Assembly (NCBI RefSeq): GCF_024749045.1
Contig: NZ_CP087184.1
Span: forward strand, 372,001-436,000
Direction of reading: 5' to 3'
Source of the DNA: Pseudomonas sp. B21-028
GTDB taxonomy: Bacteria; Pseudomonadota; Gammaproteobacteria; Pseudomonadales; Pseudomonadaceae
Length of the DNA stretch: 64,000 nt
Shown: piece after piece, positions 1 through 64,000 of the stretch
Layout of the letters: each line of letters opens with the position of its first letter
Position numbering within the stretch: position 1 is the first letter of the stretch
Made by a program: the position numbers and the translations under genes
Notes under the pieces: model-generated
What the model saw: the letters and a program-made list of their open reading frames with translations, nothing else
The model's database searches: none
What the model was told of the DNA's origin: nothing

Positions 1-68
1 GCCAGGGGCGCGCCGATCACAAGGGCGATCGTCAGGGCCAGCGAGGTGAGGCGGGACAAATGCAGCAT
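1..68 (-). CDS. ctpA: C-terminal processing peptidase, N-terminal fragment (cut by window edge)
   Basis: Only the first 22 or so codons are inside the window. They read as a start Met followed by a hydrophobic stretch (MLHLSRLTSLALTIALVIGA) typical of a signal peptide. The identification rests on position: in pseudomonads the S41-family periplasmic protease gene ctpA lies directly downstream of the envC-type gene on the same strand, 32 bp away here. CtpA is a PDZ-containing serine protease that works in the periplasm on murein hydrolases and envelope proteins. No catalytic residue can be checked here. Confidence 0.6.
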   Translation of the reverse strand, partial: MLHLSRLTSLALTIALVIGAPL

Positions 69-100
69 GTCGAACGAACTCCTTAGTTGGATGGGCGCGC

Positions 101-1393
101 TTATCCTTGCGCACGACACCATTGGGCCGGGTCACTGGGGCGACCCTGCTGACGAATTGCGAAATACAGCGCGGGCGTATCCTGCCCGCCACTGTTGCCG
201 ACCGTGGAGATGGACTCACCGGCCTTGACCACATCCCCCGCCGCCTTGAGCAGCGTCTGGTTGTGGCCATACAGACTCAGGTAACCGTTGCCGTGGTCGA
301 GGATCACCAGCAGGCCGGCGCCGCGCAGCCAGTCGGCGAACACCACCCGCCCGCCATGAACGGCATGCACCTGGCTGCCGGCGGAAGCGCTGATCATCAC
401 GCCGTCCCATTTGGTACGGGTGTCGTCGCCGCGGGTTTCACCAAAGCGCGCAAGCAATCGACCATTGACCGGCCATGGAAGTTTGCCCCGGGCGGAAGCA
501 AAGGCGCCGCCGAAGGTTTCGCCGTCGCTGGAAACCAATGCGCCAGGGCTGGACTTCGCCGGTTTGCGCGGTGCATCGTCCGAGTCCGCATCGGCCTGGG
601 CTTCACGCAAACGCTTTTTTTCGGCTTCCTGCTGGGCAATCAGCGCTTTCTGCCGCGCTTCCTCTGCCTCTCGAGCCTGGCGAGCCAGGGTTTCCTCGAT
701 GGTTTTCAATACTTTCGCCAGTTCGGCCTGGTCTTGCTCACGAGCCTTGAGCTTGCTGTCCCGTGCCTTCACATCGTCATTGAGCCTGGCCAGGGCCAGG
801 GCTCGTTCCTTGCGCACTTTCTCGAGCTCTTCGCGCTGGGTGTCGAGGCTGCTTTTCTGCACCAGCAACTGGGCTTGCTGCAGTTCGATGTCTTTTTCGA
901 CATTGGCCAGTTGGTGCAGGGTTTCGTTGAATTTCTTGAGTTGTTCCAGACGTGCCTGGCTCAGGTAGTCGTAATAGGTGAGGGTGCGGGCGAACTTCTC
1001 GGGGTTCTGCTGGTTGAGCAACAGCTTGAGGTACTCCTGGCGGCCGCTCTGATAGGCCGCACGGGCCTGGATGGCGATCAGGTGTTGCTGTTCAGTGCGC
1101 GCGCTCTGGAGTTTTTTTTTCTCTCCATCGAGCCGCTGCAGCTCGGATTCGCTTTTCTTCAGCTCTTTTTGCAGGGCATCGACCTGTTTCTCCAGGTTGC
1201 CCATCTCGGTCTCGGTGCCGCGCAGGTCTTTCTGCACGCCGGCTTTCTCTTCTTGCAGCTTGCCCAGCAGCTTCTTCAGCTCCGCAATGTCCTGGCGCGT
1301 GGCTTCCAACTGCTGTTGGGTTTGCGCGCGCTCGTCAGCGAAGGCCGGTTGGAGCAGGCAGGTCAGAGCGAGGGCTATCAGGACGCGAAGCAT
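101..1393 (-). CDS. envC: Murein hydrolase activator EnvC
   Basis: A 430-residue exported protein. The start was placed at MLRVLIALALTCLLQPAFA, which gives a clean signal peptide; the longer open frame runs back into an intergenic palindrome. Residues about 20-250 are a long heptad-rich coiled coil full of Gln, Glu, Lys and Leu, followed by a Lys/Ala linker and a C-terminal LytM (peptidase M23) domain. The zinc ligands of active LytM enzymes are not intact: LDHGNGYLSLYGHN is present, but the final HxH is replaced by LYFAIR and the early HxxxD is absent. This is the pattern of EnvC, which is not a hydrolase but activates the amidases AmiA/AmiB at the division septum. It lies between gpmI and ctpA on the same strand, so co-transcription is likely. 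Confidence 0.9.
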   Translation of the reverse strand: MLRVLIALALTCLLQPAFADERAQTQQQLEATRQDIAELKKLLGKLQEEKAGVQKDLRGTETEMGNLEKQVDALQKELKKSESELQRLDGEKKKLQSARTEQQHLIAIQARAAYQSGRQEYLKLLLNQQNPEKFARTLTYYDYLSQARLEQLKKFNETLHQLANVEKDIELQQAQLLVQKSSLDTQREELEKVRKERALALARLNDDVKARDSKLKAREQDQAELAKVLKTIEETLARQAREAEEARQKALIAQQEAEKKRLREAQADADSDDAPRKPAKSSPGALVSSDGETFGGAFASARGKLPWPVNGRLLARFGETRGDDTRTKWDGVMISASAGSQVHAVHGGRVVFADWLRGAGLLVILDHGNGYLSLYGHNQTLLKAAGDVVKAGESISTVGNSGGQDTPALYFAIRQQGRPSDPAQWCRAQG

Positions 1394-1517
1394 AGAGGCG
1401 GGCGATACCAGGGAAAGGGACGGCCTAGTATGCCCGCCCCACGCCGCAAAAAAAACGCCCATTTGGGGCTGTGTGATAACTGGGCTGGAGTTAGGCAGCA
1501 AATCACCGCCAAACCTC

Positions 1518-1608
1518 TGTGGGAGCAAAGCTTGCTCGCGATGACGCCAGTACATTCAACAAAATGTTGGCCGTCCGGTCGCATCGCGAGCAAGCTTTGC
1601 TCCCACAG
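1518..1608. repeat. REP-type inverted pair, family A
   Basis: Two copies of the motif TGTGGGAGCAAAGCTTGCTC in opposite orientation, separated by about 40 bases. This is one of many copies in the window of a Pseudomonas intergenic palindrome. It fills the gap between envC and gpmI and can fold into a long hairpin. There is no U-run, so it is not a simple terminator. Confidence 0.85.
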
Positions 1609-1632
1609 GGTGGGTTGGGGTTGACCCTGATG

Positions 1633-3162
1633 TCAGACCAGGATCGAAGTCCCGGTCATTTCCGCCGGCTTGTCCATGCCCAGCAGCATCAGCATGGTCG
1701 GTGCCACGTCGGCCAGCACGCCACCGTCGCGGACCTTGAAGTCGCGTTTGCCAACATAGATGAACGGCACCGGCTCGGTGGTGTGGGCAGTGTGGGCCTG
1801 GCCGGTGGATTCGTCGGACATTTGCTCGACGTTGCCATGGTCGGCCGTGATCAGCGCTTCGCCACCGACCTTTTCCAATGCCTCGACGATCCGGCCAACG
1901 CAGGTGTCCAGGCATTCCACCGCCTTGACCGCCGCATCGAACACGCCACTGTGACCGACCATGTCGCCGTTGGCGTAGTTGACCACGATGACGTCGTAAC
2001 GCTGGTTTTCAATGGCGTCGACGATCCGATCGGTGACTTCCGGAGCGCTCATCTCCGGTTGCAGGTCGTAGGTGGCGACTTTCGGCGATGGGATCAGGAT
2101 GCGTTCTTCGCCCGGAAACGGTTCTTCGCGGCCGCCCGAGAAAAAGAATGTCACGTGGGCGTACTTTTCGGTTTCGGCGATGCGCAGCTGGGTCTTGCCA
2201 TTCTTCGCCAGGTAATCGCCCAGGACGTTTTCCAGGCTGCCGGCGGCGAAAGCCGAGGGGGCGGGGATGCTGGCGGCGTACTGGGTCAGCATCACGAAGC
2301 CGGCCAGTTTTGGCTGGCGAGCGCGATCGAACTCCTTGAAATCGTTTTCGACGAAGACCCGGGTCAGCTCGCGGGCGCGGTCGGCGCGGAAGTTCATGAA
2401 CACGACGGCGTCGCCATCCTCGACTTTGACCGGCTCGCCGATGGTGGTGGCCTTGACGAATTCGTCGCTTTCGCCGCGCTCGTAGGCGGCTTCGAGACCT
2501 TCCTGGGCGGTGGCGGCGCTGAATTCGGCGTTGCCATCGACGATCAGGTTGTAGGCCTGGGCGACACGGTCCCAACGGTTGTCGCGGTCCATGGCGTAGT
2601 AGCGACCGACGATGCTGGCGATGCGGCCCTTGCCGAGCGCCTGGAAGGTGGTGTCCAGCAGCTCGATCGAAGAGGCGGCGCTTTTCGGCGGGGTGTCACG
2701 GCCATCGAGGAAGGCGTGCAGGTAGATCTTCTCGGCGCCGCGCTTGAAGGCCAGTTCGGCCATGGCGATCAGGTGGTCCTGGTGGCTGTGCACGCCACCG
2801 TCGGACAGCAGGCCCATGAAATGCACGGCCTTGCCGGCGGCCACGGCTTTATCCACGGCGGCGCAGATGGTCGGGTTCTCGAAGAACTCGCCGTCGCGGA
2901 TCGCTTTGGTGACGCGAGTGAAGTCCTGGTAAACCACGCGGCCGGCGCCGAGGTTCATGTGGCCGACTTCGGAGTTGCCCATCTGCCCGTCCGGCAGGCC
3001 GACGTCCATGCCGCTGCCGGAGATCAGGCCGTTCGGCACGGTGGCCCACAGGCGGTCCAGTACAGGCTTGTTGGCCGAATACACAGCGTTGGATTCGTGG
3101 CTGTCACTGTGACCGAAGCCGTCGAGAATCATCAGGACCAAAGGTTTAGGCGTGGTAGTCAT
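1633..3162 (-). CDS. gpmI: 2,3-bisphosphoglycerate-independent phosphoglycerate mutase
   Basis: A 509-residue cytoplasmic enzyme that interconverts 3- and 2-phosphoglycerate in glycolysis and gluconeogenesis, using Mn2+ and a phosphoserine intermediate. The start [19 protein letters not shown] was chosen because the metal-binding DGFG motif then sits close to the N terminus as in the family. The catalytic serine lies in [17 protein letters not shown] and the C-terminal metal ligands in [11 protein letters not shown]. The length is normal. The gene ends 24 bases from the inverted repeat that separates it from envC. It is divergent from yibN, with about 150 bases between them for promoters. Confidence 0.97.
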
Positions 3163-3314
3163 GGAATCCACTCGTGGCTGGTTAAAAGAAGACGATGGAA
3201 AAGGGACGGGCAGTTTAAAGGTAAGTTCCGGTGCCGTCACCGCCGGGCGGGGTTTGGCCGACCCTGAGTGCTGTGTATACTGGCCGACATTTTAACGCCC
3301 TGGAACCTCCTTCG

Positions 3315-3728
3315 ATGGTTGCTCACCTGATTGAATTCGCCACTAACCACTACATTCTCGTCGGTATCTTCGTCGTACTGCTGGCATTGCTGCTCGCTCA
3401 TACGATGCAGGGCGGCGGCCGCAGCCTGAGCACCGCCGAACTGACCGCGCTGGTCAACAAGGACGCTGGCGTGGTGGTGGACATTCGCCCGGGCAAGGAT
3501 TTCGCCGCCGGTCACATTGTCGGCGCGTTGAACATTCCCCAGGACAAACTGGCCGCGCGTATCGGCGAACTGGAAAAGCACAAGGCCAAGACCATCATCC
3601 TGGTCGATGCCATGGGCCAGACGGCCGGTACCCACGCCCGCGAACTGATGAAATCCGGTTTCACCGCCGCCAAGCTGTCCGGTGGCGTGGCGACCTGGAA
3701 AGCCGACAACCTGCCCCTGGTGAAGTGA
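3315..3728 (+). CDS. yibN: Rhodanese-fold membrane protein, YibN-like
   Basis: A 137-residue protein with one N-terminal membrane segment (YILVGIFVVLLALLLAH, residues about 13-29) and a single rhodanese-like domain with the conserved VVVDIRPGKDFAAGHIVGA stretch. The usual active-site loop CxxGxR is missing: the equivalent region reads VDAMGQTAGTHA, with no cysteine. Sulfurtransferase activity is therefore unlikely, as in E. coli YibN, which also precedes grxC-secB. It heads a tight gene run, with grxC starting one base after its stop codon. A role beside the export machinery is an inference from this conserved neighbourhood. Confidence 0.85.
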   Translation: MVAHLIEFATNHYILVGIFVVLLALLLAHTMQGGGRSLSTAELTALVNKDAGVVVDIRPGKDFAAGHIVGALNIPQDKLAARIGELEKHKAKTIILVDAMGQTAGTHARELMKSGFTAAKLSGGVATWKADNLPLVK

Positions 3729-3729
3729 G

Positions 3730-3984
3730 ATGACCCACGTCGTTGTCTATTCCAGCGATTACTGCCCCTATTGTTCCAGAGCCAAGTTCCTGCTCCAGAA
3801 CAAGGGCGTGGCTTTCGAAGAGATCAAGGTCGACGGCAAGCCGCAGCTGCGCGCCGAAATGACCCGCAAGGCCGGACGCACATCCGTGCCGCAGATCTGG
3901 ATCGGCAACACCCACGTGGGCGGTTGCGACGACCTGTTTGCCCTGGAGCGCGCCGGCAAGCTCGACGCAATGCTTCAGGCCTGA
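3730..3984 (+). CDS. grxC: Glutaredoxin 3
   Basis: An 84-residue cytoplasmic thiol-disulfide oxidoreductase with the dithiol active site YCPYC at residues 11-15, followed by the TSVPQIWIG cis-proline region and the GGCDDLFALE glutathione-binding region. It reduces disulfides and mixed disulfides using glutathione. Length and motifs are those of the bacterial GrxC class. It starts one base after yibN and ends 36 bases before secB, so the three genes form one operon. Confidence 0.96.
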   Translation: MTHVVVYSSDYCPYCSRAKFLLQNKGVAFEEIKVDGKPQLRAEMTRKAGRTSVPQIWIGNTHVGGCDDLFALERAGKLDAMLQA

Positions 3985-4020
3985 ATCCCCTAAAGAACCT
4001 GAAAGTGAGAAGGATCTGCG

Positions 4021-4503
4021 ATGACTGACCAACAGAACACAGCTGCCAGCGAAGAAGAAGCCGCACCGCAATTCTCCTTGCAGCGCATTTATGTACGTGA
4101 CCTGTCCTTCGAAGCCCCGAAAAGCCCGGCGATCTTTCGTCAGCAGTGGGAGCCGAGCGTAGGTCTGGACCTGAACACCCGCCAGAAGGCCCTGGAAGAA
4201 GACTTCCACGAAGTGGTGCTGACCCTGTCGGTTACCGTGAAGAACGGGGACGAAGTGGCGTTCATCGCTGAAGTCCAGCAAGCCGGGATCTTCCTGATCA
4301 AGAACCTCGATGCCGCTTCGATGAGCCACACCCTGGGCGCGTTCTGCCCGAACATCCTGTTCCCGTATGCCCGTGAAGCGCTGGACAGCCTGGTGACCCG
4401 CGGCTCGTTCCCGGCTCTGATGCTGGCTCCGGTGAACTTCGACGCCCTGTACGCCCAGGAACTGCAGCGCATGCAGGAAGAAGGCGGCGCGACGGTTCAA
4501 TAA
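4021..4503 (+). CDS. secB: Protein-export chaperone SecB
   Basis: A 160-residue cytoplasmic chaperone that works as a tetramer. It holds preproteins unfolded and hands them to SecA. Family-typical stretches are present: [19 protein letters not shown] near the N terminus, [11 protein letters not shown] in the middle and [17 protein letters not shown] later. The N terminus is acidic (EEEAAPQ). A purine-rich AGAAGGA lies a few bases before the ATG. It is the last gene of the yibN-grxC-secB operon, and a double inverted repeat follows. Confidence 0.97.
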
Positions 4504-4528
4504 GCGCCCGACAGCCGGCTACAAAACC

Positions 4529-4647
4529 TGTGGGAGCGAGCCCTGTGGGAGCCGAGCTTGCTCGCGATGGAGTCGACACGGTTCAACTTTAAACCGCGTC
4601 ATCGTTCATCGCGAGCAAGCTCGGCTCCCACAGGCTCGCTCCCACAG
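4529..4647. repeat. Nested REP-type inverted pair, family A (two subtypes)
   Basis: Between convergent secB and trmL. The left arm reads TGTGGGAGCGAGCCC and then TGTGGGAGCCGAGCTTGCTC, and the right arm mirrors both. One palindrome subtype (GAGCGAG) therefore flanks another (GAGCCGAG). The structure folds into one long hairpin, and an almost identical nested form occurs at 19337-19457. Confidence 0.85.
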
Positions 4648-4667
4648 GAGTTTCTGGCGTTATGGAT

Positions 4668-5123
4668 TCAGGCGAAACCGTTCTGCCGCCAAGCCTCATA
4701 GACAGCCACCGCCACCGTATTGGACAGGTTCAGGCTGCGACAGCCTTCCCGCATCGGCAGCCGCAGGCGCTGGTCTGCGGGTAGCGCGTCCAGCACGTCG
4801 GCCGGCAGGCCTCGGCTTTCCGGTCCGAACAGGAACGCATCGCCGGCAACGAAACTGGCGTCATGGAAGGGCCGCGAACCCTTGGTGGTGAAGGCGAACA
4901 GGCGCGGGTGGCCGAGGCTTTCCAGACAACTGGCGAGGTCGGCATGACGTTGCAAGGTGGCATACTCGTGGTAGTCGAGGCCGGCGCGGCGCAGGCGTTT
5001 GTCGTCCATCTCGAAGCCCAGCGGTTCGATCAAATGCAGGTGGCAGCCGCTGTTGGCGCACAGCCTGATGACATTGCCGGTGTTCGGCGGAATTTCCGGT
5101 TGAAAAAGGATGACGTGAAACAT
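4668..5123 (-). CDS. trmL: tRNA (cytidine(34)-2'-O)-methyltransferase TrmL
   Basis: A 151-residue SPOUT-family methyltransferase that modifies the wobble nucleotide (C34 or cmnm5U34) of tRNA-Leu isoacceptors with S-adenosylmethionine. The SPOUT knot motifs are all present: PPNTGNVIRLCANSG near the N terminus, LFGPESRGLP in the middle, and LPMREGCRSLNLSNTVAVAV at the C terminus. The start MFHVILFQPEIPPNTG is the standard family start. The ATG interlocks with the ATG of the divergent gene at 5122 (shared CATG), so each gene must be transcribed from within the other's 5' coding region. The longer upstream open frame is rejected for lack of similarity to the family. Confidence 0.95.
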   Translation of the reverse strand: MFHVILFQPEIPPNTGNVIRLCANSGCHLHLIEPLGFEMDDKRLRRAGLDYHEYATLQRHADLASCLESLGHPRLFAFTTKGSRPFHDASFVAGDAFLFGPESRGLPADVLDALPADQRLRLPMREGCRSLNLSNTVAVAVYEAWRQNGFA

Positions 5124-5562
5124 GCACGGCTCCGATAACAAAGATGACGCGCATTCTACGCTGCAAACCGATGAGCGTTCGAAGCTATTCCCGCGCGTCA
5201 TGGGCTCCCTGGCAATCTTCGGGTTGATGATTGGCCTGATGATCGGCCGTCTGACCAATCCCGAGCCGAGCGTATTGGAACGCATCGAAGTGAGCGATGG
5301 GGTGCTGGTAGCCTGGTTCAATGAGGAGCCAAAACTGCACGGGGAAATCGTCGATGGCTCCGTGGCGTTATTATTCGAAGCTGAAGGCCCGGCGCAGAAG
5401 GGGCAGTTGAAGCTCAACGGCAAGGATGTGAACTGGCGGGTGCGCTTGAGTGACAAGGGTTTGTTGCTGACATTGGTGGCGGCGCGTCCACTGCGGGGTG
5501 AGTGGGCCGGCAGCGAGGTGGATGACCGCTGGCGGCTGGAGGTCCGTCTCCGGGAGCAATAA
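5122..5562 (+). CDS. Conserved hypothetical single-pass membrane protein
   Basis: A 146-residue protein that I cannot name. A charged N-terminal segment of about 25 residues is followed by one membrane segment (GSLAIFGLMIGLMIGRL, residues about 28-44) and then a hydrophilic, beta-rich domain of about 100 residues that would face the periplasm. A later start at the internal Met just before the membrane segment is possible and would remove the overlap with trmL; no strong ribosome site separates the two choices. It occupies the place, between trmL and the ntrC-side small RNA, of a conserved hypothetical gene in other pseudomonads. Confidence 0.65.
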   Translation: MHGSDNKDDAHSTLQTDERSKLFPRVMGSLAIFGLMIGLMIGRLTNPEPSVLERIEVSDGVLVAWFNEEPKLHGEIVDGSVALLFEAEGPAQKGQLKLNGKDVNWRVRLSDKGLLLTLVAARPLRGEWAGSEVDDRWRLEVRLREQ

Positions 5563-5778
5563 AAGAGGGAAACCTTGACCTGCCTGTATCAAGGCCCCCA
5601 AAACGATGGGCTCGATGAGCCCGGATAAAATGGGGATTCCCCGGCCTGCCTGTACCAAGGTCCCCGAAACTGGGTGGTGATCGGGTTATTGCAGGGGGCG
5701 TGCCAGTTTTAAATGGCTTGTCACGAAAAACCTTTCGATGTTGTGCAAAGCCCCGTATTCCGGGGCTTTGGTTTTTTT
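5550..5778 (+). ncRNA. nrsZ: NrsZ-like nitrogen-regulated small RNA (candidate)
   Basis: A gene-free stretch with modular structure ending in an intrinsic terminator. A perfect hairpin CCTTGA / TCAAGG (5573-5594) displays the loop CCTGCCTGTA. The same ten bases recur at 5645-5654, and each copy is followed by a similar tail (TCAAGGCCCCCAAAAC and CCAAGGTCCCCGAAAC), so the unit repeats with a 66-base period. A second hairpin, GGGCTC-GAT-GAGCCC, lies at 5608-5622. Position (downstream of ntrC, pointing towards it), size (about 230 nt) and repeated stem-loops match what is known of NrsZ of P. aeruginosa, an NtrC/RpoN-dependent RNA. The 5' end is uncertain. A weak GG-N10-GC element at 5520-5533 would place it near 5546. 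Confidence 0.6.
5747..5778 (+). terminator. Rho-independent terminator of the NrsZ-like RNA
   Basis: A nine-base-pair stem AAAGCCCCG / CGGGGCTTT with a five-base loop is followed by GG and seven T residues. The T-run exists only on the plus strand, which fixes the orientation of the RNA. Confidence 0.85.
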
Positions 5779-5879
5779 ACGGTAAGGTTTTCCGAGGTGA
5801 ATCGATCGGCCTGGGCCTGTATGAAGCGCGCAGTTGCGGTTCGTGGTGCATTGGTGTGGTGCACGGAGCTTTCAAAAGC

Positions 5880-5952
5880 ATCGCGAGCAGGCTCGCTCCC
5901 ACAGGAACTTGCGGACACCGATGTCCAATGTGGGAGCGAGCCTGCTCGCGAT
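5880..5952. repeat. REP-type inverted pair, family A
   Basis: TCGCGAGCAGGCTCGCTCCC and its inverse, separated by about 25 bases, between the NrsZ-like terminator and the end of ntrC. Confidence 0.85.
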
Positions 5953-5986
5953 TGGCCTTCAGATTCAGCGAAAAGCCAACGGCAGC

Positions 5987-7419
<1,433 letters not shown>

Positions 7420-7423
<4 letters not shown>

Positions 7424-8505
7424 GTCGATGTGGCTCCTTGTTCCAGTGGCAGGAAGATCGAAAAGGTGGTGTGGCCGGGGTGGCTCTCACACTCGATCAG
7501 GCCCTGATGCTGACTGATGATGTTCTGGGTAATGGCCAGGCCCAGCCCGGTACCGTCCGGACGGCCGCTGACCATGGGAAAGAAGATGGTTTCCTGCAGC
7601 TCCGTGGGGATGCCCGGGCCGTTGTCGATGATTTCGATCTTGGTCACCAGCCGATGCCGTACATGACCGATGGTGAACTGGCGCAGGGCGCGGGTGCGCA
7701 AGCTGATGCGGCCCAGGCGCAATTCGTTCTGGCCGCCGATGGCCTGCATCGCATTGCGCACGATGTTCAACACGGCCTGGATCATCTGTTCGCGGTCGAT
7801 CAAGACATCGGGAATGCTTGGGTCATAGTCGCGCACCAAGGTGATGCAGCCCTGGCTTTCGGCCTCCACGAGACTGCCGACGCGCTCCAGCACTTCGTGG
7901 ACGTTGCACAGGGCCAGGGCGGGCAGTTTGTTGGAGCCGAGCATGCGGTCCACGAGATTTCGCAGGCGGTCGGCTTCCTCGATGATGACGTTGGTGTAGT
8001 CCTTGAGGCTTTCTTCGGGCAGCTCCCGGGCCAGCAGTTGCGCGGCGCCACGGATGCCACCAAGGGGATTCTTGATCTCGTGGGCCAGGCCCCGCACCAG
8101 CATCTTGCTGGTTTCCTGCTTGGACAATTGCGCCTCTTCCTTGGTGATGCGCAGCAAGCGATCACGAGGGTGGACTTCCAGCAGCAACAGGGTGGCGCCG
8201 TTACTCAGGATCGGGGTTACCGCGTAGTCGACCGTCAGCGTCTGGCCGGTCAGGGCGGTGAGCATCGCTTCGCGCTTGGTGAACGGGTGAGCCTGCTCCA
8301 CGGCCTGGCGCAAGGAGTTGAGTGCCTCGGCGGATTCGGTGAACAGCTCGCTGATGAATTGTCCATGGCTGCGCTGGCCGCTGACAGCCAGGAGCATCTC
8401 CGCCGCCGGATTCATGTACTCGAGGCGCAGTTCGGCATCGAGCAGAATGGTCGCGGTGGTGAGGTTATCGAGTAGCAAGCGGTGTAGTGCGTCGCTAATG
8501 GTCAT
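7420..8505 (-). CDS. ntrB: Nitrogen regulation sensor histidine kinase NtrB (NR-II)
   Basis: A 361-residue cytoplasmic kinase/phosphatase for NtrC, controlled by PII. The start MTISDALHRLLLDNL is preceded by AGAGGT at a good distance; the much longer open frame upstream lacks support. An N-terminal PAS domain (residues about 10-110) is followed by the H-box GLAHEIKNPLGGIRGAAQLL and by the ATP-binding N, G1 and G2 motifs (QAVLNIVRNAMQA, IDNGPGIP, GTGLGLAITQNI). It forms an operon with ntrC. A sigma-54 promoter and an NtrC site upstream suggest autogenous control. Confidence 0.97.
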
Positions 8506-8583
8506 CGGGACCTCTTTTGAAGCGTGGCAATTCGGGGCCGGTCCCAAATTGCGCGCGCAATGAATGCGCTGATGGCAGGAAAA

Positions 8584-8600
8584 TGCAAAAACCAAACCAA
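8584..8600 (-). promoter_or_regulatory. Candidate sigma-54 promoter of ntrBC
   Basis: On the minus strand this reads TTGGTTTGGTTTTTGCA. The invariant GG and GC are ten bases apart and the -12 element TTGCA is perfect, but the CAC of the -24 element is not matched. The predicted start point lies about 65 bases upstream of the ntrB ATG. Confidence 0.55.
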
Positions 8601-8714
8601 GGCTCCGAAAAGAAGCGTTTAGAGCCTGAAAAGGGCTTTTTGCGCCCAATTGCGTGGCGTTCTGCCAGTTTTTCCGGGTACTTTCGAACCAAAATGGGTT
8701 GGTACCTGAGTAGC

Positions 8715-8742
8715 GGTGCAACGATATGCACCAATATAGTGC
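8715..8742. promoter_or_regulatory. NtrC binding sites upstream of ntrB
   Basis: The 15-mer GCACCAATATAGTGC at 8728-8742 fits the enteric NtrC consensus GCACYANNNTRGTGC at every specified base. It shares its left half with a perfect palindrome GGTGCA-N6-TGCACC at 8715-8732. The cluster lies about 120-145 bases upstream of the candidate sigma-54 promoter, a normal enhancer distance, and just before the end of the neighbouring DUF4124 gene. Confidence 0.65.
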
Positions 8743-8758
8743 GTAGGCAGGAGGGGCG

Positions 8759-9379
8759 TTAGAAGAATGGCAGGATGCTGCTTTCTTCTTCGGGCTTGTC
8801 GGCGAGGGGGCATTCGGGGCGCTGGCCATAGTCTGCCGTGGCGCAAGGCTTGATGCGGCGTTTCTGCGCCAGCGAAATGCGCTGCATGTGGAAGGGCTGG
8901 TTGGCGGTGCGTTCGAGAGTGCGGTCTTGCTCGTCGAGGATTTCTACCGCCAGTTGGTGAGTGCCCCGATCGATGTTGCTCAAGGCAAACACTGGGCTTG
9001 GTCCTGGTTCGCCAGTGGGCCGGCCGTCGAGCAGCAAGCGATAGCGATGGCCCTTTTTCAGACCCGGCTCACTGGTGACGGTGACGATCAGTTCCCCCGC
9101 TGTGCTGCGTATCGTGGTGTCTGGCTCCGGGATCAGCAGTCGGAGCATCTCGTAATGAAACAGGGGTTTTGACTGGGCTTCGGAGGTTGGCGCCGAGGTT
9201 GCGGCAGCAGGCGGCATAGGCATCCGGTTGCCGGATGGCAGTTGGACTTTCTTCGCATTGCCGGGGCGCGGTTGATCGGTGAAGACTCGATTGCCCTGGG
9301 CGTCTATATAGGTATAGATCTGCGCCATTGCTGGCCAGGCGACCAGTGACAGGCACAGGGCAAGCGCCCAGCGGCTCAT
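8759..9379 (-). CDS. DUF4124 domain-containing exported protein
   Basis: A 206-residue protein with a signal peptide (MSRWALALCLSLVAWPAMAQ) followed directly by a DUF4124 module (IYTYIDAQGNRVFTDQPRPG, residues about 21-45). It has a Pro/Ala linker and a C-terminal beta domain with an RLLLDG segment. DUF4124 proteins are periplasmic or envelope proteins of unknown function common in pseudomonads. The start overlaps the stop of a paralogous gene by four bases, so the two are translationally coupled. It lies between ntrBC and glnA, and its end almost touches the NtrC sites of ntrB. Confidence 0.85.
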   Translation of the reverse strand: MSRWALALCLSLVAWPAMAQIYTYIDAQGNRVFTDQPRPGNAKKVQLPSGNRMPMPPAAATSAPTSEAQSKPLFHYEMLRLLIPEPDTTIRSTAGELIVTVTSEPGLKKGHRYRLLLDGRPTGEPGPSPVFALSNIDRGTHQLAVEILDEQDRTLERTANQPFHMQRISLAQKRRIKPCATADYGQRPECPLADKPEEESSILPFF

Positions 9380-9891
9380 GGCCGGTGCACCCGCTGCACG
9401 GTAAAAGTGACCGTTTCGCTCTGTTGCACAAGGTTTTCCCCATCGATGACCTGGACCGCCAGGCGGTGCTCGCCCCGGTCGATGTTCACCAGTTGCAGGC
9501 GCGGCACGTTGGAGGGCTGGCCGTAGGGCTGGTCGTCCAGCAGCAGCCTGAACTGATGAGGGCTTTGCAGGCGCGGTTGCGCCCGGACGCCGACGGTGAA
9601 GGTGCCATTGTTGGCGCGCAGAGCTTCCTCGGTGGGGATGTCCGTCAGTTCGAGTGTTTCGTAGGCCTTGCGCGACGCTTCGCTGTCGGCGGGAGCTGTT
9701 GGCGCGTCCGGGCTGGTTGGGGACTGGCGCTCGATGCTGTTGAGTGGTGGCAACTCCACCGTCTGAGCCGGTACGCCTTGGGGCGGCTGGTTGCTGTAGG
9801 CGGTGTTGCCCTCGGCGTCGGTGTATTTGTAGATTTGGGCTGCTGCGGGCAGTGCCAGTAGCAACAAAACGCCAGGAAAGACACGACCCAT
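9376..9891 (-). CDS. DUF4124 domain-containing exported protein (paralogue)
   Basis: A 171-residue protein built like its downstream neighbour: signal peptide (MGRVFPGVLLLLALPAAAQ), DUF4124 module (IYKYTDAEGNTAYSNQPPQG), a linker rich in Pro, Ser and Ala, and a C-terminal domain. That domain has the shared FRLLLDDQPYGQP and VNIDRGEHRLAVQVID segments, close to RYRLLLDGRPTGEP and SNIDRGTHQLAVEILD in the partner. The pair arose by tandem duplication. No strong ribosome site is visible, and an upstream start in the same frame would add a non-hydrophobic leader, so the signal-peptide start was chosen. The function is unknown. Confidence 0.8.
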   Translation of the reverse strand: MGRVFPGVLLLLALPAAAQIYKYTDAEGNTAYSNQPPQGVPAQTVELPPLNSIERQSPTSPDAPTAPADSEASRKAYETLELTDIPTEEALRANNGTFTVGVRAQPRLQSPHQFRLLLDDQPYGQPSNVPRLQLVNIDRGEHRLAVQVIDGENLVQQSETVTFTVQRVHRP

Positions 9892-9981
9892 AAAAATCGA
9901 CCGGAAACTGAAAGTGTTGGATGCAGCATAGGACAAGGAGCCGCTAGGCCCAACCCAAGCGTTCAAACACTGAAGTCCTCT

Positions 9982-10072
9982 TGTGGGAGCGAGCCTGCTC
10001 GCGATGGCGATCGATCAGCAACATTGCTGTTGCCTGATACACCGCTATCGCGAGCAGGGCTCGCTCCCACAG
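9982..10072. repeat. REP-type inverted pair, family A
   Basis: TGTGGGAGCGAGCCTGCTCG and its inverse separated by about 40 bases, in the gap between the chorismate mutase and DUF4124 genes. Confidence 0.85.
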
Positions 10073-10088
10073 GGAAATGTGTGTTGAC

Positions 10089-10643
10089 TTAGCTTTTGGC
10101 CAGGCACAGTTCCGCAGTCGCCCGGATCAGGGCAAGCCGGCGCACCGGGTGCTGTTTGTTGTGGTGGGTGGCTCGGGCCAGCCATTGCGGGCACTGCGGG
10201 TCGGTACGGTAGGGGGCGAAATCGGCCAGCTGTTGCAACAGGCGCTTTTGCAGTCGATCAAGCTGCGGGCGGATTTGCCCTGCCAGGTCCGGACGCGGGA
10301 GATCCGGGGCCTTGCCTTCCAGGGTCCAGTCGGACAGGTTGATGTACTGCACCAGTTTGTTGGCTTCTATCTGGGCGCTGAAAAACGCTTCCACGGTTTC
10401 ACCAGACAGCTTGTAGACCGGCGCCTGGGCGACGGCGGCGGCAATGACTTCACGCTCGCGCTGGCGGTCTTCCACTGGTTTATGACTGTCCCATTTGCTC
10501 AGCGCCACTTGATCGGCGATGGCTATGCGTTCGCCAATGACGTTCAGCAGAGGCGTCAGAGCGTCGGGAGCCGGCGTGGCTTCGGCTGTGCTTGCCAGCA
10601 GCGTGGCCGAGAGGGCAAGGCCAAGTGTGAAGCGCAAGTTCAT
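10089..10643 (-). CDS. aroQ: Exported chorismate mutase, AroQ gamma class
   Basis: A 184-residue protein with a cleavable signal peptide (MNLRFTLGLALSATLLASTAEA), then an all-helical AroQ-gamma mutase domain. Family residues are visible in LLNVIGERIAIADQVALSKW and in the KPVEDRQREREVI segment, which supplies the Arg, Lys and Glu residues that hold chorismate. The enzyme converts chorismate to prephenate, but here in the periplasm, away from the cytoplasmic shikimate pathway; its physiological role there is not settled. The start was chosen for the signal peptide. It lies downstream of glnA on the same strand but beyond the glnA terminator. Confidence 0.85.
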   Translation of the reverse strand: MNLRFTLGLALSATLLASTAEATPAPDALTPLLNVIGERIAIADQVALSKWDSHKPVEDRQREREVIAAAVAQAPVYKLSGETVEAFFSAQIEANKLVQYINLSDWTLEGKAPDLPRPDLAGQIRPQLDRLQKRLLQQLADFAPYRTDPQCPQWLARATHHNKQHPVRRLALIRATAELCLAKS

Positions 10644-10699
10644 GGGCGGTCTCTTCTTCGGGGAGGGGCGGCGGTCATCATGCAGTAACCTGCGCCCAT

Positions 10700-10727
10700 G
10701 AAAAAGGCCTCCCGAAGGAGGCCTCTC
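10700..10727 (-). terminator. Rho-independent terminator of glnA
   Basis: An eight-base-pair stem AGGCCTCC / GGAGGCCT with a stabilising TTCG tetraloop (minus strand) is followed by a run of T on the minus strand, 30 bases after the glnA stop. Confidence 0.85.
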
Positions 10728-10760
10728 TTGTTTCACGCCGCGTGTGCGAGCGCTACCGGA

Positions 10761-12167
10761 TCAGCAGCTGTAGTACAGCTCATATTCCAGTGGGTGTACG
10801 AAGGTGCGAACCTTGATTTCTTCTTCGCTTTTCAGTGCGATGTAAGCGTCGATGAAGTCATCGCTGAATACGCCGCCCTTGGTCAGGAACGCACGGCCCT
10901 TGTCCAGCTCTTCCAGGGCTTCTTTCAGGCTGCCGCAAACCTGCGGGATTTCCTTGGCCTCTTCAGGCGGCAGGTCATACAGGTTTTTGTCAGCGGCATC
11001 GCCAGGGTGGATCTTGTTCTGGATACCGTCCAGACCGGCCATCATCAGTGCGGCGAAGGCCAGGTACGGGTTGGCGGCCGGATCCGGGAAGCGGGCTTCG
11101 ATACGGCGAGCCTTAGGGCTGTTCACGTAAGGAATACGGATCGAGGCGGAACGGTTGCGAGCCGAGTAGGCCAGCATTACCGGTGCTTCGAAGCCTGGGA
11201 CCAGACGCTTGTAGGAGTTGGTCGACGGGTTGGTGAAGCCGTTCAGGGCCTTACCGTGCTTGATGATGCCGCCGATGAAGTACAGGGCGGTGTCCGACAG
11301 GCCGGCATAGCCTTCGCCTGCGAAGGTGTTCTTGCCGTCTTTGGAGATCGACACGTGAACGTGCATGCCCGAACCGTTGTCGCCGTACAGTGGCTTCGGC
11401 ATGAAGGTCGCGGTGCGGCCGTAGGCATCGGCAACGTTGTGCACGACATACTTCAGGGTCTGGACTTCGTCAGCCTTCTTGACCAGCGTGTTGAACTTCA
11501 CGCCGATTTCGTTCTGGCCGGCAGTCGCCACTTCGTGGTGGTGAACTTCCACGGTCTGGCCCATTTCTTCCAGTGCGTTGCACATGGAGGTACGGATTTC
11601 GTGGTCGAAGTCGAACGGTGGTACTGGGAAGTAGCCGCCTTTCACGCCTGGACGGTGGCCTTTGTTACCGCCTTCCACGTCTTGGTCGGACATCCACGAA
11701 CCTTGTTCGGAGAAGATCTTGAACATGGAGCCGGAGATGTCGGACTTGAATTTGACCGAGTCGAAGATGAAGAACTCAGGCTCAGGACCGAAGAAAGCGG
11801 TGTCGCCGATGCCGGTGGACTTCAGGTATTCCTCGGCACGGTGGGCGATGGCGCGTGGGTCGCGGTCATAGCCTTGCATGGTCGAAGGTTCGATGATGTC
11901 GCAGACCAGGATCAGGGTCGGCTCTTCGGTGAACGGATCCAGGACGGCGGTTTCGTCGTCCGGCATCAGGATCATGTCGGATGCTTCGATGCCTTTCCAG
12001 CCAGAGATGGAGGAGCCGTCGAACATCTTGCCGATTTCGAAGAAATCGTCATCCAGGGCATCGCGGGCCGGCATGGTCACGTGATGTTGAGTGCCTTTGG
12101 TGTCAGTGAAGCGCAGATCAATCCACTTGACGTCATGATCTTTGATGAGTTGAACCGACTTCGACAT
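10761..12167 (-). CDS. glnA: Glutamine synthetase, type I
   Basis: A 468-residue dodecameric enzyme that condenses ammonia and glutamate with ATP. The start [20 protein letters not shown] is the standard one. Active-site motifs include [23 protein letters not shown], the metal site [15 protein letters not shown] and NRSASIRIP. The adenylylation tyrosine is in [10 protein letters not shown], so activity is controlled by GlnE. The gene stands alone between two regulatory gaps: it has its own terminator, and upstream a near-perfect sigma-54 promoter. This fits NtrC control by the ntrBC pair encoded 2 kb away. Confidence 0.98.
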
Positions 12168-12264
12168 ATGTCCTCCGGGTGGCTTCGGGCGGGTAATGGT
12201 ATGCCCGTAGATATGAGTGATGCCGGCGCGAATACTCTGCCAAGGCAACCTGCCTCACAAGGGA

Positions 12265-12281
12265 GCAAATTGCATGCCAGT
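12265..12281 (-). promoter_or_regulatory. Sigma-54 promoter of glnA
   Basis: The minus strand reads CTGGCATGCAATTTGCT around this site. It matches TGGCACG-N4-TTGC at all but one base, with the exact GG-N10-GC spacing (GG at 12278-12277, GC at 12266-12265). The predicted start point gives a leader of about 85 bases. Confidence 0.75.
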
Positions 12282-12353
12282 GCCCCAGCTTGGGTTTTTT
12301 GCACCAAACCCACGCCTTTGGAAGGCTTGAACAGCGGATTGTCAGACAATTAC

Positions 12354-12368
12354 GCACTGTAATGTAGC
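12354..12368. promoter_or_regulatory. Possible NtrC site upstream of glnA
   Basis: GCACTGTAATGTAGC matches nine of the twelve specified bases of the NtrC consensus and lies about 77 bases upstream of the glnA -24 element. A further half-site (TGCACCA) lies closer, near 12300. The rest of the 329-base gap between glnA and thiI holds no other feature that I can support. Confidence 0.35.
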
Positions 12369-12496
12369 GCAATGGAAGGCTTGTGACCTGTTTTGGTGCG
12401 CTAAAAACCAAGCACACATTAATTGGTCAAACCTTGAGCAATTTCCGCTATAATCCGCGCCCCCCTTTTTCGGCTGGCCGTTCGCGCGCTGTTTTC

Positions 12497-13951
12497 ATGA
12501 AACTAATCGTAAAAGTCTTCCCCGAAATCACCATCAAGAGCCGCCCGGTCCGGACGCGTTTCATCCGGCAGTTGGCTAAGAACATCCGTGCCGTGCTCCG
12601 TGATCTGGACCCGGTCGTGGTGGTGAATGGCGTGTGGGACAATCTCGAGCTGGAAACCCGCGTCAGCGAACCCAGGATCCTGAAGGAAATGACCGAGCGG
12701 CTGACCTGCATGCCGGGCATCGCGCATTTCCTGCAGGTGGATGAATATCCGCTGGGGGATTTCGACGACATCGTTGCCAAATGCAAGCAGCATTATGGCG
12801 ATGCGTTGGCCGGCAGGATTTTTTCGGTACGTTGCAAGCGTGCGGGCAAGCATCCGTTCAGTTCGATGGATGTGGACCGCTACGTCGGCAGCCAGCTGCG
12901 CCAGCAGTGCGGCGCCGCCGGTATTTCGTTGAAAAACCCGCAGGTTGAAGTACGCATCGAAATTCGCGACCAGCGGTTGTTCGTCATCCACAGCCAGCAC
13001 AACGGCATCGGCGGGTATCCGCTGGGGGCCCTGGAGCAGACGCTGGTGCTGATGTCCGGCGGCTTCGACTCCACGGTCGCGGCCTACCAGATCATGCGGC
13101 GCGGCCTGATGAGCCATTTCTGCTTCTTCAACCTCGGCGGGCGTGCCCATGAGCTGGGCGTGATGGAAGTGGCGCACTTCATCTGGAAGAAGTACGGCAG
13201 CTCCCAACGCGTGTTATTTGTGAGTGTGCCGTTCGAAGAAGTTCTGGGGGAAATCCTCGGTAAAGTCGACGACAGTCATATGGGCGTCATTTTGAAGCGT
13301 ATGATGTTGCGTGCCGCGTCCAGTATCGCCGATCGCTTGCACATCGATGCGCTGGTCACCGGCGAGGCGATTTCCCAGGTATCGAGCCAGACGCTGCCGA
13401 ACCTCTCGGTTATCGACTGCGTGACCGAAAAACTCGTGCTGCGCCCGCTGATCGCCAGCCACAAGCAGGACATCATCGACACGGCCAACGCGATTGGCAC
13501 CGCCGAGTTTGCCCGGCACATGCCCGAATACTGCGGCGTCATCTCGGTCAACCCGAAGACCGCCGCCAAGCGCGGGCGCGTGGAGCATGAAGAGAAAGAA
13601 TTCGACATGGCGGTGCTCGAGCGTGCGCTCGAAAACGCCAGGCTGGTCCCGATCGATCGAGTGATCGACGAATTGGGCCAGGACATCAAGGTTGAAGAAG
13701 TCGGCGAAGCGCTGGCCGGTCAGATCATCATCGACATCCGTCACCCGGACGACGCTGAAGACGACCCGTTGAGCGTTGCCGGTATCGAGGTACAAACGAT
13801 GCCGTTCTATGCAGTGAACGCGCGTTTCAAGGAACTGGACCCTACTCGCCAGTACCTGCTGTATTGCGACAAAGGCGTGATGAGTCGCCTGCATGCCCAC
13901 CATCTGCTCAGTGAGGGGCATGCCAATGTGCGCGTTTATCGACCGAGCTAA
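12497..13951 (+). CDS. thiI: tRNA 4-thiouridine synthase / thiazole sulfur carrier ThiI
   Basis: A 484-residue enzyme with a ferredoxin-like N terminus and THUMP domain (residues about 1-165), a PP-loop ATPase ([12 protein letters not shown]) and a C-terminal rhodanese domain. The rhodanese cysteine is present ([10 protein letters not shown]), as is the internal partner cysteine in MPEYCGVIS, so the protein can carry persulfide sulfur for s4U8 formation in tRNA and for the thiamin thiazole. The start [20 protein letters not shown] is the family start; the open frame upstream continues into the glnA control region and is not credible. It is divergent from glnA. Confidence 0.96.
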
Positions 13952-14089
13952 GTGCCCGGGGCTGTTTGCCTGTGGCCTGCGTCACCGGCCCCCCGACGCC
14001 GCCGACAAGCTGTAGCGGCTTTGTCGGACTCAACGTAAATCGCTGCCACGACCTGTCAGCACACCGAATCCTCTGATCGAGATACACAA

Positions 14090-15910
14090 GTGATCGAAAA
14101 TCTACGCAACATCGCCATCATTGCCCACGTTGACCATGGTAAGACCACCCTGGTAGACAAACTCTTGCGTCAATCCGGCACTCTGGAGCGCAACGAGCTC
14201 AACGACGAGCGCGTGATGGACTCCAACGACCAGGAAAAAGAGCGTGGTATTACCATCCTGGCGAAAAACACCGCCATCAACTGGAACGGCTACCACATCA
14301 ACATCGTGGACACCCCGGGCCACGCCGACTTCGGTGGTGAAGTAGAGCGCGTGATGTCGATGGTCGACTCCGTGCTGCTGCTGGTCGATGCCCAGGACGG
14401 CCCTATGCCGCAAACCCGCTTCGTGACCAAGAAAGCGTTCGAAGCCGGCCTCAAGCCGATCGTCGTGATCAACAAGGTCGACCGTCCGGGCGCGCGTCCT
14501 GACTGGGTTCTGGACCAGATCTTCGACCTGTTCGACAACCTGGGTGCCACCGACGAACAGTTGGACTTCAAAGTCGTCTACGCCTCGGCCCTGAACGGTA
14601 TTGCCGGTCTGGACCACACCGACATGGCTGAAGACATGACCCCGCTGTACCAGTCGATCGTCGACAACGTACCGGCGCCGGATGTTGACCGTGACGGTCC
14701 GTTCCAGATGCAGATCTCGGCTCTGGACTACAACAGCTTCCTGGGTGTTATCGGCGTTGGCCGTATCGCTCGTGGTACCGTCAAACCGAACACTCCGGTC
14801 GTGGCCATTGGTGCCGACGGCAAGAAGCGTAACGGTCGTATCCTGAAGCTGATGGGCCACCACGGTCTGCACCGTGTGGATGTTGAAGAAGCAGCTGCTG
14901 GCGACATCGTTTGCATCAGCGGTATGGAAGCGCTGTTCATCTCCGACACCCTGTGCCACCCGGACACGGTCGAAGCGATGAAGCCGCTGACCGTTGATGA
15001 GCCAACCGTTTCCATGACTTTCCAGGTCAACGATTCGCCGTTCTGCGGTAAAGAAGGCAAGTTCGTGACTTCCCGCAACATCAAGGAACGTCTGGACAAA
15101 GAGCTGCTCTACAACGTTGCACTGCGCGTTGAAGAAGGTGACTCGGCCGACAAGTTCAAGGTTTCCGGTCGTGGTGAGCTGCACCTCTCGGTACTGATCG
15201 AAACCATGCGTCGCGAAGGCTTCGAAATGGCTGTAGGCCGTCCGGAAGTGATCATCCGTCTGGTTGACGGCGTGAAGCATGAACCGTTCGAAAACGTCAC
15301 CATCGACCTGCCGGAAGAATCCCAGGGCAAGGTGATGGAAGAGATGGGCCTGCGTAAGGGCGACCTGACCAACATGGTGCCGGATGGCAAAGGCCGTGTT
15401 CGTCTGGAATACAACATCCCTGCTCGTGGTCTGATCGGTTTCCGTAACCAGTTCCTGACCCTGACCAACGGTGCTGGCATCCTGACCTCGATCTTCGATC
15501 GTTACGACGTGATGAAGTCCGGCGACATGTCCGGCCGTCAGAACGGCGTTCTGGTTTCGGTAGAAACCGGCAAGGCGCTGACCTACTCCCTGGAAACCCT
15601 TCAGGCGCGTGGCAAGCTGTTCGTCGAGCACGGCCAGGAAGTCTACGGTGGCCAGATCGTTGGTTTGAACAGCCGCGACAACGACCTGGGTGTGAACCCT
15701 ACCAAGGGCAAGAAGCTCGACAACATGCGTGCTTCGGGTAAAGACGAAACCATCGCCCTGGTTCCACCTGTTCGCTTCACCCTGGAACAGGCCCTGGAAT
15801 TCATCCAGGACGACGAGTTGTGCGAAGTGACGCCGAAGTCCATCCGTCTTCGCAAGAAGATCCTGGACGAAAGCGAGCGTACCCGCGCTGCCAAGAAAGC
15901 CAAGGCTTGA
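14090..15910 (+). CDS. typA: Ribosome-associated translational GTPase TypA/BipA
   Basis: A 606-residue GTPase of the EF-G superfamily. G motifs: [25 protein letters not shown] and [11 protein letters not shown]. Domains II, III and V follow, and then the BipA-specific C-terminal domain ([18 protein letters not shown] and onwards) ending in a Lys/Ala tail. It binds the ribosome under stress or low temperature and helps 50S assembly. The start codon is GTG; the frame before it is closed by the family-standard N terminus [18 protein letters not shown] strong terminator follows. Confidence 0.97.
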
Positions 15911-15931
15911 TCGTCTAGCTCCGGCTGAATG

Positions 15932-15969
15932 AAAAACGCCCCCGGTCGTGAGATCGGGGGCGTTTTTTT
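15932..15969. terminator. Bidirectional rho-independent terminator after typA
   Basis: The stem AACGCCCCCG / CGGGGGCGTT is bordered by A5 on the left and T7 on the right, so it can end transcription of typA and of the convergent gene at 16080. Confidence 0.9.
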
Positions 15970-16002
15970 ATGCCTGGGATTTTGTGCTGGCTATTCGGGC
16001 CT

Positions 16003-16068
16003 CATCGCGAGCAGGCTCGCTCCCACATGGACGGTGCTGAACCTGTGGGAGCGAGCCTGCTCGCGATA
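16003..16068. repeat. REP-type inverted pair, family A
   Basis: ATCGCGAGCAGGCTCGCTCC and its inverse with a short 20-base centre, between the typA terminator and the cysteine-cluster gene. Confidence 0.85.
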
Positions 16069-16079
16069 GCGTCAGTGGA

Positions 16080-16517
16080 TCAAAACCGATCCAGCGTCCG
16101 CGGATTGCGCTCGCGCTCCACTTCCTTGGGCTTGTACGCGCAATACCCCGGCCGTGGCCCGACCCGCGGATGATTGCGGCAGGTGTCCGGGCGTTTCTCG
16201 TAAATGGTGCACAGGCGGCTCTTGCGGTCCAGATAAAGGCAATCGTTGTTGCTCATGCGCTGGAGCGTGAAAATCTCCGACTTCTGGTTGTAACGCTCGA
16301 CGATCCCTTCCTTCTGCAGGCGCTTGGCGATGTTTTTAGGTGGGTCGCCCAATTCGAATTCGTCGACAATGCCGATCCGGATCAGGTCCTTGATCTTGAC
16401 CTCGACCGGGAGCGTGCAGCAGCTCGACACGCAGGAACCGCACATAGGGGCGGAGTACTTGGCCCAGGTATCGAGTCGGTCGATCTCCGCGGCGGCGATC
16501 AGGTTGGGCTTCATCAT
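16080..16517 (-). CDS. YkgJ-family cysteine cluster protein
   Basis: A 145-residue soluble protein with the conserved cysteine set of the YkgJ (CxxCxxxCC) family: MCGSCVSSCCTLPVEV near residue 25, then NNDCLYLDRKSRLCTIYEKR and DTCRNHP. The cluster probably binds zinc or iron-sulfur. The molecular role is unknown. Two adjacent ATG codons open the frame (MM); the second would give 144 residues, and no clear ribosome site separates them. It is divergent from glgP, with 254 bases between that contain T-rich and GC-rich stretches but no motif that I can name. Confidence 0.8.
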   Translation of the reverse strand: MMKPNLIAAAEIDRLDTWAKYSAPMCGSCVSSCCTLPVEVKIKDLIRIGIVDEFELGDPPKNIAKRLQKEGIVERYNQKSEIFTLQRMSNNDCLYLDRKSRLCTIYEKRPDTCRNHPRVGPRPGYCAYKPKEVERERNPRTLDRF

Positions 16518-16771
16518 CTAGGTATACCGGCATACATCAGGGCGCGCGATCATACCGGGACTGGTGAAATTTTGAACGACCATCCGCCGTTTTTTTTTCG
16601 TCCAGGCAAAACCCCTCCTTTGGCGGCATGGCCCCTGCATTCATTCGTTCATCGGCAATTTCCTGGCGGCAATTCTCCGGCATTCGGGGAAAAACCACCG
16701 AACCAAGAGCCTTTGCCGTCTGTCAGACCGTCTAGGCTCAGACAATTCCATGCTCGTTCGAGGTCTTATTC

Positions 16772-19222
16772 ATGACTCAAGAACCACTTGTTCGCGAGGC
16801 CGAAGTGGCCGCATTTCGCGACGCCGTGTTGACCAAACTCACTTATGCCGTCGGCAAGGACCCGGATCATGCGTTTGATCACGATTGGTTCGAAGCCATT
16901 GCCCTTGCAGCCCGCGACCACATGGTCGAGCACTGGATGGACCACACGCGACAGATCTATCGCAAGGGCCAGAAGCGGGTCTACTACCTTTCCCTGGAGT
17001 TCCTCATCGGGCGCTTGCTCTACGACAGCCTGAGCAATCTCGGCCTGCTGGACACCGCCCGCGAAGCCTTGACCGAACTGGGTGTGGATCTGGAGCGCAT
17101 TCGCCTGCTCGAGCCCGACGCGGCGCTGGGCAATGGCGGCCTCGGCCGGTTGGCGGCGTGCTTCATGGAAAGCATGTCGACCCTCGGCATCGCCGCCCAT
17201 GGCTATGGCATTCGTTACGAGCACGGCCTGTTTCGCCAGGCCATCGTCGACGGTTGGCAGCAGGAGCAGACCGAGCACTGGCTGGATTTCGGCAACCCGT
17301 GGGAGTTCGAGCGGCCGGAAGTGGTCTACCCGATCGGCTTCGGCGGTAGCGTCGAGACCGTCACCGACGACACCGGCAAGACCCGGCAGGTCTGGTCTCC
17401 GGGTGAAACCGTGCGGGCCATCGCCTATGACACCCCGGTCGTGGGCTGGCGGGGTGCGAGCGTGAACACCCTGCGCCTGTGGCGCGCCCGGGCCGTGGAA
17501 GACCTGCATCTGGAGCGCTTCAATGCCGGTGATCACCTCGGTGCCGTGGCCGAGGTCGCCCGGGCCGAAAGTATTTCCCGCGTGCTCTACCCGGCCGACA
17601 GCACCGAGGCGGGCCAGGAACTGCGCCTGCGCCAGGAATATTTCTTCGTTGCCGCTTCGTTGCAGGACCTGTTGCGCCGGCATCGCAACATGCACACCTC
17701 GGTACTGACCCTGGGCGATCACGCGGCGATCCAGCTCAACGACACCCACCCGTCCATCGCCGTGGCCGAGCTGATGCGTCAACTGGTGGACGTCTACGAC
17801 GTGGCCTGGGACGCGGCCTGGCAGATCACCCAGGACACGCTGTCGTACACCAACCACACGTTGCTGCCCGAAGCCCTGGAAACCTGGCCGGTGGGGTTGA
17901 TGGAGCGCATGCTGCCGCGGCATATGCAGATCATTTACCTGATCAACGCCCAGCACATCGATTCGCTGCGGGCCAAGGGTGTGCACGATTTCGACGTGCT
18001 GCGCGCGGTGTCGCTGATCGAAGAGGACAACGGTCGCCGGGTGCGCATGGGCAACCTCGCGTTCCTCGGTTCCCACAGCGTCAACGGCGTGTCCGGGTTG
18101 CACACGCAACTGATGCGCAGCACGGTGTTCTCGGAACTGCACAAGCTCTACCCGGAGCGGATCAACAACAAGACCAACGGCGTCACCTTCCGCCGCTGGT
18201 TGTTCCAGGCCAACCCGGAACTGACCTCGATGATGATCGATGCCCTGGGCCCGAGCGTGCTCGACAACCCTGAGGAGCGCCTGATCGAGCTGGAGCCGTT
18301 CGCCGACAAGCAGGCATTTCGCAAACTGTTCGCCGAGCAGCGCCTGCACAGCAAGAAGGCCCTGGCCTACCTGATCCATGAGCGCTTGGGCATTGCCGTG
18401 AACCCGGCGGCGATGTTCGACGTGCAGGTCAAGCGGATCCACGAGTACAAGCGTCAGTTGCTCAACCTGATGCACACCGTGGCGCTGTACCAGGCGATTC
18501 GCGCCGAGCCGGAGGTGGACTGGGTGCCGCGGGTGAAAATTTTCGCCGGCAAGGCCGCCGCCAGCTATCACCAGGCCAAGCTGATCATCAAGTTGACCAA
18601 CGACATCGCCCGGGTGGTGAACAACGACCCGACCGTGCGCGGCCTGCTCAAAGTGGTGTTTCTGCCCAACTACAACGTCAGTCTGGCCGAAAGCATCATC
18701 CCGGCAGCGGACCTGTCGGAGCAGATCTCCACGGCCGGTTTCGAAGCGTCGGGCACCAGTAACATGAAGTTCGGCCTCAACGGCGCGCTGACCATCGGCA
18801 CCATGGATGGCGCCAACGTGGAAATACATGAACGGGTAGGGGGTGAGCACATGTTCATCTTCGGCCTGACGGCCGAGCAGGTGGAAGCGCGCAAGCGCAA
18901 CGGTGAATTCAGCGCCGCGCCGGACATTGCCGCGTCCCATCGCCTCAGCGATGTGTTGCAGGCGATTCGTGGCGGGGTGTTCTCGCCGGACGATCCGATG
19001 CGCTACACCGGCCTGGTGGATTCGCTGGTGGACTATGACCGCTTCCTGGTCTGCGCCGATTTCGACGCTTACTGGAACGCCCAGGCCAAGGCCGAAGAAC
19101 GCTGGCACGATTCCAAGCAGTGGTGGCGTTCGGCGGTGCTCAACACGGCACGCATGGGCTGGTTCTCCTCCGACCGGACCATCCGCGAATATGCCACCGA
19201 CATCTGGAAAGCACTGGAATAG
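16772..19222 (+). CDS. glgP: Glycogen/alpha-glucan phosphorylase
   Basis: An 816-residue PLP enzyme that releases glucose 1-phosphate from alpha-1,4-glucans. Family motifs run the whole length: LEFLIGRLLYDSLSNLG, EPDAALGNGGLGRLAACFM, NDTHPSIAVAELMR, VKRIHEYKRQLLN and the PLP-lysine motif EASGTSNMKFGLNGALTIGT. GAGGT precedes the ATG. No other glycogen gene lies nearby, so it is an isolated gene whose partners must be elsewhere. The long minus-strand frame across it is a GC-bias shadow. Confidence 0.97.
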   Translation: MTQEPLVREAEVAAFRDAVLTKLTYAVGKDPDHAFDHDWFEAIALAARDHMVEHWMDHTRQIYRKGQKRVYYLSLEFLIGRLLYDSLSNLGLLDTAREALTELGVDLERIRLLEPDAALGNGGLGRLAACFMESMSTLGIAAHGYGIRYEHGLFRQAIVDGWQQEQTEHWLDFGNPWEFERPEVVYPIGFGGSVETVTDDTGKTRQVWSPGETVRAIAYDTPVVGWRGASVNTLRLWRARAVEDLHLERFNAGDHLGAVAEVARAESISRVLYPADSTEAGQELRLRQEYFFVAASLQDLLRRHRNMHTSVLTLGDHAAIQLNDTHPSIAVAELMRQLVDVYDVAWDAAWQITQDTLSYTNHTLLPEALETWPVGLMERMLPRHMQIIYLINAQHIDSLRAKGVHDFDVLRAVSLIEEDNGRRVRMGNLAFLGSHSVNGVSGLHTQLMRSTVFSELHKLYPERINNKTNGVTFRRWLFQANPELTSMMIDALGPSVLDNPEERLIELEPFADKQAFRKLFAEQRLHSKKALAYLIHERLGIAVNPAAMFDVQVKRIHEYKRQLLNLMHTVALYQAIRAEPEVDWVPRVKIFAGKAAASYHQAKLIIKLTNDIARVVNNDPTVRGLLKVVFLPNYNVSLAESIIPAADLSEQISTAGFEASGTSNMKFGLNGALTIGTMDGANVEIHERVGGEHMFIFGLTAEQVEARKRNGEFSAAPDIAASHRLSDVLQAIRGGVFSPDDPMRYTGLVDSLVDYDRFLVCADFDAYWNAQAKAEERWHDSKQWWRSAVLNTARMGWFSSDRTIREYATDIWKALE

Positions 19223-19336
19223 CTTCTGCAAGAAATGTGAGCGAAGCCCAACGGCAAGTGGGCTTCGTCGATATACTGAGCGCCAGTTTCGCCGGACTGT
19301 GTGGCCGGATTCAGTACTGGAAGCATCCATGATCAA

Positions 19337-19457
19337 TGTGGGAGCGAGTCCTGTGGGAGCCGAGCTTGCTCGCGATGAACGATGACGCGGTTTGCAGTTG
19401 AACCGTGTTGAGGTCCATCGCGAGCAAGCTCGGCTCCCACAGGGCTCGCTCCCACAG
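19337..19457. repeat. Nested REP-type inverted pair, family A (two subtypes)
   Basis: The same nested layout as at 4529-4647: an outer TGTGGGAGCGAG arm and an inner TGTGGGAGCCGAGCTTGCTC arm, mirrored on the right. With short flanks it accounts for the 317-base gap between glgP and the DUF2339 gene. Confidence 0.85.
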
Positions 19458-19539
19458 CTTGTGTGTGGTTTCCACTAGACTGAGCCAGACACCGCATCAC
19501 CCGGTCATGCCCGCAATGGGCCGCTCAGGGATATCAACC

Positions 19540-22500
19540 ATGCAATGGATTTTGACGCTGTTGGGCCTGGCAATCGGCTGGGTGGTGGATGAGTCGTTCG
19601 CCGATGCGCTGATAGGCGCATTGTCGGGGCTTGGCATCGCTTTGGTCTTGCGGCTGCGCCGTCTCGGCGCCCAGGCCGGCAAACAACAGAGTCTGCTGGA
19701 AGCGACCCGGCACAGCTTGCTGACCCTGGAAGCACGTCTTGCGGTTCTTGAGCGCGACGGCACGGTATCTGCGCCGAGCGCACCGGCACCGGCACCCGAG
19801 ATCATTGTGGCCCAGGCTCCGAAGCCCGAAGCCCGGAGCGAGGCAGAACCAGAGCCGGAGTTGGTCTGGGAGCTGCCGCCAGACCTGGCACCGGCCCCCG
19901 CGATGGTCACGCAAGCCAGCCAACCGCTGCCCGACGACATCTGGACCCCCACGCCCGTCACCTCTCGGCGCGATACCCACGCAGCCGAGCCTCTGGAACC
20001 GATTGTCACGCCGCCCGTTCCTCGCGGCCCGGGTTTCATCGAGCGTGCCGTGGCCGGTGCGCGCAACTGGCTGTTCGGTGGCAATACCGTATTGCGGGTT
20101 GGCGTGCTGCTGTTGTTCCTCGGCCTGGCGTTTCTGTTGCGTTATGCCACTGAAGGCATGGTGGTGCCGATCGAACTGCGTTACGCCGGTGTCGCGGCCA
20201 GTGCGTTGGGCCTGCTGGGCCTGGGTTGGTGGCTGCGTCAACGCAACAACAGTTATGCGCTGATGCTCCAGGGCACCGGCATCGCAGTGCTGTACCTGAC
20301 GGTGTTCGCCGCCATGCGCCTGCATCCGCTGCTCGATTCGAAGGCCGCGTTGGGGTTGCTGGTGGCGGTCACGGTGTTCTCGGCGATCCTGGCGGTGACC
20401 CAGAATGCTCTGGGGCTGGCCGCTGCCGCCGCGTTGGGCGGCTTTGCCGCGCCGATCCTGACCTCCACCGGCAGCGGTAACCATGTCGCGCTGTTCAGCT
20501 ATTTCATCCTGCTCAATACCGGCATCCTCGCGATTGCCTGGTTCAAGGCCTGGCGCCTGCTCAACCTGATCGGTTTTGTCGGCACCTTCGGTATCGGTAT
20601 CGCCTGGGGCCTGCGCTCGTATACGCCGGCGTTGTTCTTCAGCACCGAGCCGTTCCTGATCGTCTTCTTCCTCATGTACCTGGCGATTGGCTTGCTGTTC
20701 ACCCGGCGCAAGTTGCTGGAGATGAGCGACGGTCCCGAGGATGACAGCCGTGAAGCGCTGCTGCGCTGGTCGGCGCGCAAGGGCGATTATGTGGACGGCA
20801 CGATGCTGTTCGGCCCGCCGCTGGTGGGCTTCGGCTTGCAGCTCACGCTGGTGATGTTCCTGGATCTGGCGGCGGCGTTCAGTGCCTTGGTCCTGGGCAT
20901 GATCTACATGGGCCTCGCCCGCGTGTTGATGAAAGGACGCGCCCTGTTGCTGGCCGAGACCTGCCTGGCGCTGGGGGTGATTTTTACCAGCCTGGCGATT
21001 CCCCTGGGCCTCGATGCCCGTTGGACCACGGCGGCATGGGCGGTGGAAGGCGCGGGGATTTTCTGGCTGGGGTTGCGTCAGCAGCGGCCTCTGGCGCGTG
21101 CGTTTGCCTTGTTGCTGCAGCTGGGCGCGGCGCGGGCTTTCTTCGGCGAGTTGCAGCTCGGCCAAAGCAGCCTGCTCCAGGGCGCCCCATTGGGGGCGTT
21201 GATGCTTGGCGTCGCCTTGCTGTTCAGCTTCTATCAACTGCGCAAGGCGCCGCCCGAGCACACCGCGAGTTGGGAGCGCCAGGTGTTGCCGGTGCTGGCT
21301 GTGTTGGGCCTGGGCTCGCTCTATCTGCTGGCGCCAATGTTTTTCTTCACCCACGGTACCGCTATCGCCTGGGCGCTGGCCGGGCTGGCGACGCTGTTTG
21401 TCGGCCTGCGTCTGCAATCGCGCGCCTTCCTGTTCACGGCATTCGGTGTGCAACTGTTGGGGGGCGCGCTGTTCCTGATGCGCTTGAGAGGCGCTGAAGG
21501 GGATTCGGCGGCGGTGTTCGCCGCCGGCTGGAGCGGCTTGCTCAGTGCCTCGTTGATCGGCCTGGCATTGATCGGCGGCATGTTGCTGGCCGCTCGCGAC
21601 GAGATGGTGCGCAACGATGTTCGCTTGCTGCGCGGTTTGTCGGTGGTCTTGTTGGCGGGGCTGGCGTTGATCAACCTCGCTGTGCTGTTCGTCCTGCCCT
21701 GGCAGACGGCCAGTGGCGTGTGGGCCGCCAGTGGTCTGTTGATCATCTGGTTGAGCCTGTATCTGAAACAACGCATGAGCTTCGTGTTTGGTCTGCTCCT
21801 GCAACTGCTGGGCGGTGCTGCGTTCCTGATGGCGGGGCCGGCCTTGCTGGGACCGCTCGACGGCGAGGGGCTGCGGCCCCTGGCCCACAGTGGTTTCTGG
21901 ACACCGATGGTGCTGGGGCTGGCGGCGCTGGTGGGCGCATGGCGATTGCAGCGAGGCCATCCGGCGGCGGTATTCGAGGCCCTGAGCTTGCAACGCTTGT
22001 CCGAGCTGCTGTTGATCTGGGGCGCTGGTTGGTGGGCGCTGACGTGGGTCAGCGAAGTGCTGCGCTTTGCTCCGGTCCATTTGCAGGGCAGCTTGTTGCT
22101 GGTTGTCGCGGCGCTCAGTGTCGCGGCGTGGGCGATTCTGGCGCTGCGCTTGCGGTGGCCGGCGCTCGGGTTGCTGTGCACCTTGCTGATTCCTGCGGCC
22201 AGCTGTGTGCTGGTCGCGACCTGGCACAGCCGTTACCACCCGGCGGCGGATTTCGGCTGGCTGGCCTGGCTGATCCTGTTCGCTGTGCATTTCCTGTCGC
22301 TCAAACGCCTGGCCTCGATGCTCCCGGACCCGGTCCGCAGTACCGCCCATGTGCTCGGTTGCTGGTTGCTGATCGGCGTATTGGCGCTGGAACTGCGTTA
22401 TGGCCTGATGCTGTTGTCCGAGCAATACAACGCCTGGCGTTGGCTGGGTTGGGCGATCCTGCCGAGCCTGTACCTGGTGCTGATGGCCGCGCCGCGAGCC

Positions 22501-23166
22501 TGGCCGTGGCCGATATCGGCCCAGCCGCGGGAGTACCGCATCTACGCGGCGGCGCCCCTGGCGCTGTTGATGCTGGGGTGGTTCTGGCTGGCCAACACCT
22601 TCAGCAATGGCATCGCCGAGCCGTTGCCGTATGTGCCGTTGCTCAACCCGTTGGAGCTGGGCTTGCTGTTTGCCTTGTTCGGTGTCTACGTCTGGGCGCG
22701 CAGTGCGGTGACGCAGTTGGCGATCCGTTGGGCCTATGCCGAGCACGTCGCCCAGTTGGTCGCCGGGGTCTCGCTGTTCGCGTTCTTCACCGCCCTGGTG
22801 ATGCGCAGCGCCCACCATTGGCTGGACGTGCCGTTCGAACTCGATGCACTGCTCGAATCCATGTTCGTGCAGGCCGGGTTGTCCCTGGTCTGGACCCTGA
22901 TCGCCCTGGGCCTGATGATCGGCGGACACCTGCGGCATCGCCGCGAGGTATGGCTGATCGGTGCGGCGCTGATTGCCGTGGTGGTGGCCAAGCTGTTCTT
23001 TGTCGAATTGAGTAACCGTGGTGGCCTGGCGCGGATCGTGTCGTTTATCGGCGTGGGTGTATTGCTGCTGGTGGTGGGCTACTTCGCACCGCTGCCGCCC
23101 AAACGGCCGGAAACGGTTCCGGAGGCCGAGCCGCCGATGCCTGTCAGTGAGGGAGTGTCATCTTGA
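19540..23166 (+). CDS. Giant polytopic membrane protein, DUF2339 family
   Basis: A 1208-residue integral membrane protein. The start MQWILTLLGLAIGWVVDESF is preceded by AGGGA; the longer frame would begin inside the repeat. After the first membrane segment and a short helical region comes a Pro/Ala/Glu-rich cytoplasmic or periplasmic linker (residues about 70-175). The remaining thousand residues are an almost unbroken series of hydrophobic segments, more than 25 by eye, with TRRKLLEMSDGPEDDSREAL as one of few hydrophilic loops. No catalytic motif is visible. DUF2339 proteins have no assigned function. The stop overlaps the DUF3999 start, so the two proteins are probably made and used together. 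Confidence 0.85.
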   Translation: MQWILTLLGLAIGWVVDESFADALIGALSGLGIALVLRLRRLGAQAGKQQSLLEATRHSLLTLEARLAVLERDGTVSAPSAPAPAPEIIVAQAPKPEARSEAEPEPELVWELPPDLAPAPAMVTQASQPLPDDIWTPTPVTSRRDTHAAEPLEPIVTPPVPRGPGFIERAVAGARNWLFGGNTVLRVGVLLLFLGLAFLLRYATEGMVVPIELRYAGVAASALGLLGLGWWLRQRNNSYALMLQGTGIAVLYLTVFAAMRLHPLLDSKAALGLLVAVTVFSAILAVTQNALGLAAAAALGGFAAPILTSTGSGNHVALFSYFILLNTGILAIAWFKAWRLLNLIGFVGTFGIGIAWGLRSYTPALFFSTEPFLIVFFLMYLAIGLLFTRRKLLEMSDGPEDDSREALLRWSARKGDYVDGTMLFGPPLVGFGLQLTLVMFLDLAAAFSALVLGMIYMGLARVLMKGRALLLAETCLALGVIFTSLAIPLGLDARWTTAAWAVEGAGIFWLGLRQQRPLARAFALLLQLGAARAFFGELQLGQSSLLQGAPLGALMLGVALLFSFYQLRKAPPEHTASWERQVLPVLAVLGLGSLYLLAPMFFFTHGTAIAWALAGLATLFVGLRLQSRAFLFTAFGVQLLGGALFLMRLRGAEGDSAAVFAAGWSGLLSASLIGLALIGGMLLAARDEMVRNDVRLLRGLSVVLLAGLALINLAVLFVLPWQTASGVWAASGLLIIWLSLYLKQRMSFVFGLLLQLLGGAAFLMAGPALLGPLDGEGLRPLAHSGFWTPMVLGLAALVGAWRLQRGHPAAVFEALSLQRLSELLLIWGAGWWALTWVSEVLRFAPVHLQGSLLLVVAALSVAAWAILALRLRWPALGLLCTLLIPAASCVLVATWHSRYHPAADFGWLAWLILFAVHFLSLKRLASMLPDPVRSTAHVLGCWLLIGVLALELRYGLMLLSEQYNAWRWLGWAILPSLYLVLMAAPRAWPWPISAQPREYRIYAAAPLALLMLGWFWLANTFSNGIAEPLPYVPLLNPLELGLLFALFGVYVWARSAVTQLAIRWAYAEHVAQLVAGVSLFAFFTALVMRSAHHWLDVPFELDALLESMFVQAGLSLVWTLIALGLMIGGHLRHRREVWLIGAALIAVVVAKLFFVELSNRGGLARIVSFIGVGVLLLVVGYFAPLPPKRPETVPEAEPPMPVSEGVSS

Positions 23167-24533
23167 GTCGCAAGTTGAGTCGGATCGGCCTGGGTATGGT
23201 CGGGTTGTGGGTGGCATTGTCGGCTACGGCCCAGGAAAAGCCGGCGGATTTTGCCCATCAGGTGCCGTTGACCTTGAGTGGCGAAGGGCCGTGGTATCGT
23301 CTGCCGTTGCCGCTGGAGGTCCAACTGCAAGCGCGGCAAACCGACCTGAGCGACTTGCGGGTCTTCAACGCGGCCGGGCAGCCCCAGGCGTATGCGCTGG
23401 TCCGCGAGACAGCGCAGAGCCGGGAAGAACGCACCGTCACCGACGTGAAATGGTTCCCGTTGTACAACGCTGCCGATGACAACGAGCGCGCCCCCAGCGT
23501 ACGGGTGCAGTCGAACGCCAACGGCACGCTGGTGGAAGTCCAGCCGGCCAGTCGGCTCGAGGCGGGGGAGGAGGAGTTGCGCGGCTGGCTGCTGGACGCC
23601 AGTGCGATCAAGGCCCCCTTGCAGCAGTTGATCCTCGACTGGACCAGCGAACGCGACGGCTTCCAGCGGTTTACCATCGAAGCCAGCGATGACTTGCAGA
23701 ACTGGCAGGCCTGGGGTGAAGGCCAGGTGGCACGCCTGACCTTTGCCGATGAGCAGGTCGAGCAGCATGAAGTGAACCTGCCCGGACAGCCGGCGCGTTA
23801 TCTGCGGCTGTTGTGGGATTCGCCGTCTTCCGCGCCGGTGCTGACTTCAGCGCAGTTGCAGAGCGCCACCCGCGAAAGCCAGCCGCTGCCATTGGCCTGG
23901 TCGCAGCCGTTGGCCGGCAGTACCACGAAGGCCGGTGAATACACCTGGCAGTTGCCCATGGGCCTGAATCTCGAAGAAGTGCAGGTCGAGCTGAGCCAGG
24001 CCAACAGCCTGGCACCGGTGACCCTGGCCGGGCGCCGTGAGAGCAGTCATCCGTGGCAGCCGATGGGCAATGGTTTGCTATACCGGCTGACCCAGAATGG
24101 TCAGGACGTGGTGCAGAACCAATTGCAGTTGTCCGGCCAGACCGTTCAGCAATTGAAGCTGACGGTGGACGAGCGCGGCGGTGGCCTCGGGACCGAAGCG
24201 CCGGCCCTGCGCTTTGCCGTGCGCCCGACCCAGGTGGTGTTCCTCGCGCGTGGCGAAGGGCCCTACAGCTTGGCGCTGGGCAGCGCGACAGTGAAGGCGG
24301 CCAGCCTGCCACTGACGACGCTGGTGCCCGATTACCGTCCTTCGCGCCTGGCGACCCTGGGGGCGGCGACGGTGAATGGGCCTGCGACCTCGACGCCAGC
24401 GGCCGAAACCGCACCGGCCGTCGTCGGGACCAACTGGAAAAAAATCGGCCTGTGGGCGGTGCTGGTGCTCAGCGTGCTGTTCCTCGGCTCGATGGCCTTC
24501 AGCCTGCTGCGCAAGCCGCCGGTCAAATCCTGA
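23163..24533 (+). CDS. DUF3999 family exported membrane-anchored protein
   Basis: A 456-residue protein with a signal peptide (LGMVGLWVALSATAQ), a long beta-rich periplasmic region (residues about 25-425) and one C-terminal membrane helix (IGLWAVLVLSVLFLGSMAFSLL) followed by a short basic tail. The start is TTG inside TTGA, overlapping the DUF2339 stop by four bases, with GAGGGAG eight bases before it. The next in-frame Met would cut into the signal peptide. The periplasmic part resembles carbohydrate-binding or jelly-roll folds in its pattern (LILDWTSERDGFQRFTIEAS), but this is only an impression. The function is unknown and tied to DUF2339 by coupling. Confidence 0.8.
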   Translation: MSRKLSRIGLGMVGLWVALSATAQEKPADFAHQVPLTLSGEGPWYRLPLPLEVQLQARQTDLSDLRVFNAAGQPQAYALVRETAQSREERTVTDVKWFPLYNAADDNERAPSVRVQSNANGTLVEVQPASRLEAGEEELRGWLLDASAIKAPLQQLILDWTSERDGFQRFTIEASDDLQNWQAWGEGQVARLTFADEQVEQHEVNLPGQPARYLRLLWDSPSSAPVLTSAQLQSATRESQPLPLAWSQPLAGSTTKAGEYTWQLPMGLNLEEVQVELSQANSLAPVTLAGRRESSHPWQPMGNGLLYRLTQNGQDVVQNQLQLSGQTVQQLKLTVDERGGGLGTEAPALRFAVRPTQVVFLARGEGPYSLALGSATVKAASLPLTTLVPDYRPSRLATLGAATVNGPATSTPAAETAPAVVGTNWKKIGLWAVLVLSVLFLGSMAFSLLRKPPVKS

Positions 24534-24551
24534 AAGCGGGTGCCTGACACC

Positions 24552-24636
24552 CATCGCGAGCAGGCTCGCTCCCACATTGGATTGTGTTTCCCCTGACAGA
24601 ATCCGATCAAGTGTGGGAGCGAGCCTGCTCGCGATG
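24552..24636. repeat. REP-type inverted pair, family A
   Basis: ATCGCGAGCAGGCTCGCTCC and its inverse with a 45-base centre, between the DUF3999 gene and fbp. Confidence 0.85.
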
Positions 24637-24746
24637 ACGCCGCTCTGTGAACTCAATCCGCCATTCCCCGTCTCATAGGAGGAATTAAGTCCCGACACGC
24701 GCTAAACTGCGCTGGTTTTTCCGCCCCCTATCCTTCGGAGCCGTCC

Positions 24747-25757
24747 ATGTCTCGCGTTACCTTGAGTCGCTATTTGATTGAGCAGACCCGCAGCAACAAT
24801 ACCCCTGCCGATCTGCGCTTTTTGATCGAAGTGGTGGCGCGTGCCTGCAAGGAAATCAGCCACGCCGTATCCAAAGGCGCGCTGGGTGGGGTCCTGGGCA
24901 GCATGGGCACCGAAAACGTGCAAGGCGAAGTGCAGAAGAAACTCGACGTGATCTCCAACGAGATCCTGCTCGAAGCCAACGAATGGGGCGGTCACCTGGC
25001 CGGCATGGCGTCCGAGGAAATGGACAATGCCTACCAGATCCCGGGCAAATACCCCAAGGGTGCCTACCTGCTGGTATTCGACCCCCTGGACGGTTCGTCG
25101 AACATCGACATCAACGCGCCGGTCGGCACCATCTTCTCGGTATTGCGTTGCCCGAACGAATACCTGAGCCAGAACGAAGCCTTGAACGAAAAGGCCTTCC
25201 TGCAGCCAGGTACCGAACAAGTGGCCGCCGGTTATGCCATCTACGGCCCTCAGACCATGCTGGTGCTGACCTTGGGCGACGGCGTGAAGGGTTTCACCCT
25301 GGATCGTGAAATGGGCAGCTTCGTGCTGACCCACGAGAACATCACCATTCCTGAAACCACCCAGGAATTCGCCATCAACATGTCCAACCAGCGCCACTGG
25401 GAAGCCCCGGTACAGCGCTACGTCGGCGAGTTGCTGGCCGGTGAAGAAGGCCCGTTGAAAAAGAACTACAACATGCGCTGGGTGGCCGCGATGGTTGCCG
25501 ACGTCCACCGCATCCTGAACCGTGGCGGCCTGTTCATGTACCCACGTGACAGTCGCGAGCCGACCAAGCCAGGCAAACTGCGCCTGATGTACGAAGCCAA
25601 TCCGATGTCGTTCCTGGTGGAACAGGCCGGCGGTGCTTCCACCGATGGTCACCAGCGCATCCTCGACATCAAGCCTGAAGGCCTGCACCAGCGCGTAGCG
25701 GTGTTCCTCGGTTCGAAGGAAGAAGTGGCCCGCGCCACGGCCTATCACAAGGAATAA
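24747..25757 (+). CDS. fbp: Fructose-1,6-bisphosphatase, class 1
   Basis: A 336-residue gluconeogenic phosphatase producing fructose 6-phosphate. The metal and substrate motif [20 protein letters not shown] is intact, as are the phosphate-binding stretch [25 protein letters not shown] region and the C-terminal [14 protein letters not shown]. Pseudomonads lack a usual phosphofructokinase, so this enzyme supplies hexose phosphates on organic and amino acids. CGGAG precedes the ATG by about eight bases. The DUF924 gene begins three bases after the stop. Confidence 0.97.
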
Positions 25758-25760
25758 ATC

Positions 25761-26357
25761 ATGGCCGAGCCTTGGCAGCCGTTACTCGATTGGTGGTTTG
25801 GTTCAGCCGAGACACCGGACGAAATAGCGGCTGAAAAGAACAAGCTGTGGTTCGGCAAACACCATGATCGCCAGGCGCGCGAGCGTTTTGGCGATCAGGT
25901 CGATCAGGCACTGGCCGGTGGATTGACCGACTGGACGCAACGTCCGGAAGGTTGGCTGGCTTTGGTGATATTGCTCGATCAGTTCCCGCGGATGATCTTT
26001 CGCGACACCCCCAAGGCCTTCTCCGGCGATCTTCGCGCCCAAGCGTTGGTGGCCCAGGGGCTGGCGGCGGGTTTCGACCGGCAGCTCAAGCCTATCCAGC
26101 GCGTATTCATCTACCTGGTGCTCGAGCACTGCGAAAACCTGGCCGTGCAGAACGAGGCCGTGTCCCGTTTTATCGACCTGGTGCGAGAGCAGCCGGAAGC
26201 GGATCGGGCGGTGTTCGAAAGCAACCTGGACTATGCCGAACGGCATCAGAAGATCATTGCCCGGTTTGGACGGTTTCCCCATCGCAACGGGGTGTTGGGG
26301 CGGGAGTCTACGGCTGAGGAAGTGGAGTTCTTGAAGGGGCCTGGATCGCGATTTTAG
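25761..26357 (+). CDS. DUF924 family protein
   Basis: A 198-residue, mostly helical cytoplasmic protein. Family-typical stretches are WWFGSAETPDEIAAEKNKLWF near the N terminus (tryptophan-rich), LVILLDQFPRMIFRDTPKAF, the IYLVLEHCENLAVQNEA helix and FPHRNGVLGRESTAEEVEFL at the end. The DUF924 fold is tetratricopeptide-like and no reaction is known. It starts three bases after fbp and so is in the same operon. It ends four bases before the convergent toxin gene. Confidence 0.85.
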   Translation: MAEPWQPLLDWWFGSAETPDEIAAEKNKLWFGKHHDRQARERFGDQVDQALAGGLTDWTQRPEGWLALVILLDQFPRMIFRDTPKAFSGDLRAQALVAQGLAAGFDRQLKPIQRVFIYLVLEHCENLAVQNEAVSRFIDLVREQPEADRAVFESNLDYAERHQKIIARFGRFPHRNGVLGRESTAEEVEFLKGPGSRF

Positions 26358-26361
26358 CGAC

Positions 26362-26700
26362 CTACGGATTGTTATTGCTTCGAAGCAATCGTTTCATAAG
26401 CAAGGCAGGAAGATTCTTGCGGCTATCGGCGATGATGTGGATATAGATTGTTTGGCTTCTCACCTCATAAATAATCCGATTCATACCTGAAAGAATTTGC
26501 CGATACTGACCAAGATTCAGCCTTTCGATTTCTTGCGGAATTGACCCAGCATAAGGCTGTGTTGTCAGATGGCGAATCGCTGTTTTCAGGCTGGCATAGG
26601 TGTTTTGCCACGTTTGGAAAGAAAACCGTTCGATCAGATAAAGGCGAAGCTCTTTAAGATCCATTTCAGCTGATTGAAGAATGACAACCTTTAAACTCAT
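26362..26700 (-). CDS. RelE/ParE-family toxin
   Basis: A 112-residue protein with the ParE/RelE toxin pattern: SAEMDLKELRLYLIERFSFQTW at the N terminus, YAGSIPQEIERLNLGQYRQIL in the middle, and the beta-strand pair MNRIIYEVRSQTIYIHIIADSR, whose Arg and Tyr are typical. Family members either cleave mRNA on the ribosome or inhibit gyrase; the sequence does not settle which. The ATG overlaps the antitoxin stop by four bases. The pair is visibly richer in A+T than its neighbours and fills the space between core genes, which suggests acquisition. Confidence 0.85.
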   Translation of the reverse strand: MSLKVVILQSAEMDLKELRLYLIERFSFQTWQNTYASLKTAIRHLTTQPYAGSIPQEIERLNLGQYRQILSGMNRIIYEVRSQTIYIHIIADSRKNLPALLMKRLLRSNNNP

Positions 26701-26975
26701 TGAAGGTCGGTCCTGTCCAGGTCTGCGAAGACCTCTTCGGCCTCACGAAACTGACCTTTTTCAATTTCCTGGTTCCCCATAGCCAGCAGCTTTAACAGAG
26801 CCATCGTATCTTCTTGCTCTTCAAAGCTTTTCACATCCATGACCACCAGTTTGGCTTCTCCATTCTGGGTAATGATCAGCGGCTCCCTGCTTTCGGTGAT
26901 GGTTTTGACGATTTCGGCGGTGTGGCTCTTCAAGTAACTGATGGGTTTGATTTGGGATGACAGTTTCATGGGCAT
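26697..26975 (-). CDS. Phd/YefM-family antitoxin
   Basis: A 92-residue protein. The N-terminal half has the Phd/YefM DNA-binding pattern IKPISYLKSHTAEIVKTITE followed by PLIITQNGEAKLVVMDVKSF; the acidic, helical C terminus (EEQEDTMALLKL onwards) would wrap the toxin. Met1 and Met3 (MPMKL) are both possible starts. It is the first gene of the pair, as usual for this family. A 10-base inverted repeat lies 18 bases upstream. Confidence 0.85.
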   Translation of the reverse strand: MPMKLSSQIKPISYLKSHTAEIVKTITESREPLIITQNGEAKLVVMDVKSFEEQEDTMALLKLLAMGNQEIEKGQFREAEEVFADLDRTDLQ

Positions 26976-26992
26976 GAATCTCGACGGGTTGA

Positions 26993-27025
26993 GTGAGACT
27001 GAGTTTAGTCTTAATTCAGTCTCAC
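26993..27025. promoter_or_regulatory. Inverted repeat, probable autoregulatory operator of the toxin-antitoxin pair
   Basis: GTGAGACTGA and TCAGTCTCAC form a perfect ten-base inverted repeat with a 13-base centre that itself contains a further TTTAGTC half. It lies just upstream of the antitoxin start, where Phd/YefM antitoxins bind their own promoters. Confidence 0.5.
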
Positions 27026-27080
27026 GTCAGGCTGAACTGATCGGTGTGCTTTACACCGCCATCGTCGGCCCGCAAGAGCA

Positions 27081-28973
27081 CTAGATCCGGAAGCTGCCCA
27101 CCAACTGCTTCAACCGCGCCGCCTGCTGTTCAAGGTCGGTACAGGCCCGCAACGTGGCTTGCAGGTTTTCCACCCCTTCCTGGTTCAGCGTGTTGATCTC
27201 GGTAATGTCGACGTTGATCGACTCCACCACGGCGGTCTGCTCTTCGGTGGCGGTGGCCACGGACTGGTTCATGCCGTCGATCTCACCGATGCGCCGGGTC
27301 ACGCTGCCCAGGCGCTCGCCGGCCTGGTTGGCGATGCCAACGCTGCTTTCGCTCTGGCGCTGGCTGTCGGTCATGGTCAGTACCGCTTCCCGCGCGCCGA
27401 CTTGCAACTCTTCGATCATTTTCTGCACTTGCTGCGCCGAATCCTGGGTGCGGTGGGCCAGGTTACGTACCTCATCGGCCACCACGGCGAAGCCACGCCC
27501 GGCTTCACCCGCACGGGCCGCTTCGATGGCGGCATTGAGGGCGAGCAGGTTGGTCTGTTGGGAAATGCTGGTGATGACTTCGAGGATCTGGCCGATGTTC
27601 ACCGTGTTGCTGTTCAGGGTTTCGATGTTGCCGCACGAATCGCTGATCTTGGCCGACAGCTGCTGCATGGCGGCGATGGTTTTATCCACCACCTGCTGAC
27701 CGTCCTCTGCCAGGTTGCGGGCTTCGCTGGAGTGTTGCGAGGCGAGGGCGGCGTTCTGGGCGATCTCCTGGGCGGCGGCGCCGAGCTGGTTGATGGCCGC
27801 GGCCACGCTGCTGGTGCGCGAGGCTTGCTGGTCGGAATTGAACATCGACGAATTGGAGGCGCTGACCACACGCAGCGCCACTTCGTTGACCTGACCGGTG
27901 GCCGAGGCCACTTCGCGGATCGAGATGTGGATGCGCTCGACGAAACGGTTGAAGGACGTACCCAGGGCACCGAATTCATCCTGGCCATGAATGGTCAGGC
28001 GTCGGGTCAGGTCGCCTTCACCTTCGGCGATGTCGTGCATCGCACGACCCATGGTCAGCAGCGGCTGCATCAGCACGCGGATCAACATGCCCAGCAGCGC
28101 GATGATGAATACCACGGCAATGACCATGGCGATCAGCGCCGAGGTACGGAACTCGCTGAGCATGGCCAGCGCGGTGTCCTTGTCGAGTACCAGTGCCACG
28201 TACCAGTCGGCGCCCGGCACGCCATTGACCCGGGTGAAGGAGATGAACTGGGTCTTGCCGTCGAGTTCGACTTCCTTCATGCCCGGGCTGACTTGCGGTG
28301 CGCCGTTGGGGTAAGCCTCGGCCAGGGTCTTGAGGATGCGTTTGCTGTCGGGATGGATCAGGATCTTGCCATCGGCGCTGACGATGAACGCATGGCCGTG
28401 GCCGCCGAAGTTCAGCGAGTTGATGATGGCGCTGACGCTCGACAGGTCGATGTCCGCACCCGCCACGCCGATCATCTGGTTCTGATGCTGTACCGGGGCA
28501 GCGACGGTGATCACCAGTTTGCCCGACGAGGCGGCAATGTAGGGCTCGGTGACGATGGCTTGCTGTGCGCTGTTGGCGGCCTTGTACCAGCCGCGGGCGC
28601 GAGGGTCGTAGTCGGGGGCGCGATTACCGGCCGGCACCGAGAACATCACACCATCGACGCCACCGAAATAGCTGAGCTGGAAGTTGCCGGTATAGGCGGG
28701 CAGGTCGACAGCACGCTTGAGACTGGCGGCGCTGTTGCCATCCACGGCGATCTGCTGGGCCAGCGATTGCAGCAATTGGATGCGACCTTCGACCCACGTC
28801 TGGATGTTGCGGCTGGTCAGGCTGCCGAGTTCCTGCATGGACGTTTCGGTGCTGTTATGCAGGCTCTGGCGCTGACGGTAGTCGTTGAACAGGATGAAAC
28901 AGGCGAATGCAACGGCTACCACGAGGGCTGCCGCCAGCAGGATCTTGTGGCTGAATTTCATGTTTCTGGTCAT
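27081..28973 (-). CDS. Methyl-accepting chemotaxis protein, dCache_1 type
   Basis: A 630-residue chemoreceptor. A first membrane segment (residues about 10-28) and a second near residue 280-300 ([19 protein letters not shown]) flank a periplasmic double-Cache domain. A HAMP domain and a long signalling hairpin follow, whose tip carries the usual [19 protein letters not shown]. In the membrane-distal Cache module, [12 protein letters not shown], then [10 protein letters not shown] and GVAGADIDL, resemble the amino-acid-binding signature of PctA-like receptors. Amino-acid sensing is therefore a reasonable inference, not shown. The start is Met1 ([10 protein letters not shown]); Met5 is an alternative. 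No CheR/CheB pentapeptide ends the protein. Confidence 0.9.
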
Positions 28974-29170
28974 TAAGAACGCTACCGCACAGGAGCTGGT
29001 CAGGAGGGGGTGTCAATTTGCCATAAGGCAGGGCTTCGCGCTGTTCTTTTTATCGGCTCGCAAGCGCCAGGTTCCCGGCGTCAAAGCAACAAATCCGACG
29101 AAATACACGACACCGTCACAAACTGGTTGATTTACCGACGAACTACCGGTTTTTACCCCAATAAATACTG

Positions 29171-29186
29171 GGTTCCCCGGGGAACC
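29171..29186. other. Perfect 16-base palindrome upstream of a lipoprotein gene
   Basis: GGTTCCCCGGGGAACC, 71 bases before the lipoprotein start at 29258, in the 284-base gap between the chemoreceptor and the lipoprotein genes. Outer ACCCC and GGGGT arms extend the symmetry. It could be an operator or the stem of an RNA hairpin; a short TTTTC follows on the plus strand. I see nothing else in this gap. Confidence 0.6.
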
Positions 29187-29257
29187 AGATAGGGGTTTTC
29201 TCTTCTAAGCTTCAGGTTGGCACCCTGCCACCTCCCTTCCGCCCCAGGAGTTTCACG

Positions 29258-29512
29258 ATGTCCCTGCGATCTATCGCGTTGTTGTCTTTGTGCGTCTTGC
29301 TGACCGCATGCAGCAAGGTCAACCAGGAAAACTATTCGAAGCTGTCGGCCGGCATGCCCAAGGCCGAAGTCGAAACGTTGCTGGGAAAACCGACCGACTG
29401 TTCGGGCGCGCTCGGCATGTCCAGTTGCACCTGGGGCGACCAGAAAAGCTTTATCAGCGTGCAGTATGCCGGTGAGAAAGTGTTGATGTTTTCCGGCCAA
29501 GGCCTGAAGTAA
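29258..29512 (+). CDS. Small lipoprotein, DUF3862/BamE-like fold
   Basis: An 84-residue lipoprotein with signal peptide and lipobox LLTAC (Cys about residue 18). The mature part KVNQENYSKLSAGMPKAEVE followed by LLGKPTDCSGALGMSSCTWG has the pattern of SmpA/BamE-like small domains: a helix, a G-K/P turn, then strands with two cysteines. CCAGGAG precedes the ATG. Its role is unknown. The outer-membrane lipocalin gene follows 31 bases downstream and is probably co-transcribed. Confidence 0.8.
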   Translation: MSLRSIALLSLCVLLTACSKVNQENYSKLSAGMPKAEVETLLGKPTDCSGALGMSSCTWGDQKSFISVQYAGEKVLMFSGQGLK

Positions 29513-29543
29513 ACCGGGGCCACGTGCCCACGGGAGAAAAATA

Positions 29544-30113
29544 ATGATGCGGTTATTGTTAGTGCTTTTAGCTGGCCTGGTATTGGCCGGCTGTGCCACT
29601 TCTGGCGAAGACCCGTTGGCGCCCAAGACCGTCAACAGCGTCAATCTCAAGCGTTACCAAGGGACCTGGTACGAGTTGGCCCGCCTGCCAATGTATTTCC
29701 AGCGCAACTGCGCTCAATCTGAAGCCCATTACACCCTCAAGCCTGACGGCGATATGGGTGTGTTCAATCGCTGCCTGACTTCTGACTGGAAGTGGGAAGA
29801 AGCCAAGGGCACCGCCACGCCCCAGGTACCGGGCAAGACCGACAAGCTCTGGGTCGAATTCGATACCTGGGCCTCCCGGATCCTGCCGGGTGTGTCGAAG
29901 GGGCAATATTGGGTGTTGTACGTCAGCGATGACTACAAGACCGCCATCGTTGGCGACCCGAGCCGGCGCTACATGTGGCTGTTGTCCCGCACGCCGACGG
30001 TTAACAGTGTGGTGCGCGAAGAACTGCTGAGCAAAGCACGCCAGCAGGGCTATGACACGACACGGCTGATCTGGCGTGCGTCGGATCGGCAGATGGCCAA
30101 GACGTCGGATTGA
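29544..30113 (+). CDS. blc: Outer-membrane lipocalin lipoprotein Blc
   Basis: A 189-residue lipoprotein with lipobox LAGCA (MMRLLLVLLAGLVLAGC) and the lipocalin signature YQGTWYELARLPMYFQRNC, then YWVLYVSDDYKTAIVGDPSR and YMWLLSRTP, the second and third conserved regions. Bacterial lipocalins bind fatty acids or lysophospholipids at the outer membrane under envelope stress. GGGAG lies eleven bases before the first ATG and fourteen before the second. The length is normal. Confidence 0.92.
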   Translation: MMRLLLVLLAGLVLAGCATSGEDPLAPKTVNSVNLKRYQGTWYELARLPMYFQRNCAQSEAHYTLKPDGDMGVFNRCLTSDWKWEEAKGTATPQVPGKTDKLWVEFDTWASRILPGVSKGQYWVLYVSDDYKTAIVGDPSRRYMWLLSRTPTVNSVVREELLSKARQQGYDTTRLIWRASDRQMAKTSD

Positions 30114-30131
30114 TTGCCAGGAAATAACCCC

Positions 30132-30222
30132 TGTGGGAGCGAGCCTGCTCGCGATGACGGACCTTCAGTCAACATCTCTGTTGAATGTAGAGGCCTCATC
30201 GCGAGCAGGCTCGCTCCCACAG
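30132..30222. repeat. REP-type inverted pair, family A
   Basis: TGTGGGAGCGAGCCTGCTCG and its inverse separated by about 45 bases, between the convergent ends of blc and hutF. Confidence 0.85.
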
Positions 30223-30234
30223 GGAGATTTGTGA

Positions 30235-31599
30235 TCAGCCTAGAAGTTCGCGCAACACCTGGGTAAACGCCCGGGCGCTGTGCTCTTCTGCGGCGTGATG
30301 CCCGTCACGCACCACCCACGTGCCGCCCACCATGACATCCCGCACGTGGCGATCACCACCGGCAAACAGCCAGCGATTGAGGATACCGTCGCCCTGGGCC
30401 GTGGCCAGGTAGGGATCGTTGCCATCGAGTACCAGCCAGTCGGCACGCTTGCCGACTTCGAGGGCGCCGATGGGTTGCCCCAGTGCCTGAGCGCCACCTT
30501 CCAGCGCAGCGTCGAACAACGTGCGTCCGACCATTGGCTGATCTGCCCGGTACAAACGGTTACGCCGTTGATCCCGCAGGCGCTGGCCGTATTCCAGCCA
30601 ACGCAATTCTTCCACCACGCTCAATGACACATGGCTGTCGGAACCGATACCCAGGCGCCCGCCCTGGGCGAGGTAGTCCACCGCCGGGAAAATACCGTCG
30701 CCCAGGTTGGCTTCGGTGGTCAGGCACAGGCCGGCAATCGCCCGGCTCCTGGCCATGAGGCTGACTTCCTGGGCGTTGGCGTGGGTGGCGTGGACCAGAC
30801 ACCAGCGTTGGTCCACCTCGGTGTTTTCATACAACCATTGCAGTGGACGGGCACCGCTCCAGCTCAAGCAGTCGTCGACTTCCTTCTGCTGCTCGGCGAT
30901 GTGGATATGCACCGGGCAGTGGGCATCGCTGGCGGCCAACACCTCCTGGATCTGTCCGGGCGTCACGGCGCGCAGGGAGTGGAAACACAACCCCAGGGCC
31001 TGTAGCGGCTGCCCGGCCAGGACCGATTGCAAGCGTGACTGAAGCTTCAAGTAGTTCTCGGTGCTGTTGATGAACCGACGCTGCCCGTCATTGGGTGCCT
31101 GGCCACCAAAACCGGAATGGCTGTAGAGCACCGGCAGCAGCGTCAGCCCGATGCCGGCGCTGTTGGCGGCGTGACTGATGCGCAACGCCAGCTCCGCCGG
31201 GTCGGCGTAAGGCGTGCCGTCGGTGTCGTGGTGCACGTAATGGAATTCGGCAACCGAGGTGTAACCGGCCTTGAGCATTTCGATGTACAACTGTCGGGCA
31301 ATGATGCCGAGCTGATCGGGGCTGATTTTTCCGACCAGGCGGTACATCAGGTCGCGCCAGGTCCAGAAGCTGTCGTTGGGATTGCCCGCCACTTCCGCCA
31401 GCCCGGCCATGGCCCGCTGGAACGCGTGGGAGTGCAGGTTCGGCATGCCCGGCAACAACGGACCGTCCAGCCGTTCGGCACCGTCTGCGTGGGAGCCGGC
31501 CTGGACATGGGTCAGGACGCCTTGGGCGTCGACTTCAAGGCGTACATCATTGGCCCATCCACTAGGCAGCAGTGCGCGTTCGGCAAAGAAGGCGGACAT
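30235..31599 (-). CDS. hutF: Formimidoylglutamate deiminase HutF
   Basis: A 454-residue amidohydrolase that removes ammonia from N-formimidoyl-L-glutamate to give N-formyl-L-glutamate, the fourth step of the five-step histidine pathway. Metal ligands appear in NLHSHAFQRAMAG, in the FHYVHHD and HIHIAEQQKEVDD regions, and in GIGSDSHVSLS. It is divergent from hutC, with 105 bases between. A HutC-type palindrome lies 25 bases before the start codon, so it probably responds to urocanate with the rest of the locus. Confidence 0.95.
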   Translation of the reverse strand: MSAFFAERALLPSGWANDVRLEVDAQGVLTHVQAGSHADGAERLDGPLLPGMPNLHSHAFQRAMAGLAEVAGNPNDSFWTWRDLMYRLVGKISPDQLGIIARQLYIEMLKAGYTSVAEFHYVHHDTDGTPYADPAELALRISHAANSAGIGLTLLPVLYSHSGFGGQAPNDGQRRFINSTENYLKLQSRLQSVLAGQPLQALGLCFHSLRAVTPGQIQEVLAASDAHCPVHIHIAEQQKEVDDCLSWSGARPLQWLYENTEVDQRWCLVHATHANAQEVSLMARSRAIAGLCLTTEANLGDGIFPAVDYLAQGGRLGIGSDSHVSLSVVEELRWLEYGQRLRDQRRNRLYRADQPMVGRTLFDAALEGGAQALGQPIGALEVGKRADWLVLDGNDPYLATAQGDGILNRWLFAGGDRHVRDVMVGGTWVVRDGHHAAEEHSARAFTQVLRELLG

Positions 31600-31623
31600 G
31601 GTTCAACCTCATCGTGCGTAATT

Positions 31624-31639
31624 TGTATATACATATACA
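31624..31639. promoter_or_regulatory. Candidate HutC operator between hutF and hutC
   Basis: TGTATAT-AC-ATATACA is a perfect inverted repeat with seven-base arms. It shares the TGTA...TACA core and two-base centre with the palindrome at the hutU promoter, which is expected of sites for one GntR-family repressor. Confidence 0.65.
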
Positions 31640-31704
31640 GACGTTTGCCTGCCCGGTAAACTCCGGCAAGCTAGCAACTTTTATAAGCAGAACAGGGAAC
31701 CGCC

Positions 31705-32454
31705 GTGCCGACTCCGCCTGCCAAACCGCCGCTGGCCGCAAACATGGGTGACAGTCCGGCGCCCTTGTATGCCCGCGTCAAACAGATGATCACCCAGCAG
31801 ATCGACAGTGGAAACTGGCCTCCCCATTACCGTGTGCCCTCGGAAAGCGAGCTGGTCAATCAGTTGGGCTTCAGCCGCATGACCATCAACCGTGCCCTGC
31901 GGGAAATGACCGCCGACGGCTTGTTGGTGCGCATGCAGGGCGTCGGCACGTTCGTGGCCGAGCCCAAGAGCCAGTCCGCGCTGTTCGAAGTGCACAACAT
32001 CGCCGACGAGATCGCCTCTCGCGGCCATCGCCACACCTGCAAGGTCATCACCCTGGAAGAGGAGGCCGCCGGCTCCGAGCGCGCCCTGGCCCTGGACATG
32101 CGTGAGGGCCAGAAGGTGTTCCACTCGCTGATCGTGCATTTCGAGAACGACATTCCGGTGCAGATCGAAGACCGCTTCGTCAATGCGCTGGTGGCGCCCG
32201 ACTACCTCAAGCAGGACTTCACCCTGCAGACACCCTATGCCTACCTGAGCCAGGTCGCGCCGCTGACCGAAGGCGAGCATGTGGTGGAAGCGATCCTCGC
32301 CGAGCCGAATGAATGCAAGCTACTGCAGATTGAAAAGGGTGAGCCGTGCCTGCTGATTCGCCGTCGGACCTGGTCCGGGCGTCAACCGGTCACCGCCGCG
32401 CGGCTGATTCACCCCGGTTCCCGTCATAGTCTGGAAGGGCGGTTTCACAAGTGA
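31705..32454 (+). CDS. hutC: Histidine utilisation repressor HutC
   Basis: A 249-residue GntR-family regulator of the HutC subfamily. The N-terminal winged helix (PLYARVKQMITQQIDSGNWP, then VPSESELVNQLGFSRMTINRAL) is followed by a UTRA effector domain (residues about 95-240) with LVRMQGVGTFVAEP at the junction. Urocanate is the known inducer in the family. The start is GTG with AGGGA upstream; a later Met14 (MGDSPAPLYARV) is a possible alternative. It overlaps hutD by four bases. Confidence 0.95.
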   Translation: MPTPPAKPPLAANMGDSPAPLYARVKQMITQQIDSGNWPPHYRVPSESELVNQLGFSRMTINRALREMTADGLLVRMQGVGTFVAEPKSQSALFEVHNIADEIASRGHRHTCKVITLEEEAAGSERALALDMREGQKVFHSLIVHFENDIPVQIEDRFVNALVAPDYLKQDFTLQTPYAYLSQVAPLTEGEHVVEAILAEPNECKLLQIEKGEPCLLIRRRTWSGRQPVTAARLIHPGSRHSLEGRFHK

Positions 32455-33020
32455 CTGACTTGAAGGTTCTGCGTGCGGCGGATTACCCGCGCATGCCATG
32501 GAAGAACGGCGGTGGCAGCACCGAGGAAATTACCCGCGACGCCGGCACCGGCCTGGAGGGTTTCGGCTGGCGGCTATCGATTGCCGACATCGGTGAGTCG
32601 GGCGGTTTTTCCACCTTCGCCGGTTACGAGCGCGTTATCAGCGTCTTGCAGGGCGATGGCATGACCCTGACCGTCGATGGTCAGGCTACGCGGCCGCTGC
32701 ATCCCCTGGACCCTTTTGCGTTCAGCGGCGAGAGCCACGTTCATTGCACGTTGCTGGGCGGGCCGATTCGTGATTTCAACCTGATCTACTCGCCCCAGCG
32801 TTACCGGGCGCGGTTGCAGTGGCTGGCGGGCGAGCAGCGGTTTTTCAGCGAGGCGGGGACGGTGCTGGTGTTCAGTGCCGATCCGGCGTTGAGTGTCAGG
32901 GTTGGCGACTTTACTGCCACGCTAGGCCTCTATGACTGCTTGCAACTGGGCGGTAACGCTCAACTGCTGGAAGTCGCCAGCCACGGCCAATGTTGTGTGG
33001 TTGAGCTGACTGTTCACTAG
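32451..33020 (+). CDS. hutD: HutD family protein
   Basis: A 189-residue cupin-fold protein. Family marks include RMPWKNGGGSTEEITRD at the N terminus, WRLSIADIGESGGFSTFAGY, LQGDGMTLTVDG and the HPLDPFAFSGE segment. HutD is conserved in hut loci of proteobacteria and has been proposed to limit pathway output; its biochemistry is unclear. The start is GTG within the hutC stop (GTGA), giving tight coupling with the repressor. Confidence 0.93.
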   Translation: MTDLKVLRAADYPRMPWKNGGGSTEEITRDAGTGLEGFGWRLSIADIGESGGFSTFAGYERVISVLQGDGMTLTVDGQATRPLHPLDPFAFSGESHVHCTLLGGPIRDFNLIYSPQRYRARLQWLAGEQRFFSEAGTVLVFSADPALSVRVGDFTATLGLYDCLQLGGNAQLLEVASHGQCCVVELTVH

Positions 33021-33040
33021 TTTCAGCTGTGGCACTTCCT

Positions 33041-33166
33041 TGTGGCGAGGGGATTTATCCCCGCCGGGTCGCGAAGCGGCCCTAAATCAGTTGGCTCCGA
33101 AGCTGTTGAGTTGGCACCAAGAGGGCCGCTTCGCAGCCCAGCGGGGATAAATCCCCTCGTCACAAA
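33041..33166. repeat. Intergenic palindrome, family B
   Basis: The left arm TGTGGCGAGGGGATTTATCC and an inverse right arm, with inner GGTCGCGAAGC and GCTTCGCAGCCC arms, form a hairpin. This is the first of three copies (also near 39.6 and 45.1 kb). It belongs to the 478-base gap between hutD and hutU; the rest of the gap is the hutU control region. Confidence 0.8.
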
Positions 33167-33359
33167 AGCACGCCTTACTGTTTCTTCAGTCGCACCAATT
33201 TGTTACCGAATGCCCCAGCGTGGCGCAACGCCACGCTTCTGTCCCTCTCATCCTCACCTCTGTAAATCCCCCTCCGAAAATTTAATCCCCTTCGCCAGCC
33301 CTTCAATTCCGTGCTTTCCAGCCATTTCCAGAAAGATTCCTGAACGGGCCTTCAACAAG

Positions 33360-33376
33360 TTGGCCGTTTGATTGCA
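33360..33376 (+). promoter_or_regulatory. Sigma-54 promoter of hutU
   Basis: TTGGCCGTTTGATTGCA has the exact GG-N10-GC spacing and full -24 TTGGC and -12 TTGCA elements. The predicted transcription start is near 33387, inside the downstream palindrome. In pseudomonads, hut genes are activated through CbrB and NtrC, both sigma-54 partners, so this site fits known control. Confidence 0.8.
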
Positions 33377-33380
33377 TATG

Positions 33381-33394
33381 CTTGTACATACAAG
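33381..33394. promoter_or_regulatory. Candidate HutC operator at the hutU start point
   Basis: CTTGTA-CA-TACAAG is a perfect inverted repeat with six-base arms, starting five bases after the -12 element. A repressor bound here would block the start point. Both this and the hutF-hutC site are followed by GACGT. Confidence 0.75.
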
Positions 33395-33498
33395 TAAAGA
33401 CGTATGCGTATGAGTCACCCGATATTCAACGCAACGTTCGTAGAAATCGCTGCCCACTGCCCGGGCTGGTCTGGATTGATCGCTGAGGAGTTTTTGCT

Positions 33499-35187
33499 GT
33501 GACCGACGCTACCCGCAAACCCGAAAAATACCGTGACGTTGAAATTCGCGCCCCTCGCGGAAATACGCTGACCGCCAAGAGCTGGCTGACTGAAGCGCCG
33601 CTGCGGATGCTGATGAACAACCTCGACCCGCAAGTGGCCGAGAATCCCAAGGAACTGGTGGTCTACGGTGGCATCGGTCGCGCGGCGCGCAACTGGGAGT
33701 GCTACGACAAGATCGTCGAGAGCCTCACCAACCTGAACGACGACGAAACCCTGCTGGTGCAATCCGGCAAGCCGGTGGGCGTGTTCAAGACCCACACCAA
33801 TGCCCCGCGCGTGCTGATCGCCAACTCCAACCTGGTACCGCACTGGGCCAGTTGGGAACACTTCAACGAACTCGACGCCAAGGGTCTGGCGATGTATGGC
33901 CAGATGACCGCCGGCAGCTGGATCTACATCGGCAGCCAAGGCATCGTGCAGGGTACCTATGAAACCTTCGTCGAAGCCGGTCGCCAGCATTACGACTCCA
34001 ACCTCAAGGGTCGCTGGGTCCTGACCGCCGGCCTGGGCGGCATGGGTGGCGCACAACCGCTGGCCGCGACGCTGGCAGGAGCCTGCTCGCTGAACATCGA
34101 ATGCCAGCAGGTCAGTATCGATTTCCGTCTCAAGACCCGTTACGTCGACGAACAGGCCACCGACTTGGATGACGCCCTGGCCCGCATCGAGAAATACACC
34201 GCCGAAGGCAAGGCAATCTCCATCGCACTGTGTGGCAACGCCGCTGAAATCCTGCCGGAAATGGTCCGTCGCGGTGTGCGTCCGGACATGGTCACCGACC
34301 AGACCAGCGCCCACGACCCCCTCAACGGTTACCTGCCGGCCGGCTGGACCTGGGACGAATACCGTGCCCGCGCCAAGACCGAACCCGCCGCCGTGGTGAA
34401 AGCCGCCAAGCAGTCGATGGCGGTGCACGTGAAAGCCATGCTGGCCTTCCAGAAAATGGGCGTGCCGACCTTCGACTACGGCAACAACATCCGCCAGATG
34501 GCCCAGGAAGAAGGCGTCGAGAATGCCTTCGACTTCCCGGGTTTCGTACCAGCTTATATCCGTCCGCTGTTCTGCCGCGGCATCGGTCCGTTCCGCTGGG
34601 CCGCGCTGTCGGGTGACCCGCAGGACATCTACAAGACCGATGCCAAGGTCAAGGAACTGATCCCCGACGACGCCCATCTGCACAACTGGCTGGACATGGC
34701 TCGCGAGCGCATCAGCTTCCAGGGTCTGCCGGCACGTATCTGCTGGGTTGGCCTGGGTCAGCGCGCGAAGCTGGGCCTGGCGTTCAACGAAATGGTGCGC
34801 AGCGGCGAGTTGTCGGCGCCGATCGTGATCGGTCGCGACCATCTGGACTCCGGTTCCGTGGCCAGCCCCAACCGTGAAACCGAATCCATGCAGGATGGTT
34901 CCGACGCGGTCTCCGACTGGCCACTGCTCAACGCCTTGCTCAACACCGCCAGCGGCGCGACCTGGGTGTCGCTGCACCACGGCGGCGGCGTTGGCATGGG
35001 CTTCTCCCAGCACTCGGGCATGGTGATTGTCTGCGACGGTACCGACGAAGCGGCCGAGCGGATTGCCCGCGTACTGCACAACGACCCGGGTACCGGCGTG
35101 ATGCGTCATGCCGATGCCGGTTACCAGATCGCTATCGATTGCGCCAAGGAGCAGGGGCTGAATCTGCCGATGATTACCGGCAAATAA
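33499..35187 (+). CDS. hutU: Urocanate hydratase
   Basis: A 562-residue NAD+-dependent enzyme that converts urocanate to 4-imidazolone-5-propionate. Family motifs include [29 protein letters not shown], the NAD-site region [31 protein letters not shown] and the C-terminal [13 protein letters not shown]. The start is GTG with GAGGAG eight bases before it; this gives the standard N terminus [20 protein letters not shown]. It is the first gene of the main hut transcript, with the sigma-54 promoter about 125 bases upstream. Confidence 0.98.
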
Positions 35188-35199
35188 TGCAAATGCCCT

Positions 35200-35290
35200 T
35201 GTGGGAGCGGGCTTGCTCGCGAAGGCGGTTTTACATCCGACACATGTGTTGAATAACACACCGCTTTCGCGAGCAAGCCCGCTCCCACAG
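35200..35290. repeat. REP-type inverted pair, family A
   Basis: TGTGGGAGCGGGCTTGCTCG and its inverse separated by about 45 bases, between hutU and the permease gene. The subtype (GAGCGGG) differs from most copies. Confidence 0.85.
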
Positions 35291-35338
35291 GGAGGCTGTT
35301 CCACAGCAGATCCCAGAACAATCCACAGAGGTTGAACC

Positions 35339-36805
35339 ATGGCCACCAGCAGCACACGTGCAAGTAGCAAGCCGTTGATCGAGAAACGTTCGATCGACTA
35401 CATCCCGGAAGCGGAGAGGCATGGCCGTTTGTTGAGCCAGTTCACCCTCTGGATGGGGGCCAACCTGCAGATCACTGCCATTGTCACCGGTGCATTGGCG
35501 GTGGTGCTGGGCGGTGATGTGTTCTGGTCGTTGATCGGTTTGTTGATCGGCCAACTGCTCGGCGGTGGCGTCATGGCGCTGCATGCCGCGCAAGGACCCA
35601 AGCTTGGCCTGCCGCAGATGATCTCCAGCCGGGTGCAGTTCGGGGTCTATGGCGCGGCCATCCCGATCGTGCTGGTGTGCCTGATGTACCTGGGTTTCAC
35701 CGCGACGGGAACCGTGCTTTCCGGCCAGGCGCTGGGCCAGCTGTTTGGCGTCAGCGACAGTGTCGGCATCCTCATTTTCGCCAGTGTCATCGTACTGGTC
35801 ACAGTGCTCGGTTATCGGGTGATCCACTTCATTGGCCGAGTCGCCAGCGTTATCGGTGTGATTGCCTTCGTTTACCTGTTCGCTCGCCTGATCAGCCAGA
35901 CGGACGTTGGCGCACTCCTGCAAATCCGCCATTTCAGCTGGAGCAGCTTCCTGCTCGCGGTGTCGCTCGCGGCATCCTGGCAGATCGCCTTCGGCCCCTA
36001 CGTGGCTGACTATTCGCGTTACCTGCCGAGCAAGACGTCCTCGGTGAAAACCTTTTTCGCCGCGGGCGCAGGTTCGGTCATCGGCGCCCAGGTGGCGATG
36101 ATCCTCGGCGTGTTTGCCGCTGCCTCGGCCAACGGGCAGTTCGCGGGTCACGAAGTGGCCTACATCGTTGGCCTGGGAGGGGCCGGCGCCACCGCTGCGT
36201 TGCTGTACTTCAGCATCGCGTTTGGCAAGGTCACCATTTCCACGCTGAACTCCTACGGCAGCTTCATGTGCATTGCCACCATCATCAGCGGTTTCCGTGG
36301 CCAGTTGAACGTCACGCGCTTGCAGCGTCTGCTCTTCGTGCTGGTCATTGTCGGCGCCGCGACCCTGATCGCGCTGCTCGGCCAGCACTCGTTCCTCGGT
36401 GCCTTCAAGTCTTTCATCCTGTTCCTGCTGGCGTTCTTTACGCCCTGGAGCGCGATCAACCTGGTGGATTACTACTGCATCACTCGCGAGCGCTATGACG
36501 TGCCGGCGCTGGCCGACCCGAACGGTCGCTACGGTCGTTGGAACGCCCTGGGCATCAGCATTTACACCTTGGGCGTACTGGTCCAATTGCCGTTCATCGC
36601 CACCAAGTTCTATACCGGGCCGCTGGTGGCAGCGATGGGGGGCGTGGATATCTCGTGGATCATCGGCCTGGTGGTTCCGGCGGTGTTGTATTACGTCGCA
36701 GCGAAGAAGTGGCACAGCGCTGTACCTGATCAATTGATCCTGCCGGTCGAGCAGGCAACGGTTGACGCACAACCGAGCAGGGCGGGCCGCATCCAAGCGG
36801 TCTGA
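35339..36805 (+). CDS. hutT: NCS1-family permease of the hut locus (probable urocanate transporter)
   Basis: A 488-residue cytosine/purine-type permease with about twelve membrane segments. The N terminus has the NCS1 pattern IDYIPEAERHGRLLSQFTLW, then GANLQITAIVTGALAVVLGG and GPKLGLPQMISSRVQFGVYG. The position directly after hutU and before the ABC genes matches the permease described as the urocanate transporter in P. fluorescens. Substrate assignment rests on that context. A separate APC-type histidine permease, which related strains keep between the two hutH genes, is not present in this window. Confidence 0.85.
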   Translation: MATSSTRASSKPLIEKRSIDYIPEAERHGRLLSQFTLWMGANLQITAIVTGALAVVLGGDVFWSLIGLLIGQLLGGGVMALHAAQGPKLGLPQMISSRVQFGVYGAAIPIVLVCLMYLGFTATGTVLSGQALGQLFGVSDSVGILIFASVIVLVTVLGYRVIHFIGRVASVIGVIAFVYLFARLISQTDVGALLQIRHFSWSSFLLAVSLAASWQIAFGPYVADYSRYLPSKTSSVKTFFAAGAGSVIGAQVAMILGVFAAASANGQFAGHEVAYIVGLGGAGATAALLYFSIAFGKVTISTLNSYGSFMCIATIISGFRGQLNVTRLQRLLFVLVIVGAATLIALLGQHSFLGAFKSFILFLLAFFTPWSAINLVDYYCITRERYDVPALADPNGRYGRWNALGISIYTLGVLVQLPFIATKFYTGPLVAAMGGVDISWIIGLVVPAVLYYVAAKKWHSAVPDQLILPVEQATVDAQPSRAGRIQAV

Positions 36806-36874
36806 TGGGACGTTGACAGGGCTGGATGCCTCTTGACTGCCGTAAGCCAATTCACTGATTAGGAGCGTCACACA

Positions 36875-37843
36875 ATGAGATCGAACAAGACCCTGCTGAC
36901 CATGTTGCTTTCCATGGGCCTGCTGACCAGCGCCGGTGCCACGCAGGCGGCGGGCTGGTGTGAGTCGGGTAAACCGGTGAAATTCGCCGGCCTGAACTGG
37001 GAAAGCGCCATGTTGCTGACCGACGTCCTGCAAGTGGTGTTGGAAAAAGGCTACGACTGCAAGACCGACAGCCTGCCGGGCAATTCCATCACCATGGAGA
37101 ACGCCCTGGGCAGCAACGACATCCAGGTGTTTGCCGAAGAGTGGGTCGGCCGCAGCGAGGTCTGGAACAAGGCCGAGAAGGCCGGCAAAGTGGTCGGCGT
37201 CGGCGCGCCGGTGGTGGGCGCCATCGAGGGCTGGTACGTGCCGCGCTACGTGATTGAAGGCGACGCCAAGCGCAAGCTGGAAGCCAAGGCCCCGGGCCTG
37301 AAGAACATTGCCGACCTGGGCCAGTACGCCGCCGTGTTCAAGGACCCGGAAGAACCGTCCAAGGGGCGTTTCTACAACTGCCCGGCCGGTTGGACCTGTG
37401 AGCTGGACAACAGCGAAATGCTGAAAAGCTATGGCCTGGAAAAAACCTACACCAACTTCCGTCCAGGTACCGGCCCGGCGCTGGATGCGGCGGTGTTGTC
37501 GAGCTACAAGCGTGGCGAGCCGATCCTGTTCTACTACTGGTCGCCAACCCCGCTGATGGGCCAGGTGGACCTGGTCAAGCTGGAAGAAAAGCCGGGCGTG
37601 GATAAAAGCGTAAGCATCAAGGTCGGCCTGTCCAAGACCTTCCACGACGAGGCTCCGGAACTGGTGGCGGTGCTGGAAAAGGTCAACCTGCCCATCGATA
37701 TCCTGAACCAGAACCTGGGACGCATGGCCAAAGAGCGGATCGAGTCGCCGAAACTGGCGAAGATCTTCCTGAAGGAACATCCTGAAGTCTGGCACGCCTG
37801 GGTGAGCGCAGACGCTGCCAAGAAAATCGACGCGGCCCTGTAG
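36875..37843 (+). CDS. hutX: ABC transporter substrate-binding protein HutX
   Basis: A 322-residue periplasmic binding protein of the glycine-betaine/proline (OpuAC) type. The signal peptide is MRSNKTLLTMLLSMGLLTSAG onwards, ending near ATQAA, followed by WCESGKPVKFAGLNWESAML. In the family the ligand pocket is built from tryptophans; EWVGRSEVW and IEGWYVPRY supply candidates. In hut loci this system imports histidine. TTAGGAGCG precedes the ATG. A strong hairpin follows the stop, before hutW. Confidence 0.9.
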   Translation: MRSNKTLLTMLLSMGLLTSAGATQAAGWCESGKPVKFAGLNWESAMLLTDVLQVVLEKGYDCKTDSLPGNSITMENALGSNDIQVFAEEWVGRSEVWNKAEKAGKVVGVGAPVVGAIEGWYVPRYVIEGDAKRKLEAKAPGLKNIADLGQYAAVFKDPEEPSKGRFYNCPAGWTCELDNSEMLKSYGLEKTYTNFRPGTGPALDAAVLSSYKRGEPILFYYWSPTPLMGQVDLVKLEEKPGVDKSVSIKVGLSKTFHDEAPELVAVLEKVNLPIDILNQNLGRMAKERIESPKLAKIFLKEHPEVWHAWVSADAAKKIDAAL

Positions 37844-37854
37844 GTCGAATACTT

Positions 37855-37880
37855 CCCGGCCAACCTTGGGGCTGGCCGGG
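37855..37880 (+). other. Intercistronic hairpin between hutX and hutW
   Basis: CCCGGCCA and TGGCCGGG form a perfect eight-base-pair stem with a ten-base loop, without a U-run. Placed right after a binding-protein gene, it could protect the upstream mRNA and raise HutX over the membrane components. Confidence 0.6.
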
Positions 37881-37914
37881 ACATTCACCGCATCCCCCTG
37901 ATCGAGAGTCCCTT

Positions 37915-38766
37915 ATGTTTCCCGAAAGCTTTACCTTTTCCATCGCCGACTGGGTCAACGGTTGGGTCGACGCCCTGGTGACGAATTATGGCGATGTGTT
38001 CCGGCACATCTCCGACACCCTGCTGTGGGCCATCGTCAATCTCGAAGGCCTGCTGCGCATGGCGCCCTGGTGGTTAATGCTGGCCATCGTCGGTGGCGTG
38101 GCCTGGCACGCGACCCGCAAGGTCGTGGCCACGGCGGTGATCGTCGGCCTGCTGTTTCTGGTGGGCGCGGTGGGCCTGTGGGACAAACTGATGCAGACCC
38201 TCGCGCTGATGCTGGTGGCGACGCTGATCTCGGTGCTGATCGGCATTCCGCTGGGCATTCTCTCGGCACGCAGCAATCGCCTGCGTTCGGTGCTGATGCC
38301 GTTGCTGGACATCATGCAGACCATGCCGAGCTTCGTGTACCTGATTCCGGTGTTGATGCTGTTCGGCCTGGGCAAGGTCCCGGCGATCTTCGCCACCGTG
38401 ATCTACGCCGCGCCGCCGCTGATTCGTCTGACCGACCTGGGCATCCGCCAGGTAGACGGTGAGGTGATGGAGGCCATCAACGCTTTCGGTGCCAACCGCT
38501 GGCAACAACTGTTCGGCGTGCAACTGCCCCTGGCCCTGCCAAGCATCATGGCCGGGATCAACCAGACCACCATGATGGCCCTGTCGATGGTGGTCATCGC
38601 CTCGATGATCGGCGCCCGTGGCTTGGGCGAGGACGTGCTGGTGGGCATCCAGACCCTCAACGTCGGACGCGGCCTGGAAGCCGGGCTGGCGATCGTGATT
38701 CTCGCCGTGGTCATCGACCGCATTACCCAGGCCTATGGTCGTCCTCGGCATGAGGTGAGCAAATGA
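37915..38766 (+). CDS. hutW: ABC transporter permease HutW
   Basis: A 283-residue inner-membrane protein of the ProW type with about seven membrane segments. The ATPase-contact (EAA) loop reads [40 protein letters not shown] and [21 protein letters not shown] are family-typical. It shares four bases with hutV, so permease and ATPase are translationally coupled. The substrate is inferred from the locus (histidine). Confidence 0.92.
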
Positions 38767-39593
38767 ACAACGCAGCCATCAGCAAAATCGAAGTCAAGAA
38801 CGTCTTCAAGATTTTCGGCAACCGGTCCAAGGACGCCCTCGACCTGATCCGCCAGAACAAGACCAAGGACCAGGTGCTGGCCGAAACCGGCTGCGTGGTC
38901 GGTGTGAACGACCTGTCGTTGAGCATCGGTACCGGCGAGATCTTCGTGATCATGGGCCTGTCCGGCTCGGGCAAATCCACCCTGGTGCGGCACTTCAACC
39001 GCCTGATCGATCCCACCAGCGGCGCGATCCTGGTGGACGGCGAAGACATTCTGCAACTGGACATGGATGCCCTGCGTGAATTCCGTCGGCACAAGATCAG
39101 CATGGTGTTCCAGAGCTTCGGCCTGCTGCCCCACAAGAGCGTGCTGGACAACGTCGCCTACGGTTTGAAGGTCCGTGGCGAAAGCAAGCAGGTATGCACC
39201 GAGCGCGCGCAACACTGGATCAACACCGTCGGCCTGAAGGGTTACGAAAACAAATACCCGCATCAGCTTTCCGGTGGCATGCGCCAGCGCGTGGGCCTGG
39301 CCCGCGCCTTGGCCGCGGACACCGACATCATCCTGATGGACGAAGCCTTCAGTGCCCTCGACCCGCTGATCCGCGCCGAAATGCAGGACCAGCTGCTGGA
39401 ACTGCAAAAGACCCTGCACAAGACCATCGTCTTCATCACCCACGACCTCGACGAGGCCGTGCGCATCGGCAACCGCATTGCGATTCTCAAGGACGGCAAG
39501 CTGATCCAGGTCGGCACGCCCCGGGAGATCCTGCATTCGCCGGCCGATGAGTATGTCGATCGGTTCGTGCAGCGGCGGGCTGCGGTGGTGTAG
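38763..39593 (+). CDS. hutV: ABC transporter ATP-binding protein HutV
   Basis: A 276-residue ATPase of the ProV type. Walker A is GLSGSGKST, the Q-loop [14 protein letters not shown], the signature [15 protein letters not shown] and Walker [16 protein letters not shown], with the switch His in [13 protein letters not shown]. The long N-terminal extension ([20 protein letters not shown]) is typical of the glycine-betaine/proline subfamily. Unlike OpuAA/ProV there is no C-terminal CBS pair: the protein ends soon after the helical subdomain. Confidence 0.93.
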
Positions 39594-39606
39594 GGCCAGT
39601 CACAGT

Positions 39607-39738
39607 CGTGGCGAGGGGATTTATCCCCGCTGGGCTGCAAAGCAGCTCCAAACCAGGCAATGGAATCAGCCTGACACAATTGAATAGAAAGTATTGGGGT
39701 TGCTTCGCAGCCCAGCGGGGATAAATCCCCTCGCCACA
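39607..39738. repeat. Intergenic palindrome, family B
   Basis: GTGGCGAGGGGATTTATCCC with an inverse right arm, and inner GGGCTGCAAAGCAG / TTGCTTCGCAGCCC arms, between hutV and the first histidase-family gene. Confidence 0.8.
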
Positions 39739-39773
39739 AATGTATTGGCAACTTTATTTGTATGAGGCTTTAG

Positions 39774-41297
39774 ATGCCCCAGGCTGAAAAAATCATCATC
39801 GCCGACGCCCCCCTGCGTTGGCAGGACGTGGTCGCCGTCGCCCGCTTCGGTGCCGAGCTCGAGCTGTCGGCCCAGGCCTGGGCGCGGATCGACAATGCCC
39901 AGGCCATCGTCCAGCGCATCGTCGAAAGCGGCGAGCGCGCCTATGGCGTCAACACCGGCCTGGGCGCCTTGTGCAATGTTTCGCTCAAGGATGAACAACT
40001 CAGCCAGCTGTCGCGCAACACCCTGCTCAGCCATGCCTGTGGCGTGGGCGCGCCGCTGGCGGACGAACAGACCCGGGCGATTCTCTGCGCCGCGATCCTC
40101 AACTACAGCCAGGGCAAGTCCGGCATTCATCGTCGGGTGGTCGAGGCCTTGCTGGCGCTGCTCAATCGCGGCATCACCCCGCAAGTGCCGTCCCAGGGGT
40201 CGGTGGGTTACCTGACCCACATGGCCCACATCAGCATTGCGCTGCTGGGCGTCGGCCAGGTCAGCTATCGCGGCCAGATCGTTGCGACGCAACAGGCCCT
40301 GGCCGCGGAAGGCCTGCAACCGGTCCAGCTGGGGGCGAAGGACGGCCTGTGCCTGGTCAACGGTACGCCGTGCATGACCGGCCTCAGTTGTCTGGCCCTG
40401 GCCGATGCGACGCGGCTGGTGCAATGGGCCGATGTGATCGGCGCCATGAGTTTCGAGGCCCAGCGTGGGCAGATCGCCGCGTTCGACGCCGAGATCATCG
40501 CCCTCAAGCCACACCCCGGCATGCAGCAGGTCGGGGCCAATCTGCGGGCCTTGCTCGACGGCAGCGAAGTCATTGCCGCGAGCCTGGGCATTCGTACCCA
40601 GGATGCCTTGAGCATCCGCTCGATTCCCCAGGTACACGGCGCCGCTCGCGATCAACTGGCCCATGCCCGGCAGCAGATCGAAACCGAACTCAACGCCGCC
40701 ACCGATAACCCGCTGTTGCTGGGTACGCCGGATAACTTCCGGGTCATGTCCCAGGCCAATCCCCACGGCCAGTCGGTTGCCTTGGCGGCGGATCTGCTGG
40801 CGATTGCCATGGCGGAAATCGGCTCTATCGCCGAGCGCCGTCTCGACCGGCTGATCAATCCGCACGTCAGTGGGCTGCCGGCCTTTCTGGTGGCCAACCC
40901 CGGCGTGAACTCGGGGATGATGATCGTGCAGTACGTCGCCGCCTCCTTATGCGCGGAGAATCGCCAATTGGCGCAACCGGCGGTACTGGATAATTACGTG
41001 ACCTCGGGCTTGCAGGAAGATCACCTGAGTATGGGCACCAACGCGGCCCTGAAGCTGCACAGGGCGTTGGAAAACTGCACGCAGATTCTCGCCATCGAAT
41101 ACCTGTTGGCGGCCCAGGCCTTTGAGTTCCTCAAGGCGCAGCGCTTCGGCGCTGGCACCGACCTCGCCTGGAAACTGCTGCGCGAGCACGTGGCTGCCTA
41201 TGACCAGGACCGCTGGCTGGCGCCGGACATTGCCAGCGCCGCCGGGCTCCTTAAAAACCCGAACCTGCTGCATAGCGTGTTACCGAATTTGCATTGA
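39774..41297 (+). CDS. hutH1: Histidine/aromatic ammonia-lyase family protein lacking the MIO triad (HutH1 type)
   Basis: A 507-residue member of the HAL/PAL fold, related along its whole length to the gene that follows. The cofactor loop that reads [16 protein letters not shown] in the neighbour is GSVG-YLTHMAHIS here (residues 142-154). The Ala-Ser-Gly that cyclises to the electrophilic MIO group is deleted exactly, in frame. The catalytic Tyr of QDPYSLR is Leu in QDALSIR. Other active-site regions are kept: YGVNTGLG, SHACGVG, NPLLLG and QEDHLSMG. The frame is intact and well conserved, so this is not a decaying copy. It may be a non-catalytic partner or do other chemistry; ordinary histidase activity is unlikely. 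Confidence 0.85.
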   Translation: MPQAEKIIIADAPLRWQDVVAVARFGAELELSAQAWARIDNAQAIVQRIVESGERAYGVNTGLGALCNVSLKDEQLSQLSRNTLLSHACGVGAPLADEQTRAILCAAILNYSQGKSGIHRRVVEALLALLNRGITPQVPSQGSVGYLTHMAHISIALLGVGQVSYRGQIVATQQALAAEGLQPVQLGAKDGLCLVNGTPCMTGLSCLALADATRLVQWADVIGAMSFEAQRGQIAAFDAEIIALKPHPGMQQVGANLRALLDGSEVIAASLGIRTQDALSIRSIPQVHGAARDQLAHARQQIETELNAATDNPLLLGTPDNFRVMSQANPHGQSVALAADLLAIAMAEIGSIAERRLDRLINPHVSGLPAFLVANPGVNSGMMIVQYVAASLCAENRQLAQPAVLDNYVTSGLQEDHLSMGTNAALKLHRALENCTQILAIEYLLAAQAFEFLKAQRFGAGTDLAWKLLREHVAAYDQDRWLAPDIASAAGLLKNPNLLHSVLPNLH

Positions 41298-41428
41298 TCA
41301 AAAAAGCGCCAGCGTGCCAAGGCACCTCTTGCCCATAAAGCATCGCTCAAAAAGCGGGGGTGACGGATAACGGAACATTCCGGAGCGACTGGCGGGTTAG
41401 AAAACAAAACTCTCAAAAGGAGCAATAA

Positions 41429-42961
41429 ATGACTGCTTTAAACCTGATTCCCGGTCAATTGAGCCTGGCTCAATTGCGTGACATCTATCAGCAACCGGTG
41501 ACCCTGAGCCTCGACGCCAGCGCTTCGGCGCAGATCGAAGCCAGTGTGGCGTGCGTGGAGCAGATCCTCGCCGAGAACCGCACCGCCTACGGCATCAACA
41601 CCGGTTTCGGCCTGCTGGCCTCGACCCGTATCGCCAGCGAAGACCTGGAAAACCTGCAGCGCTCCCTGGTGCTGTCCCATGCCGCTGGCGTGGGTGTGCC
41701 GATCAGCGATGCGCTGGTGCGCTTGATCATGGTGCTCAAGGTCAACAGCCTGAGCCGGGGTTTTTCCGGTATTCGCCGGCAGGTGATCGATGCGCTGATC
41801 GCGCTGGTCAATGCCGAGGTCTATCCGCACATCCCCCTCAAGGGCTCGGTCGGGGCTTCCGGCGATCTGGCGCCGTTGGCCCATATGTCCCTGGTGCTGC
41901 TGGGCGAAGGCAAGGCGCGCTACAAAGGTGAATGGCTGCCGGCCGTCGACGCGTTGAAAGTCGCCGGCCTAGCGCCGCTGACCCTGGCCGCCAAAGAAGG
42001 CCTGGCACTGCTCAACGGCACCCAGGTATCCACCGCATTCGCCCTGCGCGGCCTGTTCGAGGGTGAAGACCTGTTTGCCGGTGCCCTGGCGCTGGGCAGC
42101 CTTACGGTAGAAGCCGTGCTCGGCTCCCGTTCGCCATTCGACGCGCGTATCCACGCCGCCCGTGGCCAGAAAGGCCAGATCGATGCCGCCGCTGCGTACC
42201 GCGACCTGCTGGGCGAGCGCAGCGAAGTGTCCGCTTCGCACCAGAACTGCGACAAGGTCCAGGATCCGTACTCCCTGCGTTGCCAGCCGCAAGTGATGGG
42301 CGCCTGCCTGACCCAGTTCCGCCAGGCGGCCGAAGTGCTGGTGATCGAGGCCAACGCTGTGTCGGATAACCCATTGGTGTTCGCCGCCGAGGGCGACGTG
42401 ATTTCCGGTGGCAACTTCCACGCCGAACCCGTGGCGATGGCCGCCGACAACATGGCCCTGGCGATTGCCGAAATCGGCTCCCTGAGCGAGCGTCGCATTT
42501 CCCTGATGATGGACAAGCACATGTCGCAGTTGCCACCGTTCCTGGTGGGTAACGGCGGGGTCAACTCCGGCTTCATGATCGCCCAGGTCACCGCGGCTGC
42601 CCTGGCGAGTGAGAACAAGGCGCTGTCCCATCCTCATTCGGTGGACAGCCTGCCGACCTCCGCCAACCAGGAAGACCACGTGTCCATGGCCCCGGCCGCC
42701 GGCAAGCGCCTGTGGGAAATGGCCGAGAACACCCGTGGCATCCTGGCGGTGGAATGGCTGGCGGCTTGCCAGGGCCTGGATCTGCGCGGCGGCTTGAAGA
42801 CGTCGCCGAAGCTGGAGCAGGCTCGCGGCCTCCTGCGTGCCGAAGTGCCGTTCTATGAAAAGGATCGGTTCTTTGCACCGGACATCAATGCCGCCAGTGA
42901 GCTGTTGGCGAGCCGTTGCCTGAACGAGCTGGTCATGGCGAACCTGTTGCCGAGCCTGTAA
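41429..42961 (+). CDS. hutH: Histidine ammonia-lyase (functional type, HutH2)
   Basis: A 510-residue enzyme that removes ammonia from L-histidine to give urocanate, the first step of the pathway. The MIO-forming Ala143-Ser144-Gly145 is present in [15 protein letters not shown]. The catalytic Tyr281 is in [14 protein letters not shown], and [29 protein letters not shown] and [10 protein letters not shown] are intact. AAAGGAGCA lies six bases before the ATG. The 131-base gap before it has no repeat or clear promoter. It is expected to supply all histidase activity of the locus. Confidence 0.97.
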
Positions 42962-42968
42962 GGGCCCC

Positions 42969-43031
42969 ATCGCGAGCAGGCTCGCTCCCACAGTGGAATG
43001 CGTACCCTGTGGGAGCGAGCCTGCCCGCGAT
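42969..43031. repeat. REP-type inverted pair, family A (one degenerate arm)
   Basis: ATCGCGAGCAGGCTCGCTCC, then GTGGGAGCGAGCCTGCCCGC in inverse order with a single changed base, between hutH and hutI. Confidence 0.8.
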
Positions 43032-43061
43032 TCGATACTGAATGAGACGAGGAAACCCGGG

Positions 43062-44264
43062 ATGAAAACCCTCTGGCAAAACTGCCACGCCGCCACCATG
43101 GCCCAGGGCGTCTACTCGATCATCGAAGATGCCGCCATCGTCACTCAAGGCGAACACATCCACTGGATCGGCCCGCGCGCGGAACTGCCGGCCGGTGACT
43201 ATCCGGCGGTCAACGACCTCAAGGGCGCCTGGGTCACTCCCGGCCTGATCGACTGCCACACCCACACGGTGTTCGGCGGTAACCGCAGCGGTGAATTCGA
43301 ACAGCGCCTGCAAGGCGTCAGCTACGCCGAGATCGCCGCGTCGGGTGGCGGTATCGCCAGTACCGTGCGCGCCACTCGGGCCGCCAGTGAGGACGAACTG
43401 TTCAGCAGCGCTGCCAAACGCCTGAAAAGCCTGATGCGCGACGGCGTGACCACGGTGGAAATCAAGTCCGGTTACGGCCTGGACCTGGCCAACGAACGCA
43501 AGATGCTGCGGGTCGCCCGTCGTCTCGCTGCCGAACTGCCGGTCAGCGTGCGCAGCACCTGCCTGGCTGCCCACGCGTTGCCGCCGGAATACACCGACCG
43601 CGCCGACGACTACATCGAGCACATCTGCGCCGAAATGCTCCCGGCCCTGGCCGCCGAAGGGCTGGTGGACGCGGTGGATGCCTTCTGCGAATACCTGGCG
43701 TTTTCCCCGGCGCAGGTCGAGCGGGTGTTCGTCACTGCGCAGCAGTTGGGCCTGCCGGTGAAACTGCACGCCGAGCAATTGTCATCATTGCACGGTTCGA
43801 GCCTGGCGGCCCGTTACCAGGCGCTGTCGGCGGATCACCTGGAGTTCATGACCGAGGACGATGCCATCGCCATGGCTGAATCCGGCACCGTAGCGGTGTT
43901 GTTGCCGGGGGCGTTTTACTTCCTTCGGGAAACCCAACTGCCGCCGATGGACGCCCTGCGCAAGCACGGCGTGAAGATCGCCGTGGCCAGCGACCTCAAC
44001 CCCGGCACCTCGCCGGCGCTGTCGGTGCGCCTGATGTTGAACATGGCCTGCACCTGCTTCCGGATGACCCCGGAAGAAGCCCTGGCCGGCGCAACGATCC
44101 ACGCCGCCCAGGCCTTGGGCATGGCCCGGACCCATGGTTCGCTGGAGGTCGGCAAGGTGGCGGATTTTGTCGCCTGGCACATCGACCGTCCGGCCGACCT
44201 TGCGTACTGGCTGGGTGGTGAACTGGAAAAACGCGTCGTGCGTCACGGCGTTGAAATCGCTTGA
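43062..44264 (+). CDS. hutI: Imidazolonepropionase
   Basis: A 400-residue metal-dependent amidohydrolase that opens 4-imidazolone-5-propionate to N-formimidoyl-L-glutamate. The start [16 protein letters not shown] is preceded by GACGAGG; the upstream frame begins in the repeat and is rejected. Metal ligands lie in [12 protein letters not shown], in [11 protein letters not shown] and in [13 protein letters not shown]. The stop codon overlaps the ribosome site of hutG, so the two are co-transcribed. Confidence 0.97.
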
Positions 44265-44275
44265 GGAGAATGCTT

Positions 44276-45079
44276 GTGGAGAAGGTCCTGAATTTCACCC
44301 AGGGACGCGTGCCGTTGTTGATCAGCATGCCCCACGCCGGCCTGCGCCTGACCCCGGCGGTGAAGACCGGGTTGATCGATGAAGCCCAGAGCCTGCCGGA
44401 CACCGACTGGCACATTCCCAGGCTCTACGATTTTGCCGCTGAGCTGGGCGCCAGCACCCTGTCCGCCGAGTACTCACGGTTCGTCGTCGACCTGAACCGC
44501 CCCTCCGACGATACGCCGATGTACGTCGGCGCCACCACCGGCCTGTACCCGGCAACGCTATTTGATGGCGTGCCGTTGTTTCGCCAAGGACTGGAGCCCT
44601 CTGCCGAGGAACGGGCCACGTACCTGCAGCAGATCTGGATGCCATATCACCAGACACTGCAACAGGAGCTGGCGCGGCTCAAGGCCGAGTTCGGCTACGC
44701 CTTGTTGTTCGACGCCCATTCGATTCGTTCGGTGATCCCGCACCTGTTCGACGGCAAGCTGCCAGACTTCAATCTCGGTACCTTCAACGGCGCCAGCTGC
44801 GACCCGGTGCTGGCGAGCCAGCTCGAAGCCATCTGTGCCCGTCACGGCGCGTTCACCCATGTGCTCAATGGGCGTTTCAAAGGCGGACACATCACCCGGC
44901 AATACGGCAACCCGGCCGAGAACATCCATGCGGTGCAGCTGGAACTGTGCCAGAGCACCTACATGGAAGAGTTCGAGCCGTTCAACTATCGGCCAGACCT
45001 GGCGGCCCCGACCCGGGTGGTCATCCGGGAGCTGCTCGAGGGGCTGCTGGCCTGGGGGCAGGCGACGCACGGTAAATAA
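44276..45079 (+). CDS. hutG: N-formylglutamate deformylase
   Basis: A 267-residue hydrolase that splits N-formyl-L-glutamate to glutamate and formate, the last step of the HutF branch. Motifs: LLISMPHAGLRLTP, DTDWHIPRLYDF, FVVDLNRPSDD, LLFDAHSIRS and FKGGHITRQYGNP. The GTG at 44276 was chosen because GAGGAG lies about eight bases before it and the N terminus then matches the family (MEKVLNFTQGRVPLL). The ATG at 44270 is too close to that site. It ends the hut locus. Confidence 0.93.
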   Translation: MEKVLNFTQGRVPLLISMPHAGLRLTPAVKTGLIDEAQSLPDTDWHIPRLYDFAAELGASTLSAEYSRFVVDLNRPSDDTPMYVGATTGLYPATLFDGVPLFRQGLEPSAEERATYLQQIWMPYHQTLQQELARLKAEFGYALLFDAHSIRSVIPHLFDGKLPDFNLGTFNGASCDPVLASQLEAICARHGAFTHVLNGRFKGGHITRQYGNPAENIHAVQLELCQSTYMEEFEPFNYRPDLAAPTRVVIRELLEGLLAWGQATHGK

Positions 45080-45138
45080 AAGTCATTGCAACCCCCCTGT
45101 GGCGCAATTCGCTCACTGTTGGGGCCGCTGCATGACCC

Positions 45139-45252
45139 TGTGGCGAGGGGATTTATCCCCGCTGGACTGCGCAGCAGTCCCAAATCGTCGGCGCAACTCG
45201 CTCATTGTGGGGGCCGCTGCGCGACCCAACGGGGATAAATCCCCTCGCCACA
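45139..45252. repeat. Intergenic palindrome, family B, with a partial direct duplication
   Basis: TGTGGCGAGGGGATTTATCC and its inverse. Part of the centre (GCGCAACTCGCTCATTG, about 45191) also occurs, with changes, just upstream near 45105 (GCGCAATTCGCTCACTG), so part of the element has been duplicated. It accounts for most of the gap between hutG and pip; nothing else is seen there. Confidence 0.75.
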
Positions 45253-45368
45253 GGGTTCTGTATTGTTTGGGCGGGGGCATGCTCATTAAGGTAATTCGGG
45301 TTTATGATGCCGGACGGCAGATTAAATAGAGTCCCTACAGGGATGACTCGACCCTTACGGAGCGCCCA

Positions 45369-46340
45369 ATGCAGACTTTGTACCCGCAGATCAAACCCCA
45401 TGCCCGGCACGATCTGGCTGTCGATGACACCCACACGCTCTATGTCGATGAAAGCGGCTCTCCGGAAGGCCTGCCGGTGGTGTTCATTCATGGCGGGCCG
45501 GGGGCGGGTTGCGATGCACAGAGCCGTCGCTACTTCGATCCGAACCTGTACCGCATCGTCACTTTCGATCAGCGCGGCTGTGGTCGTTCCACTCCCCATG
45601 CCAGCCTGGAAAACAACACCACCTGGGATCTGGTCGAAGACCTGGAGCGCATCCGCAAGCACCTGGGCATCGAGAAATGGGTGCTGTTCGGCGGCTCCTG
45701 GGGCTCCACCCTGGCCCTGGCCTACGCCCAGACTCATCCGGAGCGGGTCCATGGCCTGATCCTGCGCGGCATCTTTCTCTGCCGCCCCCAGGAGATCGAG
45801 TGGTTCTATCAGGCCGGCGCCAGTCGCCTGTTCCCCGATTACTGGCAGGATTACATTGCGCCCATTCCCCAGGACGAGCGCGACGACCTGCTCGGCGCCT
45901 TCCACAAGCGCCTGACCGGCAATGACCAGATCGCCCAGATGCACGCGGCCAAGGCCTGGTCCATCTGGGAGGGTCGTACAGCGACCCTGCGTCCGAATCC
46001 GCTGGTGGTCGACCGCTTCTCCGAGCCGCAGCGTGCGCTGTCGATCGCCCGGATCGAATGCCATTACTTCACCAACAATGCCTTCCTCGAACCCAACCAG
46101 CTGATTCGCGACATGGGCAAGATCGCCCATTTGCCGGGCGTCATCGTGCATGGCCGCTATGACGTGATCTGCCCGCTGGACAACGCCTGGGAACTGCATC
46201 AGAACTGGCCCAACAGTGAACTGCAGGTGATCCGCGATGCGGGGCACGCGGCCTCGGAACCGGGTATTACCGACGCACTGGTGCGTGCCGCCGGGCAAAT
46301 GGCCCGACGTCTGCTCGACCTGCCGCCCGAAGAAGCATGA
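45369..46340 (+). CDS. pip: Prolyl aminopeptidase (proline iminopeptidase)
   Basis: A 323-residue alpha/beta-hydrolase of peptidase family S33 that removes N-terminal proline from peptides in the cytoplasm. The oxyanion region HGGPGAGCD, the nucleophile elbow [20 protein letters not shown], and the acid and histidine regions [14 protein letters not shown] and [11 protein letters not shown] are all present. CGGAGCG precedes the ATG. It overlaps dtd by four bases. Confidence 0.96.
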
Positions 46341-46774
46341 AGGGGCTGTTGCAACGGGTCCGTGGCGCCCGGGTCGAGGTCGCGGGCGATATCGTGGGGG
46401 CCGTGGACCAGGGTTTGCTGGTCCTGGTGGCGGTCGAACCCGAGGATACCCGGGCCAGCGCCGACAAGCTGCTGCACAAGCTGCTTAACTACAGGGTGTT
46501 CAGTGACGCCGACGGCAAGATGAACCTGTCCCTGGCGGACGTCGGCGGTGGTTTGTTGCTGGTGTCGCAATTCACCCTGGCGGCGGACACCAAAAGCGGG
46601 TTGCGCCCGGGTTTTTCGACGGCAGCGCCTCCAGCGTTGGGAGAAGAGCTGTTCACCTACCTGGTCAGCCAGGCGAAAGAGGTGCATGGCACTGTGGCAT
46701 CAGGTAGATTCGGCGCCGACATGCAGGTGCATCTGGTCAACGATGGCCCTGTAACCTTCTTGTTACAGGTCTGA
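46337..46774 (+). CDS. dtd: D-aminoacyl-tRNA deacylase
   Basis: A 145-residue homodimeric enzyme that hydrolyses D-amino acids (and misacylated glycine) from tRNA. The start [15 protein letters not shown] is standard. The two signature motifs, [15 protein letters not shown] and NDGPVT (the cross-subunit Gly-cisPro), are present. It is translationally coupled to pip through a four-base overlap, a conserved pair in pseudomonads. Confidence 0.97.
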
Positions 46775-47094
46775 AAGCGTTTGAAACACCTTTTCGGTCC
46801 TGTTTCGAGGTTAAACAGGGGGTTTTCTCGATAAATACTTCGTTGCCCCTGATGCGTTGTCACGCGGCCTGCTAGATAATCGCGCGCTACGGGGGATCGG
46901 CGTTCGCTGGTCCATTTGACTTAGGTAGAGACTTGTCCTGAGCCGTTTGGGGAATCATTTTGCCCCATCGGAGTCGGAACAATGCTCGCCAACTTGGCAA
47001 GGGTGCTCCGCAAGGTCGGTTTTTTAACGCCGTTACCACGCGGATACTTTATCTGGCCGTTGGTTTTTTGATCTGTTTTCGGCGAGGGTTGCTC
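46775..47094 (+). other. Gene-free leader/control region of opgGH
   Basis: A 320-base gap with no credible gene; the open frame that runs through it lacks family similarity until the OpgG signal peptide. Small potential hairpins are visible (for example GGGGAATCATTTTGCCCC near 46950), and two T-runs. No promoter motif can be assigned with confidence. Confidence 0.4.
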
Positions 47095-48867
47095 GTGATT
47101 GTTAGTCCCTGTAATGCACCAAAAATGTCTGCCAAACGGTTGAAAAGCGCTCTGGTAGCGGGCTCGGCGCTGTTGTGCCTGCTCGGTGCGGGCCAACTGT
47201 GGGCATTCAGCCTGGATGATGTATCGGCGAAGGCTAAAGAGCTGGCCGGGCAAAAATTCGAAGCCCCGCGCAGCAACCTGCCGAACGAATTTCGCGACAT
47301 GAAATTCGGCGACTATCAGAAAATCCGTTTCCGCACCGAAAAAGCCGAATGGGCCGACCAGAAGACACCGTTCAGGCTGTCGTTCTATCACCAGGGCATG
47401 CACTTCGATACGCCGGTGAAAATCAACGAAATCACCGCGACCAACGTCGAAGAGATCAAGTACGACCCGACGCGCTTCGATTTCGGCGACGTCCAGTTCG
47501 ATCCAAAGTCCACCGAGCAATTGGGCTACGCGGGTTTCCGCGTGCTGTACCCGATCAACAAGGCCGACAAGCAGGACGAAATCATGACCATGCTGGGCGC
47601 GAGCTATTTCCGCGTCATCGGCAAGGGCCAGACCTACGGCTTGTCCGCCCGCGGCATGGCGATCGACACCGCGTTGCCGTCCGGTGAAGAATTCCCACGG
47701 TTTCGCGAGTTCTGGATCCAGCGCCCGAAACCGACCGACAAGCACCTGGTGATCTTCGCCCTGCTGGATTCGCCTCGGGCCACCGGCGCCTACCGCCTGA
47801 CCCTGCGTCCGGGTACCGACACTGTCGTCGACGTGAAGGCGCGCATGTTCCTGCGCGACCGTGTCAACAAGCTGGGCGTTGCCCCGCTGACCAGCATGTT
47901 CCTGTTTGGCGCCAACCAGCCGTCCAAGGTGCTGAACTACCGCCGCGAGCTGCACGACTCCAGCGGCCTGTCGATCCATGCCGGCAACGGCGAGTGGATC
48001 TGGCGTCCGCTGAACAACCCGAAACACCTGGCCGTAAGCAATTTCTCGGTGGAAAACCCACGTGGTTTCGGCCTGCTGCAACGTGGTCGTGACTTCAGTC
48101 ACTACGAAGACCTGGACGACCGCTACGACAAGCGTCCAAGCGCCTGGATCGAACCGAAAGGCGACTGGGGCAAGGGTTCTGTCGATCTGGTGGAAATCCC
48201 GACCGCCGATGAAACCAACGACAATATCGTTGCCTTCTGGAGCCCGGAAAAACTGCCTGAGCCCGGCCAGCCGCTGGATTTCGGCTACCGCCTGCACTGG
48301 ACCCTCGACGAAGCCAGCCTGCACTCGCCTGACAGTGCCTGGGTCAAGCAGACCCTGCGTTCCACCGGTGACGTGAAGCAATCCAACCTGATTCGCCAGC
48401 CGGACGGCAGCGTGGCCTATCTGGTGGATTTCGAAGGCCCATCCCTGCAGGCATTGCCGGAAGACGCCGAAGTGCGTAGCCAGGTCAGCGTCGGCAATAA
48501 CGCCGAGGTCGTCGAGAACAGCGTGCGCTACAACCCTGAAACCAAGGGCTGGCGCCTGACCTTGCGCTTGAAGATCAAGGATGCGAAGCAGGCCACCGAA
48601 ATGCGCGCCGCGCTGGTTCGTCCGTTGACGCCTGTCGAAGCGCCAGCCGCGTCGCACTCCGTGACCGCCACACTGGCCAAAGCCGACAAGATCGCCAAGC
48701 AGCAAGGCGAAAAAGAAGCAGAGAAAGCAAAAGAACAAGCCAAAGAAGAAGCCAAGGCCGTCAAGGCATCCGACGCTGCTGAGGCGACCCCAACCCCGCA
48801 GGAACCGGAACCGACTGAACAAGTCCTGACCGAGACCTGGAGCTATCAGTTGCCAGCCGATGAGTAA
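47095..48867 (+). CDS. opgG: Glucan biosynthesis protein G (osmoregulated periplasmic glucans)
   Basis: A 590-residue periplasmic protein needed to make or branch beta-glucans that accumulate at low osmolarity. The GTG at 47095 follows GAGGG and gives a signal peptide ending near GQLWAF; an ATG ten codons later is the alternative. The mature part is the MdoG beta-sandwich domain ([20 protein letters not shown] and onwards; family stretches [20 protein letters not shown] and [11 protein letters not shown]). The last 80 residues are an unusual Lys/Ala/Glu-rich tail ([20 protein letters not shown]). It overlaps opgH by eight bases. Confidence 0.95.
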
Positions 48868-51430
48868 TACGCCAGTACCGCCAGAGACGCTCAGAGAATA
48901 TCTGGCCCATTTGCCCATGACCGACCAGCAGCGCGCCGAGTTGGCGGGCTGCCAGTCCTTCAGCGAATTGCATGAACGTCTTTCGTCTTCGACCTTCGAC
49001 GCTCCCACCGAGGCGGCGCAAGCCTCGGTGGGGCGTCGCCTGGTCCTGAGCACTGCCGAAGAGCTCGAGGATGCAGAGATGCTGGGGCTCGACTCCAGCG
49101 GTCGCGTGCGCCTGAAAGCCACGCCGCCGATTCGGCGGACCAAAGTCGTGCCGGAGCCATGGCGCACCAACATCCTGGTGCGCGGCTGGCGACGGATGAC
49201 CGGCCGTACCAACCCGCCGAAGCCGCCCAAGGATGAGCGGGTGCTGCCCCATGCCCGCTGGCGAACCGTGGGTTCGATCCGTCGTTACATCCTGCTGATA
49301 CTCATGCTCGGTCAGACCATCGTTGCCGGCTGGTACATGAAAGGCATCATGCCGTATCAAGGCTGGTCGTTCGTGGACCTGGATGAAGTCCTGCACCAGC
49401 CGTTGCTGCAGACGGCCACGCAAGTGCTGCCGTACGCCCTGCAAACCAGCATCCTGATCATGTTCGGGATCCTGTTCTGTTGGGTATCGGCCGGTTTCTG
49501 GACGGCGCTGATGGGCTTTCTGGAATTGCTCACCGGTCACGACAAGTACCGCATTTCCGGCGCCAGCGCCGGCAACGAACCGATCCCCAAGGACGCCCGC
49601 ACCGCCCTGGTGATGCCGATCTGCAACGAAGACGTACCCCGTGTGTTCGCCGGCTTGCGCGCGACCTTCGAGTCGGTGAAGGCCACCGGTGACCTGGATC
49701 GTTTCGACTTCTTTGTGCTCAGCGACAGTAACGAGACCGATATCTGCGTCGCCGAACAGCAGGCCTGGCTGGACGTCTGCCGTGAAGCCGGTGGCCTGGG
49801 CAAGATCTTCTATCGTCGCCGCCGTCGTCGCGTGAAGCGCAAGAGCGGCAACCTCGACGACTTCTGCCGTCGTTGGGGCAGCGACTACAAGTACATGGTC
49901 GTGCTCGACGCCGACAGCGTCATGAGCGGCGAGTGCCTGACCAGCCTGGTGCGCCTGATGGAAGCCACGCCGGACGCGGGCATCATCCAGACCGCGCCAA
50001 AGGCCTCGGGCATGGACACGCTGTATGCGCGCATGCAGCAATTCGCCACCCGGGTGTACGGTCCGCTGTTCACCGCCGGCCTGCACTTCTGGCAGTTGGG
50101 GGAATCCCACTACTGGGGCCACAACGCGATCATTCGCATGAAGCCGTTCATCGAGCACTGCGCCCTGGCGCCGCTGCCGGGCAAAGGCGCATTCGCCGGT
50201 GCGATCCTGTCCCACGACTTCGTCGAAGCCGCGCTGATGCGCCGTGCCGGCTGGGGCGTGTGGATTGCCTATGACCTGCCGGGCAGCTACGAAGAATTGC
50301 CGCCGAACCTGCTGGACGAGCTCAAGCGTGACCGTCGCTGGTGTCACGGCAACCTGATGAACTTCCGGCTGTTCCTGGTCAAGGGCATGCACCCGGTGCA
50401 CCGTGCGGTGTTCCTGACCGGGGTGATGTCCTACCTGTCGGCGCCCTTGTGGTTCTTCTTCCTGGTGCTGTCCACTGCGCTGCTGGCGGTGAACACACTG
50501 ATGGAGCCGCAGTACTTCCTCGAGCCGCGCCAGCTGTATCCGCTCTGGCCGCAATGGCATCCGGAGAAGGCCATCGCCCTGTTCTCGACCACGATCGTGC
50601 TGCTGTTCCTGCCCAAGCTGTTGAGCATCGTCCTGATCTGGGCAAAAGGTGCGAAGGAGTTCGGTGGCAAGTTCAAGGTGACGGTATCGATGCTGCTGGA
50701 GATGTTGTTCTCCATGCTGCTGGCGCCGGTGCGGATGATTTTCCACACCCGTTTCGTGCTCGCCGCGTTCCTGGGCTGGGCCGCCACCTGGAACTCGCCG
50801 CAACGTGACGACGACTCGACGCCCTGGAGCGAAGCGGTCAAGCGCCACGGCCCGCAGACCCTGCTGGGCTTCTTCTGGGCACTGCTGGTGATCTGGTTGA
50901 ACCCCAGCTTCCTGTGGTGGCTGGTGCCGATCGTCGGTTCGCTGATGCTGTCGATCCCGGTGTCGGTGATCTCCAGCCGTGTGGGCCTGGGCTTGAAGTC
51001 CCGTGATGAAAGCCTGTTCCTGATCCCTGAGGAATACTCGCCACCACAAGAGCTGGTGTCGACCGACCAGTACACCCACGAGAACCGCTGGCACGCCTTG
51101 AACGACGGCTTCATTCGCGCGGTGGTCGACCCTCAGCAAAACGCCCTGGCGTATGCGTTGGCGACGTCCCGACACGGCCAGGCCGAGCCGATCGAATGGC
51201 TGCGGGTCGAACGTGTTCGTCATGCCTTGAAGGTCGGCCCAAGCGAACTCAACAACGGCGAGCGACTGGCGCTGCTGAGCGATCCGGTGGCCCTGTCCCG
51301 ACTGCACGAGCAGATCTGGAGCGAAGGCCATCCCGAATGGCTGGCGGCATGGCGCGCATCGGTCAAGGCCGATCCCCATGCACCGCTGCTGCCGCTTCAG
51401 CCGGTGAGTGCACAGACTCAAGTGGCCTGA
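48860..51430 (+). CDS. opgH: Glucans biosynthesis glucosyltransferase H
   Basis: An 856-residue inner-membrane family-2 glucosyltransferase that extends the beta-1,2 glucan backbone from UDP-glucose. An N-terminal cytoplasmic domain of about 140 residues is followed by two membrane segments. The catalytic domain has DSNETD and the DADSVMSG motif, and the processive-enzyme signature is [10 protein letters not shown]-terminal membrane segments and a hydrophilic tail follow. The start lies inside the opgG end (eight-base overlap). A strong bidirectional terminator follows the stop. Confidence 0.96.
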
Positions 51431-51435
51431 TGCGC

Positions 51436-51472
51436 AAAAAGCCCCGCTTCCCAAAAGGAAGCGGGGCTTTTT
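51436..51472. terminator. Bidirectional rho-independent terminator
   Basis: A fully paired stem AAGCCCCGCTTCC / GGAAGCGGGGCTT with A- and T-runs on both sides lies between the convergent ends of opgH and the DUF6124 gene, so it can serve both. Confidence 0.92.
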
Positions 51473-51509
51473 GTTGGGTGTCTTGTGAACACCACCCCTT
51501 GCCACAACA

Positions 51510-51881
51510 TCACTCGGCTTCAGCTCGTGGGTCGACCCGATCCAGCGCCCGATTCGCCAGCAAACCACTCAACTCAATCAACTGCTGAAGGCCCAAGGCA
51601 AAATGCCGTCGCGAGCCTTCCAGCTCGAACGCCAGGTCGCTGGCCATGACATTGGCCGAAGCCAGGGTTTCGCTGAGGTTGGCCAACAGGCATTCGGTGT
51701 CGATGTCGTCCACAACGGTGAAGAGCTGGCCAGGGGGTGGTGCTTTCTCGGGTTCCGCGTGTTTCGGTTTCAGGTAGAAATCCAATGCCCGCTCGGTAGC
51801 TTCCTGGAGTTTTTCGGGGTCGAGACCGGTGTAGGAAGACGCAGGGTTTGTTTCTGGAGGATTGGGTGTGACCTTGAACAT
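51510..51881 (-). CDS. DUF6124 family protein
   Basis: A 123-residue acidic, helical protein of a family that seems confined to Pseudomonas. The typical N terminus MFKVTPNPPETNPASSYTGL is followed by DPEKLQEATERALDFYLKP, FTVVDDIDTECLLANLSETL and a helix with HFALGLQQLIELSGLLANRAL. AAGGAG lies just before the ATG. Members occur in several copies per genome in this group; the function is unknown. The minus-strand frame stays open far upstream, but that part is leader (see next entry). Confidence 0.8.
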   Translation of the reverse strand: MFKVTPNPPETNPASSYTGLDPEKLQEATERALDFYLKPKHAEPEKAPPPGQLFTVVDDIDTECLLANLSETLASANVMASDLAFELEGSRRHFALGLQQLIELSGLLANRALDRVDPRAEAE

Positions 51882-52234
51882 GGTAAAGCTCCTTGATTGA
51901 TGGAGCCGCCACGATTCGCTGCGAAACGAAGAGAGGGTGGCAGCTGTACGCAGGTTCGCAGACCGGGAATCAAGGAACCCGGCATACCCGAAGGTATCCC
52001 GCGCACAGCCGCCATAACGATCCAGTAGACGAAAACAGCGCCAACTGAAAGGCAACGGTGGCGCAAGGCGCCTTGATAATTCCAGGCTGCGAAACCTGAT
52101 CGCTGCATGATGCAACGACCCGCAAACGATAGAACCCAGACCCCCAGCGCACAAGCCGGCGGATTCTGGCGCAGTTGTAGGCAATGGCGCAAGACGATGT
52201 AGCCTTGCTCAACTCCGACAACAACACCCAATCC
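51882..52234 (-). other. Long leader region upstream of the DUF6124 gene
   Basis: About 350 bases with no credible gene of their own. Several frames are open on the minus strand because stop codons are scarce, including one whose translation contains PGSLIPGLRTCVQLPPSLRF. I recall similar peptides as false N-terminal extensions of related Pseudomonas genes, so this DNA may be a conserved non-coding leader of the family. This is a recollection, not a search result. Confidence 0.35.
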
Positions 52235-52427
52235 TGTGGGAGCGAGCCTGCTCGCGATGAACGATAACTCGGTCTGACAGAAGAACCGCGGCGCTTTCAT
52301 CGCGAGCAGGCTCGCTCCCACAGGGGCGGAGTTGTCTGTGGGAGCAAGGCTTGCCCGCGATGAACGATAACGCGATCTGGCAGAAGGACCGCGTCGACTT
52401 CATCGCCAGCAAGCTCTGCTCCCACCC
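52235..52427. repeat. Two tandem REP-type inverted pairs, family A
   Basis: The first pair is 52235-52323 (TGTGGGAGCGAGCCTGCTCG and inverse) and the second 52337-52427 (TGTGGGAGCAAGGCTTGCCC and a diverged inverse). The second pair's centre (AACGATAACGCGATCTGGCA) is nearly the same as that of the copy at 54550-54639 behind the neighbouring chemoreceptor. Confidence 0.85.
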
Positions 52428-52442
52428 GGGAGGGAGGATTGT

Positions 52443-54359
52443 CTAGACCTTGAACTGCCCCACCAACGTCTGCAGATGAACACCGAGGCGTGCCAGTTCG
52501 GCGCTGGACGCGGCGGTTTCTTCGCTGGCGGCCGAGGTCTGTTCGGAGACGTCGCGCACGTTCAGCACGCTGCGGTTGATCTCTTCGGCCGTGGCGCTCT
52601 GCTGTTCGGCGGCGGCGGCGATCTGCTGGTTCATCGACTGGATGGCCGAGACCGTGCGGGTGATGTTTTCCAGGGAACTGCCGGCCCGGCGGGTGAGTTC
52701 GACGCTGCTGTCGGTCAGGCTGCGGCTGTTGTCCATGATGGTCGCAACCTTTTCGGTTCCGCTTTGCAGCCCGAGGATGAGTTCTTCGATCTCTTCGGTG
52801 GATTTCTGAGTGCGTTGGGCCAGGCTGCGGACCTCGTCGGCGACCACGGCGAAACCACGTCCGGCTTCACCGGCGCGGGCGGCTTCGATAGCGGCGTTGA
52901 GCGCCAGCAGGTTGGTTTGCTGGGCCACGGACTTGATTACGTCCAGCACGCTGCCGATCTTGTCGCTCTCGTGCTTGAGATGGCCCATCGCTTCGGTGGA
53001 GTTGCCGACTTCGTTGGCCAGGCGCTCGATCTGGGCGATGGCTTCGCCGACCACTCGCTCGCCTTCGCGAGCCTGCTGGTCGGCGGCGAGGGCGGCTTCG
53101 GAGGCTTCTTCGGCGTTGCGGGCCACATCCTGCACCGTGGCGGTCATTTCGTGCATGGCGGTGGCGACCTGATCGGTCTCGACCTTCTGGCTGTTCACCC
53201 CGGCGCTGGTTTGTTCGGTCACGGCCGAAAGCTGTTCGGCGGCGCTGGCAATCTGGATCACACCGTCTCTGATCCCGCCGACCAGCCCCCGAAGGCTGAC
53301 GACCATCCGCTGCAAGCTGCCTTGCAGTTGGCCCATCTCGTCGCGACGGCTGACCTCGAGATTCTGGCTCAGGTCACCCGAGGCAACACGTTCTACGGCG
53401 ATCAGCGTCTGTTGCAGCGGAACGACGATCTGCCGTGTGATCAACCATGCGGCAAGCAGGCCGAATGCCAGGGCCAGAAGGGCGACGAGGATCAAGGTAT
53501 TCTTCGCTTGAGCCGTCTCCTGGCCGCGTTTTGCAACTTGCGAGACGGTCAGTTCATTGTTCAGTTCATTCAGGCGCGCGTCTTGATCCACCATTCTCTT
53601 CAGGGCAGCGGCGCTGGCAACTTGCGAGTCACGGAAAAGGCTGACGGCGGCGCGATACCCCTTGAGCGAATCGGTGGCTTGTTGCAGGTTGCCAATATGC
53701 TGTTCCGGCAGTTTGCCCGGCAGGCTTTCGAGGTTTTTCAGGGCGTCGTCGATGGCAGCCAGCGCCGGTTGTTCGGCTTCGCTCTTGCCACTGTAGGTGT
53801 AGCCGCGAACCTGGAAGCGTGCCTGCTGGATCAGTTTGCTCAGCTCTATCACGCTGTTGAACTGCGCGACGCTGTCGCCTTGCAGCAGTGATTTTTCAAC
53901 TTCCGCGACCTTGGCCACGGCGTTGTCGGCGGTGGTACCGAGCTTGGACCTTGCCGATTCGCGGCTATCTGTCGCTTGCGTCAGGTCGTTAAAGGCGCGT
54001 TTGTACTCATCGACGATTGCCGCCTGCTGGTTGAACATCTGCTGGTCAACGGCTCGTACAAACTGTTTGAGAGCGGCTTGTACGCCCTCCTGGAGTTTGC
54101 CCAGAAGATCGTTGACGGCGGCGGGGCCTTGTTCACCGCGACGCATTTCGTATTCGAGGCGAGCGACTCTCAGTTCCTTGGCTGCCTCGTTGAGATGGGC
54201 GATGGTGGCCTGTTTGTCCGCACGACTGATCACGCTGCTCAGGCTGTTCCAGCCCGCAAAAGTGCTCAGGACCGTCATGAGCAAGACCAGGCCAAAACCG
54301 ACACCCAGCTTGCGATTGACACTTACGTTTCCCAGCTTTTCGGTTAGCCAACTGAACAT
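52443..54359 (-). CDS. Methyl-accepting chemotaxis protein, HBM type
   Basis: A 638-residue chemoreceptor. Membrane segments lie at residues about 18-38 ([20 protein letters not shown]) and about 285-305 ([20 protein letters not shown]). The region between is a helical bimodular (HBM) sensor of about 245 residues, the fold of McpS, which senses organic acids. HAMP and a signalling domain with [19 protein letters not shown] follow. It is the same length as the next gene and nearly identical to it in the C-terminal half, while the sensors differ clearly. No CheR/CheB tail pentapeptide is present. The ligand is not predictable from sequence alone. Confidence 0.92.
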
Positions 54360-54549
54360 GCCGATACTCCCACGGACCTTTTTGTAGGTCTCATGAAAAG
54401 AGTATCGACCATGCCATGCCGATCTGTAGGAAATAGGTGAGGGATTGGATGAGAGGGCGTTTGCTCTTGTTGGTTATGAATCAGCCGCAAATCCGTCCAC
54501 CGTGGGGGCAGCTTGCTCAGGCTCAACTCCCGACAACAGCAGCCAATCC

Positions 54550-54639
54550 TGTGGGAGCGAGCCTGCTCGCGATGAACGATAACGCGATCTTGCAGAAGGA
54601 CCGCGTCGCCTTCATCGCGAGCAAGCTCAGCTCCCACAG
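54550..54639. repeat. REP-type inverted pair, family A
   Basis: TGTGGGAGCGAGCCTGCTCG and an inverse arm of the AGCTCAG subtype, in the 298-base gap between the two HBM receptor genes. Its centre matches the element behind the first receptor. The remainder of the gap (54360-54549) shows no other feature. Confidence 0.85.
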
Positions 54640-54657
54640 GGGAAGGATTGTGTATCT

Positions 54658-56574
54658 CTAGACCTTGAACCGTCCCACCAGCGTCTGCAAATGAATGCCA
54701 AGTCGCGCCAGCTCGGCACTGGAGCTGGCGGTTTCTTCGCTGGCGGCGGAGGTTTGTTCGGAGACGTCGCGCACGTTCAATACGCTGCGGTTGATTTCCT
54801 CGGCCGTGGCGCTCTGCTGTTCGGCAGCGGCGGCGATCTGCTGGTTCATCGACTGGATGGCCGAGACCGTGCGGGTGATGTTTTCCAGGGAATCGCCGGC
54901 CCGGCGGGTGAGTTCGACGCTGCTGTCGGTCAGGCCACGACTGTTGTCCATGATGGTCGCGACCTGTTCGGTGCCGTTTTGCAGGCCAACGATCAGCTCC
55001 TCGATTTCCTCGGTAGACTTCTGGGTGCGCTGGGCCAGGCTGCGGACCTCATCTGCCACCACGGCGAACCCACGCCCGGCTTCACCGGCGCGAGCGGCTT
55101 CGATGGCGGCGTTGAGGGCCAGCAGGTTGGTCTGCTGGGCGACAGACTTGATCACGTCCAGCACGCTGCCGATTTTGTCGCTCTCGCGCTTCAGGTCACC
55201 CATGGCGGCGGTGGAGTTGCCGACCTCGTTGGCCAGGCGCTCGATCTGGGCGATGGCTTCGCCGACCACTCGCTCACCTTCGCGAGCCTGCTGGTCGGCG
55301 GCGAGGGCGGCTTCGGAGGCTTCTTCGGCGTTGCGGGCCACTTCCTGCACCGTGGCGGTCATTTCGTGCATGGCCGTGGCGACCTGATCGGTCTCGACCT
55401 TCTGGCTGTTGACCCCGGCGCTGGTCTGCTCGGTCACGGCGGAAAGCTGTTCAGCGGCGCTGGCGATCTGGGTAACGCCTTCGCTGATGCCACCGATCAA
55501 CTGCCGCAGGCTCACGGTCATGCTGTGCATGGCGCGTTGCAGTTGGCCCATCTCGTCGCGACGCTCGGAGTTCAGGTTGTGGCTCAGGTCGCCAGCGGCT
55601 ACCCGTTCGGCGACCAGCAGGGTCTGGCCGAGCGGGAGGACGATCTGCCGAGTGATGAATAGAGCGGCAATGACGCCGAACAACAGGGCCAGCGCGGCGG
55701 CAGCGATCAGGACGGTTTCGGCCTGGGCAACGTCGTGGTCACGCTTGGCTGTCTGGGATACGGTCAGCTTCTGGTTGGAGTCGATCAGCACCTGGCCTTG
55801 CTCGTTCATGCGCTGGAAAGCGGCACCGTTCTCGATCTGCGAGTCACGGAACTGCGCGACCGCCGCGCGGTACAGATTGAACGAATCGCTAGCCTGTTGC
55901 AGGTTGGCGGCATGTTCCTGGGGCAGTTGGTCCGGCAGCCGTGCCAGCAGCTTGAGCACGGCATCGATGGCCTCGAGGGCCGGCTGCTGGGCTTCGCTCT
56001 TGCCGCTGTAGGTGTAGCCGCGAACCTGGTAACGCGCTTGCTGGACCGCTTTGCTCAAGGTCACCACGCTGTTGAACGAGGTGACGTCACCGCCTTGCAA
56101 CAGCGATTTCTCCACCTCGGCCACTCGGGCCACGGCATTGTCGGCGCTGGCGCCGAGCTTGCCGCGGGCATCTTCACGGCTGACGGTGGCGCGGGTCATT
56201 TCGGCAAAGGCGCTTTTGTATTCGGCCACGGCGGCCAGTTGCTTATCGATCATGGCCACATCGGCCGACTGTTCGAGCAACTGGCGAGCGGTCTTCAACC
56301 CGGCTTCAAGTTTGCCCAGCAGCTCGTTGACGGTTTGCGGACCTTTCTCGCCCCGCGTGGCATTGTAATCGCCGCTCGCCAGGCTCAAGTCCTTGCTCAA
56401 GTCGTTCAGACTGGCAATGAATCCCAGCTTGTCGCCCCGATTGATGACATTGCCCAAGCCGGACCAGCCGGTGAAGGCGATCATCAAGGTGAGAAACAAC
56501 ACCAGGCCGAAGCCGAAGCCGAGTTTGCGATTGACGCTTACGTTTCCCAGAGCCTGAGTAAACCACCGGAACAT
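54658..56574 (-). CDS. Methyl-accepting chemotaxis protein, HBM type (McpK-position paralogue)
   Basis: A 638-residue chemoreceptor built exactly like its neighbour: short cytoplasmic start ([20 protein letters not shown]), membrane segment, HBM sensor, second membrane segment ([20 protein letters not shown]), HAMP and signalling domain. The start MFRW was chosen over one eight codons earlier by comparison with the neighbour's [19 protein letters not shown]. It lies directly upstream of rsmE on the same strand, the position of the alpha-ketoglutarate receptor McpK in P. aeruginosa. A similar ligand is possible but unproven. Confidence 0.92.
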
Positions 56575-56663
56575 GCTGATACTCCCTTGAGGGACCAATT
56601 GGTTTTATGGGGAGGTATATCGGCGGCTTGGGCGGAATCTGTAGGACTTTTGCGGCGAGGGGG

Positions 56664-57371
56664 TCAGAACAGTCTTGCGAGCAATGCCGTAACGGCGGTC
56701 TCGACCCGCAGGATCCGTTCGCCAAGCTGCACCGGCTGCAAGCCAGCCTTGCCCAGCAGGTCGATTTCGTAAGGAATCCAACCGCCTTCGGGGCCAATCG
56801 CCAGCGTGACCGGTTCCGTCAGTGCCCGCGGGCAGGGCGGGTGGTCGCCAGGATGGCCAACCAGGCCCAGGGTGCCATTGGCGATGGTCGGCAGGCGATC
56901 TTCAACGAAGGGCTTGAAGCGTTTTTCGATGACGATCTCCGGCAGCACACTGTCCCGGGCCTGCTCCAGGCCGAGGATCAGTTGTTCGCGAATGGCCTCG
57001 GGCTCGAGGAAGGGTGTCTGCCAGAAGCTCTTCTCGACGCGATAGCTGTTGACCAGCACCACGCGCGGCACGCCCATGGTGGCAATGGTCTGGAACACCC
57101 GCCGGAGCATCTTCGGACGCGGCAGGGCCAGTACCAGCGTCAACGACAGCTTGGCCGGCGGTGGCTGGTCGAGGGTCACTTGCAGTTCGGCTTCACGAGC
57201 TTCCAGGCGCAGCACCTGGGCGGAGCCCATCAACCCACCGATGCGCCCGACCCGCAGGCTGTCACCGACGGCACTGCGGTGGACTTCCTGCATGTGGGTC
57301 AGGCGGCGATCACTGAGAATGACCCGGTCCGGCCCGATGAAATCGGCCTCTTCGAGCAGCAGCAGGTTCAC
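56664..57371 (-). CDS. rsmE: 16S rRNA (uracil(1498)-N3)-methyltransferase
   Basis: A 235-residue SPOUT methyltransferase that modifies U1498 in the decoding region of 16S rRNA. An N-terminal PUA-like part ([20 protein letters not shown]) is followed by the knot region with [20 protein letters not shown] and [20 protein letters not shown], the SAM-binding loops. The ATG overlaps the tatC stop by four bases, which places it at the end of the tat transcript. Confidence 0.96.
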
Positions 57372-58174
57372 GCTTGGGTCGCTGGCGGCTGGTCGTTGTG
57401 GTCGTCGACAGGTTGCTTGTCCGCCTGCTCCTCCGGCTGCTCACTGCGCTTGCGCACCAGGCCGCCGAACAGCACACCGATCTCGAACAGCAACCACATC
57501 GGTACCGCCAGCAGGGTCTGGGAGAAGATGTCCGGCGGGGTGAGGATCATGCCGACCACGAAACAGCCGATGATCACATATGGACGGATCTTCTTCAGGT
57601 ACGCAACGTCGACCACGCCGATCCACACCAGCAACACCACTGCCACGGGAATTTCGAACGCCACGCCGAAGGCGAAGAACAGCGTCATGACGAAATCCAG
57701 GTAACTGGTGATGTCGGTCATCATCTCCACGCCGGCCGGGGTGGCGGCGGCGAAGAACTTGAAGATCAGCGGGAACACCAGGAAATAGGCGAAGGCCATG
57801 CCGGTGTAGAACAACAGGATGCTGGAGACCAGCAGTGGCACGGCGATGCGTTTCTCATGCTTGTACAGGCCCGGGGCGATGAAGCCCCAGATCTGATGCA
57901 GGATCACCGGGATCGCGAGGAACAGCGAGACCATCATCGTCAGCTTCAACGGTGTCAGGAACGGCGACGACACGTCGGTGGCGATCATGGTCGCGCCAGC
58001 CGGCAGATACTGTCGCAGGGGCGTGGAGACGAAGGTGTAGATCTGCTGGGTGAAGGCGAACAGCCCGGCGAAGATGATGAAGATTGCCGCCACGCAACGC
58101 AGCAGGCGGGTGCGCAACTCGGTGAGGTGCGATACCAGCGGCATCGGCTGATCGTTCTCTGGGATATTGCTCAT
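57368..58174 (-). CDS. tatC: Twin-arginine translocase subunit TatC
   Basis: A 268-residue inner-membrane protein with six membrane segments that, with TatB, recognises twin-arginine signal peptides of folded exoproteins. The N-terminal cytoplasmic motif [32 protein letters not shown] first-loop region ([20 protein letters not shown]) and the [13 protein letters not shown] segment are typical. A polar tail of about 35 residues ([14 protein letters not shown]) ends it. It overlaps both tatB and rsmE by four bases. Confidence 0.96.
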
Positions 58175-58587
58175 GATGCTCGCGGTGGCTGTGTTGGGTC
58201 GTTGGGGGCCGGTGTCGGCGCCGTTGGGGCTGTCTCTGTTGGCTTGACTGGCGCAACCGGCACCGCTACGGGTTCGTCTACCGGTACCTGGGGCGCCGTT
58301 GCCTGTTCGGCCGTGGGCTGGACCGGCGTCGGCTCCTGCTGGGTCGGGGCAAGGATCTTGCGCGCTTCCTGCTCCAGGGACAGGATGTGCTCGTTGTGAA
58401 GTTGCCGACGGATCTCGTCGGCACCGATTTCACGTTCAACTTCCTGTTTGATCGCATTGAAGCTGCGCTTCAGGCGTCCGATCCAGAGACCGGCGGTGCG
58501 CGCAGCACCCGGCAGGCGCTCGGGGCCCAGTACCAGCAGGGCGACGAGGCCGACGAGCAGCAGTTCAGTGAAGCTGATCCCAAACAT
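58171..58587 (-). CDS. tatB: Twin-arginine translocase subunit TatB
   Basis: A 138-residue protein with one N-terminal membrane helix ([21 protein letters not shown], containing the Glu and the GPERLP hinge), an amphipathic helix ([20 protein letters not shown]) and a disordered Pro/Ala/Thr-rich tail. TatB forms the receptor complex with TatC. It lies ten bases after tatA and overlaps tatC by four. Confidence 0.95.
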
Positions 58588-58597
58588 TAGTCAGTGC

Positions 58598-58876
58598 TCA
58601 CGAGTCTTTGCGGGTCGGCTCTTCGACTTTCTGTGCCTGCACATCGATGGTGTGCGGCGCATCTACCGGCGGTGCTGCTTGAGGCGGTACCGGTTGGGCC
58701 GGCTGCGCAGGGGCTGCCGCCGGGTCGGCCGGTTTCTCGTCGTCGTTCATGGCCTTGCGAAAGCCCTTGATCGATTCGCCGACATCGGTACCCAGGTTCT
58801 TCAACTTCTTGGTCCCGAACACCAGCACCACGACAACCAGGATGACGATCCAGTGTTTCCAGTCAAAAATACCCAT
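58598..58876 (-). CDS. tatA: Twin-arginine translocase subunit TatA
   Basis: A 92-residue pore-forming subunit with a short N-terminal membrane helix ([20 protein letters not shown]), the FGTKKL hinge, an amphipathic helix ([18 protein letters not shown]) and a Pro/Ala-rich tail. The FGxKKLP-type hinge, here with N after L, separates it from TatB. AGAGGAAT precedes the ATG. It lies 24 bases downstream of hisE. Confidence 0.96.
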
Positions 58877-58900
58877 GTGGCTATTCCTCTCGATAATTGA

Positions 58901-59233
58901 TCAGGCGGACGGGCGCGAGGCTTTCTCGACGTGCCCGGACAGACCGAAGCGCCGGTCCAGTTCATCCAGCACAGCCTGCGGGTGCTGCCCCAGTTGAGCG
59001 AGCATGACCAGGCTGTGGAACCACAGATCGGCGGTCTCGTAGATCACGTCGCTGCAGTCACCGCTGACAGCGGCGTCCTTGGCGGCGATGATGGTCTCGA
59101 CCGATTCCTCGCCGACTTTCTCCAGAATCTTGTTCAGGCCCTTGTGGTACAGGCTCGCGACATAGGAACTGTCGGCCGCTGCGCCTTTGCGCTCTTCCAG
59201 CACCTGGGCCAGGCGGGTCAGGGTATCACTCAT
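58901..59233 (-). CDS. hisE: Phosphoribosyl-ATP diphosphatase
   Basis: A 110-residue MazG-like helical enzyme that hydrolyses phosphoribosyl-ATP to phosphoribosyl-AMP, the second step of histidine synthesis. The acidic metal motif is in [15 protein letters not shown] and the partner Asp in [16 protein letters not shown]. The start [17 protein letters not shown] lies inside the end of hisI (eight-base overlap); the longer frame is rejected. In pseudomonads hisE and hisI are separate genes, as here, unlike the fused hisIE of enterics. Confidence 0.96.
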
Positions 59234-59624
59234 GGGTATGTCCTGAATAAATGGCATGCGGGTCCTTGAGCACCGGATCGACGGTTTTCCAGTCGCCGTT
59301 CTCGAAGACGCGATAGAAGCAGCTTTGGCGGCCGGTGTGACAGGCAATCTCGCCGACCTGTTCGACCATCAGGATGATGACGTCGCCGTCGCAGTCCAGG
59401 CGCATTTCATGCAGATGCTGCACGTGGCCGGACTCTTCGCCCTTGCGCCACAGCTTGCCACGGGAACGTGACCAATAGATGGCGCGGTTCTCGCTGGCGG
59501 TCAGGGCCAGGGCTTCGCGGTTCATCCAGGCCATCATCAGCACGCGCCCGGTCTTGTGATCCTGGGCGATGGCCGGCACCAGACCGTCAGCGTCCCACTT
59601 GATTTCGTCCTGCCAGTTTTTCAT
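59226..59624 (-). CDS. hisI: Phosphoribosyl-AMP cyclohydrolase
   Basis: A 132-residue zinc enzyme that opens the adenine ring of phosphoribosyl-AMP, the third step of histidine synthesis. Motifs: [33 protein letters not shown], the metal-binding [14 protein letters not shown] and the zinc site [12 protein letters not shown]. The start [15 protein letters not shown] is standard; an upstream Met is nine codons earlier. It is coupled to hisE. Confidence 0.96.
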
Positions 59625-59705
59625 CTTCGACTCCGACCATGGACCTTGCACCTCAAATCGGTGGGCCCAGCGTTGAAACAGTGTGCCAGTGCGAACCGGT
59701 GCTGG

Positions 59706-61310
59706 CTATCGACGAACGACCAGATACAAACCGACGATCACCATCGCGGCGGCGGGCCAATGCCCCAGTTCGCTCAATGGTCCGCCGGCCGCCAGTACCG
59801 CGCCGCCACCCAGGTGGGCAGCGCCGAGCAGGCGCAGCAACCAGTCGTCCTTGCGGCGTTTCCATGGTGGGGCGGGGTCCTGGGCGTGGGGCTGGGACAT
59901 GCGCTCGAGCAGGTCGCGGGTCATGTTGGCCAGGTGCGGGATCTGCTCGAACTGGCTCTGCACGTTGCCCAGCAGGGCCTTGGGGCTGACACGCTCGCGC
60001 ATCCAGCGTTCGAGGAAGGGCTGGGCGGTGTTCCACAGGTCCAGGTCGGGGTACAACTGGCGACCGAGGCCCTCGATGTTCAACAGGGTTTTCTGCAACA
60101 GCACCAGTTGTGGCTGAACCTCCATGTTGAAGCGACGCGCGGTCTGGAACAGGCGCATCAGCACCTGGCCGAAGGAAATATCTTTTAACGGTTTTTCGAA
60201 GATCGGCTCACACACCGTGCGGATTGCCGCCTCGAATTCGTTGAGCTTGGTCTCGGCCGGTACCCAGCCGGAATCGATGTGCAGTTGTGCGACGCGGCGG
60301 TAGTCGCGTTTAAAGAACGCGAACAGGTTGCGGGCCAGGTAATCCTGGTCTTCGGGTGTCAGGCTGCCAACGATGCCGCAGTCGATGGCAATGTATTGCG
60401 GGCTCCACGGCTGCACGGTGCTGACGAAGATGTTGCCGGGGTGCATGTCGGCGTGGAAGAAGCTGTCGCGGAACACCTGGGTGAAGAAGATTTCCACGCC
60501 GCGCTCGGCGAGCATCTTCATGTCGGTGCGCTGGTCGGCCAGGGTCGCCAGGTCGGTGACCTGGATGCCGTAGATGCGCTCCATCACCAGGACTTTGGGA
60601 CGGCACCAGTCCCAATAGACCTGCGGCACATACAGCAGCGGCGAGCCTTCGAAGTTGCGGCGCAACTGGCTGGCGTTGGCGGCCTCGCGCAGCAGGTCGA
60701 GTTCGTCGTAGATGGTTTTCTCGTAATCCAGCACCACGTCGACCGGGTGCAGCAGGCGCGCATCGGCGGACAGTCGCTCGGCGGCGCGGGCGAGAATGAA
60801 CAGCCACGCCAGGTCCTGGGCGATGATCGGCTTGAGGCCCGGGCGAATGACCTTGACCACCACTTCTTCGCCGCTCTTGAGCTGCGCGGCGTGAACCTGG
60901 GCCACGGAAGCCGAAGCCAGGGGCTCGACATCGAAGCGGCTGAAGACTTCGCTGATCGTCCTGCCCAGTTGCTCCTCGATCAAGGCTACCGACAGCTTGG
61001 AATCGAACGGTGGCACGCGGTCTTGCAGCAGCATCAGTTCGTCGGCGATGTCTTCGGGCAACAGGTCGCGGCGGGTCGAGAGGATCTGCCCGAACTTGAT
61101 GAAGATCGGTCCCAGGTCTTGCAAGGCCAGGCGCAGGCGGGCGCCACGGCTCAAGTCCAACGTCCGCCGGGGGAACCAGCGCCACGGCAGCGCGAAACGC
61201 AGTGCCAGCAGAAACCAGGGCAGAGGCAGGGCGAACAGCAGGTCATCGAGGCGGTAACGGATCACGACGCGCTGGATGCGCAACAAACGGCGGACGGCAA
61301 GCAGCTTCAT
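59706..61310 (-). CDS. ubiB: Ubiquinone biosynthesis ATPase/kinase-like protein UbiB
   Basis: A 534-residue member of the atypical UbiB/ADCK kinase-like family, required for ubiquinone synthesis. The family KxGQ motif is in [20 protein letters not shown]; the Ala-rich loop [13 protein letters not shown], the VVKVIRPG lysine, HADMHPGN and the IDCGIVGSL metal motif follow. Two C-terminal membrane helices ([19 protein letters not shown] and [13 protein letters not shown]) anchor it. It starts three bases after ubiJ. Confidence 0.96.
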
Positions 61311-61313
61311 GCG

Positions 61314-61931
61314 TTATCGCTTGGTTTCAAGGGATCGGGAAAGGCGCTCGAAACGCGCCTCAAGGCGTTCCAGATCAAGTTTGATCCGGTCCAGTTCACT
61401 AAAACGGGCTTCGGCTTCGCGTTTTCCTACGAGCGTACGCGATTCTTCGGCCAGGTATTCACTCAGATTCTGCCCCAGGCTGGCAAACCCCTGCCGATAC
61501 CAGCGTGTGCGACTGCGCAAATGGCCGCTGATCAACTGGGTGGCCACCGGGCCGAGCCAGCGGGACAGCTCGTATTCCCAGTCCAGCTCCAGGTCCTGCA
61601 GGATGGCCGCGAGGTCCAGCAGCACGCCGCTGTCGCCTTCGAGCTCGACGTCGGGGCTGTGCAACACCGCCGTCTTGTCCTTGCTCAGGGCCAGGTTCAA
61701 CAGGCTCGTGGCCGGGGCGCGCAGGGTGCAATCCGCCTCGGCTTCCCAATGAGAGGCAAGCATCAGGCCTTCGTCGCTGGGCAGGATAAACAACTGCAAC
61801 GCCGGGCTGCGGCAGTCGACGGCAATCACCTTGCCGCCCAGATGTGCCAGGCGCGCCAGCGCCGTGCTGTCCAGGCGCAATACCCGGTTGATGCCGAGTT
61901 CGACGCTGGCGAGCAGGCCGGCGAGCAGCAT
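61314..61931 (-). CDS. ubiJ: Ubiquinone biosynthesis accessory factor UbiJ
   Basis: A 205-residue protein with an N-terminal SCP2 lipid-binding domain (residues about 5-105, with DSTALARLAHLGGKVIAVDC) and a C-terminal coiled coil (FSELDRIKLDLERLEARFER). In E. coli UbiJ and UbiK organise the ubiquinone-making complex. The start [20 protein letters not shown] shares one base with the ubiE stop (TGATG), so the genes are coupled. The long upstream frame is a ubiE shadow. Confidence 0.93.
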   Translation of the reverse strand: MLLAGLLASVELGINRVLRLDSTALARLAHLGGKVIAVDCRSPALQLFILPSDEGLMLASHWEAEADCTLRAPATSLLNLALSKDKTAVLHSPDVELEGDSGVLLDLAAILQDLELDWEYELSRWLGPVATQLISGHLRSRTRWYRQGFASLGQNLSEYLAEESRTLVGKREAEARFSELDRIKLDLERLEARFERLSRSLETKR

Positions 61932-62701
61932 CAGGGTTTGATTCCGCGGTGCAGGGCCACGATACCCGAGGTCATGTTGTGGTAGGTCACGCGGTCGAAA
62001 CCGGCCTCGACCATCATCGACTTCAGGGTCTCCTGGTCCGGGTGCATGCGGATCGATTCGGCCAGGTAGCGATAGCTTTCCGCATCGTTGGTAATCAGCT
62101 TGCCCATCAGCGGCATGAAAGCGAACGAGTAGGCGTCGTAGGCCTTGGACATCAGCGCGTTGGTGGGCTTGGAGAATTCCAGCACCAGCAGGCGGCCACC
62201 GGGCTTGAGCACCCGCAGCATCGAGCGCAGGGCGTCTTCCTTGTGGGTAACGTTGCGTAGGCCGAAGGCGATGGTCACGCAATCGAAATGGTTGTCCGGG
62301 AACGGCAGTTTCTCGGCGTCGGCCTGGACGAACTCGACATTGCCAGCCACGCCCAGGTCCAGCAGGCGGTCGCGACCGACCTTGAGCATGGATTCGTTGA
62401 TGTCGGCGAGCACCACATGGCCGGTCGGTCCGACGATGTGGGAGAACTTCTTCGTCAGGTCGCCCGTGCCGCCAGCGATGTCCAGCACGCGATTGCCGCT
62501 GCGCACGCCCGACAATTCGATTGCGAAGCGCTTCCACAGACGGTGCATGCCGCCCGAGAGCAGATCGTTCATCAAGTCGTATTTGGCGGCTACCGAGTGG
62601 AAAACCTCAGCGACTTTTTCCGCCTTCTGGCTTTCCGGCACGTTCTTGAAGCCGAAGTGAGTGGTGGGTTCGGCATCGCTGCCTTTGCGCTGATCAGTCA
62701 T
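61931..62701 (-). CDS. ubiE: Ubiquinone/menaquinone biosynthesis C-methyltransferase
   Basis: A 256-residue SAM-dependent methyltransferase that adds the C-2 methyl group in ubiquinone synthesis. The start [20 protein letters not shown] is standard; earlier frame is rejected. Motif I is [15 protein letters not shown]; later motifs are [35 protein letters not shown] and [15 protein letters not shown]. It is the first gene of a close minus-strand run that includes ubiJ, ubiB, hisI, hisE, tatABC and rsmE. Confidence 0.97.
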
Positions 62702-62841
62702 ATCGCTGTCACCAAAAAAGAATGCGGGACATTCTAATCCCGGTGGAGGGCTTTGTCTTGGCAAGGCTGAAGGTAAGATGAACCACCGCCGGGACGTTTT
62801 GACGCAGTCCGGGCAATTGCCGATATAACAGGAGTCAGCAA

Positions 62842-63117
62842 ATGGCCAAAATCAGTGTTGAGCGTACCCATGATCTGGGCAAGGAAGCGGCCCGCGCGAA
62901 GGCCGACCAGTTGGCGCAGAAATTATCCGACAGCTATGGCCTGAAGCCGCAGTGGGCAGGCGACACGCTGGAGTTCAAGGGGTCTGGAGTGGAGGGCAAG
63001 GTGGCGGTTGGCGAGGACCTGATCCGCGTCGACGTGAAGCTGGGCCTGTTGATGTCGGCCATGAGTGGAATGATCAAGACGGAAATCGAAAAGGCGCTGG
63101 ACAAGGCGTTGGCCTGA
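62842..63117 (+). CDS. Polyhydroxyalkanoic acid system family protein
   Basis: A 91-residue basic protein of the PHA-granule-region family: [60 protein letters not shown] and [12 protein letters not shown]. Members are coded next to granule-associated genes; the function is unknown. CAGGAGT precedes the ATG. It is divergent from ubiE and followed, after a repeat, by the phasin genes. Confidence 0.88.
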
Positions 63118-63142
63118 CACCGAACTCATGCTGGTACTCCCT

Positions 63143-63232
63143 CTGTGGGAGCGAGCCTGCTCGCGATAGCGGTGGGGCATTCAACGATGATGTTGACGGT
63201 GATATCGCCATCGCGAGCAGGCTCGCTCCCAT
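63143..63232. repeat. REP-type inverted pair, family A
   Basis: TGTGGGAGCGAGCCTGCTCG and its inverse, separated by about 45 bases. It occupies the left part of the 246-base gap before phaI. Confidence 0.85.
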
Positions 63233-63363
63233 AAGAAAGAAGTCAGTGCTTTCAAGATTGTGTGGCTTGTTAGGGTGCCGTTTCTAATTATTCTCCCTAC
63301 TTTGTGCCTGAGCCCGTCCGCATGCGGGCAGTTCCTCCAACCCGTTTTCGAGTGAGGTGCACC

Positions 63364-63786
63364 ATGGCCAAAGTTATTCTGAAGAAAAAAACCGACGTTG
63401 AATCTTCCACGCTTGGCGGCGTGAAAACGTACGCGCGCAAGATCTGGCTGGCGGGCCTGGGCGCATACGCCAAGGTCGGTCAGGAAGGCAGCGAGTACTT
63501 CCAGGAGTTGGTCAAGGCTGGCGAAGTAGTTGAAACCAAAGGTAAAAAGAACATTGCCGGAAAACTTGAAGCGGCCAACAGCGAACTGATTGAAGCCAGG
63601 GCCGACGTCAATACATTCAAGGCCCGGGTTGAAGTACAACTCGATAAAGTCGAGAAGGTATTCGACGCCCGTGTTGCAAGTGCCTTGAATCGTATCGGCA
63701 TTCCGTCTAAACATGACGTTGAGGCACTCTCTGCCAAGCTCGATGAGCTGACGGCACTGCTCGAACGTGTGACGCGTAAACATTAA
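63364..63786 (+). CDS. phaI: Phasin PhaI (granule-associated protein)
   Basis: A 140-residue phasin that coats medium-chain polyhydroxyalkanoate granules. The start MAKVILKKKTDVESSTLGGV follows GTGAGGTGC; the frame 20 codons longer is rejected. The amphipathic phasin region KTYARKIWLAGLGAYAKVGQ is shared with the next gene, and a helical, Lys/Glu-rich C terminus follows. It lies ten bases before phaF. The PHA synthase genes would be expected beyond the window. Confidence 0.93.
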   Translation: MAKVILKKKTDVESSTLGGVKTYARKIWLAGLGAYAKVGQEGSEYFQELVKAGEVVETKGKKNIAGKLEAANSELIEARADVNTFKARVEVQLDKVEKVFDARVASALNRIGIPSKHDVEALSAKLDELTALLERVTRKH

Positions 63787-63796
63787 GGAGAACGGG

Positions 63797-64000
63797 ATGG
63801 CTGGCAAAAAAACAACCGAAAAAGAAAGCAGCTCGTGGGCCGGGAAGATTGAAAAATATTCCCGCAAAATCTGGCTTGCTGGTTTAGGCGTGTACTCGAA
63901 GATCGACACTGACGGCAGCAAACTCTTCGAGTCCCTGGTTAAGGACGGCGAGAAGGCCGAAAAGCTCACCAAGACAGCGGTTGGCAAGCAAGTCGATGCC
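63797..64000 (+). CDS. phaF: PHA granule regulator/phasin PhaF (5' part, cut by window edge)
   Basis: The first 68 codons of a phasin: MAGKKTTEKESSSWAGKIEK, then YSRKIWLAGLGVYSKIDTDG, clearly related to PhaI over the amphipathic phasin segment. AAGGAG precedes the ATG. In pseudomonads PhaF has in addition a Lys/Ala-rich histone-like C terminus that binds DNA and helps share granules between daughter cells; that part would lie beyond the window and cannot be checked. Confidence 0.88.
   Translation, partial: MAGKKTTEKESSSWAGKIEKYSRKIWLAGLGVYSKIDTDGSKLFESLVKDGEKAEKLTKTAVGKQVDA

Follow-up and report, generated by a model that had tools for sequence, protein, structure and literature searches.

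Two described enzymes come closest to the protein studied here. The first is histidase (HAL, HutH; EC 4.3.1.3; Pseudomonas putida 1b8f and its variants), whose numbering we use for active-site positions. We take Tyr53, His83, Asn195, Gln277, Arg283, Met382 and Glu414 to be its histidine-binding pocket (imidazole, carboxylate), and Tyr280 to be a catalytic residue. The second is ergothionase, an enzyme that splits trimethylamine off ergothioneine and that PMC13405746 describes as MIO-less. Loss of MIO is costly in a third relative, phenylalanine ammonia-lyase, whose MIO-less S153A variant has practically lost its activity (PMC3903478). In strain SBW25, HutH1 is dispensable for growth on histidine and hutTu is named a urocanate transporter, and HutXWV is reported to participate in the uptake of histidine (PMC8871633); in Pseudomonas sp. 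J380 both hutH copies are induced under iron limitation (PMC8069873).

The window, by which we mean the whole stretch of 64,000 nucleotides analysed from Pseudomonas sp. B21-028, holds a hut locus in the order hutF (minus strand), hutC, hutD, hutU, an NCS1 permease gene, hutX, hutW, hutV, hutH1, hutH2, hutI and hutG, several of these names being assigned by homology and position. The features on which the argument draws are the following:

31705..32454, plus strand, hutC repressor gene (ORF; 61% identity to a gene of Rhizobium locus L125 with GntR and UTRA domains)
33383..33392, no strand given, TGTACATACA, fitting the HutC operator TGTA-N2-TACA, 5' of hutU (by pattern match alone)
33499..35187, plus strand, hutU, urocanase, the proposed next enzyme (PF01175 above cut-off)
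35339..36805, plus strand, NCS1-family permease gene in the hutTu position (PF02133)
36875..37843, plus strand, hutX, periplasmic binding protein of the OpuAC type, in the glycine-betaine family (PF04069, 202.8 bits)
37915..38766, plus strand, hutW, ABC permease nearest to choline/ProW models (TIGR03416, 292.8 bits, under the equivalog cut-off of 363)
38763..39593, plus strand, hutV, betaine/proline/choline-family ABC ATPase (TIGR01186 proV, 367.9 bits, over the cut-off of 326.6)
39774..41297, plus strand, hutH1, MIO-less HAL-family protein of 507 aa, for which we propose the function of a trimethylamine-lyase for hercynine (histidine betaine) (ORF, PF00221, AF2 model, selection)
40197..40235, plus strand, GSVGYLTHMAHIS, the MIO-less site, with the single Tyr146 in place of HAL ASGD (HutH1/HutH2 and homologue alignments)
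40608..40610, plus strand, Leu279 codon, equivalent to HAL Tyr280 (alignments)
41429..42961, plus strand, hutH2, MIO-bearing histidase of 510 aa (TIGR01225, 721.6 bits; ASG at 143-145)
43062..44264, plus strand, hutI (ORF 42993-44264, with the start at 43062 chosen here)
44261..45079, plus strand, hutG (ORF)

We presume the identities of hutI and hutG from their position and from what we take their families to be; hutI homologues also adjoin hutH1 in other loci. PA5093, which we understand to be annotated as a histidine/phenylalanine ammonia-lyase, is presumably the HutH1 orthologue. The name hutG is assigned to PA5093 in PMC12772324. The HutC operator consensus is TGTA-N2-TACA (PMC12977541), and the window matches it at 33383 and 31624 alone; a scan for sigma-70 promoters found 0 against 2.5 expected. 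The 180 bases between hutV and hutH1 (39594-39773) contain an inverted GGGGATTTATCCCC-type sequence that by eye resembles a REP element. The genome holds three urocanase and five HAL-family genes in total, with additional urocanase/lyase pairs outside the window at 2626581-2629258 and 2419888-2424160 (L081/L083/L165/L167). In one pair, an MIO histidase accompanies a urocanase that shares 98% identity with HutU; the other combines a divergent urocanase with an MIO lyase that groups with the lyase of a Burkholderia plasmid (L155), and possibly serves a modified histidine.

HutH1 shares with HAL the fold, the pocket residues, the place in a hut operon and about 40% identity, and differs from it in the active site. 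Nucleotides 40197-40235 code for G142 S V G145 Y146 L T H M A H152 I S154, where HutH2 has A143-S144-G145 (142-144 in P. putida HAL numbering), and the pairwise alignment leaves HutH1 exactly three residues shorter at this site. Lacking Ala-Ser-Gly, HutH1 therefore cannot form the MIO cofactor. The catalytic Tyr280 of HAL (HutH2 Tyr281) is replaced by Leu279, and Pro occupies the position of HAL Phe329. The first-pass annotation of this DNA had read the gap and the Leu correctly, and had also claimed that fold and frame are otherwise intact, which agrees with the uninterrupted 507-aa ORF, the retained YGVNTGLG and QEDHLSMG motifs, a PF00221 score of 556.6 bits, a score of 545.1 bits with the HutH profile TIGR01225 (cut-off 539.15; HutH2 721.6) and an AlphaFold model with the HAL fold (pLDDT 90.9). 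Its picture of a paralogue that shed nine bases is misleading, since HutH1 is only 40% identical to HutH2, stands apart from it in trees and has its gap in common with a wide group of proteins. Within the histidase family, HutH1 represents a genuine branch that is conserved and devoid of MIO.

Two questions raised at that stage, whether the gap is universal and whether the gene is under purifying selection, can both be answered yes for the samples covered. The motif GSVGYL[TSA]HMAH is found in all 240 homologues listed, that is, in the best 120 of 7487 matches to HutH1 and the best 120 of 7606 matches to a distant orthologue. It is equally present in 31/31 Pseudomonadaceae orthologues, which were collected free of motif-peptide bias from 119 genomes (E < 1e-180, the next matches lying near 1e-103). 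The same gap, and an aligned frame free of stops, are seen in 80/80 loci of named genomes, a sample for which YLTHMAHI, part of the motif itself, was one of six search peptides. Median pairwise omega (NG86) is 0.071 for hutH1, 0.044 for hutH2 and 0.036 for hutU, computed on the equal-length pairs (592, 465 and 162, respectively) among 600 drawn from 73 loci holding all three genes. hutH1 is thus under purifying selection, with omega near 0.07, and the protein is maintained, as had been supposed. One of the two hutH copies of SBW25 is reportedly nonfunctional, and HutH1 could accordingly be regarded as a relic histidase; with no stop in the aligned frame of any of the 80 loci, so low an omega and a motif constant across genera, this is very improbable. 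A sequencing or assembly error, or a nine-base deletion that arose recently in a single strain, was also considered and has virtually no chance of being correct, given the same state in all 240 listed homologues and all 31 orthologues.

The residues that surround the missing cofactor tell which part of the pocket has been kept. We compared 44 proteins position by position: 25 with the HutH1-type site (MIO-less-Y), 18 with MIO, and L129, which is of another kind. Tyr53, His83, Gln277, Arg283 and Glu414 are retained in 25/25 of the MIO-less-Y proteins, Met382 in 24/25 and Asn195 in 22/25, and HutH1 of the window retains all seven. Conversely, in 23 of the 25 Leu stands in place of Tyr280, and Phe329 has given way to Pro, Ala, Gly or Cys, the exceptions being L119 and L131, MIO-less yet with both residues retained; all 18 MIO proteins keep the two. 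Among 83 homologues of the HutH1 clade, the motif, Y57, H87, N196, Q276, L279, R282, M383 and E415 (HutH1 numbering) are invariant. With the pocket residues constant and Tyr280 and Phe329 changed, the imidazole/carboxylate part of the site appears to be kept and the amino-group side rebuilt. That the MIO-less S153A phenylalanine ammonia-lyase is practically inactive makes it unlikely that HutH1 acts as a histidase.

Ergothionase offers a precedent for such a site. The Treponema denticola enzyme (6s7j, 6s7q) shares with HutH1 the HAL fold, the absence of MIO and a Leu at HAL 280; 6s7j and HutH1 both keep Tyr53, His83, Gln277, Arg283 and Glu414; and elimination of trimethylamine, which is the ergothionase reaction, is the one we propose for HutH1. 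The two proteins are nevertheless only 29% identical, and ergothionase has SSIGEGD as the remnant of its MIO site, acts on a thione, keeps Phe329 and carries Lys at HAL 386, where HutH1 has Tyr. We take this Lys to be catalytic in ergothionase. The tree places 6s7j beside L129 and away from HutH1, although 6s7j and L129 are long branches whose join is unsure, and the specific columns of 6s7j are common to the HutH1 clade in 11 cases and to the MIO lyases in 10. As far as the alignments go, ergothionase looks like a lineage separate from HutH1 and, with its different site remnant, it does not establish HutH1 as an ergothionase by descent. It could still be that HutH1 is a trimethylamine lyase acting on ergothioneine (or its sulfonate) to yield thiourocanate. 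We find this unlikely: HutU and HutI in the operon of the window are canonical and no divergent urocanase is encoded there beside them, the one divergent urocanase that the genome has (2419888, 47%) is paired with an MIO-bearing lyase elsewhere, and by the column counts 6s7j is no special kin of HutH1. For Agrobacterium radiobacter, a pathway that breaks down ergothioneine sulfonate is cited in PMC13405746, and we infer that it corresponds to plasmid pAt15955 (L126). This plasmid carries an MIO-less relative together with an ABC transporter of the betaine type and a homologue of urocanase, as at hutH1, but its urocanase is divergent (48%) and accompanied by an oxidoreductase not seen in the hut operon of the window.

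The MIO site is also altered in another way, being one residue shorter, and reads GSIGAAD, GSLGAAD or GSIGASD in L129 (5980-7485), L206 (4513-6051) and L229 (11682-13676). The best PDB match of the L129 protein is the T. denticola ergothionase, and L206 holds a gene of this kind together with a MIO-less-Y gene, OpuAC, BCCT, hutI and hutU.

The wider group with the HutH1-type gap spans Pseudomonadota and Bacillota. The same gap and the same Tyr occur in plasmid-borne genes of Erwinia (71% identity), Rhizobium (51%), Agrobacterium (45%), Priestia (45%) and Klebsiella (42%). HutH1 matched 848 plasmid records, of which Klebsiella contributes 197, not all of them of the type found on plasmid L127 (below). 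Trees, from both of which own_500_L085 was excluded, place the HutH1 block far from HutH2. Support for the MIO-less-Y group is 95/86 when the trait columns and ergothionase are included and 64/37 once the trait columns and the two long rows are removed, so that monophyly of all MIO-less-Y proteins is not firm on these sequences; in the second tree, the block of HutH1, Pmeg, Rleg and Atu has support of 91/93, and of 100/100 without Pmeg. A DNA pattern search of 274 genomes of the class matched this genome alone, and the protein query P0130 (E 1e-120) matched 2 of 369; in these samples, then, few genomes outside Pseudomonadaceae have a member of the HutH1 clade proper. A query with the Rhizobium protein matched 20 of 299, and one with the L157 protein 0 of 299 at E 1e-112, the latter a result of little weight.

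What lies upstream of hutH1 is informative about its substrate. The HutXWV of the window resembles the ProXWV quaternary-amine transporters in its OpuAC binding protein, its ProW-type permease and its ProV-type ATPase. Trp173 and Trp222 of HutX align with W140 and W188 of ProX, and both, as well as Trp90, are invariant in 94/94 orthologues. Trp90 may correspond to ProX W65. In ProX, W140 and W188 belong to the aromatic cage for trimethylammonium, and such a cage in HutX is putative. HutXWV differs from betaine carriers in its reported role in histidine uptake, and transport of hercynine by it is putative. In 24/24 loci drawn, two of which (L121, L141) are from one genome, the gene recognised closest to hutH1 on its upstream side encodes a transporter, neighbours having been recognised against 20 reference genes so that an unrecognised gene may intervene. 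These transporters are HutXWV in 16 loci, BCCT in 2 and SBP3-HisMQP in 6, the betaine kind thus making up 18 of the 24. The BCCT loci are L117, which matches Halopseudomonas phragmitis, and L134, from a genome of the same taxonomic order; the exchange of HutXWV for BCCT beside the same enzyme points to a betaine substrate. The histidine uptake reported for HutXWV and the polar amino-acid type of transporter in the six SBP3-HisMQP loci leave room for a non-betaine substrate.

The association extends beyond Pseudomonadaceae, where an OpuAC or BCCT gene lies within 6 kb of 7/19 MIO-less genes against 0/40 MIO histidase controls (Fisher p 1.5e-4), and 14/19 against 0/40 if SBP3 is added (p 9e-10), the loci not being independent (L157/L164 and L198/L199 are close kin), the MIO class of L138 and L232 coming from a second test instead of the printed motif, and the controls leaning to canonical HutH because they were chosen as the best-scoring PF00221 matches. 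Within 6 kb of the other five MIO-less genes (L130, L131, L161, L200, L205) none of the three transporter families was found, and of the 13 MIO genes that did not serve as controls, two do have such a transporter (L155, L203). Enzymes of urocanate degradation are also close by. hutU was found inside the fetched stretch in 18 of the 24 loci (and not in those of L124, L125, L138-L140 and L142), and a canonical urocanase, 75-89% identical to HutU of the window, accompanies MIO-less genes in L117, L127, L134, L202, L203 and L206 among 20 loci compared. A HutC homologue adjoins the MIO-less gene in Rhizobium L125. The Klebsiella pneumoniae plasmid L127 (OW849409.1, 76966-90453) carries a compact hut-like set: HutU (87%), a HutF-family gene that scores over the curated cut-off, genes resembling hutC and hutD (Ves), and an ABC importer of the betaine (Opu) type, with the MIO-less protein as sole lyase in the 13.5 kb fetched. 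With urocanase, a HutC homologue and the L127 set beside MIO-less genes, the product is most likely urocanate and the substrate hercynine.

These neighbourhoods also bear on whether HutH1 might be a non-catalytic sensor of histidine or urocanate, or a subunit that modifies HutH2, both of which the first-pass annotation had suggested. The loss of MIO and Tyr280 would suit such roles, as would the direct adjacency of hutH1 and hutH2 in the window, L117 and L146-L149. This adjacency is, however, not conserved: elsewhere the two genes are separated or on opposite strands, and neither hutH2 nor any MIO histidase was found in the fetched stretches of nine MIO-less loci (L124, L125, L127, L138-L140, L142, L201, L202), though one may lie elsewhere in those genomes, so that a subunit for HutH fares poorly. 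The sensor fares no better, as hutC is already present, the gene tracks a transporter, and Y57, H87, N196, Q276, R282 and E415, needless for a scaffold, are invariant in the 83 homologues. We consider either role improbable.

The third suggestion made at the time, MIO-independent chemistry, is supported by the sequence evidence through the kept pocket and the linkage to transporter and urocanase, and can be sharpened. HutH1 is probably an active MIO-independent lyase that converts hercynine (histidine betaine, N-alpha-trimethylhistidine) to urocanate and trimethylamine; the substrate, the chemistry, the roles of single residues and the uptake of hercynine by HutXWV are what we infer. In the proposed pathway, HutXWV, the betaine-type ABC transporter encoded directly upstream, would probably import hercynine, HutH1 as a C-N lyase would eliminate trimethylamine from it, and the urocanate left would be taken to glutamate by HutU, HutI, HutF and HutG. 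MIO serves to make a poor leaving group, ammonia, a good one; quaternary trimethylammonium leaves well as it is, which would render the MIO site dispensable. Loss of MIO, Tyr280 and Phe329 may open room for N(CH3)3, with the imidazole/carboxylate pocket staying in place. We found no report of a hercynine lyase in the open-licence PMC literature as consulted, and one may exist elsewhere.

An MIO-independent lyase could also act on another quaternary or N-methylated aromatic amino acid, such as dimethylhistidine or a different betaine. Within the group this is suggested by the Rhizobium/Agrobacterium plasmids L157 and L164, whose MIO-less lyases have Ser in place of HAL Asn195 and lie with OpuAC transporters and with genes for CoA-transferase, 3-hydroxyacyl-CoA dehydrogenase and enoyl-CoA hydratase, sets that are possible pathways for another aromatic betaine. 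For HutH1 itself such a substrate is doubtful, as it keeps H83, N195, M382 and E414 of histidase and is encoded within a hut operon that has a HutC-operator-like site.

Some neighbours were seen on the side. MIO-less lyase genes of L119 (4455-6023, minus strand) and L140 (8661-10226, minus strand) are directly followed by a class III (formaldehyde) dehydrogenase gene and preceded by an SBP3-type ABC transporter; the dehydrogenase would fit oxidation of trimethylamine (further demethylation), and the MIO control L236 also has one nearby. In other Pseudomonadaceae genera (L135, L136, L137, L141, L145 and L150-L153), hutU is preceded upstream by an additional gene for a binding protein of the OpuAC type, 47-54% identical to HutX. 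For P. aeruginosa, an extra ABC system is mentioned in PMC8871633.

Hercynine is a compound of fungi and actinobacteria, going by titles that PMC7653990 cites. Histidine betaine from a soil-crust cyanobacterium was among the metabolites that were used by no tested isolate, many of those unused metabolites being depleted in the intact crust (PMC4595634). If our reading of HutH1 as a hercynine lyase is true, it would put a name to an enzyme for hercynine use. It would also supply a simple sequence rule, GSxGY---L with Leu at 280 in most cases, to separate the proposed MIO-independent betaine lyases from the histidases that bear the same annotation, and would add a possible bacterial source of trimethylamine, that of a Klebsiella plasmid included. 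There is in our view an even chance that the MIO-less group around HutH1 forms a widespread family, so far unrecognised, of MIO-independent lyases that act on betaines of aromatic amino acids. In this family, hutXWV-hutH1 would make the hut operon of Pseudomonas a two-substrate operon, serving histidine as well as its betaine, and other betaines would fall to sister branches (e.g. L157 and L164, with CoA-linked side-chain degradation).
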